Source: Opitutales bacterium
Lineage (GTDB): Bacteria > Verrucomicrobiota > Verrucomicrobiia > Opitutales > UBA2995
Direction of reading: 5' to 3'
Length of the DNA stretch: 64,000 nucleotides
Assembly (NCBI GenBank): GCA_022824405.1
Contig: JAJDZZ010000075.1
Location: 1-64,000, forward strand
How positions within the stretch are numbered: the stretch's first letter is position 1; each line of letters begins with the position of its first letter. The notes under the pieces were generated by a model. The model searched no databases. It was not told the origin of the DNA and was given only the letters and a program-made list of their open reading frames with translations. Shown here in pieces: positions 1-64,000 of this stretch. A program made the translations under genes and the position numbers.

Positions 1-31
1 CCTACCGCATGCAGCCGGGTATATTTGGTAG

Positions 32-54
32 GGCAAGAGCATCCTTGCTCTGCC
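32..54. repeat. Short hairpin in the gap at the window start
   Basis: The arms GGC-AGAGCA (32-34, 36-41) and TGCTCT-GCC (46-54) pair around a TCCT loop, with A35 bulged. The motif TTGGTAGGGCAAGAGC is followed about 38 bases later by a degenerate second copy, TTGGTAAAGCAAGACG. The hairpin lies just beyond the 3' end of the peptide-binding lipoprotein gene. It has no T-tract, so a dispersed repeat is likelier than a terminator. Bases 1-130 hold nothing else I can support. Confidence 0.35.
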
Positions 55-130
55 GCGTGTATTCTTGGTAAAGCAAGACGGGAAAAGGACACCCAGTATT
101 TCGATAAAGGTGGTTTTGGGCAACAACCCC

Positions 131-1747
131 TCAAGGCCTGACCCCTTTTTTCCGAATCGGGCCCAAAAATATATCGCCGGTTTTGGCAAGGGTGAACCCC
201 GCCACGTCGGATTTCAGAACCACCACGTCCTCCCCGTGAACCAGGGGCAGGTAGGGGAGGTCCCGCCGCCAAATTGCCAATACGGATTCATACAGTTTTT
301 GCCGCCGGTCGAGATCGGCGGTTTTGCGTGCGGCCAGAAGGAGGTCGTCCAGTTCCTCGTTTTTATAAAAGGCGATGTTGGTGGCGGCCCCCATTTTGGC
401 AGACCAGCTAGCCAAATGAATGCTGAGAAAATTGTCGGGATCCCCGTTATCGCCCATCCAACCCAAAAATCCAAGTTCGTGACGTCCGTTGCGGGTGTGG
501 TGAAGGTGGTTTTTGAAATCCCGCACATCCACTTCGACCGCGATACCCACCCGCTTGAGATCCTCCTTGACCAGCGAAATGATTTTTACCGGATCGGGAG
601 CGTATAACCGGGCCGCGTTCATTACGCTGATGGAAACGGGTTCTTCCCATCGGTCGGCGTATTTTTCGAAAACGGCCCGGGCCGCCTCGGGGTCGTAGGG
701 AACGGGATCGAACTGGGCCGGCTGTCCCAGCATTCCTTTGGCCATGGGGAAATGGGCTACCTCGCCCCAACCATCGAGAGCGACATCGACCAGTTTCTGC
801 CGGTCTATGGCCTGATAAACCGCTTGGCGAATCTCCGGTTCGGCAAAACGCTCCGCCGCCTGGTTGAAACAGATATAGGCAAAGTTCATGCCCGGTTCGT
901 GATAAACCCGGTAGGCAGGGTCCTGCAAAAGCGGCTTCAGTTCCGAGGGCTGCATACCGTCGAGACCGCCCAACTTACCCGCTTTCAACTCCAGGAGGCG
1001 CACCGCGTTATCCCGTACTACTTTAAGCACCAACCGATCGTAACCGGCCGGTTCGGCCCAGTAATCCTCAAACCTTTCGAAAACGATGGCCTGATTGGGC
1101 TCCCAACTGACAAATTTGTAGGGGCCGGTTCCGACGGGGCGCCGGACCATGTCCTCCCCGTAATCCCGCAAGGCCTGAGGGCTGATCAGGTAAGCGGGAA
1201 AGGAGGCGAGGGAGTAGAGAAGGGTTGCGTTGGGTTGCTTCAGGCCGAGACGCAGGGTCATGGGGCCGGCAATCTCCACCTCAGTAATATCGTCGTAGAG
1301 GTAATTCCAATACTGGAACATGGCTCCCGGAAGATGGCCGGGGTGGGTCTGGTCCATCTGCCGCTGAAAGGAGAACGCGGCCGTCTCGGCATTGAGAGGC
1401 GTGCCGTCGTGGAAACGCACCCCTTCCCGCAGTTCAAACCGGATACTCAATCCATCCTCGGACACCTGGAAAGATTCCGCCAGCCAAGGTTCCACCACGA
1501 GAGTTCCAGGTTTGAAACGAACAAGACCCTCGCAAACCTGATTGAGCGCTTTGACCGATTCACCGTCTTCCACGTCGGCGGGGTCCAGTTTCTGAGAATC
1601 GCTCCCCCGGGCGAAGACAAAGGTTTTTTGGGCCGCATCCGAAGAGGAGTCCCGGCCGCATCCGGAAAAAAAACCGGCCAAAATCGCTCCCGCCAGGAGC
1701 AACCCCATTCTCGTGCCCCTCCCCGGAGCTGTCTGATTCAAATCCAT
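131..1747 (-). CDS. ABC transporter periplasmic peptide-binding lipoprotein (SBP family 5)
   Basis: This is the solute-binding subunit of a DppA/OppA-type importer, expected to sit in the periplasm anchored to the inner membrane by lipid. The protein has 538 aa from the ATG at 1747. A hydrophobic stretch ends in a lipobox (FFSGC, Cys30), followed by the family 5 pattern: a region resembling 'AESFQVSEDGLSIRFELREG', then 'GVRFHDGTPLNA'. The frame stays open upstream to 1801, but the ATG at 1747 overlaps the osmC-like stop by 10 bases and gives a normal lipoprotein signal, so I prefer it. No permease or ATPase gene is visible; they may lie beyond the left edge. The substrate cannot be read from sequence; peptides are the family default, but nickel or sugars are possible. 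Confidence 0.85.
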   Translation of the reverse strand: MDLNQTAPGRGTRMGLLLAGAILAGFFSGCGRDSSSDAAQKTFVFARGSDSQKLDPADVEDGESVKALNQVCEGLVRFKPGTLVVEPWLAESFQVSEDGLSIRFELREGVRFHDGTPLNAETAAFSFQRQMDQTHPGHLPGAMFQYWNYLYDDITEVEIAGPMTLRLGLKQPNATLLYSLASFPAYLISPQALRDYGEDMVRRPVGTGPYKFVSWEPNQAIVFERFEDYWAEPAGYDRLVLKVVRDNAVRLLELKAGKLGGLDGMQPSELKPLLQDPAYRVYHEPGMNFAYICFNQAAERFAEPEIRQAVYQAIDRQKLVDVALDGWGEVAHFPMAKGMLGQPAQFDPVPYDPEAARAVFEKYADRWEEPVSISVMNAARLYAPDPVKIISLVKEDLKRVGIAVEVDVRDFKNHLHHTRNGRHELGFLGWMGDNGDPDNFLSIHLASWSAKMGAATNIAFYKNEELDDLLLAARKTADLDRRQKLYESVLAIWRRDLPYLPLVHGEDVVVLKSDVAGFTLAKTGDIFLGPIRKKGVRP

Positions 1748-2145
1748 CTCAAAATTACCTTCATCTCGATGCTGGGATTCAGACTCAGGTAAACGGGGCA
1801 TGTATGGGCAATTTCCACTATTTCTCGCTTCTCTGCCTCATTAAACCGGTCCGGTAGTTGGAGATCCACATCCAACCGGGCAATGCGTCGGGGCGCATCG
1901 GCCGACATGATCTTGTCCACCCGAACCTTTGCCCCGGTCAAGTCCCAACCCCTGGATTGCCCCTTGATCCCCATCGTTGTCACCATGCAGGATCCCAGGG
2001 CCGTAGCGCAAAGATCGGTGGGAGAAAAGGTTTCCCCCTTTCCCTGGTTGTCGGCCGGCGCATCGGTGTCCAGAGTGGCACACGATGGTTCGTGCGTGGC
2101 GACGGTGTGCAAATCGCCGGTATATTCCAGTTTGACGGTAACCAT
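1738..2145 (-). CDS. OsmC/Ohr-family peroxiredoxin-like protein
   Basis: A 135-aa protein of the OsmC family, which reduces organic hydroperoxides with a pair of cysteines. The family pattern SPTDLCATALGSC ends at Cys53, and the second cysteine is in HTCPV (Cys116). It is closest in style to the OsmC-like redox proteins of about 135 aa rather than Ohr proper. The start is set at the ATG at 2145 (MVTVKLEYTG). An upstream in-frame ATG at 2172 would add nine residues encoded by an ATCCAGC low-complexity tract, so I reject it. It overlaps the start of the binding-protein gene by 10 bases, which suggests co-transcription, and is divergent from trpEG. Confidence 0.85.
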   Translation of the reverse strand: MVTVKLEYTGDLHTVATHEPSCATLDTDAPADNQGKGETFSPTDLCATALGSCMVTTMGIKGQSRGWDLTGAKVRVDKIMSADAPRRIARLDVDLQLPDRFNEAEKREIVEIAHTCPVYLSLNPSIEMKVILRWI

Positions 2146-2148
2146 CTC

Positions 2149-2228
2149 AATCCAGCATCCAGCATCCACCATCCAGCATCAAGCCCCAACTCCCCACTTT
2201 CCACTCCCCGCTGACCACTCTCCACTCT
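2149..2228. repeat. Low-complexity ATCCAGC/ATCCACC and CCACTCTCC tract
   Basis: The divergent gap between the osmC-like gene and trpEG is largely filled by reiterated ATCCAGCATCC units, then by CCCCACTTTCCACTCC-type units. It is strongly pyrimidine-rich on the plus strand. It does not look like a promoter or coding sequence, yet it is where promoters for both genes should lie. Copy number is low and the units are imperfect. Confidence 0.6.
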
Positions 2229-2275
2229 TTTGGCCCTTGACTTTCTCGGGCTTGGGACAAAACCACTTCATCACC

Positions 2276-4435
2276 ATGTCCGAATTCGAATTCCAAACCC
2301 CGGGAGGAGTCACAGTGACGCGCAGCGTGGTGAAGCTTCCCTATGCGGGTGCGCTGGAGGAGGCTTTTGCGGCCATCGACCATCACCAGGGAGCGCTGTT
2401 TTGCAGTGGTTACGAATACCCGGGAAGGTACAGCCGATGGGATATCGGTATCGTTAAACCGCCGGTGGAGATCATTGGGCGGAACCGTAAATTCGAAGTC
2501 AACGCTCTCAACGAGCGCGGAAAACGGATCCTGGAAATGATCCGCCTCGCTTTGCTGGGGCAATCCTACCTCCGGAGGTTGGATGCCGGCCCCGATTCCC
2601 TGTTCGGGGAGGTGGCGCCGATGCCGGATTATTTTCCGGAGGAGGAGCGCAGCAAGCAACCCGGCCTGTTCTCGGTCCTTCGTACCGTGCGCGAGTTTTT
2701 CCGATCGGACAACGACGCCTATCTGGGATTGTTCGGGGCATTCGGTTACGATCTCGTCTTTCAGTTCGAACCGATCCGGTTGCGGCATCCGCGCCCGAAG
2801 GATTATGCCGACGCCCACTTGTTTTTCCCCGACCGGATTTTTGTGGCGGATCATCGCAAGGAAACGGCGGAAGTTCGCAATTACGATTTCCGAATGGGCT
2901 CTCACCAAACGGCGGGCCTGCCCAGAGAAGGAAAATATTTTGAGCTGCCCCGGCCGAAAGCCCGGGAGCAACGCTCCGATCACAAGCCGGGCGAATACGC
3001 CGGCAAGGTCGAAGCCATACGAGAGGGGACGCGCAAGGGAGACTTCTTCGAGGTCGTGTTGAGCCAGGTATTTTCCACGGGTTTCCGGGAAACCCCGCGC
3101 GAATTGTTCGACAAGATGCGGTCCGTTAACCCGAGTCCCTACGAGTTCCTGATCAATCTGGGGCGGGAACAGTTGGTCGGGGTTTCGCCCGAGATGTTTG
3201 TCCGGGTTGCGGGCACCCGGGTGGAGACCTGTCCCATCTCGGGAACCGTCCCCCGGGGCAACGACGCCATCGAGGATGCCGACCGCATTCTTGAACTCAT
3301 AACCTCGAAAAAGGACGAAGCCGAATTGACCATGTGCACCGACGTGGACCGCAACGACAAGTCGAGGGTTTGCAAACCGGGCTCCGTCAAGGTCATCGGC
3401 CGTCGCCTGATCGAGGCCTATTCGCGCCTTTTTCATACCGTAGACCACGTGGAGGGGGAATTACTGGACGGTTACGATGCCATAGACGCCCTTTTGTCCC
3501 ACATGTGGGCTTGCACTTTGACCGGCGCCCCCAAACCGGCCGCCATGCAACAAATAGAGAACCTGGAAAATTCGCCCCGCGAGTATTACGGAGGAGCCGT
3601 CGGATTAATCGGCTTCAATGGCGATATGAATACGGGCATCACCATCCGGACCATTCACTTGAAGGACGGCCTGGCCAAATTCCGGGTGGGAGCCACTTTG
3701 CTGTGCGATTCGGACCCGTCAGACGAGGACAGGGAATGCCGCACCAAGGCCAGCGCCTTTCTCGACATATTGGCCGGACGGCCACCCCCATCCGATCCCG
3801 GATTCACCGTTCCCCCCCGCGAAAGCTACAAACCTCGGGTGTTTTTCGTGGATAACGAGGATTCCTTTGTCCACACCCTGGCAAATTACTTTCGGCAATC
3901 CCAAGCCGAGGTCACCACCATCCGGGCCGGATTTCCCCTGTCCATGCTCGACCGTTACGAACCCGACCTCGTCTTCATTTCACCCGGGCCCGGAACCCCT
4001 GCGGATTTCCACGTTCCCGAGGTGGTCGCTCATTGTGTGGAAAAAGGGATTCCCTGCTTTGGGGTTTGTCTGGGCCTACAGGGCATGGTGGAAGCTTTCG
4101 GCGGGAGGTTGGATTTGTTGGATCATCCCATGCATGGAAAACCTTCCAAAATTTCCAACAATCAACGCGGCATATTCAGCGGATTCCCTCCCCGGTTCCA
4201 GGCCGGAAGGTACCATTCGCTGTTTGCCAGGCGAAACGATCTTCCCCAATGCCTGGAAGTCACCGCCCAGAGCGAAGACGGCACCATCATGGCCATCCAG
4301 CACAAGACCTTGCCCTATGGAGCGGTTCAATTCCACCCCGAGTCGATCCTGACCCTGCGGGGCAATCTGGGATTGAAATTGATTCACAATGTGTTGCACA
4401 ACCTCCTGTCCGACCAAAATGTCGCGGGTCAATGA
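2276..4435 (+). CDS. trpEG: Fused anthranilate synthase, TrpE-TrpG type
   Basis: It converts chorismate and glutamine to anthranilate, the first step of tryptophan synthesis. The 719-aa protein joins a chorismate-utilising domain (about 1-505) to a class I glutamine amidotransferase (about 520-710). Visible motifs are CTDVDRNDKSRVC and LTGAPKPAAM in the synthase half, FISPGPGTP and FGVCLGLQG (nucleophile Cys598), and FHPE (His688, Glu690) in the amidotransferase half. The start is the ATG at 2276; the frame is open upstream but runs through low-complexity DNA and antisense to osmC. The length matches fused TrpE(G) proteins of rhizobia (about 720-730 aa). No other trp gene is nearby. Aminodeoxychorismate synthase or a phenazine-type ADIC synthase are alternatives, less likely on length and layout. 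Confidence 0.85.
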   Translation: MSEFEFQTPGGVTVTRSVVKLPYAGALEEAFAAIDHHQGALFCSGYEYPGRYSRWDIGIVKPPVEIIGRNRKFEVNALNERGKRILEMIRLALLGQSYLRRLDAGPDSLFGEVAPMPDYFPEEERSKQPGLFSVLRTVREFFRSDNDAYLGLFGAFGYDLVFQFEPIRLRHPRPKDYADAHLFFPDRIFVADHRKETAEVRNYDFRMGSHQTAGLPREGKYFELPRPKAREQRSDHKPGEYAGKVEAIREGTRKGDFFEVVLSQVFSTGFRETPRELFDKMRSVNPSPYEFLINLGREQLVGVSPEMFVRVAGTRVETCPISGTVPRGNDAIEDADRILELITSKKDEAELTMCTDVDRNDKSRVCKPGSVKVIGRRLIEAYSRLFHTVDHVEGELLDGYDAIDALLSHMWACTLTGAPKPAAMQQIENLENSPREYYGGAVGLIGFNGDMNTGITIRTIHLKDGLAKFRVGATLLCDSDPSDEDRECRTKASAFLDILAGRPPPSDPGFTVPPRESYKPRVFFVDNEDSFVHTLANYFRQSQAEVTTIRAGFPLSMLDRYEPDLVFISPGPGTPADFHVPEVVAHCVEKGIPCFGVCLGLQGMVEAFGGRLDLLDHPMHGKPSKISNNQRGIFSGFPPRFQAGRYHSLFARRNDLPQCLEVTAQSEDGTIMAIQHKTLPYGAVQFHPESILTLRGNLGLKLIHNVLHNLLSDQNVAGQ

Positions 4436-4471
4436 CAACTGAAGAAAATTTCTGCTTCCCCCGGCCAAGCA

Positions 4472-5011
4472 ATGCGGAGTAAAGAGCGCCCTACGCGGGC
4501 CATCCGGATAACCGGTCTCATCGCGGTGGCCCTTCTCGGTTTTCTATTCTGGGTTATCTACGGAAAGACCCCCGCCCCGGCTGCGGCAAACTGGATCGGC
4601 TACCTGCCCACTGTCAACGCCTCCCTCAACGGACTGGCCGCCTGTTTACTGCTCATGGGATTCGCCGCCATCAAGGCGGGAAGGAAAAACCTGCACGTGG
4701 CCATGATGATTGCGGCGACGTTGGCATCGGTCGTCTTCCTGGCCGGATACATCCTGCACCACTATTATTACGGAGATACGGCATTCACCGCCTCGGGCCT
4801 TATCCGGCCCCTGTATTTCCTTATTCTGATCAGTCATATCCTCCTCTCCATCGCGCTCGTCCCCCTGGTTCTGCTGACCTTGTACTTTGCCCTGAGCGGC
4901 CGGTTTGCCTCCCACAAGGGCATAGCCCGGTGGACCTTTCCCATTTGGATGTACGTGTCCGTGACCGGAATCCTGGTCTACCTGATTCTAAATACCTTCA
5001 ACGGGCGATGA
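4472..5011 (+). CDS. DUF420 membrane protein
   Basis: A 179-aa integral membrane protein with about five hydrophobic segments. It matches the DUF420/YozB family by conserved histidines in transmembrane context: NLHVAMMIAA, YILHHYYYG and ISHILLSIALVPLVLLTLY. Family members are often encoded beside cytochrome oxidase or SCO assembly genes, but none is seen here, so the role is open. It follows trpEG by 36 bases on the same strand, and a weak terminator-like hairpin lies after it. Confidence 0.8.
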   Translation: MRSKERPTRAIRITGLIAVALLGFLFWVIYGKTPAPAAANWIGYLPTVNASLNGLAACLLLMGFAAIKAGRKNLHVAMMIAATLASVVFLAGYILHHYYYGDTAFTASGLIRPLYFLILISHILLSIALVPLVLLTLYFALSGRFASHKGIARWTFPIWMYVSVTGILVYLILNTFNGR

Positions 5012-5058
5012 AACGACCCCTTGCCCCATCTCTCCCCCGCAACGGAGGAAAATCGATT

Positions 5059-5079
5059 GCCTCGGTGATGGCCTTTTTT
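5059..5079 (+). terminator. Possible weak Rho-independent terminator after the DUF420 gene
   Basis: GCCTC (5059-5063) can pair with GA-T-GGC (5067-5072) around GGT, leaving one T bulged, and six Ts follow at 5074-5079. The stem is short, so this is tentative. Its position 48 bases after the DUF420 stop is sensible. Confidence 0.35.
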
Positions 5080-5133
5080 CCTTCATTATGCATCTAATTG
5101 GGAAAAAATTGCCTAAAACCATATTTTCGCGAA

Positions 5134-5484
5134 ATGTACCAGGTGACTTTCAGTGACCAAAGCATGCGGGAGCTCAATAAGTTGGACACATTGAGCCAGA
5201 TGGCTCTGATCGAGGAAATTACCCGGTTGACTCCTCATGCCTTGGAGGAGGTGGAGGATGCGTTGAGCAAGTTCACCCGGAAAGGGAAAACCTATTATCG
5301 GCTGAGAACCGGCGAATACCGTATCTACTTTGAAGTCAAGGACGATATCCTGTTCAGCCACGTCATCCTGGACAAAAACTCGATGGCCGATTTCGTATTT
5401 CGAACCAAACTCCCCTTTAGCGAGGAACAGGCTATCGAGCAGCACCAATCCTTTTGGCAGTACCTGGAAAGCCTCATGAAGTAA
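5134..5484 (+). CDS. RelE/ParE-like protein without an adjacent antitoxin
   Basis: A 116-aa protein with the RelE/ParE pattern: a helical N-terminus (MRELNKLDTLSQMALIEEI), then the beta core KGKTYYRLRTGEYRIYFEV and HVILDKNSMADFVFR. In toxins of this fold the 'R-x-GxYRIxF' segment carries the RNase or gyrase-targeting face. I chose the ATG at 5134; a TTG at 5098 would add 12 residues with no support. No small antitoxin gene lies on either side. Only 9 bases separate it from pssA, so it may be a housekeeping or orphan relative rather than an active toxin. Fold assignment is moderately secure; toxicity is not shown. Confidence 0.6.
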   Translation: MYQVTFSDQSMRELNKLDTLSQMALIEEITRLTPHALEEVEDALSKFTRKGKTYYRLRTGEYRIYFEVKDDILFSHVILDKNSMADFVFRTKLPFSEEQAIEQHQSFWQYLESLMK

Positions 5485-5493
5485 TTTATCCGG

Positions 5494-6327
5494 ATGAGTG
5501 AGCCCACCATGGATCCGAAATACACAGACCCGGATCAAGCCAGTAAAATCTATTTCCTACCCAATTTGGCTACTGCCTTGAACCTGTTTTGCGGTTTCGC
5601 TGCGGTGATTCGTTGTATCCAGGCCCGCTTCGTTGGGGAAGATTTCGGGAAATCCCCCCAGCAATTGTACACGGAAGCGGTTTGGCTGATTCTCGCCGCA
5701 ATATTATTCGATATCCTGGACGGACGATTGGCCAAGTTGGGCGGGCGAGACAGCCTGTTCGGCAAGGAGTTCGATTCCATTGCAGACGTGGTGTCCTTCG
5801 GAATGGCGCCATCCCTCATGGTTTTTTTTCTCATCCTTTCCCCCACCCAGGGCTATCCTTTCTTTCGGGATATCGGATGGATCATCGGCTTTATCTACTT
5901 GTTGTGTGTGGCGGTACGGTTGTCCCGGTTCAACGTAGTCACCCATCCCCTGATAAGCGAAAGCGAGCTGACCGCCTCCAAGCATTTTATCGGGCTGCCC
6001 GCTCCAGCCGCAGCCGGAATGATTTCCTCTCTGGTGTTATTACTCAACAAATTCGACCTCAAAGGGTATTCCATCGCACTTCCCGTCCTCATGCTCATGA
6101 TCGCATTCCTGATGATAAGCCCGATCCGATACCCGAGCTTCAAGTACATCGATTGGACCACGCGGTTGAATTTTCGTTTCTTCATTCTCATCATCGTCAT
6201 TGTCAGCATCCTGGCCATAATTCGGGAAATCGGCATTGTGCTGATTTTCCTGGGTTACCTGTTTTACGGATTCTTCCTCCACATGCGGCGACGATACCGA
6301 CCAAGCGGTGAACCACCTGCCCAATAA
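5494..6327 (+). CDS. pssA: CDP-diacylglycerol-serine O-phosphatidyltransferase
   Basis: It makes phosphatidylserine from CDP-diacylglycerol and serine in the inner membrane, en route to phosphatidylethanolamine. The 277-aa protein carries the CDP-alcohol phosphotransferase signature as DILDGRLAKLGGRDSLF followed by GKEFDSIADVVSFG; the aspartates are intact, but the usual AR is AK. Several hydrophobic segments follow, including the conserved VVSFGMAPSL. The N-terminal extension MSEPTMDPKYTDPD could be trimmed to the second ATG at 5509. The gene lies directly behind the RelE-like gene. Confidence 0.88.
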   Translation: MSEPTMDPKYTDPDQASKIYFLPNLATALNLFCGFAAVIRCIQARFVGEDFGKSPQQLYTEAVWLILAAILFDILDGRLAKLGGRDSLFGKEFDSIADVVSFGMAPSLMVFFLILSPTQGYPFFRDIGWIIGFIYLLCVAVRLSRFNVVTHPLISESELTASKHFIGLPAPAAAGMISSLVLLLNKFDLKGYSIALPVLMLMIAFLMISPIRYPSFKYIDWTTRLNFRFFILIIVIVSILAIIREIGIVLIFLGYLFYGFFLHMRRRYRPSGEPPAQ

Positions 6328-6330
6328 CTC

Positions 6331-6491
6331 TGTGAATTATGTTGCAATTGACTCTGGTAATTTCCAACAAGTGGCCTATTTTGTGGACGATCTTGATAAG
6401 ATGGGTTTCATTCACAGGATTATTGGATGGGAAAAAGGGCTCCAAACCAGCCGCGATCAACTATATACGGAACTTGTACGAATTATTCACA
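6331..6491. other. Cluster of DnaA-box-like sites upstream of dnaN (candidate origin segment)
   Basis: The gap 6328-6574 is clearly more AT-rich than its surroundings. It contains one exact TTATNCACA box (TTATTCACA, 6483-6491), two single-mismatch sites (TGTGAATTA at 6331-6339, reverse; TCATTCACA at 6408-6416) and one two-mismatch site (TGTGGACGA, 6382-6390, reverse). dnaN follows at 6575. Origins often lie beside dnaN, but dnaA is not in the window, so this may only be a DnaA-regulated promoter or chance. Confidence 0.3.
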
Positions 6492-6574
6492 TCCCTTAAT
6501 AATATGAATACTGTTTAATGTACATTCCTCATCTTATTCAGCATGTAAACTTCTAGAATCGATTCGTCTCCTTC

Positions 6575-7699
6575 ATGAAATTCACCATTAACCGAGATCA
6601 CTTCTCCAATGGACTGCAACAGGTCCTCAATGTCGTGGGAACCCGGGCGACAATGCCCATTCTCAGCAACGTTCTGATTGAAGCCGCGGAAGGGTATATT
6701 TCCCTGACCACCACCAATCTGGACATGGGGATTCAATGCCGTATCAAGGCTGAAGTGGAAGACGCTGGGGGCTTGACCTTGCCGGTCCGCAAGTTGGCTA
6801 CCATTATCCGGGAATTGCCTAACCTCGATGTCGGGGTGCGATCGATCGGCCACCAAGCGGAAATTTCCTCGGGGGGATCCAAGTTTCTGATCAATGGAAT
6901 TGGTCCGGAAGAGTTTCCCTCTCTGCCCACCTTCAGCGACGACCGGCGATTCGTCCTTCCCCAGGAAACCCTTGCTACCATGCTCCGGAGCGTCGCTTAC
7001 GGCCAATCCACGGATGAAAGCCGCTACATTCTCAACGGTGTTTTCTTCAACTTTTCCGACGACAAATTGACCCTTGTGGCAACGGACGGGCGCCGTCTCG
7101 CCCTTATCAGCAAGGAGTTGGAGATTGAGAATGCAGAGGTCGGCAACCTGATTCTGCCGGCAAAATCCGTTACCGAATTGTTGCGCCTCCTCGGTCAGGC
7201 GGATAAAATAAAAATTTGGTTCAGCGACCGTCAGGTCGCCTTTCAAATCAGCGCCGAGGAAGGAAAGGAAGGGCTGAAGGACCACGTCTACCTGGTTTCA
7301 AAAATTGTTGAGGGCAATTATCCCAACTACCAGCAGGTCATTCCCAAGGAAACGCACCACCGCGTCAAAATCGGGCGCGAAGATCTCCTGCACTGTATCC
7401 ACCGCGCCGCGTTGGTCACCAACGAAAAAAATAACTCCGTCACTTTGAAAATTCATAACGACAAGTTGGAAATTACGGCATCCAGTCCGGAATTGGGGGA
7501 ATCCCATGAATCGCTCGGCGGCATTCCCTACGAAGGCCCGGAGGTGAAGATCGCATTTAACCCGCAGTTCCTGATGGACCCCTTGAGGAATTTGACCAAG
7601 GACGAGGTCTTTTTCGAGTTCAAGGATGAATTGAGCCCGGGTGTTTTTCGTACCTTGGAAAGTTTTCTCTGCGTGGTCATGCCCATAAGGATCCATTAG
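6575..7699 (+). CDS. dnaN: DNA polymerase III beta subunit (sliding clamp)
   Basis: The clamp encircles DNA and tethers polymerase III. The 374-aa length is standard for the three-domain clamp. Clear family segments are [40 protein letters not shown], and a C-terminus [11 protein letters not shown] that resembles the usual YVVMPMRL end forming part of the partner-binding pocket. It stands alone, with pssA upstream and an unknown membrane protein downstream; dnaA and recF are not beside it. DnaA-box-like sites precede it. Confidence 0.97.
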
Positions 7700-7766
7700 G
7701 TTACCGGAAATTTGCCTCAAGGAGCCCGGACCCGAAATTTTCCCGTCCCTCGTATCGTAGAATTGT

Positions 7767-8666
7767 ATGAATATGATCCTGGCAGATGTCCAGTGGCACA
7801 ATGTGGTCATTCCTTTGCTTTTGGCCGCCACCTTGCTGCTGACCTGGTGGAACGGACGCGTGGCCTCTTTGCTGCTGGCCATTCTGAACCGATGGCTGCG
7901 TTGGATTACTTTTTCTCTGGTCGCGGCCTTCCTTTCCTTTTCCGCGGAATGGTTTGCCAAACCCTTTTGGACCCTGGTCCTGGTGTTTTTTCTCGGTTGG
8001 TTCCTGGTGGAAACGATTTATCATTGGATCGCGATCAAAGCCCTGAGCCAGAGTTCCGTTCCCCTCTTTCCCTCTTTTAAAATCAATCCCCAAGGGGAGG
8101 AGTGGCCCAGCCAGAAGAGGATTTTCGCCCTCCGCCAATGGCTCAAGGACAATGAATTCAAGTCCATTTGTTCCCTCAAGGCGGTGCTCGTTTCAGACGT
8201 GACCTTGCGCATGCACGTTTTTCAGAGCCACGACGATAAGCACCGGATCCAGGTTTTGCTCATTCCTCAGCGCCACGGCGCCGTGAACATGTGTTTCACC
8301 ATCGTATCCCAAACCGTGGAAAAAACACGGTTTGTGACCGATAACATGTTTTTGCCCTTCGGGGGCTTCTACCCGGAAAACTGGTATCTCCAACGCAAAC
8401 CGCTGGCGCGCAACCTGATGGGATTATACCACCGTCACCTGAGGCGCCTGGAAAATACCAAGGAGGTATTTGTCGACTGGGAGGACGATCCCCTGGACGA
8501 CGTCAATTTTCAGCAAAAGACCCTGGAGCGCGTGAATACCGATCTGGGATTCCTTTTCCCCATAGCCGAGCGGGAGGAGTTCGGGAAGATAACCTGGGAG
8601 GGACGCTACCGCGTCTGGAAGGAAATCTGGATGCTGAACTACCTGGGAATACCCTATTCCTATTAA
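7767..8666 (+). CDS. Uncharacterised membrane protein
   Basis: I do not recognise this 299-aa protein. Three hydrophobic segments lie within the first 90 residues (VVIPLLLAATLLLTWW, WITFSLVAAFLSFSA, FWTLVLVFFLGWFLVETIY). They are followed by a soluble, basic and aromatic-rich region of about 200 residues that includes HRIQVLLIPQRHGAVN and a C-terminal IWMLNYLGIPYSY. A second ATG at 7773 could be the true start. It lies 67 bases after dnaN and is convergent with moaA: its TAA and the moaA stop share bases at 8663-8666. It is probably lineage-specific. Confidence 0.7.
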   Translation: MNMILADVQWHNVVIPLLLAATLLLTWWNGRVASLLLAILNRWLRWITFSLVAAFLSFSAEWFAKPFWTLVLVFFLGWFLVETIYHWIAIKALSQSSVPLFPSFKINPQGEEWPSQKRIFALRQWLKDNEFKSICSLKAVLVSDVTLRMHVFQSHDDKHRIQVLLIPQRHGAVNMCFTIVSQTVEKTRFVTDNMFLPFGGFYPENWYLQRKPLARNLMGLYHRHLRRLENTKEVFVDWEDDPLDDVNFQQKTLERVNTDLGFLFPIAEREEFGKITWEGRYRVWKEIWMLNYLGIPYSY

Positions 8667-9679
8667 CCTCCGATATAGGACATCTCCACCTTGGCCGGGG
8701 ATGGCCCGGTCGGAGGGCGCCCTTGGCGCAATTCGGAGTAGCGGTCCTGGCGGCCCCGCCAGATCCTTCCCAGAGCCTCGGTTAGTTCGCCATCCGATTT
8801 CAGGGCGTGGAGAAGCGGTTTCAGGTCCGTCCCCCGCGTGGCGAACAGACAGGTAAAGAGCTTTCCGTCAGCGCTCAATCGCGCCCGGTGGCAGTCCCGG
8901 CAAAAGGGTTGGGAAATGGAGCTGATTAATCCGATCTCCCCCTTCCCGTCCAGGAAACGGTAGCGCTTGGCCACCTCCCCCTTGTAGTTCGGATCAATGG
9001 GTTCAAGGGGGTACCGCTCACCGATCATCCGCACAATTTCGGCGGCGGTGATCACCCGGGACGGATCCCAGTGGTTGAAGTTGCCCACGTCCATGTACTC
9101 GATAAAACGGAGAGTCATTCCCCGGTCCCGGAAATAGGCTGTCATGGGGAGAATGTCCCGGACATTTTTGCCTTTTTGGACCATCATGTTTACCTTTACG
9201 GGAAGGCCGGCCGCGGCGGCCGCTTCGATCCCTTCCAATACCCCGGAGACCGACTTTGCCCTCCCGTTCATCTTCATGAAGGTCTCATCTTCCAGTGAGT
9301 CCAGGCTTACGTTGATACGATGCAACCCGGCCGCCTTGAGTTTTTCGGCGTAGTGTGGCAGGAGCCAACCGTTGGTGGTCAGGGCAATGTCCGCAATGGT
9401 ATCGATCCGGGAAATGTCTTCCACTATGGATGTCACTTCCTTGCGCAGCAGGGGCTCCCCCCCGGTGATGCGTATTTTGTCGACTCCGAGGGCGGAAAAA
9501 GCGCGAACCAACCGGACAATTTGGGAGCGGGAGAGCAGTTGATCCCGTTTCAGAAAGGCATAATCGGGCCCGAACACCGCTTCCGGCATACAGTAGGCGC
9601 ATCGAAAATTACATTGGTCGATGACGGAAATACGAAGGTCTCGCAACGGACGACCCAGTTGGTCTCTTACGGAACGCAT
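8663..9679 (-). CDS. moaA: GTP 3',8-cyclase (molybdenum cofactor synthesis)
   Basis: This radical SAM enzyme starts molybdenum cofactor synthesis by cyclising GTP, acting with MoaC. The 338-aa protein has both Fe-S sites: the N-terminal radical SAM triad CNFRCAYC (Cys23, 27, 30) and the C-terminal triad C-x2-C-x13-C (Cys260, 263, 277). TGGEPLLRK is the SAM-binding GGE motif, and the protein ends in the GG dipeptide typical of MoaA. It is encoded opposite to moeA-moaC-moaD; an island of about 1.3 kb separates them. Confidence 0.96.
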   Translation of the reverse strand: MRSVRDQLGRPLRDLRISVIDQCNFRCAYCMPEAVFGPDYAFLKRDQLLSRSQIVRLVRAFSALGVDKIRITGGEPLLRKEVTSIVEDISRIDTIADIALTTNGWLLPHYAEKLKAAGLHRINVSLDSLEDETFMKMNGRAKSVSGVLEGIEAAAAAGLPVKVNMMVQKGKNVRDILPMTAYFRDRGMTLRFIEYMDVGNFNHWDPSRVITAAEIVRMIGERYPLEPIDPNYKGEVAKRYRFLDGKGEIGLISSISQPFCRDCHRARLSADGKLFTCLFATRGTDLKPLLHALKSDGELTEALGRIWRGRQDRYSELRQGRPPTGPSPAKVEMSYIGG

Positions 9680-9743
9680 TGAAAACAGGACTCAATATGG
9701 CAGATTATCGCCCGCGGGTAAACCACCGATGATTACGTAGAGA

Positions 9744-9776
9744 ATTAACCACGGATTTCACGGATAAGCACGGATG
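9744..9776. repeat. Intergenic CACGGAT repeat, copy 1
   Basis: Three ACGGAT units in close succession (ACGGATTTCACGGATAAGC, then ACGGAT) follow an AATTAACC stretch. A related copy is at 45821-45845 (GATTACACGGATAGGCACGG). The motif is in a non-coding gap next to the two-gene island. Its function is unknown. Confidence 0.5.
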
Positions 9777-9957
9777 AGGGGAAGGAAGGAGGGCAAAGCC
9801 ATTAAAATTTCTTATGCCGGACAGGGTTATTCACAGAATCCGCAAGAATTCATTGCAGACATCCGGAAAGTGGGCACCTTTTGGGAAAACAAGTCGCAAT
9901 CCCATTCTCAAATCTTGTTTCTATTTTCCCGCTCCCATTTCTGAAGGAGGAACAGTT

Positions 9958-10233
9958 GTGTCAGGAGAACTTATTGAGGGCATTAAAACCGTTAGCCTAA
10001 TCGCTGCTGGATGCGTCACCGTTGGCGGGGGCTTGGTTGGAGTTGGCATTTGGATTGGCCGCGTTAACAATGATCGCCAAAACTTCCGGGAATTTGTTAA
10101 GGAAGTGCGAGGAAATTTGGACACCATACTTTTCCGTTTGGAGAAGCTTTCCGGTGCGGATGAAAACCTGGTCCGGACCGAAAGCCCTGTTGTGCCAACG
10201 GAGAGAGAGGAAAAGGTGGCGCATGAGGCTTAA
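9958..10233 (+). CDS. Small single-pass membrane protein with C-terminal coil
   Basis: I do not recognise a named family. The 91-aa product starts at a GTG (9958) with a strong Shine-Dalgarno AAGGAGG about 7 bases upstream; a longer open frame to 9814 lacks such support. One transmembrane helix (about residues 10-30, VSLIAAGCVTVGGGLVGVG) is followed by a charged helix (NNDRQNFREFVKEVRGNLDT). The next gene has the same layout and a similar 'VRGxxxDI...RL' stretch, so the two look like relatives, this one lacking the C-terminal domain. Codon use is more AT-rich than the flanking Moco genes, hinting at transfer. Confidence 0.55.
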   Translation: MSGELIEGIKTVSLIAAGCVTVGGGLVGVGIWIGRVNNDRQNFREFVKEVRGNLDTILFRLEKLSGADENLVRTESPVVPTEREEKVAHEA

Positions 10234-10247
10234 CCGAGGATAGAGAT

Positions 10248-10766
10248 ATGGAATGGTATCATTGGATTGGCGCTTTGGGCGCCGTGGCTATCATCTTGGT
10301 TGCCGTAGGCACAGCGTCGTTTAAATTTGCTCGGTGGACGGGTAGTGTCGATAAGGACCTTGAAAGCCTGAAAAGGTCTATGAAAGAGGTCCGGGGCGAT
10401 ATAGTAGACATCCGGGGCGATATAAAAGACATTTTATCTCGCCTGAAACCGCCTCCGGTTTCCAGCGATAGCCCACTACGCCTTACCAAGTTCGGAACAG
10501 AGATTGCAGAAGACATTGAGGCTCAATCCTGGGCGGAGGGGCTCGCTCCCTCGTTAATGCATGAACTTGGTGGGAAAGAACCGTTTGAAATTGACAGATT
10601 CTGCATTGATTACGTGGAGAATCTAGGCCCGGAATGGGATCGGAAAATCGCTAAATCCTCATATGAATTTGGAATAGAGGAATCAGGCATCAAATCGGTT
10701 CTTCAGGTCGTCTTACGAGAGGAAATCCTCAAGATAGTTGGCCAAAAACCCAAACAGAATGCTTAA
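10248..10766 (+). CDS. Membrane-anchored coiled-coil protein with unknown C-terminal domain
   Basis: A 172-aa protein with one N-terminal transmembrane helix (about 5-27) and a coiled coil (about 33-66, with the repeat DIVDIRGDIKDI). A compact helical domain follows (about 80-165: LTKFGTEIAEDIEAQSWAE, EPFEIDRFCIDYVENLGPEW, FGIEESGIKSVLQVVL). Proteins with this TM-coil-domain arrangement occur in many phyla without a known function; that is recollection, not a search result. It lies 14 bases after its smaller relative and ends at the edge of a 34-bp perfect inverted repeat. The lower GC and flanking repeats suggest acquisition. Confidence 0.65.
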   Translation: MEWYHWIGALGAVAIILVAVGTASFKFARWTGSVDKDLESLKRSMKEVRGDIVDIRGDIKDILSRLKPPPVSSDSPLRLTKFGTEIAEDIEAQSWAEGLAPSLMHELGGKEPFEIDRFCIDYVENLGPEWDRKIAKSSYEFGIEESGIKSVLQVVLREEILKIVGQKPKQNA

Positions 10767-10906
10767 GCCAAAAGGGGTCAAACGTAGAAAATAGAATTTC
10801 CTTAGGTATCCGATGCACAAGCGGCAAACAACCAGGGGCATCCCAACCGAATCGCAATGGCAATTAGGAAGAGAAATTCTATTTTCTACGTTTGACCCCT
10901 TTTGGC
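10767..10906. repeat. 34-bp perfect inverted repeat flanking a 72-base spacer
   Basis: The arms are 10767-10800 and 10873-10906, perfectly complementary over 34 bases. Each carries the core GGGGTCAAACGTAGAAAAT. The spacer has no coding sequence. It begins on the last bases of the 172-aa gene's trailer. The arrangement resembles paired REP/BIME elements, or the footprint of a small REP-associated (Y1-type) element lacking its transposase gene. Bases 10907-11056, up to moeA, contain a short ATCCTGT-TAATCC repeat-like tract and no gene. Confidence 0.85.
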
Positions 10907-11056
10907 CCCCAGTAGCTAGTGGTTAGTGAGATATTTGATCCTGTCCATCCTGTTAATCCATGTTAGTTTTCCTCTCTGTTTAATGGGTTGGTTGGCATAC
11001 GGATCAATAATCGAGTTGACCGATGAGGGTATCGATCTTGCTTTAGTCGGGTTACG

Positions 11057-12265
11057 ATGGCAGCCATTTCCGCAGAACGGGCCGTTAGCCTGATAAAGGA
11101 GCACGGCCATGCCCTGGGAACGGAACGCGTTCCCTTCCAGGAGGCCTACGGGCGGGTGCTTCGGGAACCGATTCGGGCCGACCGGGACTTTCCCCCGTTC
11201 GACCGGGTCATGATGGATGGGATCGCCATCCGCGGGGATGAAATTTCGCGGCGGGTGCGTGCCTTTCGTTCCATCGGGGTACAGCGCGCCGGGGTCGAGG
11301 CCGCCGCCTTGACGGAGCCCGGAACCTGTTTCGAAGTCATGACCGGAGCCGTCCTGCCAGAAGGCGCCGGTGCGGTAATTCCCATCGAAAGGGTGGCGGC
11401 TCGCGGAGCGGAGTTTCAATTGGAGAAGGGTTACGAACCCGTGCCCGGACAATTCATTCACGTCAGAGGTTCGGATAACCTGCGAGGAGACACCCTTCTG
11501 GAGGAGGGGGTAGTGGTGGGCGGAAAGGAAATGGCCCTGATAGCCACCTGCGGCTATGCCGAGGTAACCGTAACCGTCCCGCTTGAAATAACCATCGTCT
11601 CCACGGGAGATGAATTGGTGGAGGTCGACAAGATTCCGGCCCCGTATCAGATACGAAAATCCAATGCTTACGCTCTGGCCGCGGCCTGCCAAGCCCTGGC
11701 TTACCCGGTTCGAACCCGGTTGCGCCACCTTCCGGACGATCGGGCTTTCATAGCGGCGGAACTCCCATCCCTGTTGGAAGGAACGGATATGGTATTGTTC
11801 TCCGGCGGCATTTCCAAGGGAAAGTATGATTTCATGGAAGAGTTGCTGGGGCTCGCCGGGGTGGAACGACACTTTCATTGGGTGCGGCAGCGGCCGGGAA
11901 AGCCCTTGTGGTTCGGAACGAGCAAAGGCGGAATACCCGTTTTTGCCCTTCCCGGAAACCCAAACTCTACTTTGACCTGTTTCCGAAGATATGTGACGTT
12001 AATGAGCGATAAGATGACCGGATTAACCAAAAGTCATGAAAGAGTAGCGCTTTTGAAATCACCCTTTGCCTTCGATAAGGCGCTCACACTTTTATTGCCG
12101 GCCAGTCTTGAATACGACCCCGATGGCCGGATGTCGGTTGAACCCGTGCCGCCTCAAAACTCGGGAGATCTGACCAGGCTCCCCCACAGCGATGGCTTTA
12201 TCGAACTGCCCGAGGACCAAGAGGTCTTTCCGGCGGGTTTTCCCGCACGTTTTTTTCCCTGGTGA
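11057..12265 (+). CDS. moeA: Molybdopterin molybdenumtransferase
   Basis: MoeA inserts molybdate into adenylylated molybdopterin. The 402-aa protein shows the family landmarks: FDRVMMDGIAI (the usual DRSAMDGYA), FEVMTGAVLPEGAGAVIPIE, the MoaB/Mog-like fold motif VSTGDELVE, FSGGISKGKYDF, and FALPGNPNSTLTCF. A C-terminal MoeA domain closes the protein. It heads moeA-moaC-moaD, with only 7 bases before moaC. Length and motif order are normal. Confidence 0.95.
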   Translation: MAAISAERAVSLIKEHGHALGTERVPFQEAYGRVLREPIRADRDFPPFDRVMMDGIAIRGDEISRRVRAFRSIGVQRAGVEAAALTEPGTCFEVMTGAVLPEGAGAVIPIERVAARGAEFQLEKGYEPVPGQFIHVRGSDNLRGDTLLEEGVVVGGKEMALIATCGYAEVTVTVPLEITIVSTGDELVEVDKIPAPYQIRKSNAYALAAACQALAYPVRTRLRHLPDDRAFIAAELPSLLEGTDMVLFSGGISKGKYDFMEELLGLAGVERHFHWVRQRPGKPLWFGTSKGGIPVFALPGNPNSTLTCFRRYVTLMSDKMTGLTKSHERVALLKSPFAFDKALTLLLPASLEYDPDGRMSVEPVPPQNSGDLTRLPHSDGFIELPEDQEVFPAGFPARFFPW

Positions 12266-12272
12266 AAGATAG

Positions 12273-12752
12273 ATGGCGAAGCTTTCACACCTGGATAAAT
12301 CGAATCGACCCGCCATGGTCGATATTTCCGGCAAGGAAGCGGGGCATAGAACGGCCCGGGCCCGGTGCCGGGTTCAGCTCAACCAGGATATTCTCGCCCT
12401 TCTTCGGGACGGGGACATCCATAATAAAAAGGGCCCTGTCTTTCAGACCGCCATTCTGGCCGGGGTGATGGCGGCAAAGAAGACCAGCGATCTGATACCG
12501 CTCTGTCATCCCCTCCCCTTGAACGATTGTCAGATAAAAATAAAACGAGGTGACGATTTCCAATTGGTTATAGATTGTTTCGTTTCCACGGATTACAAAA
12601 CGGGAGTGGAGATGGAAGCCTTGACCGGGGTTTCCGTCGCTGCGCTGACCCTTTACGATATGTGCAAATCTCTCTCCCGCGACATACGCATATTGGAAAC
12701 GCGGCTGATTTCCAAGACCGGGGGAAAAAGCGATTTTCGGGCCGAGTCATGA
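12273..12752 (+). CDS. moaC: Cyclic pyranopterin monophosphate synthase
   Basis: MoaC turns the MoaA product into cyclic pyranopterin monophosphate. At 159 aa it has the family length. Signature segments are AMVDISGKE near the N-terminus, LIPLCHPLPL (catalytic loop), and VEMEALTGVSVAALTLYDMCK, followed by a conserved lysine-rich end (LISKTGGKS). Its TGA stop overlaps the moaD ATG in an ATGA junction, implying translational coupling. Confidence 0.96.
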   Translation: MAKLSHLDKSNRPAMVDISGKEAGHRTARARCRVQLNQDILALLRDGDIHNKKGPVFQTAILAGVMAAKKTSDLIPLCHPLPLNDCQIKIKRGDDFQLVIDCFVSTDYKTGVEMEALTGVSVAALTLYDMCKSLSRDIRILETRLISKTGGKSDFRAES

Positions 12753-12991
12753 AGACGGTTCGCCTGCAGTACTTTGCCATTCTTCGCGATCAACGCGGCG
12801 CCTCGGAAGAAACCCTTTCCGTGGATTCCCAAACCGTAGGCGAACTCTACCGGTTTCTGGCCCGCAGATATGGCTTTACCTTGGAAAAGACCGCTCTCCG
12901 GGTTTCCGTGAATCGACAGTTTGTCGACTGGTCGACCCCGCTTCGGGACGAGGATGAGGTCGTTTTCATTCCTCCCGTTTCAGGCGGATGA
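12749..12991 (+). CDS. moaD: Molybdopterin synthase small subunit
   Basis: This ubiquitin-fold sulfur carrier supplies sulfur to MoaE after C-terminal thiocarboxylation. The 80-aa protein begins at the ATG of the ATGA overlap with moaC and ends in the required VSGG double glycine, with DEDEVVFIPPVSGG matching the family tail. The frame is open far upstream (to 12575), but that part is antisense to moaC and is not used. A terminal-inverted-repeat element begins 4 bases after the stop. Confidence 0.93.
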   Translation: MKTVRLQYFAILRDQRGASEETLSVDSQTVGELYRFLARRYGFTLEKTALRVSVNRQFVDWSTPLRDEDEVVFIPPVSGG

Positions 12992-12995
12992 TCAG

Positions 12996-13192
12996 CCCGC
13001 ATTTCTCACAAAATTCGTAGCGAACGAACGGGGACCGAGTGCTGGTGTGGGTTTCGTGCCAATTTGCGGGTGAAGCTGGGTCGACACCCTGCAAAGATGC
13101 AAATCCAACGAAGTCCGCACCAGTGCCGGGATTCCGGAGCGCAGTAGAAAAATGGGGGATGTCGCATTCGCCCGGTAAGTGAGAAATGCGGG
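12996..13192. repeat. Terminal-inverted-repeat element, copy A (MITE-like)
   Basis: A 197-bp non-coding element bounded by CCCGCATTTCTCAC (12996-13009) and its exact reverse complement (13179-13192). Its interior aligns with the reverse complement of copy B at 22104-22275, sharing GACCGAGTGCTGGTG, GGGTTTCGTGCC, TGAAGCTGGGTCGAC and GCGCAGTAGAA. It fills the gap between the convergent moaD and argJ stop codons exactly: 4 bases after one and immediately abutting the other. The bounding bases are TCAG on the left and TTAG on the right. Confidence 0.85.
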
Positions 13193-14341
13193 TTAGGTTC
13201 GATAATGCGCGTTGATGCGGATATACTCCTCAGTCAGATCGCATCCCCAGACCGTCACGGACGAATTCCCCAAACCCAAATCCACCGCAAGGGTTACCTC
13301 ATCGTTGTCATTCAAATATTTTTCGACTGTCTCATCCGAGAAATCCGTCGGCCCGCCGTCCCGGTAAACCGTGTGTTTCCCAAAAGAGATCTTCAGGGAG
13401 GCGGGGTCGAGCCTCTTATCGAAGGTTTTCCCCAATGCCATGGCCACCCGGCCCCAGTTGGCGTCGGCTCCATGAACGGCGGTTTTCACCAGGGGGGAAC
13501 CCACGATGCTTTTGGCCATGGTTCGCGCCTGCATCTCGTCCAAGGCGCCCGCCACCGTCACCTCGATCAGTTTGGTGGCGCCCTCGCCGTCGGCGGCAAT
13601 CTGCTTGGCCACCTCCACTGCGGCTTCGGTAAAGGTCTCTTCAAATTCGACCGGATCTACCGGTCCCGCCAAGCCGTTGGCCATGATGGCCACTGCATCG
13701 CTCGTGCTGGTATCCGTGTCGATACTGAGACGATTGAAGGAGCGGTCCACTACCCTTTTCAGCATGGATTGCAATTCCCTGTGGGACAGGTCGGCATCGG
13801 TCGCCCAGAAAGAGAGCATGGTCGCCATGTCGGGCTCCACCATACCGGACCCTTTGGCCATGCCGACCAACACGGCCTTTCCGATGGACCGGCGCACCAG
13901 CTTGATTCGGGTGTCCGTCGTCAGAATGGCTTCGGCCGTCTCTTCCCATTGATCCGGGCCGAGTTCATACTTGGTTCCCGCAATGGCGGGTAAGATTTTC
14001 TCCATGGGCAATTGGACGCCGATCACACCGGTGGCAAAGGGCAGCACGAGATCCGGTTCGATAGCCAATTCCCTGCCCAAGGCTTCCATTTCAAGGCGCG
14101 CATTGGCCAATCCCTCCTTTCCGGTGGCCACGTTGGACACCCCGCTGGTGATGAGAAAGGCCTGGGCCTTTCCATTTTTGATCAATTCCCGGCCCACAAT
14201 AACCGGAGCTCCGCAGAAAGCGCTGCGCGTAAACACGGCTGCAACCGCGGCTGGAACGGCGGAGCAAATCAAGGCGAAGTCGGGGGTGTCTTCCTTGATA
14301 CCGATTTTTTTCCCCAGGCAGGTAAATCCTTTCGGTGTCAT
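13193..14341 (-). CDS. argJ: Bifunctional glutamate N-acetyltransferase / ornithine acetyltransferase
   Basis: ArgJ recycles the acetyl group in arginine synthesis, moving it from N-acetylornithine to glutamate. The 382-aa precursor cuts itself before a threonine; here the motif is KGSGMVEPDMATML with Ala173/Thr174. Upstream ATGVIG fits the oxyanion-hole loop. One oddity is that the family's NSGxANACTG segment reads TSGVSNVATG (about 66-74). No other arg gene is adjacent. It is convergent with moaD across the repeat element and is followed in the same direction (upstream) by the UbiA-family gene, 16 bases away. Confidence 0.93.
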   Translation of the reverse strand: MTPKGFTCLGKKIGIKEDTPDFALICSAVPAAVAAVFTRSAFCGAPVIVGRELIKNGKAQAFLITSGVSNVATGKEGLANARLEMEALGRELAIEPDLVLPFATGVIGVQLPMEKILPAIAGTKYELGPDQWEETAEAILTTDTRIKLVRRSIGKAVLVGMAKGSGMVEPDMATMLSFWATDADLSHRELQSMLKRVVDRSFNRLSIDTDTSTSDAVAIMANGLAGPVDPVEFEETFTEAAVEVAKQIAADGEGATKLIEVTVAGALDEMQARTMAKSIVGSPLVKTAVHGADANWGRVAMALGKTFDKRLDPASLKISFGKHTVYRDGGPTDFSDETVEKYLNDNDEVTLAVDLGLGNSSVTVWGCDLTEEYIRINAHYRT

Positions 14342-14357
14342 GAATATGAATACGGGG

Positions 14358-15308
14358 TTATCCCAGGTAGGGGTCTATGAGGATGTGCAACTGCGGGATG
14401 TCAATAAGCGAACACACCAAAAACAGCGTCATCAAGAGGATCGCCATGATCCACAGCGTTTTTTCGCGAATCAGCTTTTCCGGTTTCTGAGCCCTCGAAG
14501 AAGGTTTCAATGCCACCCGCAAATAACTGGCGAACAATCCGGAAATGAGGGGAAACAACAACAGGTATTCGATGCGGTACTTTATCAGGAAGATCCCCAT
14601 CATGAAGGTGGACATGAGCGCGTAAAAGAAAGACGAAATGAGGAGGCTGTGCTCAGTATAGATGCGAAACACCCCGCGGTAGGCCTTCAGCATTTCCAAC
14701 CCTCCTCTGGCCTCCAGGGTCCGGTATTCGGCGAATCGCTTGATACCCATGAGAAACGCCCCCGCCGTCCAAAATGCGATGAGGATACTGGTCGGAGGGA
14801 TGGCTGAATCGGTTACCAGAAACCAACCGACCAGGAAGCGCAACGGGTTGTTGACCGATTCGGTGATGACATCGAGAAAGGGTATGTCCTTGGTCCTTAG
14901 CGGTTTCAGGTTATACCCCCATCCGCTGACCAGGAAGACGACCAGGGTCCAGAACACCCCGGGGTTGAGAACCATCGATAGCAATAGCCCCCCCGCTGCA
15001 AGGGAAGTGTATTCGGTCCATAACCAGATGCGGTTGGGCACCCTGACAACAAAGGGGCGGTTTGACTTCAGTGGGTGATGCCGGTCAAAGGCCGAATCCC
15101 GCCACTCGTTCAAAATGTAATTGGAAGAAGCCACCAGGCTCATGGCCAGGATTCCGAGGACGGTAGGTCCGATCAGGTCCTTCAACCCCATTCCTTCCAC
15201 CCCGCCCAGCAACCAGGCGGTCACCACCCCGGGCAAAACGAAGATCTGTTTGATCCAATGGTCCACCCTGGCGGCGGAAAGGTAATCCTTCAAATTAGCG
15301 GGATGCAC
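14358..15308 (-). CDS. UbiA-superfamily prenyltransferase (decaprenylphosphoryl-phosphoribosyl synthase-like)
   Basis: UbiA enzymes transfer polyprenyl groups within the membrane. This 316-aa protein has about eight hydrophobic segments and the first aspartate motif N67-x3-D71-x3-D75 (NEWRDSAFDRHHP). The second conserved loop is YNLKPLRTKDIPFLDVITES (132-151). The loop style is that of the DPPR-synthase branch (phosphoribose onto polyprenyl phosphate) rather than quinone or heme O enzymes; this is inference. It overlaps the upstream methyltransferase by 14 bases and is part of a four-gene minus-strand run that looks like envelope glycolipid synthesis. Confidence 0.8.
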   Translation of the reverse strand: MHPANLKDYLSAARVDHWIKQIFVLPGVVTAWLLGGVEGMGLKDLIGPTVLGILAMSLVASSNYILNEWRDSAFDRHHPLKSNRPFVVRVPNRIWLWTEYTSLAAGGLLLSMVLNPGVFWTLVVFLVSGWGYNLKPLRTKDIPFLDVITESVNNPLRFLVGWFLVTDSAIPPTSILIAFWTAGAFLMGIKRFAEYRTLEARGGLEMLKAYRGVFRIYTEHSLLISSFFYALMSTFMMGIFLIKYRIEYLLLFPLISGLFASYLRVALKPSSRAQKPEKLIREKTLWIMAILLMTLFLVCSLIDIPQLHILIDPYLG

Positions 15309-16188
15309 TTGCTCCCTCCTTTTTTTGAACTACGGCCAGCAGAGAGTCCCTCAGGTTGATTTTGACCGTCCACCGACGCATCGGCCGGCAAGGTTGAAAC
15401 CTCAGCCAACTGGGAAAATATTGCATGATCCTTACCCATAAATATTCGATCGTAAAATACCAATCGGGCCTGCTCTGGTGAACGATTCGCAAACCGGCCT
15501 TCTGGCAAGCCAGTTCCAGAGTGGAAGCATCGAAGTATCCGATGTGGGCTACCCGGTAGTGCCACCATTTTCGACCCAGCAGCCGCGCCAAAAACGATTT
15601 CACGTCCGGTGTCGTTATCAGGGCCACGCCGTCGCCGGTCAGTCTTTTTTCCATTTCCTTGAGCATGCCGAGCGGATTTTCCACGTGTTCAATGACGTCC
15701 ACCAGCGTGATCGCATCCCACTCCGGTTCGCTTTTGGTATGTTCCAACAAAACCGCTCGGACAGGAAGGCCGCGTTTCTCGGCCCGTCTCTGCAGCCAAC
15801 GAGACGGTTCGACGCCATGCGCCTGGAATCCCTTTTTCCGGGCAGCCTCGACCAGGATCCCCGAACCCGCGCCCACGTCCAGCAACCGGCCTTTCCGCTT
15901 GAATTGGCCCAGGCGGTTCAACAGAGCCTGAGCCTGAAGGGTCCGCTGTTTCCTGCTGTCCTCGTATGCGGGGTCCACCTGCGACCGGTAGAAAGATAAA
16001 ACGTCGGATAAGTCGTGGCATTGCCGAAATCCGCATGTGCCACACTGGTAAAGGGCGCTGATCCGGCCGTAGTTGAAGTCAGTGATGGCAAAGGAAGCGC
16101 TATTCGGGGGTTGAGAGAGAGAACTCCTCCATTTCCGGAAGGTGGGCGAGCCGCAGATACGACAGGGCTGTGAGTTTTCTTCGGGCAT
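15295..16188 (-). CDS. Class I SAM-dependent methyltransferase with N-terminal zinc-ribbon cysteines
   Basis: A 297-aa methyltransferase. Two CxxC pairs at the N-terminus (Cys9/12 and Cys49/52) look like a zinc ribbon, and the Rossmann motif I is LLDVGAGSG (102-110), followed by VDVIEHVENPLGML. Family members of this type methylate sugars or lipids in polysaccharide clusters. It abuts the next gene upstream (stop at 16189-16191) with no gap and overlaps the UbiA gene, so the run is surely one operon. The substrate is unknown. Confidence 0.85.
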   Translation of the reverse strand: MPEENSQPCRICGSPTFRKWRSSLSQPPNSASFAITDFNYGRISALYQCGTCGFRQCHDLSDVLSFYRSQVDPAYEDSRKQRTLQAQALLNRLGQFKRKGRLLDVGAGSGILVEAARKKGFQAHGVEPSRWLQRRAEKRGLPVRAVLLEHTKSEPEWDAITLVDVIEHVENPLGMLKEMEKRLTGDGVALITTPDVKSFLARLLGRKWWHYRVAHIGYFDASTLELACQKAGLRIVHQSRPDWYFTIEYLWVRIMQYFPSWLRFQPCRPMRRWTVKINLRDSLLAVVQKKEGASASR

Positions 16189-18180
16189 TTAACGGGGCCG
16201 CCGAACCTTTTTCAGCGGTATGCCGTCGATAGCCTGCTGCATGAATAAAGCGAGCAGGACCGGTATGAATACGAGGGCCGGAAAAATATAGCGCAAATCG
16301 ACGTGGAACGAGGAAACCTGAATAAGCGCGATCAAAAACCAGCGTGTCCCGATTATGATACCAAGCGCCCCTATCCATCCCACGTGCCCGCGCCTCATTC
16401 CCCCTGGGCCGGACAGGATCAGCCGAATCGACCACAAAACCAAGGCGGCGGCGAAGAAGAGAAGATGGAACTTTCCGTGGTGAACCCATAACCAAGCCTG
16501 AATTCGCTCCTGGACCCGGAAATCATCCCTTCCCGATTTTATTTCGTCTACGGTCACCCGCAACAGGTTCCCCTTGTCGTCCGTAACTTGAAAATGTCCC
16601 AGGGCGAGGAGACGGGACGCGGGCAGAAAAAAGGCGTTTCCATCATCCGTTCTGAAGGCTACGGTCACGTTTTGGCTGGAATAGTCCGCCTTGGGAAGGG
16701 GCAAGGTAAAGCCGGATTGAAGGGGGGCAAGCTGCTCTCCGAAGGCTTTCCTCACATCGGGCCGGTCAGCTATGTCCGTGGTCGATTCGAGGACGATGCC
16801 GTTGTGGTCGATCAGTTCGACGCCGCTTACCCGGCCTCCTTCCGGAAAGGCCCATCCCCTGACCACGGGCACTTTGCGGTAAGCAAGATGATGGCGCCGA
16901 TTGGCCACCTCATCGTAAGCTTCCAAGGTGGGGAAGACCTCATGACGCGGATAATAGATGCGCATGTCCGTATCTTGCAACGGCCCATAGGCGAATTTGC
17001 CCACGTGGAGCAATCCCCCGGGAAAACGCGGCAGATAATCTGAAATCTCCGGGTCGACGTAAGGGTGAAAGACGAAACGTTTTTCCAACTTTCCCGAGGC
17101 GAAGCCCTCCTCGATTTCCTGGGCAATCCTGCCGTAAAATTTCCTCGCCTTAAGAGCGTTGTCATGAATTCCCTCCTCCGATGCGGCCTCGCGCAAACCG
17201 ATCAGGAATGCCCCGCCCCCGATCTCCTTCTCATCTTTGGCCAGGTGTTGGGTAACCGCCCCCCAGCGGGGCCCCACCCGTTCCGAAAAGGCCTCCCGTA
17301 TCGAGGATAGGGTGGGGCTCACGGCGTAGGCTTTTTCCAGACATTCCCGTTCTATGTTGACCCAGGGTTTGGGGGTGGCCGGTTTTATCTGCGCCAGGCG
17401 TTTGGACATATTCCTCATTTCGGAGTCCTGGAGCTCGTGGCTGACGAACAACCCGTGCTGGAAAAAGTTCATGCTGCGGATGGTCATGCTGGTCAACGCG
17501 ATGGGGGCTATCAAACCCGCCAACAGGGCGAGCATCCTCTTTCCCCCTATTCTCCAAAGCCGCCGTCCCCGCGGCAAGATCCAGAACAGGTAGAGGTAGC
17601 CGAAAAGAAACAATCCCACCAGGATGGCTTCTTCCCGCGTGTGCCAGAGGAGGGCCAGGGCCACCCCCCCCGGAAGAACCTGTCTCATTTTCAGGGCCGA
17701 TATTTTTTGCAGCGTCAAGGGTATGAGCGCCCCCACCGTTATCAACCACATCGAGGTATAAAAACACTCCCTCAGGGTTCGGTTTGCCAACAGCAACCAT
17801 CCCGGATGCAGAATTGTCAGGACAAACGTCAGGCCGGCGAGGGTCGAATTCAACCCGGCTTTGCGAAAGCCGTTCAACATGAAGAAAGCCGAACCGCAAA
17901 GCAGAAATTCCTGTACCAGGCGAAGGGGAATTTCACTAACGTCGACCAAGGCCAGAAAGAGGGGATAGACCGGTTGTCGGAGCAAGGAGTGGACATTGTA
18001 TTCCGCCCAAAAATACCAGCTCTTGCCCAGCAGGATGTAGTTTAGATCGTCGGCCGGACGGAAGAAGGGTTCCACCTCCTCCCCCAGGACCAGCCAATAT
18101 TTGAAGAGAAACCCCAGGCAACTCAGCCATAAGAACATGCCTTTGCACTCAAAAACCTGCCAGGGCGATTTGCGGGACAT
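16189..18180 (-). CDS. Large polytopic membrane protein, GT-C-like
   Basis: A 663-aa membrane protein from the ATG at 18180 (an upstream ATG at 18237 overlaps the preceding gene). About seven N-terminal hydrophobic segments (residues 14-235) are followed by a soluble region of some 330 residues and two or three C-terminal helices. The first loop carries an acidic pair in RPADDLNYILLGKSW (Asp44, Asp45), the place where GT-C glycosyltransferases keep their catalytic acid. The long inserted domain is unlike ArnT or PMT enzymes I know. Use of a polyprenyl-linked donor, perhaps made by the neighbouring UbiA enzyme, is a reasonable guess only. Confidence 0.7.
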   Translation of the reverse strand: MSRKSPWQVFECKGMFLWLSCLGFLFKYWLVLGEEVEPFFRPADDLNYILLGKSWYFWAEYNVHSLLRQPVYPLFLALVDVSEIPLRLVQEFLLCGSAFFMLNGFRKAGLNSTLAGLTFVLTILHPGWLLLANRTLRECFYTSMWLITVGALIPLTLQKISALKMRQVLPGGVALALLWHTREEAILVGLFLFGYLYLFWILPRGRRLWRIGGKRMLALLAGLIAPIALTSMTIRSMNFFQHGLFVSHELQDSEMRNMSKRLAQIKPATPKPWVNIERECLEKAYAVSPTLSSIREAFSERVGPRWGAVTQHLAKDEKEIGGGAFLIGLREAASEEGIHDNALKARKFYGRIAQEIEEGFASGKLEKRFVFHPYVDPEISDYLPRFPGGLLHVGKFAYGPLQDTDMRIYYPRHEVFPTLEAYDEVANRRHHLAYRKVPVVRGWAFPEGGRVSGVELIDHNGIVLESTTDIADRPDVRKAFGEQLAPLQSGFTLPLPKADYSSQNVTVAFRTDDGNAFFLPASRLLALGHFQVTDDKGNLLRVTVDEIKSGRDDFRVQERIQAWLWVHHGKFHLLFFAAALVLWSIRLILSGPGGMRRGHVGWIGALGIIIGTRWFLIALIQVSSFHVDLRYIFPALVFIPVLLALFMQQAIDGIPLKKVRRPR

Positions 18181-18188
18181 AATTCTGA

Positions 18189-18944
18189 TCAAGGATGGGG
18201 TTTTTCGGCCAGAATCAATATTTTTGGAGCCAACCAACCCAAACTAGTCGACCAGGGAGGTCGAGTGACGAAATCGGCAATGCGGACGACCCAGTTCCAA
18301 TCCGGGCCAATGATGAGGCCGTTGGGCTGCATTGACCGAATGTTGAAAAGCGGACTGAGCTTCCGGCGGTAAAGGGCCGGTCGCCCCAAGGCCAGCAGGC
18401 CCCATTCATTGCGGTCCGAAAGGCATCCCAGCGCCAGCAGGGGATTGAGCTTATTGGGTTCCAGGATGATCAGATTGCCACCGGGTTTCACCACCCGCCA
18501 CATTTCCTTCAAGCATCGATTAAAACGTTGAAAATGATGCAAGACATCCACCGCGACCAAGGCGTCGAAATGGGCGTCTCCATAGGGCAGTTCTTCCGCG
18601 TCGGCTTCCCTGACCACAATGCCATCCAAACCGTATGTCGCAACCAGTCCTTCCGCCTGCCCCAGGAGAGCGGGGGAGGTGTCGACCGCATGGATGTCCC
18701 GGGTATGCTTGTAGAGCGCCGGGAGAAACATCCCGGAGCCGCACCCGAGGTCCAGCACCCGGTCGCCGGGGCGGATGAGAGAATCGATCGCCTCCAGAAA
18801 ATGGGTCTTCAGCGAAGGCGAATCAATACCCTTTTCCGGGTCGAATCGCCGGGTTCCCCAGAAGAGCGGATTGCGCTTTCCTTCCCCCAATTCCTTATAA
18901 TAGGACCGGGTTTCTTCGGTCGTGGGAGGTTTAAACAGCGGCAT
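18189..18944 (-). CDS. Class I SAM-dependent methyltransferase
   Basis: A 251-aa methyltransferase with motif I VLDLGCGSGMF (63-73), an acidic residue ending motif II (IHAVDTS, 85-91), and motif LPYGDAHFDALVAVDVLHHF. It belongs to the UbiE/Methyltransf_11 type common in lipid and sugar modification. I use the ATG at 18944; the frame is open to 19097 but would overlap moaE on the other strand. It is first in the minus-strand run of four envelope-type genes; the 128-base gap to moaE is a divergent promoter region. Confidence 0.82.
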   Translation of the reverse strand: MPLFKPPTTEETRSYYKELGEGKRNPLFWGTRRFDPEKGIDSPSLKTHFLEAIDSLIRPGDRVLDLGCGSGMFLPALYKHTRDIHAVDTSPALLGQAEGLVATYGLDGIVVREADAEELPYGDAHFDALVAVDVLHHFQRFNRCLKEMWRVVKPGGNLIILEPNKLNPLLALGCLSDRNEWGLLALGRPALYRRKLSPLFNIRSMQPNGLIIGPDWNWVVRIADFVTRPPWSTSLGWLAPKILILAEKPHP

Positions 18945-19072
18945 GGGGAAAGGGATGGTTTCTTTGGCGGCGTGGACCGGGCTTTCATGCAGACACAAAA
19001 CAGGGTAATTTCCAATACTTTCCAAATTAGCTTGCCCATGCTTGAATAGGGATAGAAAAACCGCCCCAGCAC

Positions 19073-19510
19073 ATGTTTTCCATAGCCACAGACCCATTGG
19101 ACGTCTCCCGATTGGCCGGAAATTTGCCCCATCCTGCCGGCGGGGCTGTCGTCACCTTTGAGGGACGAGTGAGAAACCACAACGACGGGCTTTCCGTAAC
19201 CGGGCTCGAATATCAGGCCTACCTCCCTCTGGCCCAATCCGAAGGATCGCGGATATTGCGGGAAGCGCAGGCCCGGTTGCCTATCATCGACTGCCGTTGC
19301 GCACACCGGGTCGGCGTTCTCACGGTAGGCGATATCGCCGTCTGGGTAGGGGTGGTTTCGGCACACCGGGCGGACGCTTTTTCAGCCTGTCGCTACATTA
19401 TCGACGAGGTCAAAAAACGGGTGCCCATCTGGAAGAAGGAATTCCTGGAAAGCGGCGAAGCCTATTGGGTGGCCTGCCACCAGACGGATTCCCCCGGACC
19501 GCCCTCGTGA
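19073..19510 (+). CDS. moaE: Molybdopterin synthase large subunit
   Basis: MoaE with MoaD adds two sulfurs to cyclic pyranopterin monophosphate to form molybdopterin. The 145-aa protein shows GAVVTFEGRVRNHN, AHRVGVLTVGDIAVWVGV, and the catalytic lysine segment DEVKKRVPIWKKE (Lys114/115, Lys121/122). It lies 6 kb from its partner moaD, separated by argJ and the envelope cluster, so the Moco genes are split here rather than in one operon. Confidence 0.95.
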   Translation: MFSIATDPLDVSRLAGNLPHPAGGAVVTFEGRVRNHNDGLSVTGLEYQAYLPLAQSEGSRILREAQARLPIIDCRCAHRVGVLTVGDIAVWVGVVSAHRADAFSACRYIIDEVKKRVPIWKKEFLESGEAYWVACHQTDSPGPPS

Positions 19511-19526
19511 GAGTAAGTTTTTTTCC

Positions 19527-19585
19527 GGAGGACGGGCTTCGGTCTTGATTAGCCATAAACCCTGTGGTTTTTTCCTCCTTTTTTT
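19527..19585 (+). terminator. Possible terminator between moaE and gnd
   Basis: GGAGGA (19527-19532) can pair with TTCCTCC (19572-19578), and seven Ts follow (19579-19585). The loop is long (about 40 bases) and contains a small AAACC/GGTTT hairpin. The T-tract and its place after moaE are suggestive, but the stem is weak. Confidence 0.3.
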
Positions 19586-19602
19586 AAACCGCGAGTTGGA
19601 AT

Positions 19603-21105
19603 ATGTCTGAAGAATCCTCTGATATCGGCCTGATCGGGTTGGCCGTGATGGGCCAGAATCTGGCCCTCAATATTGCCGATCACGGCTTTGGAATTTCGGT
19701 CTTTAACCGCACCGTTTCCAGGATGCGAGAATTTGTCAAGGCCCATCCCGGCACCCCCGGCGCACTGGTTGGCTACTCCACCATAGGAGAATTTGTTGCC
19801 TCCCTCAAGCGTCCCCGCAAGATCGTAATCCTGGTTCAGGCCGGCTCCGCCACCGATGCGGTAGTGGAACAATTGATACCCCTCCTGGACCAGGGGGACA
19901 TCGTCATCGATGGGGGAAACGCCAAGTGGACCGATACGATCCGGCGCGAAGGCGAATTGAAAAAAATCGGGCTTCGCTTTGTCGGTTCCGGTGTTTCGGG
20001 TGGCGAAGTGGGCGCCCGATTCGGACCTTCCCTGATGCCGGGGGGGGACCCCGAGGCCTGGGAGCATTTGCAACCGATATGGCAGGCCATAGCCGCCAAG
20101 GTCGATCCCGACACGGGTCGTCCCCTGGAAGGAGCGAAACCGGGCAAGCCGGTGCGGGGAGGGTTTCCCTGTTCCGCCTTCATCGGCCCAAACGGCGCCG
20201 GTCATTACGTAAAGATGATTCATAACGGGATCGAATACGGGGACATGCAGATGATATGCGAGGCGTATTTGCTCATGAAAAATCTCCTGGGCATGGAAGC
20301 CGCGGACATTGGAAAGGTATTCGAGGCCTGGAACCGGGGGAGGCTCGATTCGTTTCTGATCGAGATAACGGCGGATATCCTCCAGCAAGCCGATCCCGTC
20401 ACCGGGCAGGCCTTTGTCGACGTCGTTCTGGATACCGCCGGCCAGAAGGGAACGGGCAAGTGGACATCCGTCAACGCCCTCGATATGGGTGTTCCCGCGC
20501 CCACCATTGCGGAAGCCGTTTTCGCCCGTTGTCTGAGCGCCATAAAGGAGGAACGGGTCGCCGCCTCGGAAAGGCTGAAGGGGCCCCAGGCAAAGTTTGA
20601 CGGCGATGCCGATTTGTTTGTCCAAGCCCTTAACGATGCGCTTTATTGCTCCAAAATTTGTTCCTATGCCCAGGGATTTCAACTCATGCGTGAGGCCCAA
20701 AAGGAGTATGATTGGAGCTTGAATTTCGGCGAAATCGCCCAGATCTGGCGCGGCGGTTGCATCATACGGGCCCGCTTTCTTCAAAAAATCACCGAGGCCT
20801 ACTCCAGGGATGCCGATCTGGCCAATTTGCTTCTGGACCCGTATTTCCTGCAGGAGGTCGAGTCCGCCCAGGCCAACTGGAGAAAGGTGGTTTCGGCCGC
20901 TTTTGCCCATGGAATTCCCGTCCCCACCTTCGCTTCCGCCCTTTCCTATTTCGACGGCTACCGCCAAGCTCGTCTGCCGGCCAATTTACTGCAGGCACAA
21001 CGCGATTTTTTCGGAGCCCACACTTACGAACGGGTGGATCGGCCACGTGGAGAATGCTTCCATCTCGATTGGCCCAAATCCCCCCGACTCCAATACGAAG
21101 TCTAG
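19603..21105 (+). CDS. gnd: 6-phosphogluconate dehydrogenase, decarboxylating
   Basis: It oxidises 6-phosphogluconate to ribulose 5-phosphate in the pentose phosphate pathway, making NADPH. The 500-aa protein has the nucleotide site [15 protein letters not shown] (9-23), substrate site [23 protein letters not shown], and catalytic [13 protein letters not shown] with Lys204 and Glu211. It is about 20-30 residues longer than usual because of an insert around 168-192 ([17 protein letters not shown]). It stands alone between moaE and the Ada-like gene. Confidence 0.96.
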
Positions 21106-21195
21106 TGGGGACGACTTGACCCCTTCCTCCGCACCGCCCGCGCTTAGACGACTTTCGCAAGAATCGGGTGGAGGGAAGGTGCGGATTGTGATAGA

Positions 21196-22041
21196 TTGAC
21201 TGTCGTGACGCAGTTCGAGCAGATCGAATCCATCATCCGGCACCTCGGAGATCACTTTCAGGACCAACCCGGCTTGGAAGAATTAGCCAAATTGGCGGGA
21301 ATGAGCCCGCACCATTTTCAGCGGGTCTTCAAGAGCTGGGTGGGATTGTCGCCCAAGCAGTTCCTCAAGTACCTGACGCTGGAATACGCCAAATCCCTTC
21401 TCGATGAGGACCGCTCCGTCCTCGACTCAGCTTTGGAGAGCGGACTTTCGGGACCCGGCAGACTGCACGATCTGTTCGTGTCGCTCGAGTCGGTCACGCC
21501 GGGTCAATACAAGGCGCGGGGCATGCAATTGGAAATCTCCTTCGGCATCCATCCATCACCCTTCGGCTGGGCCGTATTGGCCCATTGCCAACGCGGATTG
21601 TGCGGCTGTTTTTTTCTTTCCCGACCGGACGAGAAACTGGCGCAAGGGGCGCTGCGGGGATACTGGCCCCTGGCACGCGCCCAAAGAAACGATGCCGTTA
21701 CACGGGAGCTTTCCGACACGCTTTTTGGAAAGCGGGGCATCGTGTCCACCTCGAAAATACCATTATTTGTAAGGGGCACCCCATTTCAAGTCCAGGTCTG
21801 GCGGGCGCTTCTGCAAATACCGGCGGGGTGTCTGGCCACCTATTCCGACGTGGCCGCGAAAATCGGAAAGCCCAAGGCATCCCGGGCGGTGGCAAGCGCT
21901 ATTGGAGACAATCCGATATCCTGGCTCATCCCCTGCCACCGCGTCATTCGCAAAGGCGGTTATCTGGGTGGATACCGATGGGGGCTCCCCCGCAAGAAAG
22001 TAATGTTGGGCTGGGAAGCCAGCCGGGGTCAGCTCACGTAG
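21196..22041 (+). CDS. AraC-type HTH fused to O6-methylguanine-DNA methyltransferase (Ada-like, lacking the Zn domain)
   Basis: It repairs O6-alkylguanine by moving the alkyl group to its own cysteine. The 281-aa protein has an AraC-type DNA-binding region (about 8-108: LEELAKLAGMSPHHFQRVFK) and a C-terminal methyltransferase with IPCHRVIRKGG, Cys247 being the acceptor. The N-terminal zinc domain of full Ada, which senses methylphosphotriesters, is absent, as in the shorter Ada-like proteins. The start is uncertain: TTG at 21196 or GTG at 21205, both after a GGAGGGAAGG stretch. The 90-base gap before it has a TTGACCCC REP-like motif. Confidence 0.88.
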   Translation: MTVVTQFEQIESIIRHLGDHFQDQPGLEELAKLAGMSPHHFQRVFKSWVGLSPKQFLKYLTLEYAKSLLDEDRSVLDSALESGLSGPGRLHDLFVSLESVTPGQYKARGMQLEISFGIHPSPFGWAVLAHCQRGLCGCFFLSRPDEKLAQGALRGYWPLARAQRNDAVTRELSDTLFGKRGIVSTSKIPLFVRGTPFQVQVWRALLQIPAGCLATYSDVAAKIGKPKASRAVASAIGDNPISWLIPCHRVIRKGGYLGGYRWGLPRKKVMLGWEASRGQLT

Positions 22042-22042
22042 A

Positions 22043-22103
22043 AAGGGGTCAAGCCTTGAATCGGTTGACTTCGCAAGCTTCGTCAAGATTACAAGGCATG
22101 ACA
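22043..22103. repeat. REP-like imperfect hairpin with GGGGTCAAGCCTTG core
   Basis: The left arm GGTCAAGCCTTGAATCGGTTGAC pairs imperfectly with TCAAGATTACAAGGCATGAC around a GCAAGCTTCG centre. It sits between the Ada-like stop and terminal-inverted-repeat element B. The GGGGTCA core recurs in other gaps of this window. Confidence 0.6.
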
Positions 22104-22275
22104 CTAGCCCGCATATCTCACAAATCTTCTACTGCGCGTCCGAATGCCGGCGCTGGAGCTGGAATAGCGGCATTGCAGGGGGTCGACCCAGCTTCAGCCG
22201 CGAATCGGCACGAAACCCTCACCAGCACTCGGTCTTCAAACGCTCGCTACGGATTTTGTGAGATATGCGGGCTAG
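22104..22275. repeat. Terminal-inverted-repeat element, copy B (MITE-like)
   Basis: A 172-bp element with a 21-bp perfect terminal inverted repeat: CTAG plus CCCGCATATCTCACAAA at 22104-22124 and its exact reverse complement at 22255-22275. The flanking CTAG on both sides may be a target duplication. The interior is the inverted counterpart of copy A, lacking about 30 bases near one end. It also contains the palindrome GGGTCGACCC. The right end supplies the TAG stop codon (22272-22274) of the anti-sigma gene. No coding capacity is seen. Confidence 0.85.
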
Positions 22276-23120
22276 ATGTGATCGGTTCCCAAAACCGGTC
22301 GGCCCCGGGGCCGGGTCCATGTCGGGTCGTCGGAGGATTCTTCCGTGATAAAAAACACCACCCGGTCGGAGGTGATTTCAGAATCCTGGGACAAGGCGAA
22401 GGAATAGAGGCCGTGGTCCGCATCCTGCAGGGGAATGAGGCCGGCGCACTCGAGCCGGTTGGAAAAGGGATCCTTTACCCAAAGATAATAATGTTTTCCG
22501 GCCACCGGCCGGGGCAATTGCTGAATGGCAATGAACCCATGTTTGCTTGCCGGATTGAATACGGTGTAACCGCTGCTGCGGGTGTTGGCGGGATTGGGTT
22601 CATTGGAATAGCCGGGCAGGTGGCCCGGGTTTTTCCAAAGTTCTTCGGCCAGGACGGCGAGTTGGGCAAAGGATTCCGATGCGTCCGTCGCCGAGGCCAG
22701 GGGGATGGTTTTCCATTGATTGGATTGGGCATCCATTCCCACTACGAGAACCACCGGGTTGCTGCCGGAGGCGGGCGGATGCCTTTCGGAGGTCAGAATG
22801 AAGGTCAGCCCGAGACCCAGAAGGAGAATGGCCGCCATGCCCCACCCCATCAGGGAGATCCATGGGATGGATACGACCTTATCTTTCAAGGGGACGGGCT
22901 CGCGGGGGCGGATTTGGGATTTAATACGCTCGAAGGAGGCGCCTGGGGGCTCGCGCTGGGGCAGGGCCCGGATCTGGTCCTCCAGGGCCGACTCCAGCCC
23001 GCGAACCAACTGGAGCAGATCGGTATCGACTTGCAAACGCGCTTCGAAGGCGCGCAGTTGCGCGGGGTCCAATTTATCCAAGACGTAGAGGCTGGCCAAT
23101 TCTTCGGTTGTGACATTCAT
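22272..23120 (-). CDS. RskA-type anti-sigma factor
   Basis: A 282-aa membrane protein expected to hold the ECF sigma factor inactive. The cytoplasmic N-terminus reads ELASLYVLDKLDPAQLRAFEARL, the RskA-type anti-sigma helix without the HxxxCxxC zinc motif. A transmembrane helix spans about 88-109, and the extracytoplasmic part has the RskA-like core with KHYYLWVKDP. Its ATG overlaps the sigma stop as ATGA (23117-23120), so the pair is translationally coupled. The stop codon lies inside the end of repeat element B. The triggering signal is unknown. Confidence 0.85.
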   Translation of the reverse strand: MNVTTEELASLYVLDKLDPAQLRAFEARLQVDTDLLQLVRGLESALEDQIRALPQREPPGASFERIKSQIRPREPVPLKDKVVSIPWISLMGWGMAAILLLGLGLTFILTSERHPPASGSNPVVLVVGMDAQSNQWKTIPLASATDASESFAQLAVLAEELWKNPGHLPGYSNEPNPANTRSSGYTVFNPASKHGFIAIQQLPRPVAGKHYYLWVKDPFSNRLECAGLIPLQDADHGLYSFALSQDSEITSDRVVFFITEESSDDPTWTRPRGRPVLGTDHI

Positions 23121-23695
23121 TTGGCGTGTTCGGTTAATGAGGAACTCAATTGAAACATTCCGCGCCTGAGCCAGGTTTTTACGGTTCCCAGCGGCTGTTT
23201 CAGGTTCTCTGCAATTTCTGTGTGGGTCAGGCCCGAAAAAAGGGCGAGTTCCAGAGCCCGTTTCTGATGGGGAGGAATCGCTTGCATGGCCGCGTTCACG
23301 CGATCTACATCGTCATTGAGTTCGGTGGTTTTGCGAACCGTTTCCGGAATGGCCCATTGAGATGCCCGGGCATCTTCCAGGGTGGTGGAGACCGGTCTGC
23401 GGTTGTTCTTGCGTAGCCGGTCGATGCAGGTCCGCCGCATGATGGTGACGGACCAGGTAAAGGGACGTGATTTGCGGGCATCATAACTCTCGGCCTTGTT
23501 CCACAGCTTGACAAAGGTGTCCTGGAGGGCTTCCTCCGCTTCCTTTTCGTTTTCGAGCATGCGCAGGCCGAGAGAAAATAGAGGCCTGGAGTATTTCCGG
23601 TAAAGCTGCTCGAAGGCCGCCTGGTCCCCCGTGGCAATTCGGCTCAGCAGGACGGCCTCTTCGGCGGCGGATTCTCGCTGCGCGGTCGGTGGCAC
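23117..23695 (-). CDS. ECF RNA polymerase sigma factor (SigK-like)
   Basis: A 192-aa extracytoplasmic-function sigma factor that should redirect RNA polymerase to a small regulon. Region 2 is visible as AAFEQLYRKYSRPLFSLGLRMLEN and DTFVKLWNKAESYD, with promoter-melting residues in SRPFTWSVTIMRRTCIDRLRK. Region 4 has the helix-turn-helix FSGLTHTEIAENLKQPLGTVKTWLRRGM. It is upstream of its RskA-like antagonist. A secreted protein gene lies 66 bases upstream on the same strand and is a possible member of the regulon. Confidence 0.92.
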   Translation of the reverse strand: MPPTAQRESAAEEAVLLSRIATGDQAAFEQLYRKYSRPLFSLGLRMLENEKEAEEALQDTFVKLWNKAESYDARKSRPFTWSVTIMRRTCIDRLRKNNRRPVSTTLEDARASQWAIPETVRKTTELNDDVDRVNAAMQAIPPHQKRALELALFSGLTHTEIAENLKQPLGTVKTWLRRGMFQLSSSLTEHAK

Positions 23696-23761
23696 CTTTC
23701 GAGAGGGGGTGTCGATTGGGGTTTGGGAAGGGGCCGGATAACCCGGGAGACCGGATCTCCG

Positions 23762-24274
23762 TCAGTTTCCGCCGAATTGCGCCTGGTTCAGTTTCAAGGC
23801 CACTTCCTCAGCCGCCTTGATAATGATTTCATCCAGGTTGTCATGAACGTTCCGCCCCAAACGCGGGTAAGTTCTCACTTTGACGATGCCAAAATCGGCC
23901 TTTTCCTCCCCGTCTTCCCGCAAACTGATCCAGGCTCGGAATACCAGGTCGCCGATGGTTTCCTCTTCCAGGCTTTTGAACCATATGCGCAGTTGGAGTC
24001 CTTCCTCCGGAATATTGGCCGACCAACGGGCAAATTTGACGTTCACGGGCCATTCCTCCTCTTCAAAAACCTTTCCGAAGTTGGCCTTGATCCGCTGATA
24101 CATTTCCTCGGGGTCGTTCCAGGCGCGAAAACCTTGCACGAGGCTGTCTACGACGACGATCAGAAAAGTTTCCTGTTCCTCGCCTCCCGCGGCATCGCCG
24201 TGAGAATAAGCCGGGGCTCCCACTGCAATTAGAAGCGCCCAAACTAACGGAATATGTCTCTTGATGGTATTCAT
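23762..24274 (-). CDS. Secreted protein of unknown function
   Basis: I do not recognise this 170-aa protein. It has a Sec signal peptide (about 1-24, HIPLVWALLIAVGAPAYS), then an acidic mature part with a beta-rich look: VKFARWSANIPEEGLQLRIWF, IGDLVFRAWISLRED and GIVKVRTYPRLGRN. The C-terminus ends in a helix (NLDEIIIKAAEEVALKLNQ). It precedes the sigma/anti-sigma pair on the same strand, so a link to that stress circuit is possible but unproven. The 125-base gap upstream, toward gmk, holds no gene. Confidence 0.7.
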   Translation of the reverse strand: MNTIKRHIPLVWALLIAVGAPAYSHGDAAGGEEQETFLIVVVDSLVQGFRAWNDPEEMYQRIKANFGKVFEEEEWPVNVKFARWSANIPEEGLQLRIWFKSLEEETIGDLVFRAWISLREDGEEKADFGIVKVRTYPRLGRNVHDNLDEIIIKAAEEVALKLNQAQFGGN

Positions 24275-24399
24275 TTCGGGGATAGGTGTGTGTTAGCGAT
24301 GACTATTTTTACGTTCAGGAACGGGATAATGGTTGCAATTTACCCGCATTTTTTTGCCGGGTCAAACCTGTCCCGGAGGACCGGGCCCCAGTCTCCTTC

Positions 24400-25014
24400 C
24401 TAAACCAATCGGTTTACCCGGAGTTTCTCCGACTTCCAAATCGCTTCCACTTTTTCGAAATCTTCATCCTTGGTGCCGGAAACCAGACAGAAATCACAGG
24501 TCGACCAGAGGGGTATTTCACCTTTGGCTGTTTCAAGCCGCTTTTGCATGACCGCTTCATCCGTTTCACCCCTTCCCCTCAATCGATGGCGGATGACCTC
24601 CAAACCGGGGGGCATCAGAAAGATCGTGACCAACTTTTTCCTTAGTCCGGGGTCGTCCGGAACCGCTCTTTGAAAGGCGCTGACGCCCTGGACGTCGACG
24701 TTCATGATCAGATCGCGTTGCTGGCCCTGTTTGGGGAGGATCTCTTCTTTCAAGGTACCGTAGCGATAGCCGTGCACGACAGCGCTTTCAAAGAAAGCTC
24801 CCGCATCCAATTGCCGCTGAAAATCCTCCTGCCCGAGGAAGTAGTAGTCCCGGCCGTGTTGCTCTCCCGGACGAGGCGGGCGGGTGGTCGCTGTTATGAC
24901 GCGGCGAACGGATGGGTGGGTGCGAACCAGGCGGCGGCAAATCGTACTTTTTCCACTTCCGGTGGGGCCCGCCAAGATCATGAGCAGGGCGGGATCCTGC
25001 GGGGGCAATTCCAT
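24400..25014 (-). CDS. gmk: Guanylate kinase
   Basis: It phosphorylates GMP to GDP. The 204-aa protein has the Walker A loop GPTGSGKST (16-24), the GMP-binding ITATTRPPRPGEQHGRDYYFL region, and MNVDVQGVSAFQ. Length is typical. It follows a small membrane protein gene by 9 bases in the order miaB, membrane protein, gmk on the minus strand. Confidence 0.95.
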   Translation of the reverse strand: MELPPQDPALLMILAGPTGSGKSTICRRLVRTHPSVRRVITATTRPPRPGEQHGRDYYFLGQEDFQRQLDAGAFFESAVVHGYRYGTLKEEILPKQGQQRDLIMNVDVQGVSAFQRAVPDDPGLRKKLVTIFLMPPGLEVIRHRLRGRGETDEAVMQKRLETAKGEIPLWSTCDFCLVSGTKDEDFEKVEAIWKSEKLRVNRLV

Positions 25015-25023
25015 GGTGTCCGA

Positions 25024-25563
25024 TTAATAGGTAAAGGCGGCGATACTCAAGATCAGACCGTAGAACAAAACCAATCCGCCGATAAACTTGGGCCGGCCCG
25101 GGGTCTGAAACAGCCACTGGAAAAAATCTCTCACCCGGTAGGGAACCACGGCCAGGTAGATGGAGAGGCAGATCAGGAGATAGGCGAAAACCACGAGGAA
25201 CAATCGCGCCGGAGTGTCGTAGAGGGAAAAGGCGGAGTCCAACAGCTCTCCGCTGGCCAGTAAGGCGACTACGCATGCCCCCCGAACGGCCAGAAAGTCC
25301 GGCACGAAAAAGTAGGAAAGCAAGGCGATGGCGGCGAAGGCGATGAGCAGGACCGTGCGGTAGTTTCCAAAATCGGCTTCCCCCAGGTTGGAAACCTTCC
25401 AGAGAAACCAGACGGTCCCGAGACCGAAAACAAGAATGGTGAATCGCCTGGACCGGGGCAGCATGCGGGCCAGGGTGGAGACGTGTTCCCCGTTCCAGAG
25501 CAAGACGCCTCCGGTGAGGAACAGCACAATGGCGGTGAGCAGGGTCGCGGTGAATAATGTCAT
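25024..25563 (-). CDS. Small polytopic membrane protein, function unknown
   Basis: A 179-aa protein, mostly hydrophobic, with about six predicted transmembrane segments (starting LFTATLLTAIVLFLTGGVLLW) and conserved-looking basic loops (MLPRSRRFTILVF, VPYRVRDFFQWLFQ). I do not recognise its family. The ATG at 25563 is 10 bases after the miaB stop; a longer frame to 25605 would overlap miaB and lose the hydrophobic N-terminus. It lies between miaB and gmk, probably one transcript. Confidence 0.65.
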   Translation of the reverse strand: MTLFTATLLTAIVLFLTGGVLLWNGEHVSTLARMLPRSRRFTILVFGLGTVWFLWKVSNLGEADFGNYRTVLLIAFAAIALLSYFFVPDFLAVRGACVVALLASGELLDSAFSLYDTPARLFLVVFAYLLICLSIYLAVVPYRVRDFFQWLFQTPGRPKFIGGLVLFYGLILSIAAFTY

Positions 25564-25573
25564 GGGACTTGCA

Positions 25574-26971
25574 TTAAAAGGAGGGCTGGAGGCGCATCCA
25601 TTCAACCGCTTCGGTATCGACCCCTTTCAAGACCATTTCTCCATAAAGGGTGCTCGGGGTGACCCGGGAAATCTTCACGTCGACCAGTTGCCCGATCAAG
25701 CGGTCATGGGCGGGAAAGAGACAGGACCGGAACCCGCGGGTTCGGCCTCGGTAAAGATCCCCGCGCCGCGCCTTCCCCTCCACCAAAACTTCCTCGACGG
25801 TACCCTCCAGGGTCTTGTTCCTGGCCAATGAAATACCCTCGAGTTTACCCAACAGATGCCGGTTGCGCCTTTCTTTGACCTCCCGGAGGATTTGATCCGT
25901 CATCTTGGCGGCCGGCGTTCCGGAACGGGCGCTGTATTTGAAGATATAGGCCATGTCGAAGGCCACCTCGTCGAAGAGTTGGCAGGTGGCCCTGAAATCC
26001 GCTTCCGTCTCACCGGGAAAACCGACGATGATATCGGTGGAAAAATACATGCCCGGCGCCGCCACGCGCAGGGCATTTACTATCTTCAGGTATCTTTCCA
26101 CCGAATAGGGCCGATTCATCCGCTTGAGCACCCGGTTCGAGCCCGATTGAACGGGCAGGTGCACGTACTCGCATAATTTGGACAAGTCCCGGAAGGCTTC
26201 GACCAGGTCCGGTTTGAACCCCACCGGATGGGGGGAGGTAAAGCGAATGCGTTCGATCCCCTTGACCTCCTGAATCTTCTCCAGAAGTTGGACGAAAGGG
26301 GACTTCCTGTTGCGGATGGGAATCTCCCTTCTGCCATAACTGTTGACGATCTGGCCCAATAAAGTGACTTCTCGGGTCCCGGTAGCGGCGAGTTCCTCCA
26401 CCTCCTCCACGATATCCGCTATGGGCCTGGCCCTTTCCGGACCCCGTGTTTTGGGGACGATGCAGAAGGTGCAACGCATGTTGCAACCCTGCATGATGGA
26501 AACGAAAGCGCTGACTTTTCTCTCCGGGTGGAGGTGTTCCCGTATGGTGTTCTGCGATCCCTCCTCGGCCTCGAGATCCACCAGGGTGGAGGGCCTCGGG
26601 CCCAGCCCGTTCCGACTGGCGATAATGCGGTCCAAATAGTCGGGCACGGCATGAAATTTTTGAGTGCCCACCAGCAGGTCGAGGTCGGGCAGGCGGTCGA
26701 GCAGTTCAATGCCGCGGTTTTGCGCCATACACCCCATGATACCCAGAATGAAGCCCGGCTCCCGGCGTTTGCGTTTGGCCAGGTAACCGGTCTTTCCAAT
26801 GGCTTTTTGTTCCGCTTTGTCGCGCACGGAGCAGGTGTTCAACAGCACCACGTCCGCGTCGAACTCGTCATCCACCATCGAATAACCCCGATTGCGCAGC
26901 ATGGCGCCTACCGCCTCGGAATCCCGCTCATTCATTTGGCAGCCGTAGGTTTTGATGTAGACCCGGTTCAT
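25574..26971 (-). CDS. miaB: tRNA-2-methylthio-N6-dimethylallyladenosine synthase
   Basis: MiaB adds a methylthio group to i6A37 of tRNAs. The 465-aa protein has the three N-terminal cluster cysteines (Cys11 in KTYGCQMN, Cys47, Cys81 in MGCMAQ), the radical SAM triad CNMRCTFC (Cys163, 167, 170), and a C-terminal TRAM-like domain (about 390-455). The YGCQMNERDSE opening is diagnostic of MiaB over RimO and MtaB. It lies directly upstream of a small membrane protein and gmk. Confidence 0.95.
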   Translation of the reverse strand: MNRVYIKTYGCQMNERDSEAVGAMLRNRGYSMVDDEFDADVVLLNTCSVRDKAEQKAIGKTGYLAKRKRREPGFILGIMGCMAQNRGIELLDRLPDLDLLVGTQKFHAVPDYLDRIIASRNGLGPRPSTLVDLEAEEGSQNTIREHLHPERKVSAFVSIMQGCNMRCTFCIVPKTRGPERARPIADIVEEVEELAATGTREVTLLGQIVNSYGRREIPIRNRKSPFVQLLEKIQEVKGIERIRFTSPHPVGFKPDLVEAFRDLSKLCEYVHLPVQSGSNRVLKRMNRPYSVERYLKIVNALRVAAPGMYFSTDIIVGFPGETEADFRATCQLFDEVAFDMAYIFKYSARSGTPAAKMTDQILREVKERRNRHLLGKLEGISLARNKTLEGTVEEVLVEGKARRGDLYRGRTRGFRSCLFPAHDRLIGQLVDVKISRVTPSTLYGEMVLKGVDTEAVEWMRLQPSF

Positions 26972-27031
26972 GTGAAGGGAGAAACCTTAATTTTGGCGTA
27001 TGGCAGGTCAATGAGTAAAACCAAACCTCGC

Positions 27032-27090
27032 CAAGGCACAAAGGCACAAAGGCACAGAGGCACAAAGTTAGGCGCCTACGGCGCCCTAAC
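27032..27090. repeat. Tandem GGCACAAA units and GGCGCC hairpin
   Basis: The gap 26972-27085 holds four near-identical AAGGCACA units in a row (about 27032-27067), then TTAGGCGCC-TAC-GGCGCCCTAA (27068-27089), a GC-rich hairpin. The last bases provide the TAG stop of the SPL-like gene. Four units are far too few and too short for a CRISPR array. Confidence 0.5.
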
Positions 27091-28096
27091 CCCAGGTTTC
27101 AATCTTCTCCCTCGGCAGGTAGGCGGCAAGTTCCTCCTGCAGATGGCTGAGCATGTCCCTTCTTTCCTCCTGGGGATACGAAATGAGGGAGGATTCTCTT
27201 TCAAACGGGTAATATAGAATATCGGAGTCCGGTCGCTGCTTTTCGATGCGTTTGAAGAAGTCCGCATTCATCCGGAAAAGGCCCAGGCTCACATCGCGAA
27301 TGGACCGGGCCGGAAGGGCGCGAAAGACTTCCCGGAAGAATTCCCCGTAGATGGCTTCCCATCCGTCGATTCTCAGAACCGGATCGAAACAGAGGCGCAC
27401 CTGCCATCCCCGATCCAGGCACCGTTTGACGATCCCGATGCGTTGCTCCAGGCTCGGGGTCTGTTTTTCGTACTTTTTAACCACGGACCGGGGAGACAGG
27501 GTCCAGGCCAGGATAACCCGCGGGCAGGGGGCAACCTCCGCCAGGGCGTTCCAGTTGGCGCTTTTGGTACGTATTTCAATGAGCAAATCTTCCTGGCTCC
27601 GCGTGAACTCGATAAAGCGAGCGCAGTAGGGGGCGACATTTTCGTAGGCCAACAGATCCGTGTCGTAGGAAATGCACAAATACAGGGGTTCCTCCGGAAA
27701 CGGCCGTTCCTCAATGGCTCGCTTCGTGGCGGAAAAAAAGTCGTCTTCATTGACAAACACCACAAGATTCCCGCTGGGGTACATTCCCTGGAGATAGCAG
27801 TAGTCGCAGTTGTAAATGCAATTCAGCAACAGAGAGTTATAGTAGAAATTGCGGTAGCCGAAATCCTGACTCTGGCTCGGCCCCGGGTAGATCCAGTTGT
27901 CCTTTTTCCTGGCCAGGATGAGTTTGGGGCTGCGTTTTTGCGCCTGGAAGTTTTGCCGCCCCCGGGCGAATATGTGTTTATAATCGGCAACCCTTACCCG
28001 GGTTGCCCCTGGGAGCCGGTCCAGAATGGTCCGGGTCAGGGGATAGGGGTCCACCCCGTCTTCCAGGTAAATATGGGAGTATCGCTTCTGCCACAT
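27086..28096 (-). CDS. Spore photoproduct lyase-like radical SAM protein
   Basis: A 336-aa protein of the SPL branch of radical SAM enzymes, which in spore formers repairs thymine dimers. The cluster triad is CIYNCDYC (Cys93, 97, 100; Cx3Cx2C), followed by YLQGMYPSG. Cys141 in LYLCISYDTDLL is placed like the hydrogen-donor cysteine of Bacillus SplB (from memory), supporting a real lyase-type active site. The host shows no sign of sporulation genes. A nucleosidase gene lies 3 bases upstream on the same strand, so the two are co-translated. Its function in non-spore-formers is not settled. Confidence 0.85.
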   Translation of the reverse strand: MWQKRYSHIYLEDGVDPYPLTRTILDRLPGATRVRVADYKHIFARGRQNFQAQKRSPKLILARKKDNWIYPGPSQSQDFGYRNFYYNSLLLNCIYNCDYCYLQGMYPSGNLVVFVNEDDFFSATKRAIEERPFPEEPLYLCISYDTDLLAYENVAPYCARFIEFTRSQEDLLIEIRTKSANWNALAEVAPCPRVILAWTLSPRSVVKKYEKQTPSLEQRIGIVKRCLDRGWQVRLCFDPVLRIDGWEAIYGEFFREVFRALPARSIRDVSLGLFRMNADFFKRIEKQRPDSDILYYPFERESSLISYPQEERRDMLSHLQEELAAYLPREKIETWG

Positions 28097-28099
28097 GGA

Positions 28100-28957
28100 T
28101 CAGGAACCGTTCAAGGCCGCGAGAATCGATGAAAAGATCCGGTTCCGGCTGGCCTTGTGTCGGGGCCGGGTTTGAAGATACGGCTGCAAGAGATCAAGAT
28201 TCTCCCCTCCCCTCAACATAAAGCGTTGAGCGGCCTTTTCCAGTTGGTGGGTCTGGGTTCGGGTCAGACGCATGTGGGCGGCGACTTTCGCCAGGAGGCG
28301 TTCCTGCCCTTCCGTCACGGCCGGAGCGGGATCTTCCCAGACGCAGGCCTTCGTTATCTGGGGCAACAAATCCTGCATGGAACCGGTGTAGTGTCCTAAC
28401 ATTTCAGAAAGATCGAAGGTGGAAGATTGCACGAAATCGACCACTACCTTCAGGAACATCATCTGGTGCGGAGCGAGAAAGAGATGGGCCGCCTGGTAAA
28501 CCCCGGAAGCCTCCATATCCACCGCCTGGCATGGCAGATTTGGTTGTTTCACCCCCGTCACGGGCCTATCGAATGTGCCCAGGGAAACCTCTTGCAGGGA
28601 GTGTTTTACAAGCATATCGGGGAAGAACTCCCTTTCCGTGGCCCGGTCCCAAATCCTGTTAGCCAGGACGGCATCCCCGAGGGCCAACCGATCCGTAACC
28701 GCCGCGCAGGTTCCCACGTTTATGAGACAGGCCCGGTCATGCCTTGGGGCCATATGCATCAAATGGGTGGTCGCAATGGCCGCCATCACCTTGCCCATCC
28801 CCGCTATAACCAGCATGGCGTCCTCCCCCGCGTAAACGGGGATCCTGCGGGAGCCGGTATCCTGTTTCAGGCCCAAGGCTTCTATCAGGGGACGAGCCTC
28901 CTGACGCAAAGCTGTGACGATGAGTTTCAAGGCGAAGAATTTTCTCCCCGGCGCCAT
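28100..28957 (-). CDS. MTA/SAH nucleosidase-like phosphorylase
   Basis: A 285-aa protein with the PNP/UDP phosphorylase fold; the signature is LPCQAVDMEASGVYQAAHLF (about 152-171), with earlier NVGTCAAVTDRLALGD. It is longer than Pfs/MtnN (about 230 aa) because of a C-terminal helical extension of roughly 70 residues. The start could instead be a TTG at 28930, preceded by GGGGAG. The adjacent radical SAM gene suggests handling of 5'-deoxyadenosine or similar waste, which is inference. Confidence 0.75.
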   Translation of the reverse strand: MAPGRKFFALKLIVTALRQEARPLIEALGLKQDTGSRRIPVYAGEDAMLVIAGMGKVMAAIATTHLMHMAPRHDRACLINVGTCAAVTDRLALGDAVLANRIWDRATEREFFPDMLVKHSLQEVSLGTFDRPVTGVKQPNLPCQAVDMEASGVYQAAHLFLAPHQMMFLKVVVDFVQSSTFDLSEMLGHYTGSMQDLLPQITKACVWEDPAPAVTEGQERLLAKVAAHMRLTRTQTHQLEKAAQRFMLRGGENLDLLQPYLQTRPRHKASRNRIFSSILAALNGS

Positions 28958-29152
28958 TTAGGGGCAAGCGGCGATTCGCCCGCAAGGGGATATCCGGGTG
29001 GTGGCGCCTTCGGCTCGGATGGCTTGAAAAGTTGACCCATTTGCAACGTCCGGTAAGTTTTTCTCGATGCCTGTTTTCTCAATTGAAGTGAACGCCTTCC
29101 CTTCCCCAAGCTTCCCCGAGGAAGGTATTGGACGGGGACTCCTTGCACGCCA

Positions 29153-29797
29153 ATGAACGCGGATACGGGCAGGTTGAGAGAAACGTTCATGCGGGCGGGG
29201 ATGGTCCGGAGCGATTTGCAGGGCAATCCTCTCAAGCAGTTCGAGGGGTGGTTTGATCAGGCTCGCCGAGCTGGAATCCTCGTCCCCAACGCCATGAGCC
29301 TGGCCACCGTCTCCAAAGAGGGAAACCCGAGCCTGCGCACCGTCCTCCTCAAGGACTACGATGAAAGCGGGTTTGTTTTCTTCACCAATTACGAGAGCGC
29401 CAAGAGCCGGGACATCGCGGGCAATGGCAAGGTTGCGGCCCTCTTCCCCTGGATCGAATTAGAGCGACAGGTCGTCATCAGGGGGGTGGCGGAACGGGTC
29501 CCGTCCTCCCTTTCCCGGAAATATTTCCTGGGCCGTCCTCGCGGGAGTCAGTTGGGAGCCTGGGCCTCGCGGCAAAGCAGCCCCATTCCGTCGCGAAGGG
29601 TTTTGGAACGAAAGGTCGCGGAATTGGAGGAGAAATTCCGGGATGGGCCGGTGCCCTTGCCCGACTTCTGGGGGGGGTACCGCATCGTGCCCCACAGCAT
29701 TGAATTCTGGCAAGGCCGGGCCAACCGGTTGCACGACCGGTTCGTCTACGAGAAAATCGGGGCTACCCAATGGAAGATTCAGCGCCTTTCCCCATGA
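29153..29797 (+). CDS. pdxH: Pyridoxamine/pyridoxine 5'-phosphate oxidase
   Basis: It oxidises pyridoxamine or pyridoxine phosphate to pyridoxal phosphate using FMN. The 214-aa protein contains RTVLLKDYDESGFVFFTNYES, VAALFPWIELERQVVIRGVAE, the signature YFLGRPRGSQLGAWASRQS, and the C-terminal FWQGRANRLHDRFVY plus WKIQRLSP. It is convergent with the SSS symporter gene, overlapping it by 19 bases. The gap before it (28958-29152) has no gene I can support. Confidence 0.96.
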   Translation: MNADTGRLRETFMRAGMVRSDLQGNPLKQFEGWFDQARRAGILVPNAMSLATVSKEGNPSLRTVLLKDYDESGFVFFTNYESAKSRDIAGNGKVAALFPWIELERQVVIRGVAERVPSSLSRKYFLGRPRGSQLGAWASRQSSPIPSRRVLERKVAELEEKFRDGPVPLPDFWGGYRIVPHSIEFWQGRANRLHDRFVYEKIGATQWKIQRLSP

Positions 29798-31509
29798 TCC
29801 CGCCGGGGAACGCGTATATCCTCCACCATCCGTTGCACGGCATCCGGCGGAGGCGGGAAAAATTTTCCCAGGGAAAGGGAAACCGCGAAGTTCAGGAGCA
29901 TGCCCAGGGTGCCGATCCCCTCGGGGGAAATGCCGAACCACCAATTCTCGGAGGTATTGGCCTGAGGATTGATGAATTTGAAATAGATGATATATCCGGC
30001 CGTGAAAATCAGGCCCACCAACATGCCCGCTATGGCTCCTTCCCGGTTCATTCGTTTGGAGAATATTCCCATGACCAGGACGGGAAAGAACGACGCCGCG
30101 GCCAGTCCGAAGGCGAAGGCCACCACGCTGGCCACGTAATCGGGAGGGTTCACCCCGAAATATCCCGCAATCACCACCGCTGCTCCCGCCGCAATGCGCG
30201 CCACGGTCAACTCCTGGGATTCGGTTATTTTGGGCAGCAGCATGCGTTTGAGCAGGTCGTGGGAGATGGCCGATGAAATTACCAGAAGCAGCCCGGCCGC
30301 AGTGGAAAGGGCCGCGGCCAGTCCGCCTGCCGCTACCAGCGCAATGACCCAATTGGGAAGCCGGGCAATTTCCGGATTGGCCAAAACCATGATGTCCCGG
30401 TCCACCGTTATTTCATTCCCCTTCCATCCGTTACTTTCAGCCATGGAGGCATAGGCGGGATTCTCATCGTTGTAATACTGCATGATTCCATCCCCGTTCT
30501 TGTCTTCAAACTTGATCAACCCGGTCGATTCCCAGTTCCTGAACCATTCCGGAGCCTCGCTGTAGGCGGTGTTGGAGACGGTTTGCAGAAAATTGGTGCG
30601 TGCGAATGCCGCTACGGCGGGGGCGGTGAGGTAGAGGATGGCGATAAACAATAGCGCCCAAAATGCTGATAACCGCGCGTCCGATACTTTCGGTACGGTA
30701 AAGAATCGAATGATGACGTGGGGCAGCCCGGCCGTCCCCACCATGAGAGCCGCCGTTATGAAAAATACATCGATGGTGCTCTTGCTGCCGCCGGTGTAGG
30801 CGGAGAAACCGAGATCCCTGTTCAAACCGTTCAACCGGTCGAGCAGGAACACGCCTTCCTCCCCCTTCACCTCGGCCCCGAATCCGATCTGAGGAATCAC
30901 GTTTCCGGTCAGGGTGATGGCGATGAAAATGGCGGGCAGCAAGTAGGCAAAAATCAGCACGCAGTATTGGGCTACCTGGGTATAGGTTATGCCCTTCATC
31001 CCCCCCAGCACCGCATAGGTGAAAACGACCACCATTCCGATGAACACCCCCCAGAAGATCTCGATTTCCAAAAACCGGGAAAAGACCACCCCTACCCCGC
31101 GCATTTGACCGGTCACATAGGTAAAGGAGATGAATATTGCGCAAATTACCGCCACCAGCCGGGCTGTTTTGGAATAATAGCGCTCCCCCACGAAATCCGG
31201 CACGGTATATTGGCCGAACTTCCGCAAATACGGCGCCAGCAACAGAGCCAGCAGCACGTAGCCGCCGGTCCATCCCATCAGGTAGACGGATCCATCGCGG
31301 CCCAGAAAACTGATGATACCCGCCATGGATATGAAGGACGCCGCCGACATCCAATCCGCCGCCGTGGCGGCTCCGTTGGCCAGGGGATGAACCGTCCCCC
31401 CGGCAACGTAAAAACCCCGCGTGCTCATCACGCGCGACCATATGGCTATGCCGACGTAAACGCTGAATGTAATAAAGATGAAGAGGTAGGTCCAGCCCTG
31501 AATGCCCAT
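29779..31509 (-). CDS. Sodium:solute symporter, large subunit (SSS family, ActP-like)
   Basis: A 576-aa membrane transporter of the SSS family, of the subtype that works with a DUF4212 small subunit. Segments such as ATAADWMSAASFISMAGI, GYVLLALLLAPYLRKFGQYTVPDFVGERYYS, and LPHVIIRFFTVP are typical of acetate/solute symporters. A polar loop of about 80 residues (roughly 330-400) interrupts the helices, another mark of this subtype. The partner gene lies 25 bases upstream. The substrate is probably a small carboxylate but cannot be read from sequence. Confidence 0.9.
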   Translation of the reverse strand: MGIQGWTYLFIFITFSVYVGIAIWSRVMSTRGFYVAGGTVHPLANGAATAADWMSAASFISMAGIISFLGRDGSVYLMGWTGGYVLLALLLAPYLRKFGQYTVPDFVGERYYSKTARLVAVICAIFISFTYVTGQMRGVGVVFSRFLEIEIFWGVFIGMVVVFTYAVLGGMKGITYTQVAQYCVLIFAYLLPAIFIAITLTGNVIPQIGFGAEVKGEEGVFLLDRLNGLNRDLGFSAYTGGSKSTIDVFFITAALMVGTAGLPHVIIRFFTVPKVSDARLSAFWALLFIAILYLTAPAVAAFARTNFLQTVSNTAYSEAPEWFRNWESTGLIKFEDKNGDGIMQYYNDENPAYASMAESNGWKGNEITVDRDIMVLANPEIARLPNWVIALVAAGGLAAALSTAAGLLLVISSAISHDLLKRMLLPKITESQELTVARIAAGAAVVIAGYFGVNPPDYVASVVAFAFGLAAASFFPVLVMGIFSKRMNREGAIAGMLVGLIFTAGYIIYFKFINPQANTSENWWFGISPEGIGTLGMLLNFAVSLSLGKFFPPPPDAVQRMVEDIRVPRRDHGERR

Positions 31510-31534
31510 GGTCGATGCTCCTTATCAAAGATGA

Positions 31535-31852
31535 TTAGCTCGCGTCATGGCCGGCTTTCGGCCTTTTCTCTTCCACTCCGTATGCCTTGTCCAGGCGGTT
31601 CATCCAAATGGTGTAGACCAGAATGATGAGCAGAAAAATGAGAATGGAACCCTGTTGGGCCATCCAGAATCCAAGGGGAAATCCGGCGAATTTGACCCGG
31701 TCCAGCACGTCCACTGCAAGGATGCTCAACCCAAAGGATGTCCCAAACCATACCCCCAGAAGGAGAAGGAGGATTTTCAGGTTTGCCCGCCAGTATTTCT
31801 GGCGCGACCGGGATGGTGGAGTATCGTCCGCTCGGGTATCAATTTTGCTCAT
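31535..31852 (-). CDS. DUF4212 small subunit of sodium:solute symporter
   Basis: A 105-aa protein with two transmembrane helices and the DUF4212 pattern: YWRANLKILLLLLGVWFGTSF, LGFWMAQQGSILIFLLIIL, then VYTIWMNRLDKAYGVEE. It forms the small partner of the downstream SSS transporter. The start at 31852 gives an N-terminal tail that is basic and disordered; an internal start is not indicated. Confidence 0.9.
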   Translation of the reverse strand: MSKIDTRADDTPPSRSRQKYWRANLKILLLLLGVWFGTSFGLSILAVDVLDRVKFAGFPLGFWMAQQGSILIFLLIILVYTIWMNRLDKAYGVEEKRPKAGHDAS

Positions 31853-31936
31853 GAACCGGTATGTTTGCGCGTTGCAGGATATGAAACGTTCCCCCCCTTA
31901 TGCCGGATTCGATCCCCGTCTCAACGAAAAACGGCG

Positions 31937-31999
31937 CCTGTCGGGGTCAGCCCCTTGATTTTTGACATGTCCCCATTTTGAAAATCCAGGACTGATCCC
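31937..31999 (-). repeat. 63-67 bp dispersed repeat family, copy 1
   Basis: Reading the minus strand, this is CAGTCCTGGATTTTCAAAAT, then GGGGACATGTCAAAAATCAA, ending GGGGCTGACCCCGACAGGCG. It aligns almost base for base with copies at 37701-37767 and 60656-60718. The rest of the 31853-32152 gap has only short runs, including a poly-A/T patch, and no gene I can support. Confidence 0.8.
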
Positions 32000-32152
32000 A
32001 CGGCGGCTGCCTTCCTTCCCCGAGATAATCGAACCTTCCGAAAGCCGCTTAACGATGCGCCATTCAACTCTGCCGCCTTTCAAAAAAAGCTGGCTAACGG
32101 GAACCATTAGGTTATGAGTCAGATTTAAACTCAAATTTCCCTCACGTTGCAT

Positions 32153-32932
32153 ATGGCTGCAAATTCCGTTCGCCTTCTCGTCTGTTTTCTTGTTTTTGGA
32201 GTGTCGTTGGGCCCCCTTCCCTCCCTCGGCCAAGCGGAAGATCCCGCCCCGGCTCAGGAATCCCCTTCTCCGTCCGAGGGGGAGGCCGCGGAGGAAAACA
32301 AGGAACCCATTTTCAACCGGGAGGAACAGCTTTTCCTTCTTTACGCCTGGTACCTGGTGTTTTCCAACCGTATCGATATGATCGAACTGAGCGAAAAGGA
32401 GAAACAAGCCTTCCTCGTCGGGATCAACCTGGGCCTGCAAAAGCGTTCATTGACCGGATGGGAGGATAGGATGCCGGAAGTCCGCAAGCTTATGGACGAG
32501 CGGTGGCAACCCGTTTACGAACAACTCCAGCGCGATCGCAAAGCTCAAACCGTTGAATTGTTCGCCGATTTGGCCAACCGGGACGATGTAATCAAAACCC
32601 CTTCCGGGCTTTTCTACGAATTGGTCAGCGAAGGGACGGGCAAGTTTGCCACCGACAACGACGTGGTGAATGCCGAGTTTACAGCCAAATTGATCGATGA
32701 AACCGTCTTTGAAACCACCGAGGGCCGTGGCCCCATCCCGCTGGTGTTGGAAAATATGGTTCCCGGGGTTCGCGAAGGACTCAAATACGTCCGCGAAGGC
32801 GGCATTATCAAGTTGTGGGTCCCGTCCGAACTCGGATTTGGCAGCGAGGAAACCCAGGGAATTCCCGCCGATTCGGCCTTGCTCTTCGAGTTCACCGTTC
32901 ACGAAGTTGCCCCCGTTCCCGAAGGTCAATAG
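32153..32932 (+). CDS. FKBP-type peptidyl-prolyl cis-trans isomerase (Mip/FkpA-like)
   Basis: A 259-aa periplasmic or surface isomerase. A signal peptide (VRLLVCFLVFGVSLGPL) is followed by a glutamate/proline-rich linker, an N-terminal helical region (FLLYAWYLVFSNRIDMIEL through AQTVELFADLANRDD) as in Mip-type dimers, and an FKBP domain (about 150-255: LVLENMVPGVREGLKYVREGG, LWVPSELGFGSEE, LLFEFTVHEV). I use the ATG at 32153 rather than the TTG at 32147. It overlaps the convergent recJ end by 7 bases. Confidence 0.9.
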   Translation: MAANSVRLLVCFLVFGVSLGPLPSLGQAEDPAPAQESPSPSEGEAAEENKEPIFNREEQLFLLYAWYLVFSNRIDMIELSEKEKQAFLVGINLGLQKRSLTGWEDRMPEVRKLMDERWQPVYEQLQRDRKAQTVELFADLANRDDVIKTPSGLFYELVSEGTGKFATDNDVVNAEFTAKLIDETVFETTEGRGPIPLVLENMVPGVREGLKYVREGGIIKLWVPSELGFGSEETQGIPADSALLFEFTVHEVAPVPEGQ

Positions 32933-34641
32933 TCCTGCCGTCGCCAATCCACCATTTCCATCTGGATGGAGCGGCGGCCGTTGAAAGAGTTCCAGGCCAG
33001 TTTGACCGCCAGGTCGATCGGACAATCTGCGGGGGGCAGTCGGTCGGCCTTCTGCCACGCTACTCCGTTGAGAACGTCGCCATCCCACTTTATCAGGGAG
33101 AAACGAAAATGGTTCTTTCCGAAAACTTCGGGAAGCCGGGCCAGGCGCACCCCTTCGAGACCGAATACCGGCACGGGATTGCCTTCGCCGAACGGGTGGA
33201 GCCGATCGATCATTTTCATCAGGTCCCCGGTAATGTCATCGACCCTCACAAAAGTGGCAATTTCGAGGGTCGGCTCACGGGAATCGCCTTCCAAAGCTTG
33301 TTTTACGGCCCGGTCGAAGGCCGTTTGGAAGGCCGGGAGATTGTGTATGGGCAGCGACACTCCCGTGGCCATGGGATGCCCTCCCCAACTATCCAGCAGA
33401 CCGCTGCACTGCTGTAAAACCTCCACCAGGTTTACTCCCTCCACACTGCGACCGGAACCTTTGGCCAATGGACCCTCTTTCCCCAGAACGATGGCAGGCA
33501 CGTTATGTTTGCGGGCCAAACGACCCGCTACGATTCCCACAACGCCGTGGTGCCATTCGGGGTTGAACAAGACGTACCCGCCCGCGTCGAGCAGTTTCTC
33601 CTCGATGTATCGGGCTGCCTCCCCCGCCATCCGGCGTTGGATATCCCGTCGTTCGCGGTTCATCCGGTCGAGCTGTCCGGCCATATCCAGGCAGTCTTCG
33701 AGACGCTTCCCCAAGAGCAACCTGACCGATAGTTCCGCATCGGCCAGACGCCCGCTGGCGTTAAGGCGCGGGCCCAGCTTGAAAGAAATGTCCGACCCGG
33801 TTATGGGAGTTCCCAACCCTATCCCGGATACGTGAAACAGGGCGTGCAACCCGCTCCGCTTGGTGGACCGGAGCGCTTTGAGGCCGGCGCGGGTAAGAAT
33901 GCGGTTTTCCCCCGTCAACGGAACCACGTCGGCCACGGTCCCAAGGGCCACGAGGTCCAGATAGTCCTTCAAATTCATTTTGTAGGCGGTGGGGTCGCCT
34001 TCGTTTCTCAAATCCTTCACCAGGCCGTGCGCCAGCTTGAATACCAGTCCCACTGAACACAGGTCTCTCCAGGGCCGGTCCTCCTCATCGTTGACGTGGG
34101 GATTGATGAGAAGGGCCGGAACCGGTCGGCCGCAGGTGGACCGGTGATGGTCGATTACGATGACGTCCACCCCTCTGGATGCGAGATACTCGATTTCCTC
34201 GATGGAGTTGGTTCCGCAATCCACCGCAATTAGAAGGTCGGGGACGCCGGACTCCAGGGTCCGGTCGATGACGGCGCGGGACAGGCCGTATCCCTCCCGC
34301 ACCCGGTGAGGGACCGTGTAGTGAGGAAAAATTCCAAACCGGTTGAGCGCGTGAACCAGCAAGGCGGTGCTGGTTACCCCATCCACGTCGTAATCTCCAA
34401 TTATGCCGATGCGCTCATTTGCGGCCATGGCACGACGAAGGCGCCGCACCGCATCCCGAAGATGGGTTATCCTGAAGGGATCGTCGAGCTGCCGAAGGCG
34501 TGGATGGAGAAAGGCATCGGCTTCATCGGAGCCGGGCAGGTTCAGCCGGGTCAGAAGCTGAGCCATCAGGGGAGGGACGCCCAAAGCTCCGGCCAAATCC
34601 CGGACGCGCCTCCGGGAAACCGTTGCCATCCGCCAAACCAT
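32926..34641 (-). CDS. recJ: Single-stranded-DNA-specific exonuclease RecJ
   Basis: RecJ degrades single-stranded DNA 5' to 3' in recombination and repair. The 571-aa protein shows DHH-family metal motifs: IGDYDVDGVTS (81-91), AVDCGTNS (139-146) and VIDHH (162-166), then the DHHA1 region with WGGHPMATGVSL, and a C-terminal OB-like part. An ATG at 34629 could be the true start. It is 6 bases after the secDF stop on the same strand, so it is likely read from the same transcript. Confidence 0.95.
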   Translation of the reverse strand: MVWRMATVSRRRVRDLAGALGVPPLMAQLLTRLNLPGSDEADAFLHPRLRQLDDPFRITHLRDAVRRLRRAMAANERIGIIGDYDVDGVTSTALLVHALNRFGIFPHYTVPHRVREGYGLSRAVIDRTLESGVPDLLIAVDCGTNSIEEIEYLASRGVDVIVIDHHRSTCGRPVPALLINPHVNDEEDRPWRDLCSVGLVFKLAHGLVKDLRNEGDPTAYKMNLKDYLDLVALGTVADVVPLTGENRILTRAGLKALRSTKRSGLHALFHVSGIGLGTPITGSDISFKLGPRLNASGRLADAELSVRLLLGKRLEDCLDMAGQLDRMNRERRDIQRRMAGEAARYIEEKLLDAGGYVLFNPEWHHGVVGIVAGRLARKHNVPAIVLGKEGPLAKGSGRSVEGVNLVEVLQQCSGLLDSWGGHPMATGVSLPIHNLPAFQTAFDRAVKQALEGDSREPTLEIATFVRVDDITGDLMKMIDRLHPFGEGNPVPVFGLEGVRLARLPEVFGKNHFRFSLIKWDGDVLNGVAWQKADRLPPADCPIDLAVKLAWNSFNGRRSIQMEMVDWRRQDY

Positions 34642-34647
34642 GGACGC

Positions 34648-37212
34648 TCAGGCGGGAGATTTGGACTTGGCCTTCGATTTCGATCCGGCCTCCCACTCGT
34701 ACTTGGGCAGGTGTTCCTTTTGAGATTCCACGTGCCGCCGATCGCCTTTGTGCCACCAGAAAAATACCGGACTGGCGATAAAGACCGAGGAAAAGGTTCC
34801 GGTAAGGATTCCCACCAGGAAGGTAAAGGCAAAATCCCGGATGATACCTGTCCCGAATACCAGCAGGGAGCCCGTCACCAACAAGGTGGTCAAGGAGGTC
34901 AGAATCGTCCGGGACAAGGTCTTGTTGATGGCCAGATTGACCAATTGCCCCAATTTCAATCCCGGGTTGAGGTCCAGTTCTTCCCGAATGCGGTCGAAAA
35001 CCACGATGGTATCGTTCAAGGAGTAACCCACGATCATGAGGAGAGCCGCCACCATGGGGGCGGAGAACTGGTTGCCAAAAAGGGCGAAGATACCGATGGT
35101 CATGAACAAATCGTGGATGGTGGCAACCACCGCTCCGACGCCGAAACCGACCTCGAACCGCAAGGCCACGTAGAGCAGAATACAGATCAGCGCGATCCCG
35201 ATGGACAAAAACGCGTTAAACTGAATTTCCTTGCCCACGGATGGGCCGATCATGTTGTTGCCGATCCTTTCCAGGCCCTTACCGGGATACCTTTCCACCA
35301 GGGCTTTGGAAAGGTTGTCCCCCTGTTCAAAATTGGTTTGAACTTTCAAAACGGTCTTGCCTCCGGCTCCCAACGGAGTCTGACGGGTGAGGTTGATATT
35401 CTCGATTCCGAGCTCGCCGGCCACCGCTTCCGCCTCGCCCAGGGTCAGGTCCTCCTCGAAGTGAAAGGAAACTTCATCTCCTCCCGTAAAATCGATTCCG
35501 TAAATGTCCTCCCCCCGATAAATCAGGCCGGCGATTCCCACAGCCACGATGATCCAGGAAGAGGCAAAGGCATATTTCCGGTAATTGAGAAAATTGATTT
35601 TGGGTTCCTTGAGCAACGCGAGGGTGAACATGCGTTGGACAAAGCCGGTGTTAACCAGCAGATCGAGGATGAAACGGCTGACCAGGAGGGCGCAGAACAG
35701 CGTGGCGCCGATGCCGATGGCCAAGGTGACCCCGAACCCCTTTACCGGACCCGTTCCGAAATAAATGAGGATGAATGAGGTGATGAGGGTCGTGACATTG
35801 GCGTCCAAAATAGTGGACAGGGCTTTGTCGAACCCGCCCAGCAATGCGTTGGGAAGGGTCTTGCCGGTGCGCAATTCCTCCCGCATCCGTTCAAAGATCA
35901 GAATATTGGCATCGACGGCCATTCCTATGGTGAGCACCAGTGCGGCGATTCCCGGAAGGGTCAGCGTGGCGTCGATACTGGCCAGCGTCCCCAGCACAAT
36001 AATCAGGTTTATCGCCACTGCGATCAGGGCCACCAAACCGGCCACCATGTAATAGACCAGCATGAAAAGCACTACCGCGGAAGCCCCGATGGTAAAGGCC
36101 TTGACCCCGGAGTCGATCGATTCCCGAGCCAGGGTGGGCTCGACCTCGTACATCTCCGCTACGCGAAGCGGAATATCGAGCGGATTGTTCAATCCGTTGG
36201 AAATCTGCTGGGCTTCGCGCAAGGTGAAGGAACCGGTAATCCGGGCCGACCCACCGGGAATCACTTCCTGAACACTGGGAGCGGTGAGCAATTCCCCGTC
36301 CAAGGTGATGGCCAGCCGACCCGGAATGGCGGTCGTGTTCCCCCGGACAATTTCCCGGGTGAGTTCGGCGAACTGGTCGCCTCCCTCCGAGGTAAATTTG
36401 ATTTGGATCTCGTAAGCGCCGAACTCCCCTATCGAGGGATTGGATTTGGAGATGGCCTCGCCGGTCATTTCCGGAAGGCGTTTGACAAACAGGTAACTGG
36501 TTTCAATGGCTCCGTCGGGGGCTTCCTGTTCGAGCGCCTTGACCTCGTAGCCCACCGGGGCCGTCGTATCGTAGAGTCCGGTGGGGGACCGGGTGCGGTG
36601 GGCCAATTTGAACTCCAGCCGGGCCGGTTTCTTCAGGACGTCCACCACTTCGGGATTTTCCGTGGTGGAAACCCCCGGCAATTGAACCTCGATACGGTTT
36701 TCTCCCACCGGGCGGATGACCGGCTCGGTCACCCCCAGGGAATTGATCCGTTTGCCCACTATGTCGATGGCCTGCTCCAGATCGCTTTCCTTTTCCAGGG
36801 AGTCGGTCGCTTCCGATAAGTCCAACTCCATGACAAAGGCCACTCCCCCTTTTAAGTCGAGACCCGGCTGAAGCCTCGATTTGGAAGCCTCGAGCAGGGC
36901 ATCGAGCAACACCTGGTTGCGGCGCTCCGTGTTGCGCATGGAGGATTCCAGCTTCAATTGGGGAAAATATTGGGCCAAATCGATATCCCGCTCCAAAGCA
37001 ATGGCGCGCAGAGCAAGATAGATACTGGAGTATTCGTCGTTGCCGTAGGCCGTTTCCGCTTCCCCCAGCAGAGAAACAAAGGCCTCGGCGCCATTGCATT
37101 CCGCCAGCAGGTACTCCTTGTATGCGGTGTCCCGGATGGGATTGAGGTAGAGAATCGCCGTAAAGACGATGACGGCGGAGAGAAGGAATTTCCAAAGCGT
37201 GCTACCAGACAT
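34648..37212 (-). CDS. secDF: Fused protein translocase SecD-SecF
   Basis: SecDF uses the proton gradient to pull exported proteins through SecYEG. The 854-aa protein is a single-chain fusion: SecD part about 1-530 (first periplasmic segment with DLKGGVAFVMELDL, TM4 motif GMAVDANILIFERMREELRTG) and SecF part about 545-835 (GIDFTGGDEVSFHF, then MIVGYSLNDTIVVFDRIREEL). The C-terminus is rich in lysine and serine. It sits with yajC upstream (32 bases) and recJ downstream, a Sec accessory operon. Confidence 0.95.
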   Translation of the reverse strand: MSGSTLWKFLLSAVIVFTAILYLNPIRDTAYKEYLLAECNGAEAFVSLLGEAETAYGNDEYSSIYLALRAIALERDIDLAQYFPQLKLESSMRNTERRNQVLLDALLEASKSRLQPGLDLKGGVAFVMELDLSEATDSLEKESDLEQAIDIVGKRINSLGVTEPVIRPVGENRIEVQLPGVSTTENPEVVDVLKKPARLEFKLAHRTRSPTGLYDTTAPVGYEVKALEQEAPDGAIETSYLFVKRLPEMTGEAISKSNPSIGEFGAYEIQIKFTSEGGDQFAELTREIVRGNTTAIPGRLAITLDGELLTAPSVQEVIPGGSARITGSFTLREAQQISNGLNNPLDIPLRVAEMYEVEPTLARESIDSGVKAFTIGASAVVLFMLVYYMVAGLVALIAVAINLIIVLGTLASIDATLTLPGIAALVLTIGMAVDANILIFERMREELRTGKTLPNALLGGFDKALSTILDANVTTLITSFILIYFGTGPVKGFGVTLAIGIGATLFCALLVSRFILDLLVNTGFVQRMFTLALLKEPKINFLNYRKYAFASSWIIVAVGIAGLIYRGEDIYGIDFTGGDEVSFHFEEDLTLGEAEAVAGELGIENINLTRQTPLGAGGKTVLKVQTNFEQGDNLSKALVERYPGKGLERIGNNMIGPSVGKEIQFNAFLSIGIALICILLYVALRFEVGFGVGAVVATIHDLFMTIGIFALFGNQFSAPMVAALLMIVGYSLNDTIVVFDRIREELDLNPGLKLGQLVNLAINKTLSRTILTSLTTLLVTGSLLVFGTGIIRDFAFTFLVGILTGTFSSVFIASPVFFWWHKGDRRHVESQKEHLPKYEWEAGSKSKAKSKSPA

Positions 37213-37244
37213 GGACAGAAAAAAGCCGGGAGGGTTCAGTGGGA

Positions 37245-37574
37245 TTATTGTATGGTCCCATCCGAAGAAACCCTGCCCTGAATGAAGGTTTTTTGGATTT
37301 CCACTTTAGTCCCTTCCGCGATGCGAACGATGAACCGGTCTTCTTTGACATTGGTGATGGTTCCAAAAATTCCGGAAGCGGTGATGACGTTATCTCCGGT
37401 CGACAACGCATCTATCATCTGTTTGTGCTGCTTCTGCTTCTTGCGCTGGGGGGCGATGAGAAAAAACCACATGGCTCCGAGGATCAAAACCCAGAACAAA
37501 AGCATCATCATCCCGCCGTTGCCTGAAGCCTGGGCAAAGTGTTCGAGAAAAATTTTATGAGGTACGGTTTGCAT
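37245..37574 (-). CDS. yajC: Preprotein translocase accessory subunit YajC
   Basis: A 109-aa inner-membrane protein that associates with SecDF. It has one transmembrane helix (MMMLLFWVLILGAMWFFLI, about 22-40) followed by the family segment PQRKKQKQHKQMIDALSTGD and GIFGTITNVKEDRFIVRIAEGTKVEI. It is first in the yajC-secDF-recJ run. Upstream (37575-37817) lies a repeat-filled gap. Confidence 0.93.
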   Translation of the reverse strand: MQTVPHKIFLEHFAQASGNGGMMMLLFWVLILGAMWFFLIAPQRKKQKQHKQMIDALSTGDNVITASGIFGTITNVKEDRFIVRIAEGTKVEIQKTFIQGRVSSDGTIQ

Positions 37575-37671
37575 ATTGAATGCGAAATTTGAAACGGGGG
37601 GGCCAAGGGGTCAAACCTGAATAATCCTCAGTTGGGCGACTTTTTGAAGGCTCGGCCATCCCGGCAACGGG

Positions 37672-37766
37672 GCCCGTCGGGGTCATTCCTTGCATCCGCC
37701 ATGGGGGCAGTCCTGGAATTTCAACATGGGGACATGTCAAAAATCAAGGAGCTGACCCCGACGGGC
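37672..37766. repeat. 14-bp perfect inverted repeat enclosing the dispersed repeat
   Basis: GCCCGTCGGGGTCA (37672-37685) and its reverse complement TGACCCCGACGGGC (37753-37766) enclose the 63-67 bp repeat copy. A secondary imperfect pairing (CCTTG near 37688, CAAGG near 37746) extends the stem. A further GGGGTCAAACCTG motif lies just upstream at about 37611. No gene occupies the 37575-37817 gap. Confidence 0.8.
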
Positions 37767-37767
37767 G
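37701..37767 (+). repeat. 63-67 bp dispersed repeat family, copy 2
   Basis: On the plus strand this copy reads CAGTCCTGGAATTTCAACAT, then GGGGACATGTCAAAAATCAA, ending GAGCTGACCCCGACGGGCG. It is nearly identical to copy 1 (minus strand, 31937-31999) and copy 3 (60656-60718). Confidence 0.8.
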
Positions 37768-37817
37768 TCCATGCCCTATTCCTCAAGCTACACGCTTAAC
37801 CAGCAGCGCCATTCGCG

Positions 37818-38201
37818 TCAGCCGGTCAAGCGGGCGTAGTCGCGGGCGGCGAGCAAATCATCCAAATCGGCCCTGTCGGCCAGGCGAATTTTAACGATCC
37901 ATCCCTCCCCATAGGGGTCCTGGTTGATTAATTCGGGCTCATACTCCAATACCGAATTAATTTCGAGGATCTCCCCGCCCGCCATCAGGTAAACGTCCGA
38001 GGCGGCTTTGACCGACTCCACCACGCAGAAACTTTCCCCTTTGTCAAAGTCTTCACCCTCCTCGGGCAACTCCACGAAGGTGATGTCGCCCAAACGGCTT
38101 TGCGCAAAATCGGTAATGCCCACCTGGGCCGTTCCGTCGTCCAGCAGACGAAGCCATTCGTGGTCTTTGCTGTATTTGAGTTCGTCCGGAATATTGTTCA
38201 T
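37818..38201 (-). CDS. gcvH: Glycine cleavage system H protein
   Basis: GcvH carries the aminomethyl group of glycine on a lipoyl lysine. The 127-aa protein has the attachment motif VVESVKAASDVY with Lys65, and the family opening EWLRLLDDGTAQVGITDFAQSRLGDITFVELP. It follows gcvT by 50 bases on the same strand. gcvP is not in the window. Confidence 0.96.
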   Translation of the reverse strand: MNNIPDELKYSKDHEWLRLLDDGTAQVGITDFAQSRLGDITFVELPEEGEDFDKGESFCVVESVKAASDVYLMAGGEILEINSVLEYEPELINQDPYGEGWIVKIRLADRADLDDLLAARDYARLTG

Positions 38202-38251
38202 GTGATCGAATGCCCTTCCTGGCCAAATTTATCTTCTATTTCCTCTAATAC

Positions 38252-39352
38252 CTATTTGCCGTTCAAGTGCAAGGGAGGCTTTCCCCGGCGAATGGCAAAC
38301 CGTTTGCCCCTTATCTCCACTTCGAGGTTCGGGGAGGAAAGGTAATCCGCTCCTATCAGGGCCGAACCGATCGGTTTGTTCAGAATGGGTGACTGGGTGC
38401 CCGAAACCACCTCTCCGACCGCCTCATCCCCCACGAATACCGGGGTCCCCGGCCGCGCAATCCTGCGGTCTTCCACCGTAAAATACAGAATCCGGCGGGA
38501 AATGCCGGCCATTTTCTGCTCCCTTAAAGCTTCCTTTCCCACGAAGGCGGCCACCTTTTTCAATTTCACCGTCCAACCGATCCCGCCCTCGAAGGGCGTG
38601 ATGGTATCGCTGATTTCGTGTCCGTAAAGCGGATAGCCGGCTTCCAATCTCAGGCTGTCCCGCGCCCCCAGCCCGGCCAGGGCTATTCCGAGGCCGCCGC
38701 CGGCGTCCAAAACGGACCGGGCGATTTCCGGGCCCGCCTCCCAGGGCGCGTAGATCTCAAATCCCGATTCTCCGGTATACCCCGTCCGGCTGACGATGGA
38801 GGAATAGCCCGCGAAATTCCCCTCCGCGAAATGATAATATTTCAACTCGGCCAAATTAACGGAAGTCAGTCCGGTCGCGATCCGTTGGGCGGCCGGACCC
38901 TGAAGGGCCAACTGGCAATATCGGTTCGATACATCCCGCACTCGGCAAGCAAAAGGAGCCGCCTTTCCGGTTATCCAGTCGAGGTCCTTTGCCGTATTGC
39001 CGGCATTTATGCAAAGAAGATAGTCGCTTTCTCCCCTGCGGTATACGAGCAGATCATCTACCACGGTCCCCCCCTCGTAACACATGGGGGTGTAGACCAC
39101 GCGTCCGTCGGTCATGTTGCGGATATGGTTGGTCACGAGATGGTCCAGGAACGGACCCGCTTCAGTGCCACGCACCGAAACCTCCCCCATGTGGCTCACG
39201 TCGAACAAACCGGCCGTTGCCCTCACGGCTCGGTGCTCGGCCAGAATGCCGGTGTATTGAACTGGCATGTCCCAACCGCCGAAGGGGACCATGTGGGCGC
39301 CGTTGGCCCGGTGGAAGGCGTGCAGAGAAGTTGTTTTCAGACGGCCGGCCAT
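38252..39352 (-). CDS. gcvT: Aminomethyltransferase (glycine cleavage T protein)
   Basis: GcvT moves the methylene group from the H protein to tetrahydrofolate, releasing ammonia. From the ATG at 39352 it is 366 aa, the normal length, beginning MAGRLKTTSLHAFH. Family segments include VPFGGWDMPVQYTGILAEH, FDVSHMGEV, RTGYTGESGFEIY and the C-terminal barrel (GTPVFVGDEAVGEVVSGTQSP). The frame is open to 39553, but the extra 67 residues do not look like GcvT. Upstream on the minus strand is a strong AGGAGG followed by an out-of-frame 21-codon frame that overlaps this start. Confidence 0.93.
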   Translation of the reverse strand: MAGRLKTTSLHAFHRANGAHMVPFGGWDMPVQYTGILAEHRAVRATAGLFDVSHMGEVSVRGTEAGPFLDHLVTNHIRNMTDGRVVYTPMCYEGGTVVDDLLVYRRGESDYLLCINAGNTAKDLDWITGKAAPFACRVRDVSNRYCQLALQGPAAQRIATGLTSVNLAELKYYHFAEGNFAGYSSIVSRTGYTGESGFEIYAPWEAGPEIARSVLDAGGGLGIALAGLGARDSLRLEAGYPLYGHEISDTITPFEGGIGWTVKLKKVAAFVGKEALREQKMAGISRRILYFTVEDRRIARPGTPVFVGDEAVGEVVSGTQSPILNKPIGSALIGADYLSSPNLEVEIRGKRFAIRRGKPPLHLNGK

Positions 39353-39574
39353 TGGGAGAGGTCCCAGACATAACAGGTAAGCCAATCGGAAAACGCCAGC
39401 ACTTTCCCCTCCTGAAATCAAACGCTTGAAATTTTTTGCGAAATTTTTCAATCTGCCAGCGATATGAAAAATTATTGGCCCGAGCCGTTGGTATTTACTG
39501 TTGCAAAAAGTAGCTGACTTATTTTTCCGGTTTTTCCCTTTCGATAGCCGCATGGGCTTCCGGCCAAACCATTC
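39353..39574. other. Divergent gap between gcvT and the CNNM/CBS gene
   Basis: This 222-base gap must carry the promoters of gcvT and the CNNM gene. On the minus strand an AGGAGG (about 39405-39410) precedes GTG at about 39397, which opens a 21-codon frame ending just inside gcvT. I looked for a glycine riboswitch and did not see one. The central part is AT-rich. Confidence 0.4.
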
Positions 39575-40612
39575 ATGACTCCCCTAATCCTTGCTGTAAT
39601 CCTGACCATCGTCGTTTCCGCCTTGTGTTCGGTTCTGGAGGCCATGGTTCTCAGCACTACCGCGGCCGAGGTCGAATCCCTCAAACAACGAGCCGGGAAC
39701 CGCGGAACCTTGCTGGGGCAAATGATCGGGGAAATTGACGAAACCATTTCAGCCATTTTGACCCTGAACACCATCGCCAACACCGCTGGCGCCACGGTGG
39801 TGGGCACGCTCGCGGCCGCTCAATTCGGCAGCGCCGCGGCCGGCTTTGTGGCAGGGATAATGACCTTCCTGATTTTGATTTTTTCGGAAATAATTCCCAA
39901 AAACGTGGGGGTTGCCTATCGCGGTTGGATTCAGCCCTACTCCGTCCACCTTTTGGGCTTCATCCGGATTTTGATGAAGCCGGTCACTTATTTTACCCGC
40001 AAATTCGTCCGCATGCTGGTGAAAGACCAGCATGGGACCAGCGAACAGGCGGAAGAGGAAATCAAGCTGTTGGCGGAAAAGGGCGCCAAAGAGGGAAAAC
40101 TGCGCCACGCCGAGGCGGATGTGATCAGCAACGCCTTAACCCTGGATGATGTGGCTATCGACGACATAATGACCCCGCGCACAGTGGTATTCGCCCTGCA
40201 AAAAGACCGGACGGTCGCTGAGGTTTTCAAGGGGTACAACAACATCCCCTTCGCGCGCATTCCCGTTTACGAGGAAACCATCGACCAGGTCATAGGCATA
40301 GTGCGGAGACGCGACCTTTTGCAGGCCATGGCCGTCGACGGTCACGATACCAGAGTCTCGGAGTTGATGCTGCCGGCCCTCTTCGTGCCCGAAACCGCCA
40401 ATGGCGCCGATACGCTGCAAAGGTTTCTTTCCCAGCAGCAACAATTGGCCGTGGTAGTGGATGAATTCGGCTCCGTAACCGGGGTTGTCACCATGGAAGA
40501 TATCATCGAACACATACTGGGCCGGGAAATTGTGGAAAAAGACGACGTGGCAGTCGACATGCGCGAATTGGCCCGGGCAAAAAATGCCCGGAAGCTCGGC
40601 AAGGGGCAATAG
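39575..40612 (+). CDS. CNNM-domain and CBS-pair membrane protein (hemolysin/CorC-related)
   Basis: A 345-aa protein with a DUF21/CNNM membrane domain (about 1-185, three to four helices, including ILTLNTIANTAGATVVG and IFSEIIPKNVGVAYRG) and a pair of CBS domains (about 195-325: DDIMTPRTVVFALQKD, FARIPVYEETIDQVIGIV, VVDEFGSVTGVVTMEDIIEHILG). Related proteins are linked to Mg2+ or Co2+ efflux. The usual CorC_HlyC C-terminal domain is missing; the chain ends soon after the second CBS. Confidence 0.9.
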   Translation: MTPLILAVILTIVVSALCSVLEAMVLSTTAAEVESLKQRAGNRGTLLGQMIGEIDETISAILTLNTIANTAGATVVGTLAAAQFGSAAAGFVAGIMTFLILIFSEIIPKNVGVAYRGWIQPYSVHLLGFIRILMKPVTYFTRKFVRMLVKDQHGTSEQAEEEIKLLAEKGAKEGKLRHAEADVISNALTLDDVAIDDIMTPRTVVFALQKDRTVAEVFKGYNNIPFARIPVYEETIDQVIGIVRRRDLLQAMAVDGHDTRVSELMLPALFVPETANGADTLQRFLSQQQQLAVVVDEFGSVTGVVTMEDIIEHILGREIVEKDDVAVDMRELARAKNARKLGKGQ

Positions 40613-40644
40613 GCGGTAAAACGGAACCAGGCCAGATCACGGTA

Positions 40645-41475
40645 ATGACGGTCTCTTATCAGGGTTCTCAATACTGGCTCCACGATTGGGATCCGTTCGT
40701 GGTCCAATTTTCCGAAAACTGGGGCATCCGCTGGTACGGATTGGCCTATGTCCTGGGATTTCTCACCGCTTCGTGGTTGTTGGGATTGTACTTCAAGCGC
40801 GGGAAGTCGCCCCTGGATCCGGAAAGGCGCTTCAATGCCCTGATCGTTTTCATTCTTGCGACCTTGGTCGGCGGCCGTCTCGGATACATGCTCCTTTACG
40901 ATTTGAACGCCTTGCTCCAGGCCCCCTGGAAAATAATCAAGGTCTGGGAAGGGGGAATGGCCAGTCACGGGGGGATAGTGGGTTTGGCCCTCGCGGTTTG
41001 GTATTTGGCCCGCAAGCACGGCTACGCTAAAGGGCAACTGGCCGATATCGTGGTAACGTTGGGTCCACCCGGCGTTTTTTTGGGCAGACTGGCAAATTTC
41101 ATTAACGGTGAGCTGTGGGGGAAAATATCCACCGTCCCTTGGGCCGTTGTATTTCCCGCCGCGTCTCCCTCCGGAGTTCCCCGCCATCCCAGTCAACTCT
41201 ACGAAGCAGCGCTGGAAGGCCTGGTTCTCATCATCTACCTGCAATTGCGTTTTTGGAAGAGTTCGGTTGCCCGGCGTCATCCGGGGCAATTATGCGGGGA
41301 ATTTTTTCTGTTCTACGGTCTGCTACGCATTGTAGGAGAACTCTTCCGAGAACCGGATGCCGGGTTGATCCTGGGGATGAACAGGGGTATTTTCTATTCC
41401 CTGTTCATGGTTTTGGCCGGCCTCGGCATTATCTACTCGGCCCGAAAACGAGCGGGTTCACTACCTCCCGGATAG
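40645..41475 (+). CDS. lgt: Prolipoprotein diacylglyceryl transferase
   Basis: Lgt adds diacylglycerol to the cysteine of prolipoproteins in the inner membrane. The 276-aa polytopic protein shows WYGLAYVLGFLTASWLL, GGRLGYMLLYD, EGGMASHGGIVG (catalytic-loop histidine), GRLANFINGELWG (signature arginine) and PRHPSQLYEAALEGL. It follows the CNNM gene by 32 bases. It would lipidate the peptide-binding protein at 131-1747. Confidence 0.96.
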   Translation: MTVSYQGSQYWLHDWDPFVVQFSENWGIRWYGLAYVLGFLTASWLLGLYFKRGKSPLDPERRFNALIVFILATLVGGRLGYMLLYDLNALLQAPWKIIKVWEGGMASHGGIVGLALAVWYLARKHGYAKGQLADIVVTLGPPGVFLGRLANFINGELWGKISTVPWAVVFPAASPSGVPRHPSQLYEAALEGLVLIIYLQLRFWKSSVARRHPGQLCGEFFLFYGLLRIVGELFREPDAGLILGMNRGIFYSLFMVLAGLGIIYSARKRAGSLPPG

Positions 41476-41504
41476 CTGACCCGGCCCGACCGTTCCCCAT
41501 GGCC

Positions 41505-42785
41505 CTAAACGATGGCGCCATCCGGTAAAACCGCGTTCTTCAGGATCACGATCACCCCGTCGCGCACGAAATAACCGTCCCCTTTCGACCCGTCCGAATG
41601 CCCCTCCGGGGAAATGTGGACGTTGTCCCCGATCCGTGCGTTCTTGTCCAGAATGGCGTTGCGGACGATGCAATTCCGGCCCACCCCGACATTGGGGCGC
41701 CCCATGGCGCGATTGGCTTCGATTTCATCGGGGGTTTCGTAGTAATCGCTCCCCATCATCACGGTTCGCTCCAGTTTGGAACCCTCCCTGATAGTGGAAC
41801 GCACCCCGATGGAGGATTCTTTCAATTGCGCCCCGCGCACGATACATCCGTCCGCCACGATAGCACGATCCATCGCACAATTACTGATTCTCGAAGCCGG
41901 GAGGAAACGGGCATGCGTATACACCGGGTAATCGTTCTCAAAAAAGTCAAAGGGAGGATACTCCCGGGTGAAGGAGAGATTGGCCTCAAAAAACGCGCCG
42001 ACCGTCCCGATATCCTCCCAGTAGTCATCGAAAACATAACTGCAAAGTTTGCGCTTTCCCAAAAGGGAAGGAATCACTTCTTTCCCGAAGTCGGTCATGT
42101 CGTTTTGCAGGGATTTTCGAAGCACCTCGCGGTCGAATAAATATATCCCCATGGAAGCCAGGCAGTGTTTTTCCTCCACTTTACGATCGATTTTTCTTTC
42201 CAGGGCCTGGCCTATGGCCAAATCTTCGATCACGGCCGGGTCGGTGGGTTTTTCCACAAATTCGGTAATGCTCAAATCGTCCTCTACCCGCATCAGTCCC
42301 AGGCCACGCACCTGACTTATCGGCATCGCTTTTGCCGCGATGGTCGCCTCCGCTCCGGTTTTAATGTGTTGGGCGATAAGCTCGTTGAAATTCATTCGGT
42401 AAAGCTGGTCCCCCGATAAGATGAGCAGGTAATCGAATTCGAAATTGCCGAAATGATGCAGGTTCTGCCTTACCGCGTCCGCCGTCCCCTGATACCAATT
42501 GGCATCCTCGGAGGTTTGTTCCGCGGCCAGAATGTCGACGAACCCCCCCCCGAAATGATCGAACTTGTAGGATTCCCGGATGTGCCGGTGGAGGGATGCG
42601 GTGTTGAATTGGGTCAGCAGATAAATCCGGTTCAGACCCGAGTTCAAACAGTTGCTTATGGGGATATCCACCAAACGGTATTTCCCCGCCAGTGGCACGG
42701 CTGGTTTACAACGTACTCTGGTAAGGGGGTAAAGACGAGCCCCGCGGCCACCGCCCATGATTACAGATAAAATCCTTGGGGACAT
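41505..42785 (-). CDS. glgC: Glucose-1-phosphate adenylyltransferase
   Basis: It makes ADP-glucose for glycogen or related glucans. The 426-aa protein starts at the ATG at 42785 (MSPRILSVIMGGGRGARLYPLT), with the nucleotide loop GGGRGARLYPLTRVRCKPAVP, YQGTADAVRQNLHH, ILSGDQLYRMNF, FVEKPTDP and a C-terminal left-handed beta helix (SSIGVRSTIREGSKLERTV). The start 15 codons upstream is unlikely. It is divergent from glmS; the 65-base gap carries both promoters. Confidence 0.94.
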   Translation of the reverse strand: MSPRILSVIMGGGRGARLYPLTRVRCKPAVPLAGKYRLVDIPISNCLNSGLNRIYLLTQFNTASLHRHIRESYKFDHFGGGFVDILAAEQTSEDANWYQGTADAVRQNLHHFGNFEFDYLLILSGDQLYRMNFNELIAQHIKTGAEATIAAKAMPISQVRGLGLMRVEDDLSITEFVEKPTDPAVIEDLAIGQALERKIDRKVEEKHCLASMGIYLFDREVLRKSLQNDMTDFGKEVIPSLLGKRKLCSYVFDDYWEDIGTVGAFFEANLSFTREYPPFDFFENDYPVYTHARFLPASRISNCAMDRAIVADGCIVRGAQLKESSIGVRSTIREGSKLERTVMMGSDYYETPDEIEANRAMGRPNVGVGRNCIVRNAILDKNARIGDNVHISPEGHSDGSKGDGYFVRDGVIVILKNAVLPDGAIV

Positions 42786-42850
42786 AAGAAAATTGTTTTC
42801 TGGCTTCCACAGGGCATCATTTCGAGCCATTAATTCAGGACAATCTAAAA

Positions 42851-44701
42851 ATGTGTGGAATTGTCGGATACCTGGGCGGAGGGAATGCCACTGGCATTTT
42901 GCTGGAGGGGTTGCAGCGGTTGGAATACAGGGGGTACGACTCGGCCGGTTTGGCTACCAGCCACCGGGGCTCCCTGCAGGTTGCCAAAAGGGTTGGACGG
43001 GTGAAAAAGTTGGCCGGAGCGGTTTCAGGGCAAACGAGCCGGGCAAAATTGGGCATTTGCCACACCCGCTGGGCCACCCATGGCGGGGTGACCGAGGAAA
43101 ACGCCCATCCCCATCTCAGTTGCGACGGAAAAATCGCCCTGGTCCACAACGGGGTAATCGAGAATTACCTTCCCATCAAAAAATTTCTTCAGTCGGCGGG
43201 CTTTACTTTTTCTTCGCAGACGGATACCGAAATTCTCTCCAATTTGATTGCCTACCATTACCGTAAGGAACCGGAAGGCGGAGAAACCAGCCGGTTGTTC
43301 GAAAGCGTCCGCAAATCCCTGCGACAGGTGGAGGGAACCTACGGAATAGCCGTCATCTGCGCGGATTGCCCCAGTGAAATTATCGGGGCCAGGAACGGAT
43401 CCCCTCTGATTCTCGGAGTGGGGAGGAATGAGATTCTCCTGGCCAGCGACGTGGCTGGCCTGGTCAGTAGAACGGCAAAGGTGGTATACCTGAAAGATGG
43501 GGAAATCGTCCACGTCCGCGAGGGAGACTTTTCCATTTCCACCCTTGACGCCGAGGCCATCCGCCCCGTCATCGACGAGGTGGACTGGGACGTCTCGGAG
43601 AGCGCCCTGGGCCATTACACGCATTACATGTTAAAAGAAATTTTCGATCAACCCGAAGCGCTGGAAAATGCCATGCGGGGCCGGTTCGCCAGGGACGGGA
43701 GTACGGCCAAATTTGGCGGCTTGAATGTCACTCCACAGGAATTGCGGCAAATCGACCGCATCATGTTTTGCGGGTGCGGCACGGCTTGGCACGCCTGTCT
43801 GAGCCTGGAGTTCCTCATCGAAAAGTATGCCCGCATCCCCGTCGAGGTGGAATACGCCTCCGAATTCCGTTACCGCAACGCGCCGCTGGACAAAAATACC
43901 CTCTTTATGGTGGTGAGTCAGTCCGGGGAAACGATCGATACCCTGGCGGCCTTGCGCGAATCGAAAAGGAAGGGTTACACCTCCCTGGCCATCACGAATG
44001 TAGTGGGGTCCACCATTGCGCGGGAATCCGACGGAGGTATTTACCAGCATGCCGGTCCGGAAATCGGGGTGGCATCGACCAAGGCTTTTACTTCCCAGCT
44101 TCTCCTTGGCGCCATGCTGGCCCTCTACCTGGGGCGGCTGCGGGATATGAGCTTCAACGATGGGGTCGAGTTTGTAGAGGGGCTCAAAACCGCTCCGGAA
44201 AAAGCCGGGGCAATACTGCGGCATTGCAACCAAATCAAGGACATCGCCCTGAAATACGCCCGCAAGAATGATTTTTTGTTCCTGGGCCGCCTGAGCATGT
44301 TCCCCATCGCTTTGGAAGGGGCTCTGAAACTCAAGGAGATTTCCTACATCCACGCCGAGGGCTATCCGGCCGCGGAAATGAAACATGGGCCCATTGCCTT
44401 GGTCAGCGCAGACTGTCCCACCCTATGCTTTGCCACTGAAAAGGATACCCTCAGTAAAGTGATTTCCAATATGCAGGAGGTCAAAGCCCGCAATGGAGAG
44501 GTTATCGCGGTCCGCAGCGATTCGTGCCGATTGCCCGAGGGCCTGGCCGATGATGAAATTGTCATTCCAGACGCACATGGAGCGATAATGCCCCTGTTAG
44601 CGGCAATTCCCATGCAACTTCTCAGCTACTACATCGCCGTGGAACGCGGTTGCGATGTGGATAAACCCCGCAATCTGGCCAAATCGGTCACCGTCGAATA
44701 A
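42851..44701 (+). CDS. glmS: Glutamine-fructose-6-phosphate aminotransferase (isomerizing)
   Basis: GlmS makes glucosamine 6-phosphate, the entry to UDP-GlcNAc for peptidoglycan and LPS. The 616-aa protein begins MCGIVGYLGGG with the nucleophile Cys2, has the glutaminase segment LEYRGYDSAG and GICHTRWATHG-type loop, and two SIS domains with MVVSQSGETIDTLAAL and GRLSMFPIALEGALKLKEISYIHAEGYPA. The C-terminus NLAKSVTVE is standard. No GlmS ribozyme-like sequence is evident. Confidence 0.97.
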   Translation: MCGIVGYLGGGNATGILLEGLQRLEYRGYDSAGLATSHRGSLQVAKRVGRVKKLAGAVSGQTSRAKLGICHTRWATHGGVTEENAHPHLSCDGKIALVHNGVIENYLPIKKFLQSAGFTFSSQTDTEILSNLIAYHYRKEPEGGETSRLFESVRKSLRQVEGTYGIAVICADCPSEIIGARNGSPLILGVGRNEILLASDVAGLVSRTAKVVYLKDGEIVHVREGDFSISTLDAEAIRPVIDEVDWDVSESALGHYTHYMLKEIFDQPEALENAMRGRFARDGSTAKFGGLNVTPQELRQIDRIMFCGCGTAWHACLSLEFLIEKYARIPVEVEYASEFRYRNAPLDKNTLFMVVSQSGETIDTLAALRESKRKGYTSLAITNVVGSTIARESDGGIYQHAGPEIGVASTKAFTSQLLLGAMLALYLGRLRDMSFNDGVEFVEGLKTAPEKAGAILRHCNQIKDIALKYARKNDFLFLGRLSMFPIALEGALKLKEISYIHAEGYPAAEMKHGPIALVSADCPTLCFATEKDTLSKVISNMQEVKARNGEVIAVRSDSCRLPEGLADDEIVIPDAHGAIMPLLAAIPMQLLSYYIAVERGCDVDKPRNLAKSVTVE

Positions 44702-44802
44702 TAGGTGAGAGGGCAAATAGGGAAGTTTCGTCCGCCCCGGCGGCAGCGCCGCAGAAGGGGCCAACGGACCAATCCCAACTGACGAGATCGCAACTGAGCG
44801 GG

Positions 44803-45711
44803 ATGCAGATCTACATGCGGGAAATTGGCCAGATCGACCTCCTCACCCCGGAGCAGGAAGTCAAACTGGCCCAAAAGATCCGGGAGGGAGATACCCCGGC
44901 CCGTCATCTCATGATCAAGGCCAATCTGCGCCTGGTGGTAAAAATCGCCCGCGATTATTCCAACTTCGGCCTGCCTCTGGGCGATATTATCAGCGAGGGG
45001 AACATCGGGTTGATAAAAGCGGTGGACCGTTTCGACCCTCAAAAGGGCGGAAAATTCAGCACCTATGCCGCTTGGTGGATCAAGCAATCCATCAGACGGG
45101 CTTTGGCCAGGCAGGGTAAAACCATCGGCTTCCCCGTTCACCTGGTGGATAAGATCGCCAAGATCAGAAGAATTACCCTTCAGCTCTCCGGGGAACTGGG
45201 GCGCGATCCCACCGAGGAAGAGGTGGCTTCGCAGGTGGGTTTGCCCGCCCATAAGATCGCCCACTTGAAAAGCGTCAGCATCCGGCCCGCCTCCCTGGAC
45301 GCCCCGGTTGGAGAAAATCGATCCATCTCCTTTGGCGAGGTCATCGGCGACGAAAATGCCTTGAGTCCCTTTGAAAACCTGGACAACAAATCCCTGGCCA
45401 TGGAAATTTCCCAAACCATCGGGCAACTGGATGAGCGGGAAGAGAAGATCATTCGGTTGCGGTTCGGGTTGGATGGCGGATCACCCAGGACCCTGGAAGA
45501 GGTGGGACAGGTTTTCGGCATCACCCGCGAACGGGTCCGCCAACTGCAGAATGCCTCTCTCATCCGAATGCGCCGGGTGATGGCCGAAAGGAATAGACAA
45601 CGGACCCGCCGGGAACTCGAAGAAAAGGAACGTCAACGCCGCCGCATGAAGGTCCTCAAGGAATTCTTCGATGCCAAGCGCAAGGAAAGGGGAGAAAAGG
45701 AAGAAGGATGA
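44803..45711 (+). CDS. Sigma-70 family RNA polymerase sigma factor (group 1/2)
   Basis: A 302-aa sigma factor with region 1.2 (MQIYMREIGQIDLLTPEQEV), region 2 (NLRLVVKIARDYSNFGLPLGDIISEGNIGLIKAVDRFD, then FSTYAAWWIKQSIRRAL), region 3, and region 4 helix-turn-helix (RTLEEVGQVFGITRERVRQLQ). The first ATG available is at 44803; the frame upstream has no ATG, GTG or TTG start before glmS. Region 1.1 of a vegetative RpoD is therefore missing, so this is either a short primary sigma or an RpoS-type alternative. A charged C-terminal tail (RQRRRMKVLKEFFDAKRKERG) extends beyond region 4. Confidence 0.9.
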   Translation: MQIYMREIGQIDLLTPEQEVKLAQKIREGDTPARHLMIKANLRLVVKIARDYSNFGLPLGDIISEGNIGLIKAVDRFDPQKGGKFSTYAAWWIKQSIRRALARQGKTIGFPVHLVDKIAKIRRITLQLSGELGRDPTEEEVASQVGLPAHKIAHLKSVSIRPASLDAPVGENRSISFGEVIGDENALSPFENLDNKSLAMEISQTIGQLDEREEKIIRLRFGLDGGSPRTLEEVGQVFGITRERVRQLQNASLIRMRRVMAERNRQRTRRELEEKERQRRRMKVLKEFFDAKRKERGEKEEG

Positions 45712-45820
45712 AGGAAGAAGGTTAGAGGTGCTGATATTAATCGTGATCGATTGAGTATGAAGAAGAAGGAATCTCGCAAAGCATGCCGAGAACGCAAAGA
45801 TATGGATACAAAATACCCTG

Positions 45821-45845
45821 GATTACACGGATAGGCACGGATAGA
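45821..45845. repeat. Intergenic CACGGAT repeat, copy 2
   Basis: GATTACACGGATAGGCACGG and the following ATAGA recall the copy at 9744-9776. It sits in the gap 45712-45913, beside a small hairpin AACGCC-AAC-GGCGTT (about 45852-45866). No gene is seen in this gap. Confidence 0.45.
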
Positions 45846-45913
45846 AATTCTAACGCCAACGGCGTTGAACGCCAAAGCGCAGCAGAAGATTTGTTAGATA
45901 TTCGGGCTACAGC

Positions 45914-47578
45914 TCAGTCTTCCTTTGTCGCCTCGTCCAGTATATCCCCCAAGGACATGAGGTCTACCCCTTCCTTAGGCGCATCGAAAGCGGCTCTTTC
46001 CGCAGCCAGTTCCGTTACGCTGTAGCTGGCCGCTTTGATACTCAGGCCGATGCGACGCTCATCGTGGTCGATTTTGATGACGCGGGCCGTTACGACCTGA
46101 CCGATCGAAACGATTTCTTTGATTTTTTCCACGCGATCTTCGTGGATCTGGCTTATGTGAACCAAACCGTCGATGCCGTCCCTAAGTTCGACGAATGCTC
46201 CGTAGGAAGTGATCTTGGAGATCTTGCCCTCGACCACGTCCCCGATTCGGAAGAAAGTTTCGATGCTCTCCCATGGATCGGTGGAGAGTTGTTTGATGCC
46301 AAGCGAGATGCGTTGCTGATCCGGGACTACATCGAGCACGATGGCCTCCAACTCCTCGCCTTTCCTCAGAACTTCATTGGGGTGATTGACTTTGCGAGTC
46401 CAGGACATGTCGGAAACGTGCACCATCCCGTCGATTCCCTCTTCCAGTTCGACGAATGCCCCATAGGTGGTAATATTGCGAACCTTCCCGCGAACCCGCG
46501 CCCCTACCGGATAGTTGTGCACGACCATATCCCAGGGATTTGCTTCGAGTTGGCGGATCCCGAGTGAGATTTTCTGATCCTCCTTCTGAATGCCCAATAC
46601 GACCGCCCCGATCGTATCGCCCACGCGGAGCATATCCCCCGGCCTGGTGATGCGTTTGGTCCAGGACAATTCGGTGACGTGAACCAGGCCCTCGACCCCT
46701 TCTTCCAGTTCGATAAAGGCGCCGTATGGCACGAGGTTGACCACCCGGCCCTCAACCCTTCCGCCAATCGGATAACGTATTTCGATGTCATCCCACGGAT
46801 TCGAGGTCAGTTGCTTGAGGCCGAGGGATACGCGCTCCTTCTCCCGGTCCACTTCGATGATCATGATGTCGATCTGTTCCCCGATCTTGACCATCTCGCT
46901 GGGATGGGAAATCCGGCCCCAGCTCATGTCGGTAATGTGGAGCAATCCGTCCAGGCCATCGAGATCGATGAAGGCGCCATAGTCGGTGATGTTTTTCACC
47001 GTCCCGCGACGGGTATCCCCGGGTTGCACCTCGGCCAGTATTTTCTGACGCTTTACCTTCCTTTGTTCCTCAATGAGTTCACGACGGGAAATAACGATGT
47101 TTTTGCGGTCCTGATTGATTTTCAGGACTTTGAAGTCGTAGGTCTGGCCCACGTACTGTTCCAGATTCTTGGGGGGTTGAATATCTATCTGGGAGGCGGG
47201 CAGGAAAGCGTCGACCCCGATGCTCACGATCAGCCCCCCCTTGACCTTCGACTTTACCCGACCCGATACAACCGTGCCTTCCTCGTAATTGGAGAGAATT
47301 TCCTCCCAGTTTTTCTTTTGCTCGGCCTTGTCGAAGGATATAACCGGGTTGCCCTCCTTGTCTTCGATCTTGTCGAGAAAAACTTCGATCTCCTGTCCGA
47401 TTTCCAAATCTCCCAGATCGACAAATTCGTGCCCGGCAATGTTCCCTTCCGATTTTGCGCCAATGTCGACGACGACTTCATTTTGGCGGATTTCAATGAT
47501 GGTTCCCTTGATAATGGAACCCTCTTTCAGATTCTCAAAGTTTTGCCCCTTTAGAAGTTCTTCCATTAAGGTGCTCAT
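45914..47578 (-). CDS. rpsA: 30S ribosomal protein S1
   Basis: S1 recruits mRNA to the 30S subunit. The 554-aa protein has six S1 (OB-fold) repeats; the repeated core is visible as GTVKNITDYGAFIDLDGLDGLLHITDMSWGRISHP and related blocks ending VHVTELSWTKRI, VHVSDMSWTRKV and VHISQIHEDRVEK. Family order and length match. Its leader contains an 18-base palindrome 20-37 bases upstream of the ATG. Confidence 0.97.
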   Translation of the reverse strand: MSTLMEELLKGQNFENLKEGSIIKGTIIEIRQNEVVVDIGAKSEGNIAGHEFVDLGDLEIGQEIEVFLDKIEDKEGNPVISFDKAEQKKNWEEILSNYEEGTVVSGRVKSKVKGGLIVSIGVDAFLPASQIDIQPPKNLEQYVGQTYDFKVLKINQDRKNIVISRRELIEEQRKVKRQKILAEVQPGDTRRGTVKNITDYGAFIDLDGLDGLLHITDMSWGRISHPSEMVKIGEQIDIMIIEVDREKERVSLGLKQLTSNPWDDIEIRYPIGGRVEGRVVNLVPYGAFIELEEGVEGLVHVTELSWTKRITRPGDMLRVGDTIGAVVLGIQKEDQKISLGIRQLEANPWDMVVHNYPVGARVRGKVRNITTYGAFVELEEGIDGMVHVSDMSWTRKVNHPNEVLRKGEELEAIVLDVVPDQQRISLGIKQLSTDPWESIETFFRIGDVVEGKISKITSYGAFVELRDGIDGLVHISQIHEDRVEKIKEIVSIGQVVTARVIKIDHDERRIGLSIKAASYSVTELAAERAAFDAPKEGVDLMSLGDILDEATKED

Positions 47579-47597
47579 AATAAGCGTTGTTCGATAA

Positions 47598-47615
47598 CTT
47601 TCCCCTTGGGGAAAG
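47598..47615. promoter_or_regulatory. 18-bp perfect palindrome in the rpsA leader
   Basis: CTTTCCCCTTGGGGAAAG is an exact palindrome 20 bases upstream of the rpsA start. As RNA it could form a 7-bp stem with a CUUG tetraloop; as DNA it could be an operator. S1 autoregulation through its leader is known in E. coli; use of this element here is inference. Upstream is an AT-rich stretch with a TTGACC and a TATAAA that are not well spaced. Confidence 0.5.
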
Positions 47616-47654
47616 GCATTTATAATTAGTTAATGGTCAATAATTTATGGATTA

Positions 47655-47688
47655 CCCTGCCGCCACCTGATCGATGGGTGGGCAGGGC
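47655..47688. terminator. GC-rich hairpin between rpsA and hisG
   Basis: CCCTGCC and GGCAGGG arms at 47656-47688 with a further CACC/GGTG pairing form an imperfect stem. It follows the hisG stop by about 90 bases in the direction of transcription. It lacks a clear T-run, so terminator function is uncertain. Confidence 0.3.
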
Positions 47689-47777
47689 GGAAAAGGACAT
47701 CAGCATGGCAGGCAAAGTGCCAGTTTCAAGAATTTTATTGGCGATTACCCGTCCTTGCCAGACCTGCCGCTTCCCCG

Positions 47778-48656
47778 TCAGTATACCACCTTGTTGAGTG
47801 GGTATTCGATGATGCCTTCGGCTCCGATGTCCTTGAGAGCCGGGATAATTTCGCGAACCACCGTTTCGTCGATAATGGTCTCGACCGCCACCCATTGTTC
47901 GTCCCCCAGGGCGGAAATGGTGGGATTGCGCAGGGCCGGCAATTCGGCCAGGAGACGTTCCAGATGGTCTTTTCGTATATTCAGCTTCAGCCCCACCTTG
48001 CCGGTGGCCTCCAAGGCGGCTTGCAGAAGCAGGCTGATTTGTTCGATCTTTCGCCTTTTCTCCGGTTGGGCCCAACTGTCCTGGTTGGCGATCAATTTGG
48101 TATTGGTTTCCAGGATGGTATCCACCACCCGCAATTTGTTGGCCCGAAGGGAACTGCCCGTTTCCGTCAGGTCGACGATCGCATCCACCAGGTCGGGCGC
48201 CTTGACTTCGGTCGCTCCCCAGGAAAACTCGATGTTCGGCCCTATCCCCTTTTCCTCAAAATACTGGCGGGTGATATTGACCACCTCGGTAGCCACAAAT
48301 TTTCCCTCCAGGTCCTCCGGCTTTCTTATGGGGGAACCCTCGGGAACGGCCAGCACCCACCGCGACTTCCTGCTCGAAGCCCTGCTGTAGATCAAATCGC
48401 ACACTTCCACCACGTCCGATCTGTTTTCCACCACCCAATCCCAACCGGTCAGACCGCAGTCGAAAAACCCATGTTCCACGTAGCGGCTGATTTCCTGAGC
48501 CCGCACAAACCGGCCGTCCAGTTCCGGGTCATCCAGCACCGGACGATAGGACCGCGAGCTTTTGGCGATGCTGAACCCAGCCTTGGCAAAAAGCGCTATA
48601 GTGGATGCTTCCAGGCTGCCCTTGGGCAGTCCCAGCATGAGCAATGGCGATTTCAT
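47778..48656 (-). CDS. hisG: ATP phosphoribosyltransferase, long form
   Basis: HisG starts histidine synthesis by joining ATP and PRPP. The 292-aa protein (ATG at 48656) is the long form with the regulatory C-terminal domain, so HisZ should not be needed. Segments: LLMLGLPKGSLEAST, GLTGWDWVVE, FVATEVVNITRQYFE, DAIVDLTETGSSLRANKL (PRPP-binding), and the C-terminal ALGDEQWVAVETIIDETVVREIIPALK. An ATG 12 bases upstream is possible. Other his genes are not nearby. Confidence 0.95.
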   Translation of the reverse strand: MKSPLLMLGLPKGSLEASTIALFAKAGFSIAKSSRSYRPVLDDPELDGRFVRAQEISRYVEHGFFDCGLTGWDWVVENRSDVVEVCDLIYSRASSRKSRWVLAVPEGSPIRKPEDLEGKFVATEVVNITRQYFEEKGIGPNIEFSWGATEVKAPDLVDAIVDLTETGSSLRANKLRVVDTILETNTKLIANQDSWAQPEKRRKIEQISLLLQAALEATGKVGLKLNIRKDHLERLLAELPALRNPTISALGDEQWVAVETIIDETVVREIIPALKDIGAEGIIEYPLNKVVY

Positions 48657-48827
48657 GGCAGTAATCAAACCGACATTGCTACCCGATCACGGAGCCACAA
48701 CAAAAAAATTATCTCGGCCGAGGCGAAAATCAGAGCATTTCAACGCTTTCTTCTCCTCTTGGCCGGGGAGATATTGCAGCGTCATCAGGGGCTCCGGGCA
48801 ATGGGACGCAGCGGGCTAGGCCGGGAG

Positions 48828-49181
48828 CTAGGCCGGAACAGACTTGGGGTTCGGCCCGTACTGATTCTCACCGTCTTGACTATCCAACACCGCAAAAACC
48901 AGGATAACAATTGTCCCGACGATGGGTACCAATATTAGGAGCACCCACCATCCGCTGCGGCCGGTATCGTGTAGCCTCCTGAACAACACGGCGAAACTTG
49001 GAATAAAAACGGCCAGCCCGTAGAGAAGCCCGAGAAAGGGCGCAATGCCAGCCAATCCTTCGATCAAGCTCAACAGAATCGAGATAATGCTACTGAAGAG
49101 AACGAAAAACCAATATTCCCTCCGTCTTGCCCGACCCCTGAACACCGCATATTTCTTTAAGACCTCAATATACCACTTCAT
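48828..49181 (-). CDS. DUF805 membrane protein
   Basis: A 117-aa protein of the DUF805 family: MKWYIEVLKKYAVFRGRARRREYWFFVLF opens it, followed by three hydrophobic segments and the conserved RRLHDTGRSGWWVLL. Its function is unknown in any organism I can recall. A direct repeat GCTAGGCCGG lies at its 3' end (48815-48836) and overlaps the stop. Confidence 0.9.
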   Translation of the reverse strand: MKWYIEVLKKYAVFRGRARRREYWFFVLFSSIISILLSLIEGLAGIAPFLGLLYGLAVFIPSFAVLFRRLHDTGRSGWWVLLILVPIVGTIVILVFAVLDSQDGENQYGPNPKSVPA

Positions 49182-49451
49182 GTTATTTCCTCCATATTTC
49201 CGTTATATCGCCTGGAGCGACCATTGAATTTTGAGGCCTATGCCAGAGCAAGGATCGCCCACAAATTGTGCAACCATGGGCTATCGATCCGTCAGGTCAA
49301 ATCCGAATATCCTGACCGAAACTTCGGAATTTGGGTTTCCGGAGAAAATTACTTGTTATCGGGGAATCTCTGCTCAACCCTGAAGAGTTCCGCAATTCAT
49401 GGTGTTCCCATCCCTAGTCAACCGCCCATTCCCGTCGCGTCCGCCCCGGTC
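49182..49451. other. Gap upstream of the pilus-like operon
   Basis: This 270-base gap separates the DUF805 gene from the PilM/PilN-type gene. An open frame with a TTG at 49224 would extend the next protein by 76 residues; that part lacks family likeness, so I treat it as non-coding leader. No hairpin or clear promoter is visible. Confidence 0.4.
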
Positions 49452-51080
49452 ATGACGGAGCAAAGCGTTCTGGCTTTGGGAGCGAGCCACGTTTCCATAG
49501 CTCAGTTTTATCTTGGTCGTAGCGACGGGCTGGTTCTAAACCGCGCCATTCGTCGAACATTGGATTCCGATCCTGAAAAAAGGGACGGGTGGTTATCCGC
49601 CGTGGGGGACGAATTGACCGGGATGCGGTCCCGGTTTCCCCTCAGTAGCGTTGGAGGCCTGGTCCTCCCGGAATGGGGTGTGCTGACAAAGCATTTGAGG
49701 GTTACGCGCATTGAAGGGGATGGGCAAAGAGAAGTGGTTCGTTTCGAAGCGGAACAGGCCTTCCCCAACGGATTGGAGGGGTTTCATTGGGCCTATGGCG
49801 TATTACATGACGACGGGGTCGAACGCGATGTTTTGGTGCACATGGTGGAGAGGGATTTCCTCGATAAACTGCTCGAAATGCTTCGCTCTTTCGAAATCCG
49901 GCCTCGCTTTATCGACGCGTTCGTGTCAGCCCACCTCAATGCCTATGCTTACAACTATGGCGGGGACACGATCCGGACCCTGCTGCTCGATGTTGGGGCG
50001 AGGTCGGTATCGCTTTCCGTGGCAGGGGGTAATGGGGCGCCCTTCCTGAGAAGCCTGAGTTTTGGGGGCAGTCAAATTACCCAGGCCCTCGCGACCGGGC
50101 TCGGCCGGAGTTTCGCGGAAGCCGAAAAGCTCAAAATTCAATGGCTGGAAAATCCTGCTGAGGACCCGGCCCATCTGGCTCTGCTCAACCGGGCCTCGGA
50201 AGGATTCGTAAGGCGCCTGCTGAATGAGGTCCAGCGTTCCCTGGCGCTTTATCGACGACACCATCAGGCGGGAAATCCCGCGAGAGTCCTATTGTCGGGA
50301 ATGGTCGGCCTCCTGCCGGAACTGGCGGATCGCCTTGAGCGGAAAACGGGCATTCCCGTTACCCTCTACGATCCTTTTAAAAACCTCTCCCTGGGGGACG
50401 GGGTTGCTCCGGGCAGCGCCGCCAAATGGGCCCCTTCGCTTCCCGGGCGGGTGGGAGTGGCGGCCCGCCTTGTCGGGGCTTCCCCCGTCGACATCGATTT
50501 GTTGCCGGAGGCCCATTCCTCGGGCTTGGCCTTTTCCGAGAAAAAACCGTGGCTGAAAGCGGCTGCGGGATTATTTCTGGGGGCCGGGATTCTCATCGGG
50601 TTAAAGTTCCAGGGCCAAGCCTGGAACCTGAAGCGGGAAATAGATCGGGCGGGCATTCAGGTCGACGCCATGGAAGCCTCGGCCCGGGAAGTCCGGGCTG
50701 CCCACGAGAAATTCAACGCCTTGAAGTCTCGCCAGGTCAGCCAGGCCGGGCTTCGCCACGAACGCATTTGGCATGTATCGTTATTGGCGGACCTTCAGGA
50801 ACGGCTCAATCGGGTGCAGAACGTATGGCTGGAGTCCTTCCGCGCCGTCTCGGACGATGCGGGCGACCGGCAGTTGCGCATGACGGGCAGTTTGTTGGAT
50901 CGACAAAACCCCCTGTCCGTTGTCAGTTCGGATTCCCGCAGGCAAGTGGAATCCCTGTTGTCTTCCTTCGAGGACTTACCCTTCATCGCGACGGTCGGGG
51001 ACCGTCGATTCGACACCTCGCGGCCTGGAATACTGAAGTTTGACGTATCGCTGACCCTGGAGCCCGAAAGGCCATATTGA
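49452..51080 (+). CDS. PilM-PilN fusion, Amuc_1101-like pilus complex protein
   Basis: A 542-aa protein that joins an actin-like PilM domain to a PilN-like membrane half. The actin-like half (about 1-350) has LLLDVGARSVSLSV (177-190) and VLLSGMVGLLPELADRLERKTG (279-300). At 347-353 the text VDIDLLPE mirrors the INLLP motif that opens PilN. One transmembrane helix follows (367-386), then a coiled coil and a PilN-like periplasmic domain (LLADLQERLNRVQNVWLESF). The start ATG at 49452 lacks a good ribosome site; a TTG at 49224 is the alternative. It leads an operon with the next three genes. Confidence 0.82.
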   Translation: MTEQSVLALGASHVSIAQFYLGRSDGLVLNRAIRRTLDSDPEKRDGWLSAVGDELTGMRSRFPLSSVGGLVLPEWGVLTKHLRVTRIEGDGQREVVRFEAEQAFPNGLEGFHWAYGVLHDDGVERDVLVHMVERDFLDKLLEMLRSFEIRPRFIDAFVSAHLNAYAYNYGGDTIRTLLLDVGARSVSLSVAGGNGAPFLRSLSFGGSQITQALATGLGRSFAEAEKLKIQWLENPAEDPAHLALLNRASEGFVRRLLNEVQRSLALYRRHHQAGNPARVLLSGMVGLLPELADRLERKTGIPVTLYDPFKNLSLGDGVAPGSAAKWAPSLPGRVGVAARLVGASPVDIDLLPEAHSSGLAFSEKKPWLKAAAGLFLGAGILIGLKFQGQAWNLKREIDRAGIQVDAMEASAREVRAAHEKFNALKSRQVSQAGLRHERIWHVSLLADLQERLNRVQNVWLESFRAVSDDAGDRQLRMTGSLLDRQNPLSVVSSDSRRQVESLLSSFEDLPFIATVGDRRFDTSRPGILKFDVSLTLEPERPY

Positions 51081-51086
51081 CCGGTA

Positions 51087-52040
51087 ATGCCCAATTTTTC
51101 CGATAATCCTGCCAGGAAGTCTCTTCTCCTTTTCGCCCTTCTCGCCCTTCCCCTGTTGGGGTTTGTGTTGTGGAGCGGAATGCGCCGGAACGAACAGTTG
51201 GCCGAACTGGAGGATATCTATCGACGCATGGCCTGGGCCCAGTCCGGGCCCCTTTCATCGGATCCCGAAACATTGGCTGCCCTCAATCAAACCATAGCCG
51301 CCCTGGAGGAGAGATTGCTCCTGCGGGAAAGGGATCTTTTTCAAGAAATTCCAGGTGTATCGAGCACAGAAGTATCCGGTACCCCAACGGCTGCATTTTT
51401 CGAATTGGCCGGTTTTATCGAGAGCGCCTATGCCAAATTGGAGGCCAACGGTATCGGCTTTGAGCCTGGCGAACGGTTCGGGTTTTCCCAGTTTACCCAT
51501 CAGGGTCCGGAAGAAAATATTCTGGATGCCGTAATGGAACAAAAAATAGTAGCGCAGTATTTGATAGACCGAATGGTCGCGGCCAAACCGGCCCGGCTGA
51601 CGGAAATGAAACGTGAGTGGATTGCCCCGGCAAGTGAGCCCCGGCAATCCGGGCTCAGGCAAGCAGCGGGCAGCCAAGCTGCCCAAGCCCCTTCCACGGA
51701 GGACACGATTGCGCAACGAAAGGACCGCCCCGGATATGTGGGCTACGTCTTCGAGATCGGGTTTGAGGGGTACTCCGAGGCATTGCGGCAATTTTTAACC
51801 GGACTGTTGACCGCTCCCGTCCCCATCCTGGTCAATGCCCTGAGGGTTGACCCGCTCGATCGCTACGCGGAACCGGATGTCTCGGACGTGGATGCGATTC
51901 CCCACAATCCATTCGAGCTCTTGAGTGCGGCGCAGAATGATCCCGAGGAGGAAAATCCCGTGCCCATTATTCAAAGCAACCTATCTTCCTTTACCGTTAC
52001 CTTGGAAACAATTCTTCGAAGGCGGGATCAGGACCAATAG
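51087..52040 (+). CDS. Amuc_1100-like pilus-associated protein (PilO-like)
   Basis: A 317-aa protein with an N-terminal signal anchor (about 12-31, KSLLLFALLALPLLGFVLW), a coiled coil (EQLAELEDIYRRM, LAALNQTIAALEERLL), then a periplasmic domain with PTAAFFELAGFIESAYAKLEANGI and a second ferredoxin-like half with YVFEIGFEGYSEALRQFLTGLL. The length and layout match Amuc_1100 of Akkermansia, a secreted/outer-membrane pilus-associated protein, though identity is low by eye. It lies 6 bases after the PilM-PilN gene. Confidence 0.72.
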   Translation: MPNFSDNPARKSLLLFALLALPLLGFVLWSGMRRNEQLAELEDIYRRMAWAQSGPLSSDPETLAALNQTIAALEERLLLRERDLFQEIPGVSSTEVSGTPTAAFFELAGFIESAYAKLEANGIGFEPGERFGFSQFTHQGPEENILDAVMEQKIVAQYLIDRMVAAKPARLTEMKREWIAPASEPRQSGLRQAAGSQAAQAPSTEDTIAQRKDRPGYVGYVFEIGFEGYSEALRQFLTGLLTAPVPILVNALRVDPLDRYAEPDVSDVDAIPHNPFELLSAAQNDPEEENPVPIIQSNLSSFTVTLETILRRRDQDQ

Positions 52041-52041
52041 G

Positions 52042-52917
52042 ATGAAGGGGTGGGAGAAAATCGCCTGTGGGATTGGCGGCGTCACCTTCCTCGCCGCCCT
52101 GGTTTGGGGGGCGCTGACCTTCACCCATACCCCGGAAATACCCCTCGCCGAAAGCGCCGGAGAATTCGACCATGAACTCCCCCCATCCGGAGAGCTTTCC
52201 GAAACGGCGGAATGGGGGAAGCCTTCTCCCCAGGGGGGGCCAGACTGGATTTTCGATATTTTTACCCCTCCCGTCATATATTTTAACGAGACGACGGGGA
52301 CCTTCGCGGTTACCCCTCCCTTCCAGGAAGAGACCGGGATGGCGGATGATTTCGAATTGCGCCTTCTCGGCATCAGGCGGGAACCCTACCGGTTTCAGTT
52401 GGTTGCATACGCCGGGAATCCGGGCCAATACGTCCTCACCCTGGAAAACCTTGAAACCGGAAAAGATGTTTTTTGCGCCCCCGGGGAAATCCTGGCCGAA
52501 CACCAGATCCGGGTAGACGGTTTCATGGAAGCCCGGAAGGTCCCGTCCACATTGCGGGAAGGGAGGACCGAGGTGTTCGATCTGGTGGGCCAAGCGACCG
52601 TTACCGACCTGCGCAACGACCGGACCTACGTTTTGCGCCATAGCAAGATCGCCTATCAGGACCAACCCAGCGGCGTTTTCTCCGATCCGGAAGGGACCCA
52701 AATCGTCCTCCGAAAGGGGCAGAGTTGGCGGTCTTCCCTGGCAAGTTACACGCTTTTGGGGATCCATGCGCGGGACCGTCAGGTAACGGTGGAAAAATCC
52801 TCGTTAGTTGGAGGTGACAATTTCCAAAAAATACTACAATCTCCTAATGACGATAATCCGTCCGACCTGACGATCCGCCATACCACTGGATCAGACTCAT
52901 TGCCGGAGGTATTTTGA
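52042..52917 (+). CDS. Amuc_1099-like pilus system protein
   Basis: A 291-aa protein from the ATG at 52042, which starts one base after the previous stop. An N-terminal helix (about 5-27) is followed by a mature region starting with WIFDIFTPPVIYFNETTGTF, containing FELRLLGIRREPYRFQLVAYAG and a C-terminal beta domain (TQIVLRKGQSWRSSLASYTLLG). I recognise no named enzyme motif; the assignment as Amuc_1099-like comes from gene order, size and topology. A longer frame to 51925 overlaps the neighbour and is rejected. Confidence 0.65.
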   Translation: MKGWEKIACGIGGVTFLAALVWGALTFTHTPEIPLAESAGEFDHELPPSGELSETAEWGKPSPQGGPDWIFDIFTPPVIYFNETTGTFAVTPPFQEETGMADDFELRLLGIRREPYRFQLVAYAGNPGQYVLTLENLETGKDVFCAPGEILAEHQIRVDGFMEARKVPSTLREGRTEVFDLVGQATVTDLRNDRTYVLRHSKIAYQDQPSGVFSDPEGTQIVLRKGQSWRSSLASYTLLGIHARDRQVTVEKSSLVGGDNFQKILQSPNDDNPSDLTIRHTTGSDSLPEVF

Positions 52918-52929
52918 GACAGCTTGACC

Positions 52930-55470
52930 ATGAATTGTTTTGTTAGGACTTTAAAGCCACTTCTGGTTCCCGGGCTTTTGCTTGGGGGCCTGCTTACAGC
53001 TCCTGCCGCCAACGGCGCCCTGACCTCCGAGGAAAAAATGGATCATTTTACCGAAGCTCTGGCTGCTCGGGACGCCGGGGAATATTACATCGCCCGACAG
53101 AAGCTCGAGATTTTGGCCCGGGAATATCCCCTCGACTCCTTGGTCGAATCTACCCTCCGGGAAGTAAATGAACGGATAACCGCTTCCCAGGAGGCTGGCC
53201 GAACCGGCGTCACCGCTGCTCCGAGCGAGGCCGACAGCGAAATCGACTCCCTCATGCGCGATGAAATGGATCGGCAAACCCAGGCCCTGAATCGGGCGGA
53301 AAGAGCCGTGCTGGAAAGTGAGAGGATGATCCGGAGCGGGGATTACGGCCGTGCCCTCGGCGTCATTTACAGCGCCTTGAGAACCTTGCCGGATAATGTA
53401 ACGACCCAATCGGTCCGGCATCGTTTGAACCGAAAGAAAGCGGATGCCTTGTTCGCCCAAGCCAGCGCTTTATTGAATAGCGGCAACAAGCAGGCGGCCT
53501 GGGAGAGTTTGGCCGCTCTGGCCGTCCTGGAAGGCAATTCCACGCGGTTTCAGCAGTTGAAGACCGCTTTCGACAACGACCGACCCCTCGACCCCTCCGT
53601 CCTTTCGGCCCCCCCCGCCGACGTCTCAGCGGCCCCAGGCAATACCCAATCCTCCCCAACGGTCGCCCATCGAGGAACCCCGGCCGTCCCTGCTTCATCC
53701 AGCCGAGACGAGTTCTTTGAAATTGTCGGGGTGGATCCCGGCGCAAGATCCCGCCGTGACCTGCGCGGGGATATGATTTCCGAGGTGGAAAAATCCTGGA
53801 GCCGGCCCCAGGTGTTGGTCCAATCTTCCTCGGCCTTGGCTCAGGAAGCCGATCCGGTGGTCATGTTGCAGAAGCTCAATTCCATTATCATCCCCTCCGT
53901 CAGTTACGGGGAAATGGAGTTGAGCCGGGTGGTTAATTCTCTCAACGAGCTTTCTCTGCGATTCGACACCGGACTCGAGGAAAAAGCGGTCAATATCGTG
54001 TTGATAGACCCCAATAAGGTGGATCCGAAGATCAACATCACCCTGCGCAATTTGTCCTTGAAGCGAGTACTCGACTTCGTGGTGGATTCTGTGGGTTTCC
54101 AATACGACGTGGAAGTGGATGCCGTGGTCATTCGTCCGGGCGAGGGAGGAGCCGCCTCCAACCTGGAGACGGAATTTTTCCCGATTTCCCGTTCGACCTT
54201 CATTCGCATGACGGGTATCGGGGTCGGGGAGGACGTTGGGGTGGATGTGGACGATCCCTTTTTGCCGGTTTCCCCGGGCATTCCCGACGGAGGTGTGGAT
54301 GAGGCCGGGGCGCTGCAGAACTTTCTCCAGCAGGCGGGGGTCGATTTCGTGGGCAATCCCGGCAGCAGTCTGGCTTATGACGGCTCGTCCATGATTGTGA
54401 CCCAGACCAAGCGCAATCTGGATCGGATTCGCAATATCCTGAACCGCTACGACGAAGTTCGGCAGGTGGAAATAGAGGCCAAGTTCCTCGAGGTGGCCCA
54501 AGGAGACTTGAACGAACTCGGGTTTGACTGGACCCTGACCCGCAGGAACCAAACCTATACTTCGTCCAATCGCTCCGTTACCGGTTCCTTTAATCGGGGT
54601 TCAAGCGATTCGAACATCATCATAGACGGCCAGGCGGTAGACACGCTTTATCCTCCCCAAATCCCCGGGGAAAACGCGTTTGCCGCCGCGAGCGGTCCCT
54701 TGGGCGTGGTGACGAACGCCTTGGGGAATTTCGACGTGGTCGGCATGCTTCGCGCCCTGTCGCAAAAATCCGGTTCGGACCTGCTTAGCGCGCCAAAAGT
54801 AACCGTCCTCTCAGGGGATCTGGCTACCATAACGGTGGCCCAGGAACTCCGTTATCCGGAATCCTACAGCGATATCGAACCGGAAGTCGGTTCGGGGTCA
54901 TCCCTTACCGGCGGCAGCAGCGGGTCGGCCGGAGTCATCATCGCCGCCGGCACACCGCAGGATTTTACCGTGCGAAACGTCGGCGTGGAACTCAGCGTAA
55001 CCCCTCGGGTGGAAGAAGACGATTACAGCATTACCCTGGATTTGTATCCCAAAGTGACGGAATTCGATGGATTCGTCGAGTATGGCGGTCCCAGCATCGC
55101 GATTTCCAGTGGGCGGCAGGTTTCCGTTCCTTCCGGGTTTTACCAGCCTATCTTTTCCGTGCGGGAAGTGAAGACCAGGGTTACGATCTGGGACGGGGCC
55201 ACACTGGTAATGGGTGGTTTGACACGGGAGGAAGTGAGGGAGATAGACGACAAGGTTCCGTTTTTTGGGGATTTACCCTTGATCGGGCGGGTTTTTCGCT
55301 CCAAAGGCGAAACCATGCAAAAAAGAAACCTGCTCATATTCGTCACCGCCAACATGGTCAGTCCGGGAGGCTCCTTTAAGAATCAGCGCGCGGGAACCGT
55401 GCAACCAAACTCCACCTTTCAAAATCCGTCCGTATCGACTCCCGGCGGATTGGAATTCCGGAACCCTTGA
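52930..55470 (+). CDS. Amuc_1098-like type IV pilus/type II secretion secretin
   Basis: An 846-aa outer-membrane secretin. Signal peptide about 1-30; an N-terminal helical, TPR-like region (about 35-215) is followed by a linker and the secretin N-domains (SLRFDTGLEEKAVNIVLIDP, INITLRNLSLKRVLDFVVDSVG). The C-terminal secretin domain is unmistakable: QVEIEAKFLEVAQGDLNELG, LLSAPKVTVLSGDLATITVAQ, VGVELSVTPRVEEDDYSITL, and LVMGGLTREEVREIDDKVPFFGDLPLIGRVFR. The ATG at 52930 is 12 bases after the preceding stop; a TTG at 52924 is in frame. With the three genes upstream it should form one trans-envelope complex. Confidence 0.9.
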   Translation: MNCFVRTLKPLLVPGLLLGGLLTAPAANGALTSEEKMDHFTEALAARDAGEYYIARQKLEILAREYPLDSLVESTLREVNERITASQEAGRTGVTAAPSEADSEIDSLMRDEMDRQTQALNRAERAVLESERMIRSGDYGRALGVIYSALRTLPDNVTTQSVRHRLNRKKADALFAQASALLNSGNKQAAWESLAALAVLEGNSTRFQQLKTAFDNDRPLDPSVLSAPPADVSAAPGNTQSSPTVAHRGTPAVPASSSRDEFFEIVGVDPGARSRRDLRGDMISEVEKSWSRPQVLVQSSSALAQEADPVVMLQKLNSIIIPSVSYGEMELSRVVNSLNELSLRFDTGLEEKAVNIVLIDPNKVDPKINITLRNLSLKRVLDFVVDSVGFQYDVEVDAVVIRPGEGGAASNLETEFFPISRSTFIRMTGIGVGEDVGVDVDDPFLPVSPGIPDGGVDEAGALQNFLQQAGVDFVGNPGSSLAYDGSSMIVTQTKRNLDRIRNILNRYDEVRQVEIEAKFLEVAQGDLNELGFDWTLTRRNQTYTSSNRSVTGSFNRGSSDSNIIIDGQAVDTLYPPQIPGENAFAAASGPLGVVTNALGNFDVVGMLRALSQKSGSDLLSAPKVTVLSGDLATITVAQELRYPESYSDIEPEVGSGSSLTGGSSGSAGVIIAAGTPQDFTVRNVGVELSVTPRVEEDDYSITLDLYPKVTEFDGFVEYGGPSIAISSGRQVSVPSGFYQPIFSVREVKTRVTIWDGATLVMGGLTREEVREIDDKVPFFGDLPLIGRVFRSKGETMQKRNLLIFVTANMVSPGGSFKNQRAGTVQPNSTFQNPSVSTPGGLEFRNP

Positions 55471-55524
55471 CCCGCTTCGCCATTCCCCAATGCATTCCAC
55501 CCATCCTAGTGTTTCGGTTTTATT

Positions 55525-55836
55525 ATGAAGCGCTTCGTCTTCACCATCCTTCTGACCACTTTCATGCTGCTCTGCGTGGGCGCTTTGGGCATCATGACCA
55601 TCGAACTCTACGAGACCCGCAACCAACTGTCATACCTGCAAACCCGCCATGCCGAATACCAGGAACGCATCAAGGAAATTGAACAGGATCTGGCCGCCAA
55701 GGACGAATACCTGGACAAATTATTGACCGATCCCGTATTCCTCGAACGAGTCGTGCGGGAAAGACTGGGTTACAGTAGACCCGAAGAATGGATTTACCGT
55801 TTTCCCCAGGAGGATGAGGAGGAAACCGGGGATTGA
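55525..55836 (+). CDS. FtsB/DivIC-like septum protein
   Basis: A 103-aa bitopic protein: short N-terminus, transmembrane helix (about 5-26, FVFTILLTTFMLLCVGALGIM), coiled coil (ETRNQLSYLQTRHAEYQERIKEIEQDLA), then the family's VFLERVVRERLGYSRPEEWIY. FtsB helps recruit the divisome. It follows the secretin gene by 54 bases and overlaps the UDP-sugar pyrophosphorylase start (TTGA), so it is co-expressed with envelope genes. Confidence 0.85.
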   Translation: MKRFVFTILLTTFMLLCVGALGIMTIELYETRNQLSYLQTRHAEYQERIKEIEQDLAAKDEYLDKLLTDPVFLERVVRERLGYSRPEEWIYRFPQEDEEETGD

Positions 55837-57266
55837 CCGTGGCGCATCCTCTTATAACCGAATTCGAGAACGCGGGGCAGGGACAGGTTTTCCAATATTG
55901 GGATCAATTGAGCGGGCCCGAAAAAAAAACCCTGCTGCGACAAGCCGGGGAAATAGACTTGGCCCAAATCAGTCGCCTCAACCATGCCCTCCTGCGGGCG
56001 GATGCTGGCGTTGATTCGCGGGACTATTCCGACCTGAACCCCGCCCCTTATATCGCCCACCCCTCCAACGGCGGGGATCCCGATGCCTGGAAGGAAGCGA
56101 CCGCGATGGGCGAGGCGGCCCTGCGTGCGGGCCGGGTAGCGGCGTTCGTAGTGGCGGGAGGCCAGGGCACGCGGCTCGGGTTCGACAAGCCCAAGGGATT
56201 TTTTCCGGTCACCCCGATCCGGCAAAAATCCCTCTTCCAGGTTTTTGCCGAAAAAATCAAAGCTGCCGAAGTGCATTACCGGAGTCGCCTCCCCTGGTTT
56301 ATCATGACCAGCCCTTTCAACCACGCCGATACCATGGCATTTTTTCACGAACACGATTTTTTCGGGTTGTCGGAGGAACGGGTCCGTTTTTTCCGTCAGG
56401 GCAGAATGCCGGCGGTCGGGTTCAACGGACAAATTCTCCTTTCCGGCAAGGGCAGGATTGCCATGAACCCCGATGGCCACGGGGGTTCCCTTCCGGCTCT
56501 GGTGCGAAGCGGGGCCACCCGCCTCATGGCCGAAAACGGTATCGATTTGCTCAGTTATTTTCAGGTGGACAACCCCCTGTGCAAAGTCATCGACCCGGCC
56601 TTTATCGGGTTTCACATCCTGGGCGGGGCGGATATGTCGAGCAAAATGATCCCAAAGGCCTATGCCGAAGAAAAGATGGGCGTATTTTGCCTGCAGAGTG
56701 GCAAGGTAGTCGTGATCGAATACAGCGATCTCCCGGCTGACCTGATGCATGCCAAAGACGACCTTGGCAACTTGCGATTCCAGTCCGGAAGCATTGCCAT
56801 TCACCTGTTGTCCCTTGAATTTATTGAAAAAATGGGAGCCGCCGACCCTTCATCTCCCGGCCTTCCCTTCCACCGAGCCCAAAAGAAAATCCCCGCCTTG
56901 GACGCGGATGGAAATGTCTGCCTTCCGAATTCACCCAATGGCGTCAAGTATGAGCGGTTTGTTTTCGACGCGCTCCCCTTCTCCAAAGAATCAGTCGTGC
57001 TGGAGACCCGCCGAGCGAGTGAATTCAGCCCGGTTAAGAACCGGCAGGGGCTGGATTCGCCCGGAACTTCCGCCGAAGCCCAGATGAAGGAATTTGCTTC
57101 CTGGCTGGAAGGCGCTGGTGAAATCGTGGCCAAAACCGACAACGGCGTCCCTCTTTACCCCATTGAGGTAAGCCCGCTGTTCGGATACGATGAAGCAACT
57201 TTTTTACAGAAGTGGAAGTCCCTTGCCAAAAAACCGGATCTCAACCAATCCCTTTATCTGTCCTGA
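55833..57266 (+). CDS. UDP-sugar pyrophosphorylase of the UAP1/UDPGP family
   Basis: A 477-aa uridylyltransferase of the eukaryote-like UDPGP family, most like UDP-GlcNAc pyrophosphorylase. The activation loop is VVAGGQGTRLGFDKPKGFFPV (106-126). Further segments: FIMTSPFNHADTMAFF, PDGHGGSLPALVRSG, FQVDNPLCKVIDPAFIG, and EYSDLP. It should use UTP with GlcNAc-1-P or a hexose-1-P. The start is the TTG at 55833, which overlaps the ftsB-like TGA; GTG at 55839 is the alternative. The phosphohexomutase follows at once, giving a two-step sugar activation pair. Confidence 0.88.
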   Translation: MTVAHPLITEFENAGQGQVFQYWDQLSGPEKKTLLRQAGEIDLAQISRLNHALLRADAGVDSRDYSDLNPAPYIAHPSNGGDPDAWKEATAMGEAALRAGRVAAFVVAGGQGTRLGFDKPKGFFPVTPIRQKSLFQVFAEKIKAAEVHYRSRLPWFIMTSPFNHADTMAFFHEHDFFGLSEERVRFFRQGRMPAVGFNGQILLSGKGRIAMNPDGHGGSLPALVRSGATRLMAENGIDLLSYFQVDNPLCKVIDPAFIGFHILGGADMSSKMIPKAYAEEKMGVFCLQSGKVVVIEYSDLPADLMHAKDDLGNLRFQSGSIAIHLLSLEFIEKMGAADPSSPGLPFHRAQKKIPALDADGNVCLPNSPNGVKYERFVFDALPFSKESVVLETRRASEFSPVKNRQGLDSPGTSAEAQMKEFASWLEGAGEIVAKTDNGVPLYPIEVSPLFGYDEATFLQKWKSLAKKPDLNQSLYLS

Positions 57267-57280
57267 TCAATCCCTGGAAA

Positions 57281-59245
57281 ATGAACCTCATAGCATCAAT
57301 CCGAACCTTGGGAGAAAACGAAAAACTGCTCCCCTCCACCGTCGAAAACATGACCCGGTGGCTATCCGGGGACTTCCTCCCCGATTGGGCCAGGCAAAGT
57401 CTGGAAGAACTGGTGCGAAACGAATCGTTTGAAGAATTAAACGACCGTTTTTATAAGAACCTCGAGTTTGGCACCGGGGGCATGCGAGGGCGCACCATCG
57501 GCCGCGTCTCTACCGAGGCGGAGAGGGGAACCCCTTCGCCATTGGGAACGCCGCAACATCCCGCTATCGGCTCGAATGCCTTGAATGATTTCAATATCGT
57601 TCGGGCTACTACGGGGCTTTTCAACTACGCCAAAGGCTATTTGCGCCGACACGAGATTTTCGATACTCCCAAACTGGTCATAGCCCACGACGTTCGCCAT
57701 TTTTCCCGCTATTTTTGCCAACTTTGCGCCTCGACATGGACCCGGCTCGGAGGGCTCGCCATGATATTTGAGGGCCCCCGATCCACTCCCCAATTGAGTT
57801 TCTCGGTTCGCAATCTCGGCGCCACCGCCGGAGTGGTCATAACCGCCAGCCACAATCCCCCTCACGACAATGGTTTCAAGGTTTATTTCAGGGATGGAGC
57901 CCAGGTCGTGGAACCTCACGCCTCGGGAATAATCGGCCAGGTCAACCGGGTCGACCTGGCCGACACGGCGCATCACCTGGAGGTCGATCTCGGAGACGTC
58001 GTCGTCCTGCCTGAATCGATGGACGAGGCTTACCACTCTGCCGTCATGGAGGTGGCGCTCGATAAAACCCTTTTCCAAACGGGCCGGTTAAAGGTGGTTT
58101 TCAGCTCCTTGCATGGGACCGGAGGCATCGCCACCTTACCCGTCCTGCAAAAGCTGGGCGTGGCGGTAGATACGGTTCCCCAACAGGACTCCCTCGACCC
58201 GGGGTTTCGCACTGTGACATCTCCCAATCCGGAAAATGCCGAGGCCCTTTCCCTGGCCATAGAGCAGGCCGAATCCACCGGGGCGGATCTGGTTGTCGCC
58301 ACCGATCCCGATTGCGACCGCATGGGGGTCGCGGTGCGGGATGGAGAAGGCAAAATGCAACTCCTCAGCGGAAACTCGATCGGGTCTGTCATGGCGGAAT
58401 ACCGGATAAGCCAAATGAAGGAGTTGGGCCTTCTCGCTCCGGGTGGTTCGCCCCGAGCCGCTATCGTCAAAACCTTTGTCACCACCCCTCTGCAGGACGC
58501 CATCGGGAAAACCCACGGGCTCAAGGTGATCAATGCCCTGACCGGATTCAAATGGATCGGCGATAAAATCCACCAATACGAGCAAATCCTGCAAAACAAA
58601 CTTAAAGTCGAGCGGGAGTACCAGATCGACTACGACAAAACCAGCTACTCGAAGCGGGCCGAACTGTTGCAACAGTTCAGCACTTTCTTCGTTTTGGGGT
58701 GTGAGGAAAGCTACGGCTACCTGGGCAGCGACGCCGTCCGCGACAAGGATGGCAACGCGGCTGTGGTCATGTTTTGCGAAATCGCCGCCTATCTGAAGAA
58801 TCAGGGGCTCACCTTCCTCGATTACCTGGACCGAATGTATTGCAAATACGGCTACTATCTGGAAAGCCTGGGGCAACTGCGTTATGAAGGTGCGGCCGGC
58901 GCGCAAAAGATTAGGAAAATACTCGACTCCTACCGGGCCGATACACCCAGGGATGTGGGCGGAATCGCCGTGTCCGAGGTGCAGGACTTCGGCGTCCAGG
59001 ATTTCAGTGATGCCGACGGCACACCTATTCCCAAGCAGGACTTTTTTGTCCTTCATTTGGAAAACGGTTACCGCTACGCCGTGCGGGGCAGCGGAACCGA
59101 ACCGAAAATCAAATTCTACATCTTCGGCCGGGAAGAGGTGGAAGATCCATCGTTCCTGGAAGAAAAGAAGGAACGTGCCCGGAACAACGTGGAAGCCCTG
59201 CGCCAAGCCATCCTCACGGACGCGGACCGAAGGGCCGGGAACTGA
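57281..59245 (+). CDS. Phosphohexomutase (phosphoglucomutase/phosphomannomutase family)
   Basis: A 654-aa alpha-D-phosphohexomutase. The phosphoserine loop is GVVITASHNPPHDNGFK with Ser190, metal binding is TDPDCDRMG (Asp342, Asp344, Asp346), and the C-terminal phosphate site is RGSGTEPKIKFYIF. It is longer than bacterial Pgm and GlmM, closer to the PGM2-like group. The true start is the ATG at 57281, 14 bases after the preceding stop; the frame is open upstream but overlaps the pyrophosphorylase. Substrate (glucose, mannose or GlcNAc phosphate) cannot be fixed from sequence. Confidence 0.9.
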   Translation: MNLIASIRTLGENEKLLPSTVENMTRWLSGDFLPDWARQSLEELVRNESFEELNDRFYKNLEFGTGGMRGRTIGRVSTEAERGTPSPLGTPQHPAIGSNALNDFNIVRATTGLFNYAKGYLRRHEIFDTPKLVIAHDVRHFSRYFCQLCASTWTRLGGLAMIFEGPRSTPQLSFSVRNLGATAGVVITASHNPPHDNGFKVYFRDGAQVVEPHASGIIGQVNRVDLADTAHHLEVDLGDVVVLPESMDEAYHSAVMEVALDKTLFQTGRLKVVFSSLHGTGGIATLPVLQKLGVAVDTVPQQDSLDPGFRTVTSPNPENAEALSLAIEQAESTGADLVVATDPDCDRMGVAVRDGEGKMQLLSGNSIGSVMAEYRISQMKELGLLAPGGSPRAAIVKTFVTTPLQDAIGKTHGLKVINALTGFKWIGDKIHQYEQILQNKLKVEREYQIDYDKTSYSKRAELLQQFSTFFVLGCEESYGYLGSDAVRDKDGNAAVVMFCEIAAYLKNQGLTFLDYLDRMYCKYGYYLESLGQLRYEGAAGAQKIRKILDSYRADTPRDVGGIAVSEVQDFGVQDFSDADGTPIPKQDFFVLHLENGYRYAVRGSGTEPKIKFYIFGREEVEDPSFLEEKKERARNNVEALRQAILTDADRRAGN

Positions 59246-59268
59246 CCCCATGGCGGATGCCCTTCCGG

Positions 59269-59766
59269 TCAATCGACTTCGATCTGCTCCTCCACCACAA
59301 CTTCCCGAGGCATCCCCAGGTAACAGTCCGCCCGTACCGCGCAAAACCCTTTCCGCTTATCCCGATAGATGGGCCATAACAACTGTCGGTCCGTTTCGGG
59401 AACGGGCAGATCGTCAATCTTCCCGTCCGGGAAAAATCCAAACCGGCCCTCCTCGATCGATGCGGGCAAGTCGTTGATCGGCTTCGTGCAATCGAATAGA
59501 AACATCAACCAGTGAGTGGATGCCTCATATCCCTTTTCCGTAATCATGCAAAAGAGATGCAAATCCTGCTCGGTTATGGCCAGCCCCGTCTCCTCGCCGG
59601 TTTCCCGGATGGCAGTCTGGAAGGGCGATTCCCCGTGAGACATTTCCAGCTTTCCGCCGATCGGACTCCAGCAACCGATATTGGGCTCCTTGGCCCGTTC
59701 CAGGAGAAGCAGTTCGCCGCGGCGATTGCGCAAAAATACCAGGACACTGATTTTGAAGGGGAGCAT
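59269..59766 (-). CDS. Nudix hydrolase
   Basis: A 165-aa Nudix protein, started at the ATG at 59766 (MLPFKISVLVFLRNRRGELLLLERA). The Nudix box is GGKLEMSHGESPFQTAIRETGEETGL; REtGEEtGL fits the consensus, but the stretch between the first G and E is two residues longer than usual. Nearby WSPIGGKLE and LMFLFDCTKP fit MutT/pyrophosphatase relatives. It is on the minus strand, convergent with the phosphohexomutase. Substrate unknown. Confidence 0.85.
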   Translation of the reverse strand: MLPFKISVLVFLRNRRGELLLLERAKEPNIGCWSPIGGKLEMSHGESPFQTAIRETGEETGLAITEQDLHLFCMITEKGYEASTHWLMFLFDCTKPINDLPASIEEGRFGFFPDGKIDDLPVPETDRQLLWPIYRDKRKGFCAVRADCYLGMPREVVVEEQIEVD

Positions 59767-59894
59767 GGAGGGGGCAGGTCCTAACCTATACCGGTTTTGG
59801 CTAAATTGTTTTGGCCGGGTGCGCTCCAGTCCGTCCTTGCCCATTCCGCCGTGGCCCATAACGTGTGTGATCCATTCTCCATTTGGCCTAAACA

Positions 59895-60536
59895 GTGTAC
59901 TTGAGAAAAAAAATTGCTAGGGAATTTCGCCTCCGGAACCTGTGGGCCATCTGTTCCTTCGCCTTCTTCCCTTGTTTCGGACTGTCAGGGCAAGGGGATC
60001 TCCGCATAACGGAGGTGAATTTCGATATGGAACGCTCCGACCGGGGCGGCGATCATTGGTTGGAAACCACGGTGGAGGTCCAAGTGCGCGGCAATTCGGA
60101 CCCTGCCGCGGTCAACCGGCTCTACCTGGACAATGTCCGGGTCTATATCGCCCTGGCTTTCAATCTCGGCTCCCGTTCCCGTACCCGCCTGGAGTATTAT
60201 TGGTCGGAGGTGGAGGCGGCCACACTGGAACGCGGCACCCACGAATTTCGCTTCTACCTCCCCCCCGACCTGATTGAGCGCAGTCGCCTGACCGGCGGTC
60301 CCCCCTACGCTTTCCACGTCGAAGTCGGCGCTGGCAGTAGCGGCGGGGCCAATCCCGCGGTCGCGGTATCGGACAATTTGCGTGATCCGGCCCGGCTGGA
60401 GCGCTTCAATGCTCTGCTGGAAGGGGTCAGGGACAAACAGTCCGGCGTTCTCCTCCCCCAGGCAGAGTCCCCCTTCCGCGACATGTACCTGGGCCAGACC
60501 CCCACCGCCAAGGGGTACCTCCGTTCGCGGGAATGA
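59895..60536 (+). CDS. Secreted protein, possibly Amuc_1102-like pilus protein
   Basis: A 213-aa exported protein starting at a GTG (59895), with a signal peptide (LWAICSFAFFPCFGLSGQG). The mature part has an Ig-like/beta-sandwich look: LRITEVNFDMERSDRGGDHWLETTVEVQVRG, LYLDNVRVYIALAFNLGSRSRTRLEYYWSEVEAATLE, then FRFYLPPDLIERSRLTGGPPYAFHVEVG. This order matches my recollection of Amuc_1102-family pilus-like proteins, whose gene adjoins the 1098-1101 set in Akkermansia. Here it lies 4.4 kb downstream of the secretin, after four unrelated genes. The likeness is unproven. Confidence 0.55.
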   Translation: MYLRKKIAREFRLRNLWAICSFAFFPCFGLSGQGDLRITEVNFDMERSDRGGDHWLETTVEVQVRGNSDPAAVNRLYLDNVRVYIALAFNLGSRSRTRLEYYWSEVEAATLERGTHEFRFYLPPDLIERSRLTGGPPYAFHVEVGAGSSGGANPAVAVSDNLRDPARLERFNALLEGVRDKQSGVLLPQAESPFRDMYLGQTPTAKGYLRSRE

Positions 60537-60655
60537 AGCCCGGCCCTCGGGGTCATGCCGTGAAAAGCGATGCCTATTGGAGAAAAAGGGTCCACTTTTG
60601 CAAGGCAACCGACCCTGAAGGGTATAATTTTTAACGTCTTGATCCCATCTTTTCC

Positions 60656-60718
60656 ATGGGGGCAGTCCTGGATTTTCAACATGAGGACACGTCAAAAATC
60701 GAGGCCAGACCCCGACGC
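60656..60718 (+). repeat. 63-67 bp dispersed repeat family, copy 3
   Basis: On the plus strand this copy reads CAGTCCTGGATTTTCAACAT, then GAGGACACGTCAAAAATCGA, ending GGCCAGACCCCGACGCGG. It is more diverged than copies 1 and 2. The sulfatase stop follows 12 bases later, so the repeat sits at that gene's 3' end. The rest of the 60537-60655 gap holds nothing I can identify. Confidence 0.75.
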
Positions 60719-60729
60719 GGATCCCCGGG

Positions 60730-62166
60730 TCAGCCTTCCAGAACGGGTCCGGACCGATTGATTTTGTCGGCCCCGGTGGCTTGGCCCGGCATTTCGCCCC
60801 GCACGTCTTTCCCGGTGCGTGGGCCTTTTGCCCTGTCCGGGGTCGGGTTTTCCGGAACATTATCTCCCGTTTCCCTGGTCCAACGTTCCAGGACCGAGGC
60901 CAGCTTTTTCTCGATGGCCCGGTAACGAGCCCGGCCGGATAAATTGACCAGTTGATGCGGGTCTGCCTCGACGTGGAACAGTTCTGTCCGTGGGCGAGGA
61001 AGCAGGGGAATGTCTTCCTGATGAGGCAAAGTTTCCCCCGCTTCGTACCGGTCCCACAATTCCTGGGCGGCGGGGAATTTCGAGTCGTCGCTCTCGACCG
61101 ACAGGCTCCGTTTGTCGGGGTAGGCGTTGTGGATGTAAAGCCATTGCCGGTAACGCACACTGCGCTCGTGAGCCGCATAGACATGCCAGTTGTGTTCCGA
61201 GAAAGCAAAATCGCGCGCCTTGCCACGGGGGTTTTCCAGCACCGGAACCAGGCTCACCCCCTGAAAGGTGGGGCCCGCTTCCACTCCAGCCAATGCCAGA
61301 AAGGTGGGGGCAAAATCAATGGAACTGGCCAGGGCCCTCGTCCTCCCGGGTTTTATTTTTCCCGGATTCCAAATAATGAGAGGGGTTTTGACGCCGCTGT
61401 CATAGAGCCGGGTTTTGCAACGCGGAAAGGGCCGCCCGTTGTCGGAACAATAAACCAGATAGGTGTTGCCTGCTATTCCCTGACGGATGAGCTCGGCCAC
61501 GAGTTCGCCCACGTAGGTGTCGGTCCGGCTCACCTCGTGGTAATATTCAGCCAGGTCTTTCCTCGTGCGCGGGCCATCGACAAGAAAGGGGGGAACCTGC
61601 ATGTCTTCGGGATCGAACTGCGGAGCCTTGTCGTTGATCTGCCAATCGCGGTGGGCGTCGTTTGAGGCGAACCAACAGAAAAATGGTCGGTCCGGCGGGC
61701 GGTTTTTCAGCAACTGGACCCAATCCCGGCTGCCTGAGGGTCTCCCTCCCACCCCCTTCTCGTCGAATCCCAGTTTCTCCGGTTCGTTCATATGGTTCTT
61801 CCCCGAAATGACGGTGTAATATCCGGCCGCTTGGAGCTTCCGCACGAACGTAACCTGATCGTCGGGCAGATCGGTGTGCAGTTCGGGCGCGCCGGTATTG
61901 TGGGGATACCGTCCCGTTATTATGCTGCACCGGCTGGGGCTGCAACTGCTGGTGGTCAGGTAGGCGCGGTCGAAGACCCGGCCTTCCGCCGCAATGCGAT
62001 CGAGATGCGGGGTTCGCGCCACCTCGTTGCCGTAGCATCCCAGGTCGTCGGCCGAAATATCGTCCGTAATGAAGAATATGAAATTGGGACGATCCTGCCC
62101 CTGGAGGAATAAACCGGGCAGATAAACGGGCAGGAGAGCCAGGAACAAACAGGAAATGCGATTCAT
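60730..62166 (-). CDS. Secreted sulfatase (sulfatase family S1, heparan N-sulfatase-like)
   Basis: A 478-aa exported sulfatase with signal peptide (about 1-23). Metal aspartates lie in FFITDDISADDLGCYG (Asp35, Asp36), and the modification motif is CSPSR (Cys75-Arg79), in which Cys is converted to formylglycine by an anaerobic or aerobic sulfatase-maturating enzyme. Further blocks: GRYPHNTGAPELH, SGKNHMNEPEKLGFDEKG, CSDNGRPFPR and GVKTPLIIWNPG. The true start is the ATG at 62166; the frame upstream is not used. No maturase or polysaccharide lyase is adjacent. It probably desulfates a polysaccharide such as a sulfated glycan; which one is not clear. Confidence 0.9.
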   Translation of the reverse strand: MNRISCLFLALLPVYLPGLFLQGQDRPNFIFFITDDISADDLGCYGNEVARTPHLDRIAAEGRVFDRAYLTTSSCSPSRCSIITGRYPHNTGAPELHTDLPDDQVTFVRKLQAAGYYTVISGKNHMNEPEKLGFDEKGVGGRPSGSRDWVQLLKNRPPDRPFFCWFASNDAHRDWQINDKAPQFDPEDMQVPPFLVDGPRTRKDLAEYYHEVSRTDTYVGELVAELIRQGIAGNTYLVYCSDNGRPFPRCKTRLYDSGVKTPLIIWNPGKIKPGRTRALASSIDFAPTFLALAGVEAGPTFQGVSLVPVLENPRGKARDFAFSEHNWHVYAAHERSVRYRQWLYIHNAYPDKRSLSVESDDSKFPAAQELWDRYEAGETLPHQEDIPLLPRPRTELFHVEADPHQLVNLSGRARYRAIEKKLASVLERWTRETGDNVPENPTPDRAKGPRTGKDVRGEMPGQATGADKINRSGPVLEG

Positions 62167-62227
62167 ACGGCAAGGTATGAGCCAATGGCGGTTCCAAGAC
62201 AACTCATTCCGCCCCAAGGCCGATATA

Positions 62228-62284
62228 GCGGAGCGCAGTGGAAAATGGGGTGACGTCGCCGCGCTCGGTCGTGAGAAATGCGGG
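62228..62284 (+). repeat. Terminal-inverted-repeat element, copy C (partial)
   Basis: GCGGAGCGCAGTGGAAAATG, then GTGAGAAATGCGGG at 62271-62284, match the right half of copy A (GCGCAGTAGAAAAATGGGGG ... GTGAGAAATGCGGG). The left terminal repeat is missing, so this copy is truncated or partly deleted. It lies directly upstream of the larE ribosome-binding site. Confidence 0.7.
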
Positions 62285-62301
62285 CCAGGGAAGGGTCGAT
62301 A

Positions 62302-63147
62302 ATGCTTGAAAAACAAAGGGCCCGGAGTACCAATTCAGGTATGGCCGATAATCTCATCGAGAGGCTGGAAGCTTGGTTTTTGCCCGTCGAGGGAAGCCTC
62401 ACCGCCTTTTCCGGGGGGGTGGATTCCGCCTTGGTCTTGTACCTGTCCAACCGGTTTCTCGGGGACAGGGGCATCGGGGTAATAGCTGATTCACCCAGCC
62501 TGAAACGGAGGGATTTGCATCAAGCCAGGGAATTCTGCCGCCGGTTCGGCATACGGTTGAGGATCATCCGAACCGGTGAACTGGAAAACCCCAATTACGC
62601 CCGGAATCCAGCCAACCGCTGCTTCTTTTGCAAGGACACCCTCTACCGGACGATGGCGGATATCCGGCAGGAATACCCGGGCTACTACGTTCTCAACGGC
62701 ACCAATCGGGAGGACCATGGGGACTACCGTCCCGGCCTGCAGGCGGCCAGCAATCACGGGATCCATTCACCGCTTGCCGATTGTGGGATCGGCAAAAGGG
62801 AGGTTCGCCTCCTGGCCCGACATTTTGGGCTTCCCGTCTGGGACAAACCGGCCAGCCCCTGCCTCAGTTCCCGCATTCCTTATGGCCGGAAAGTGACCGA
62901 ACATAAATTGCAGCAGATCGAAAGAGCGGAAACCCTGCTCAATAGATTCGGGTTTGCCGAGGTCCGCGTGCGGCATTTCGGCAAGGAGGCCCGGATCGAG
63001 GTCCCGAGGGCGGACGTGGAAAGACTCCTGGGCCATAAGACCCGCCTGAAGAAAGAAATGGGGAAACTCGGGTTCGATACGGCTACCATCGATTCGGAAG
63101 GGTTGGTCAGCGGTAAACTGAACCGCGCCATTGCCACCCATGGATGA
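62302..63147 (+). CDS. larE: LarE-type sulfur transferase (nickel-pincer cofactor synthesis)
   Basis: LarE turns carboxylates of the pyridinium precursor into thiocarboxylates for the nickel-pincer cofactor. The 281-aa protein has the PP-loop TAFSGGVDSALV (34-45), RCFFCK (Cys107, Cys110) and PASPCLSSRIPYG (Cys187). The three-cysteine set is typical of the Fe-S-dependent, catalytic LarE type rather than the single-Cys sacrificial type of Lactobacillus. The start ATG at 62302 has GGGAAGGG about 7 bases upstream; an ATG inside repeat C at 62278 is less likely. It heads larE-larB-larC. Confidence 0.92.
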   Translation: MLEKQRARSTNSGMADNLIERLEAWFLPVEGSLTAFSGGVDSALVLYLSNRFLGDRGIGVIADSPSLKRRDLHQAREFCRRFGIRLRIIRTGELENPNYARNPANRCFFCKDTLYRTMADIRQEYPGYYVLNGTNREDHGDYRPGLQAASNHGIHSPLADCGIGKREVRLLARHFGLPVWDKPASPCLSSRIPYGRKVTEHKLQQIERAETLLNRFGFAEVRVRHFGKEARIEVPRADVERLLGHKTRLKKEMGKLGFDTATIDSEGLVSGKLNRAIATHG

Positions 63148-63799
63148 TTATATCCTGGATATGGATCGGGATAACCGTCTTGGGTTCCCCGAGGTCATTT
63201 ACGGAAAATCCAAATCCGTGGCCCTGCTCAGGAGAATACTGGGCGACTACCGGCAGGAAAATCGCAATGCCCTGGCTTCCCGCCTTCAGCCCGAAAAAGG
63301 CGAAGCCCTCCTGCATGAATTCCCCGGCAGCTTTTTCGACCCGGTCTCCGGAGCGTTTTTACTGAAGCGAAACGAATTGCCCGAGGCGGATGCCAAGGTG
63401 GCCATCGTCAGCGCCGGCAGCTCCGACCGGTTTGCCGTCAACGAAGCTTTCTACACCCTGAACTTGCTGGAGGAAGCGGCGGTTTGCTTCAACGACGTGG
63501 GAGTGGCGGGCCTGCACCGCCTGCTCAACCGGCTGGATGACCTGAAAAAGTTCCCCGTTCTCATCGTGGTTGCGGGCTTCGAAGGGGCCTTGCCCAGCGT
63601 GGTCGGCGGCCTTCTCAGCCAACCGGTCATCGCGGTTCCGACCAGTATCGGTTACGGGGTGGCGGAAGGGGGACATTCGGCCCTCCATGCCATGCTGTCC
63701 AGTTGCGCCAATGGGATCGCCGTGACCAATATCGACAATGGCTACGGCGCGGCCATGGCCGCATACCGCATCATCCAACTCCTCAAGCAAAACCCATGA
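63140..63799 (+). CDS. larB: LarB-type carboxylase (nickel-pincer cofactor synthesis)
   Basis: LarB carboxylates nicotinic acid adenine dinucleotide to pyridinium-3,5-biscarboxylic acid mononucleotide. The 219-aa protein has an N-terminal region with RLGFPEVIYGKSKS and a C-terminal PurE-like domain: AIVSAGSSDRFAVNEAFYTL, LIVVAGFEGALPSVVGGLL, VIAVPTSIGYGVAEGGHSALHAML, and NIDNGYGAAMAAYRI. The ATG at 63140 overlaps the larE stop by 8 bases. The chain is slightly shorter than the usual LarB, near the N-terminus. Confidence 0.94.
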   Translation: MDDYILDMDRDNRLGFPEVIYGKSKSVALLRRILGDYRQENRNALASRLQPEKGEALLHEFPGSFFDPVSGAFLLKRNELPEADAKVAIVSAGSSDRFAVNEAFYTLNLLEEAAVCFNDVGVAGLHRLLNRLDDLKKFPVLIVVAGFEGALPSVVGGLLSQPVIAVPTSIGYGVAEGGHSALHAMLSSCANGIAVTNIDNGYGAAMAAYRIIQLLKQNP

Positions 63800-64000
63800 A
63801 GATCTTATACGTGGAACCCTTTTCCGGAGTTGCCGGGGATATGTTCCTGAGCGCTTTGTGCGAACTGGCCGACGCCTTCGACACGATTGAGGCCCTGCCG
63901 GGCAAACTTCACCTTCCCGATGGAAAGGTGGAGATCGCCGAGGTGGAAAAAAACGGGATAGTCTGCCGCCAGGTAACCGTCCTGGATCTCAATCCGGAAA
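63796..64000 (+). CDS. larC: LarC nickel chelatase, 5' end only
   Basis: Only the first 68 codons are in the window. MKILYVEPFSGVAGDMFLSALCELAD matches the LarC opening, in which the GxxGDMxLGAL segment is conserved. LarC inserts nickel into the thiolated cofactor. The ATG overlaps the larB stop as ATGA. The gene continues past the right edge, so its completeness cannot be judged. larA was not seen. Confidence 0.9.
   Translation, partial: MKILYVEPFSGVAGDMFLSALCELADAFDTIEALPGKLHLPDGKVEIAEVEKNGIVCRQVTVLDLNPE

Follow-up and report, generated by a model that had tools for sequence, protein, structure and literature searches.

We analysed a window of 64,000 nt of contig JAJDZZ010000075.1 (assembly GCA_022824405.1, Opitutales bacterium, UBA2995), which comes from a member of the Opitutales, and found homologues of all five proteins of Akkermansia muciniphila Amuc_1098-1102 (MUL2). 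With a probability of roughly 80%, the locus is the Opitutales version of Amuc_1102-1098, a trans-envelope type IV pilus-like assembly complex whose motor proteins PilB and PilC are encoded elsewhere in the genome. Amuc_1100 has drawn study as a probiotic protein, and the complex to which it belongs is studied for mucin capture.

Table 1. Genes of the locus and its flank in the window.
Gene	Position	Strand	Length	Remarks
Amuc_1101 homologue (MUL2B)	49452-51080	+	542 aa	from ATG
Amuc_1100 homologue	51087-52040	+	317 aa	
Amuc_1099 homologue	52042-52917	+	291 aa	from ATG
Amuc_1098 homologue (secretin)	52924-55470	+	848 aa	from TTG; alternative ATG at 52930
NUDIX hydrolase gene	59269-59859	-		flanks 1102 in relatives; no part of the machine
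Amuc_1102 homologue (MUL2A)	59895-60536	+	213 aa	

Family assignment of the operon proteins

Four ORFs occupy the + strand from 49452 to 55470, with intergenic gaps of 6, 1 and 6 bp. The first has a PilM_2 domain (E 4e-20) and a hydrophobic segment near residue 368, and its reading frame is open already from TTG 49224. The second and third each carry a hydrophobic segment at the N-terminus, and the fourth contains a Secretin domain (E 2e-32). These features confirm the initial annotation, which had proposed closely spaced genes for a PilM/PilN protein, a PilO-like protein, a one-TM protein and a secretin, and the operon reproduces the Akkermansia gene order 1101-1100-1099-1098. A length of exactly 317 aa had also been pointed out for the PilO-like protein; we give it no weight and dropped it as a signature because full-length Opitutia homologues mostly measure about 295 to 366 aa.

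Three of the products have an Amuc family as their best NCBIfam match: Amuc_1101_fam for the first (E 9e-64, vs 5e-22 for pilM), Amuc_1100_fam for the second (E 1.8e-6) and Amuc_1098_fam for the last (E 1e-109, vs 4e-44 for gspD). As a control, the GspD of the genome's own type II secretion system (T2SS) on contig C10 scores 7e-94 against gspD and only 1e-16 against Amuc_1098_fam. No single-protein score reaches the NCBI equivalog cut-offs (650 bits for Amuc_1101), and we therefore regard the locus as a divergent member of the Amuc families. In a 5x5 profile comparison of Opitutia and Verrucomicrobiales families, the diagonal lies at 95-100% probability, while off-diagonal pairs are far lower, at most 42.5%.

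The Amuc_1101 family aligns with its Verrucomicrobiales counterpart at 100% probability (hhalign), and the profile of the homologue also matches the solved PilM 3jc8 (E 5e-47). This protein is a fusion of a PilM-like cytoplasmic domain, the hydrophobic segment and a PilN-like part. The Amuc_1100 homologue is a PilO-like periplasmic protein anchored in the inner membrane: its family reaches 99.7%, Amuc_1100_fam is matched by 19/19 Opitutia homologues, and the top PDB matches of its profile are the Amuc_1100 crystal structures 6lad and 6kny (E 6e-9). The profile was needed here, as a single-sequence PDB search returned noise only. The Amuc_1098 homologue, a secretin (PilQ) of the outer membrane, carries a long extension at its N-terminus; its family aligns at 100%, and its 80 related loci, 90-40% identical, are nearly all from Opitutia or Verrucomicrobiota.

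Direct NCBIfam and Pfam searches with the Amuc_1099 homologue gave no match, and its assignment comes from profile comparison, in which the Opitutia and Verrucomicrobiales families align at 95.1% (E 3e-8). Amuc_1099_fam is weakly matched by 4 of the 18 Opitutia family members (best E 6e-4). The structure model (mean pLDDT 78) has a TM helix at residues 4-27 followed by beta strands, and the protein is a one-TM, beta-rich periplasmic protein at the gene-order position of PilP. A fold search with this model found nothing below E 0.001 and no PilP or GspC, and Pfam searches with the 18 homologues gave no PilP or GspC likeness. A candidate internal repeat was unsupported (hhalign 9.7%).

A detached Amuc_1102 gene

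A fifth family member, overlooked in the initial annotation, lies in the window 4.4 kb downstream of the Amuc_1098 homologue and apart from the operon. It matches genes immediately upstream of 1101 in relatives (phmmer E 3e-28) and aligns with Akkermansiaceae Amuc_1102_rel (hhalign 97.5%, E 7e-12). In a PDB fold search, its AF2 model (pLDDT 84) matches 7DSZ, a crystal structure of Amuc_1102, best (E 2e-6), and no other entry falls below 1e-3. The model predicts a pilin-like fold, and the protein is probably secreted. Like the Amuc_1099 homologue, it is recognizable only by profile or fold.

Most relatives that carry 1102 have it directly upstream of 1101, whereas this genome lacks the contiguous five-gene arrangement with 1102 first. 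A same-family relative (G412) likewise has 1102 split off, in a different arrangement. The NUDIX hydrolase gene beside the homologue is matched by 49 ORFs in related loci, typically just upstream of 1102/1101, and marks the ancestral neighbourhood of the locus. Searches for the 1102 gene in 249 Opitutales genomes came up empty in 91. We rejected the idea that its presence tracks the motor: G018 and G075 retain PilB1 and PilC, and 1102 was not found in them.

Candidate motor genes and their probable link to the scaffold

The window holds no gene for a pilus ATPase, PilC, a pilin or a prepilin peptidase, as the initial annotation had noted, and genome-wide searches placed all of these on other contigs. 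Two PilB-type ATPases (PilB1 and PilB2) are encoded on C64 and PilC on C11, both apart from the T2SS; the prepilin peptidase lies on C51, and N-methylation pilins on C69 and C73 besides C10. The suggestion of a scaffold lacking its own motor is therefore unsupported for this genome. Among the type IV pilus genes sought, pilB, pilC, peptidase and pilin genes were recovered and that of the retraction ATPase PilT was not: a PF00437 search of the assembly (completeness 96%) gave three strong matches only, in frames of 561-572 aa, none PilT-sized. A fourth match, below the cut-off, spans 76 positions. The C69 pilin (L022 6307-6834, -) resembles a pilin beside PilC in an Akkermansia-type genome (25% over 210 aa; E 6e-12 in a comparison of nine sequences), a likeness too weak to assign it as the cognate pilin.

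Scaffold and motor are also lost together in most cases across relatives. A PilC orthologue occurs in 182/204 Opitutales genomes with 1101 and in 4/45 without it, being missing from 22/204 and 41/45, respectively (Fisher 3e-26, with genomes treated as independent and kinship ignored). Joint absence recurs within genera (G311 in g27, G010 in g3, G391 and G405 in g198, G424 in g31), and in G284, G358 and G346 the motor genes are broken and the scaffold genes lost or fragmentary. The motor operon of Opitutales relatives, including the same-family relative G412, which carries PilT, reads coaE-rho-PilB2-PilT-PilB1-PilC; in Akkermansia-type genomes, coaE-rho immediately follows 1098. Because PilC and 1101 are missing together and coaE-rho follows 1098, the PilB/PilC set is the probable motor of the Amuc-type complex, and these two observations single out one PilB-PilT-PilB-PilC set as a deletable candidate motor. 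The open literature that we searched held no published motor assignment for the Amuc_1098-1102 complex. Motor and scaffold are unlinked in this genome and, among relatives, in the single-contig genomes that were compared. The PilC orthologue is missing from about 9-11% of the Opitutales genomes that have 1101, and some genomes, such as G108, keep PilC without 1101.

These results suggest a working model. The fused PilM-PilN protein, 1101, would form the cytoplasmic and inner-membrane platform, 1100 and 1099 would span the periplasm, and 1098 would form the outer-membrane secretin. Through this channel, PilB-type ATPases acting on PilC may assemble a putative filament of pilins encoded elsewhere. 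The 1102 protein would be a secreted pilin-fold accessory whose gene was split off by rearrangement. The complex may serve attachment and glycan capture; a role in glycan attachment or uptake is known from the literature on Akkermansia and relatives alone (PMC13174399).

Alternative readings, known systems and distribution

The complex could instead be a motorless trans-envelope scaffold, a static channel or anchor for surface glycan-binding proteins that needs no ATPase. The motor-free window and the absence of PilT among this genome's matches would fit, as would some Opitutaceae genomes (G060 and G361 among them) that keep 1101-1098, with short secretins, and lack PilB1/PilC orthologues and 1102. 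We consider this unlikely, given that PilB1, PilB2, PilC, a peptidase and pilins are all present outside the T2SS and that motor and scaffold are lost jointly in most cases. A narrower version is possible, if doubtful: in parts of the Opitutales the complex may be uncoupling from pilus dynamics, leaving a motor-free trans-envelope channel in genomes such as G060 and G361. It is suggested by the scaffold without 1102 and motor orthologues, and with a shorter secretin, in such genomes and, here, by the PilT that was not found and the broken-up motor operon.

A type II-like secretion system, in which pseudopilins push exoproteins through the 1098 secretin, would suit the wording of a paper on aquatic Akkermansiaceae (PMC13174399), in which the locus is described as "similar to a secretion system" and a gene next to it bears the label "secretion system channel protein". 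PilC and PilB1 of this genome also score equally well against GspF/GspE and PilC/PilB models. This is very unlikely, however, because a separate T2SS with its own GspD-E-F and pseudopilins already exists on C10, and because the motor in relatives is accompanied by a retraction ATPase of the PilT family, as is typical of type IV pili. It is barely plausible that the locus is an ordinary type IVa PilMNOPQ operon with no special relation to Akkermansia. The PilM domain and the secretin are ordinary members of their superfamilies and solved PilM proteins match 1101, but the Amuc-family models outscore pilM (by 138 bits) and gspD (by 216 bits), 1100 and 1102 find Amuc structures first, and PilMNOPQ operons have no counterpart of 1102. 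Best family matches to ordinary PilM or GspD proteins, an outcome that would have spoken against an Amuc-type locus, were not seen.

The preferred reading, an Amuc-type pilus-like complex, agrees with Akkermansia MUL2 in all five families, in an operon order with the secretin last, in the one-TM topology of 1100 and 1099 and in the predicted pilin-like fold of 1102. It differs in the divergence of its proteins, in the shift of 1102 to the side of the NUDIX gene, in the genes after 1098 (DivIC-UDPGP-PGM here, coaE-rho in Akkermansia) and in an organism without a known host. The PilMNOPQ alignment complex of type IVa pili in proteobacteria and Thermus shows the same series and order of parts if 1101 equals PilM plus PilN, 1100 PilO, 1099 the PilP position and 1098 PilQ; here, however, PilM and PilN are one chain, 1099 lacks Pfam or PDB-fold likeness to PilP, and there are an additional 1102 and a long secretin extension. 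The genome's own T2SS shares the secretin, ATPase and platform superfamilies but forms a separate cluster.

Amuc_1101 family matches occur in 374/388 Verrucomicrobiota genomes (E<=1e-3, distant PilM matches counted), 35 of which pass the cut-off. The order 1101-1100-1099-1098 is conserved in Opitutia loci, and 1102-1101-1100-1099-1098 in other classes. The full five-part set in this Opitutales genome, together with Amuc_1101-like proteins across most Verrucomicrobiota, marks an ancestral, general machine, old and widespread and no gut specialty. Gut-specific readings of Amuc_1100 should therefore begin from a pilus-type scaffold.

Family identity of the operon

Four open reading frames with PilM/PilN, one-TM and secretin features lie on the plus strand at 49452-55470, at the positions given by the initial annotation, and are separated by gaps of 6, 1 and 6 bp. 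Genes 2 and 3 each encode one N-terminal hydrophobic segment, and gene 4 a secretin domain. The proposed likeness to the Akkermansia Amuc_1101-1098 operon was borne out: the best NCBIfam matches were Amuc_1101_fam for gene 1 (E 9e-64; pilM 5e-22), Amuc_1100_fam for gene 2 (E 1.8e-6) and Amuc_1098_fam for gene 4 (E 1e-109; gspD 4e-44). All scores for these genes fall under the curated equivalog cut-offs, as expected of a distant family member. The T2SS secretin encoded in the source genome served as control and matched gspD at 7e-94, but Amuc_1098_fam at only 1e-16.

Gene 3 had no NCBIfam match and was placed by profile-profile comparison of Opitutia families, made from loci recovered by secretin scan, with families from Akkermansia-type and other Verrucomicrobiota loci. 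Matching pairs scored 100% (1101, 1098), 99.7% (1100), 97.5% (1102) and 95.1% (1099), and all non-matching pairs at most 42.5%. A PDB search with the 1100 profile placed Amuc_1100 on top (6lad, 6kny; E 6e-9). Assignment of the locus to the Amuc_1098-1102 kind is well supported. The nearest named locus, L025 from an Opitutia MAG, is 90% identical and has the DivIC-like and uridylyltransferase genes after 1098 in the order seen here. The DUF805 gene has no counterpart among 80 related loci.

Features of the window and of other contigs (C) of the source genome
Feature	Location	Strand	Remarks
DUF805 membrane protein	window 48828-49181	-	E 2e-31; divergent from operon
Gene 1 (1101)	window 49452-51080	+	PilM domain, hydrophobic segment near residue 368, PilN-like remainder
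DivIC-like septum protein, then UTP-sugar uridylyltransferase	window 55525-57266		3' of secretin
Amuc_1102 homologue	window 59895-60536		4.4 kb downstream of secretin, beside NUDIX gene; missed by initial annotation
T2SS cluster (L021)	C10 27000-46000		three pseudopilins, GspK/L/M-like genes, GspD, GspE, GspF
Two PilB/GspE-type ATPases (PilB1, PilB2)	C64		tandem; separate from T2SS cluster
PilC/GspF	C11		separate from T2SS cluster
Two small neighbouring genes (L020)	C11 7697-8195	-	BrnT/BrnA toxin-antitoxin-like by eye alone
Prepilin peptidase	C51		separate from T2SS cluster
Pilin-like genes	C69, C73		separate from T2SS cluster

A detached fifth gene

Many Opitutia relatives encode a secreted protein of ~200 aa immediately 5' of 1101, with a NUDIX gene farther out; in other classes Amuc_1102_rel (NF042424) fills this slot, at up to E 3e-75. 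The detached gene matches the relatives' upstream genes (E 3e-28) and the Akkermansia-type Amuc_1102 family (hhalign 97.5%), and its AlphaFold model retrieved Amuc_1102 (7DSZ) as the sole PDB entry under E 1e-3. The window thus contains all five parts. Whereas Akkermansia-type and other-class loci have 1102 just upstream of 1101, here it lies past the secretin and the five genes are not contiguous. The split reflects a rearrangement: relatives have hisG and rpsA after 1098 and in its orientation, but in the window the two genes are found upstream and in reverse orientation. In the same-family relative G412, 1102 is likewise separate from 1101, but differently laid out.

Motor genes and their probable link to the scaffold

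Searches covering the whole genome found no ATPase, PilC, pilin or prepilin peptidase gene within the 64-kb window, as the initial annotation had stated. Its suggestion of a motorless scaffold is not supported for the source genome, since PilB-type ATPases, PilC, a prepilin peptidase and pilin-like genes occur on other contigs. Of the motor genes it had proposed seeking, PilT was not found in this 96% complete draft; G412 has it. The system most likely functions as a type IV pilus-like machine.

Relatives carry the orthologues together in a single operon, coaE-rho-PilB2-PilT-PilB1-PilC, and in Akkermansia-type genomes coaE-rho immediately follows 1098. The two halves therefore share a neighbour, as if they came from one cluster. 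Among 249 Opitutales genomes, counted by hand, a PilC orthologue (E<1e-83) occurs in 182 of 204 with 1101 (4 of the remaining 22 ambiguous) and 4 of 45 without it (Fisher p 3e-26, ignoring kinship). G311, G010, G391/G405 and G424 lack both halves though congeners have both, and G284, G358 and G346 combine broken or fragmentary motor genes with lost or fragmentary scaffold genes. Most Opitutales genomes without either half still yield GspE-type ATPase matches. Given gene order, co-occurrence and joint losses, the PilB/PilC set apart from the T2SS probably drives the 1101-1098 complex. Exceptions are G108, with the motor but no 1101, and G060, G361 and others, with 1101/1098 but not the PilC orthologue.

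The motorless reading may apply to some Opitutaceae. In G060, G361 and G376 the secretin frames are short and a PilB1 orthologue is missing, as is a PilC orthologue in G060 and G361; their loci are possible natural motor-free scaffolds. At these 1101-1098 loci (L142, L145, L148) NUDIX immediately abuts 1101, without 1102. In G284 (L140) and G358 (L141), stops or shifts interrupt the PilB1/PilB2 frames, 1101 is lost and 1098 absent or a fragment; motor and scaffold are apparently decaying jointly.

Distribution and motor gene surroundings

Amuc_1101-like proteins occur at E<=1e-3 in 374 of 388 Verrucomicrobiota genomes, a family search that counts distant PilM matches; only 35 exceed the family cut-off. 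In family f12, which may be Methylacidiphilales by inference, 1101 is absent or nearly so, and neither 1098 nor this PilB/PilC motor is present.

In the source genome PilB1/PilB2 and PilC are not on one contig, and C11 keeps the PilC neighbours known from G412. The BrnT/BrnA-like pair sits immediately 5' of pilC, where relatives have PilB1; it may have caused, or may simply mark, the disruption of the motor operon.
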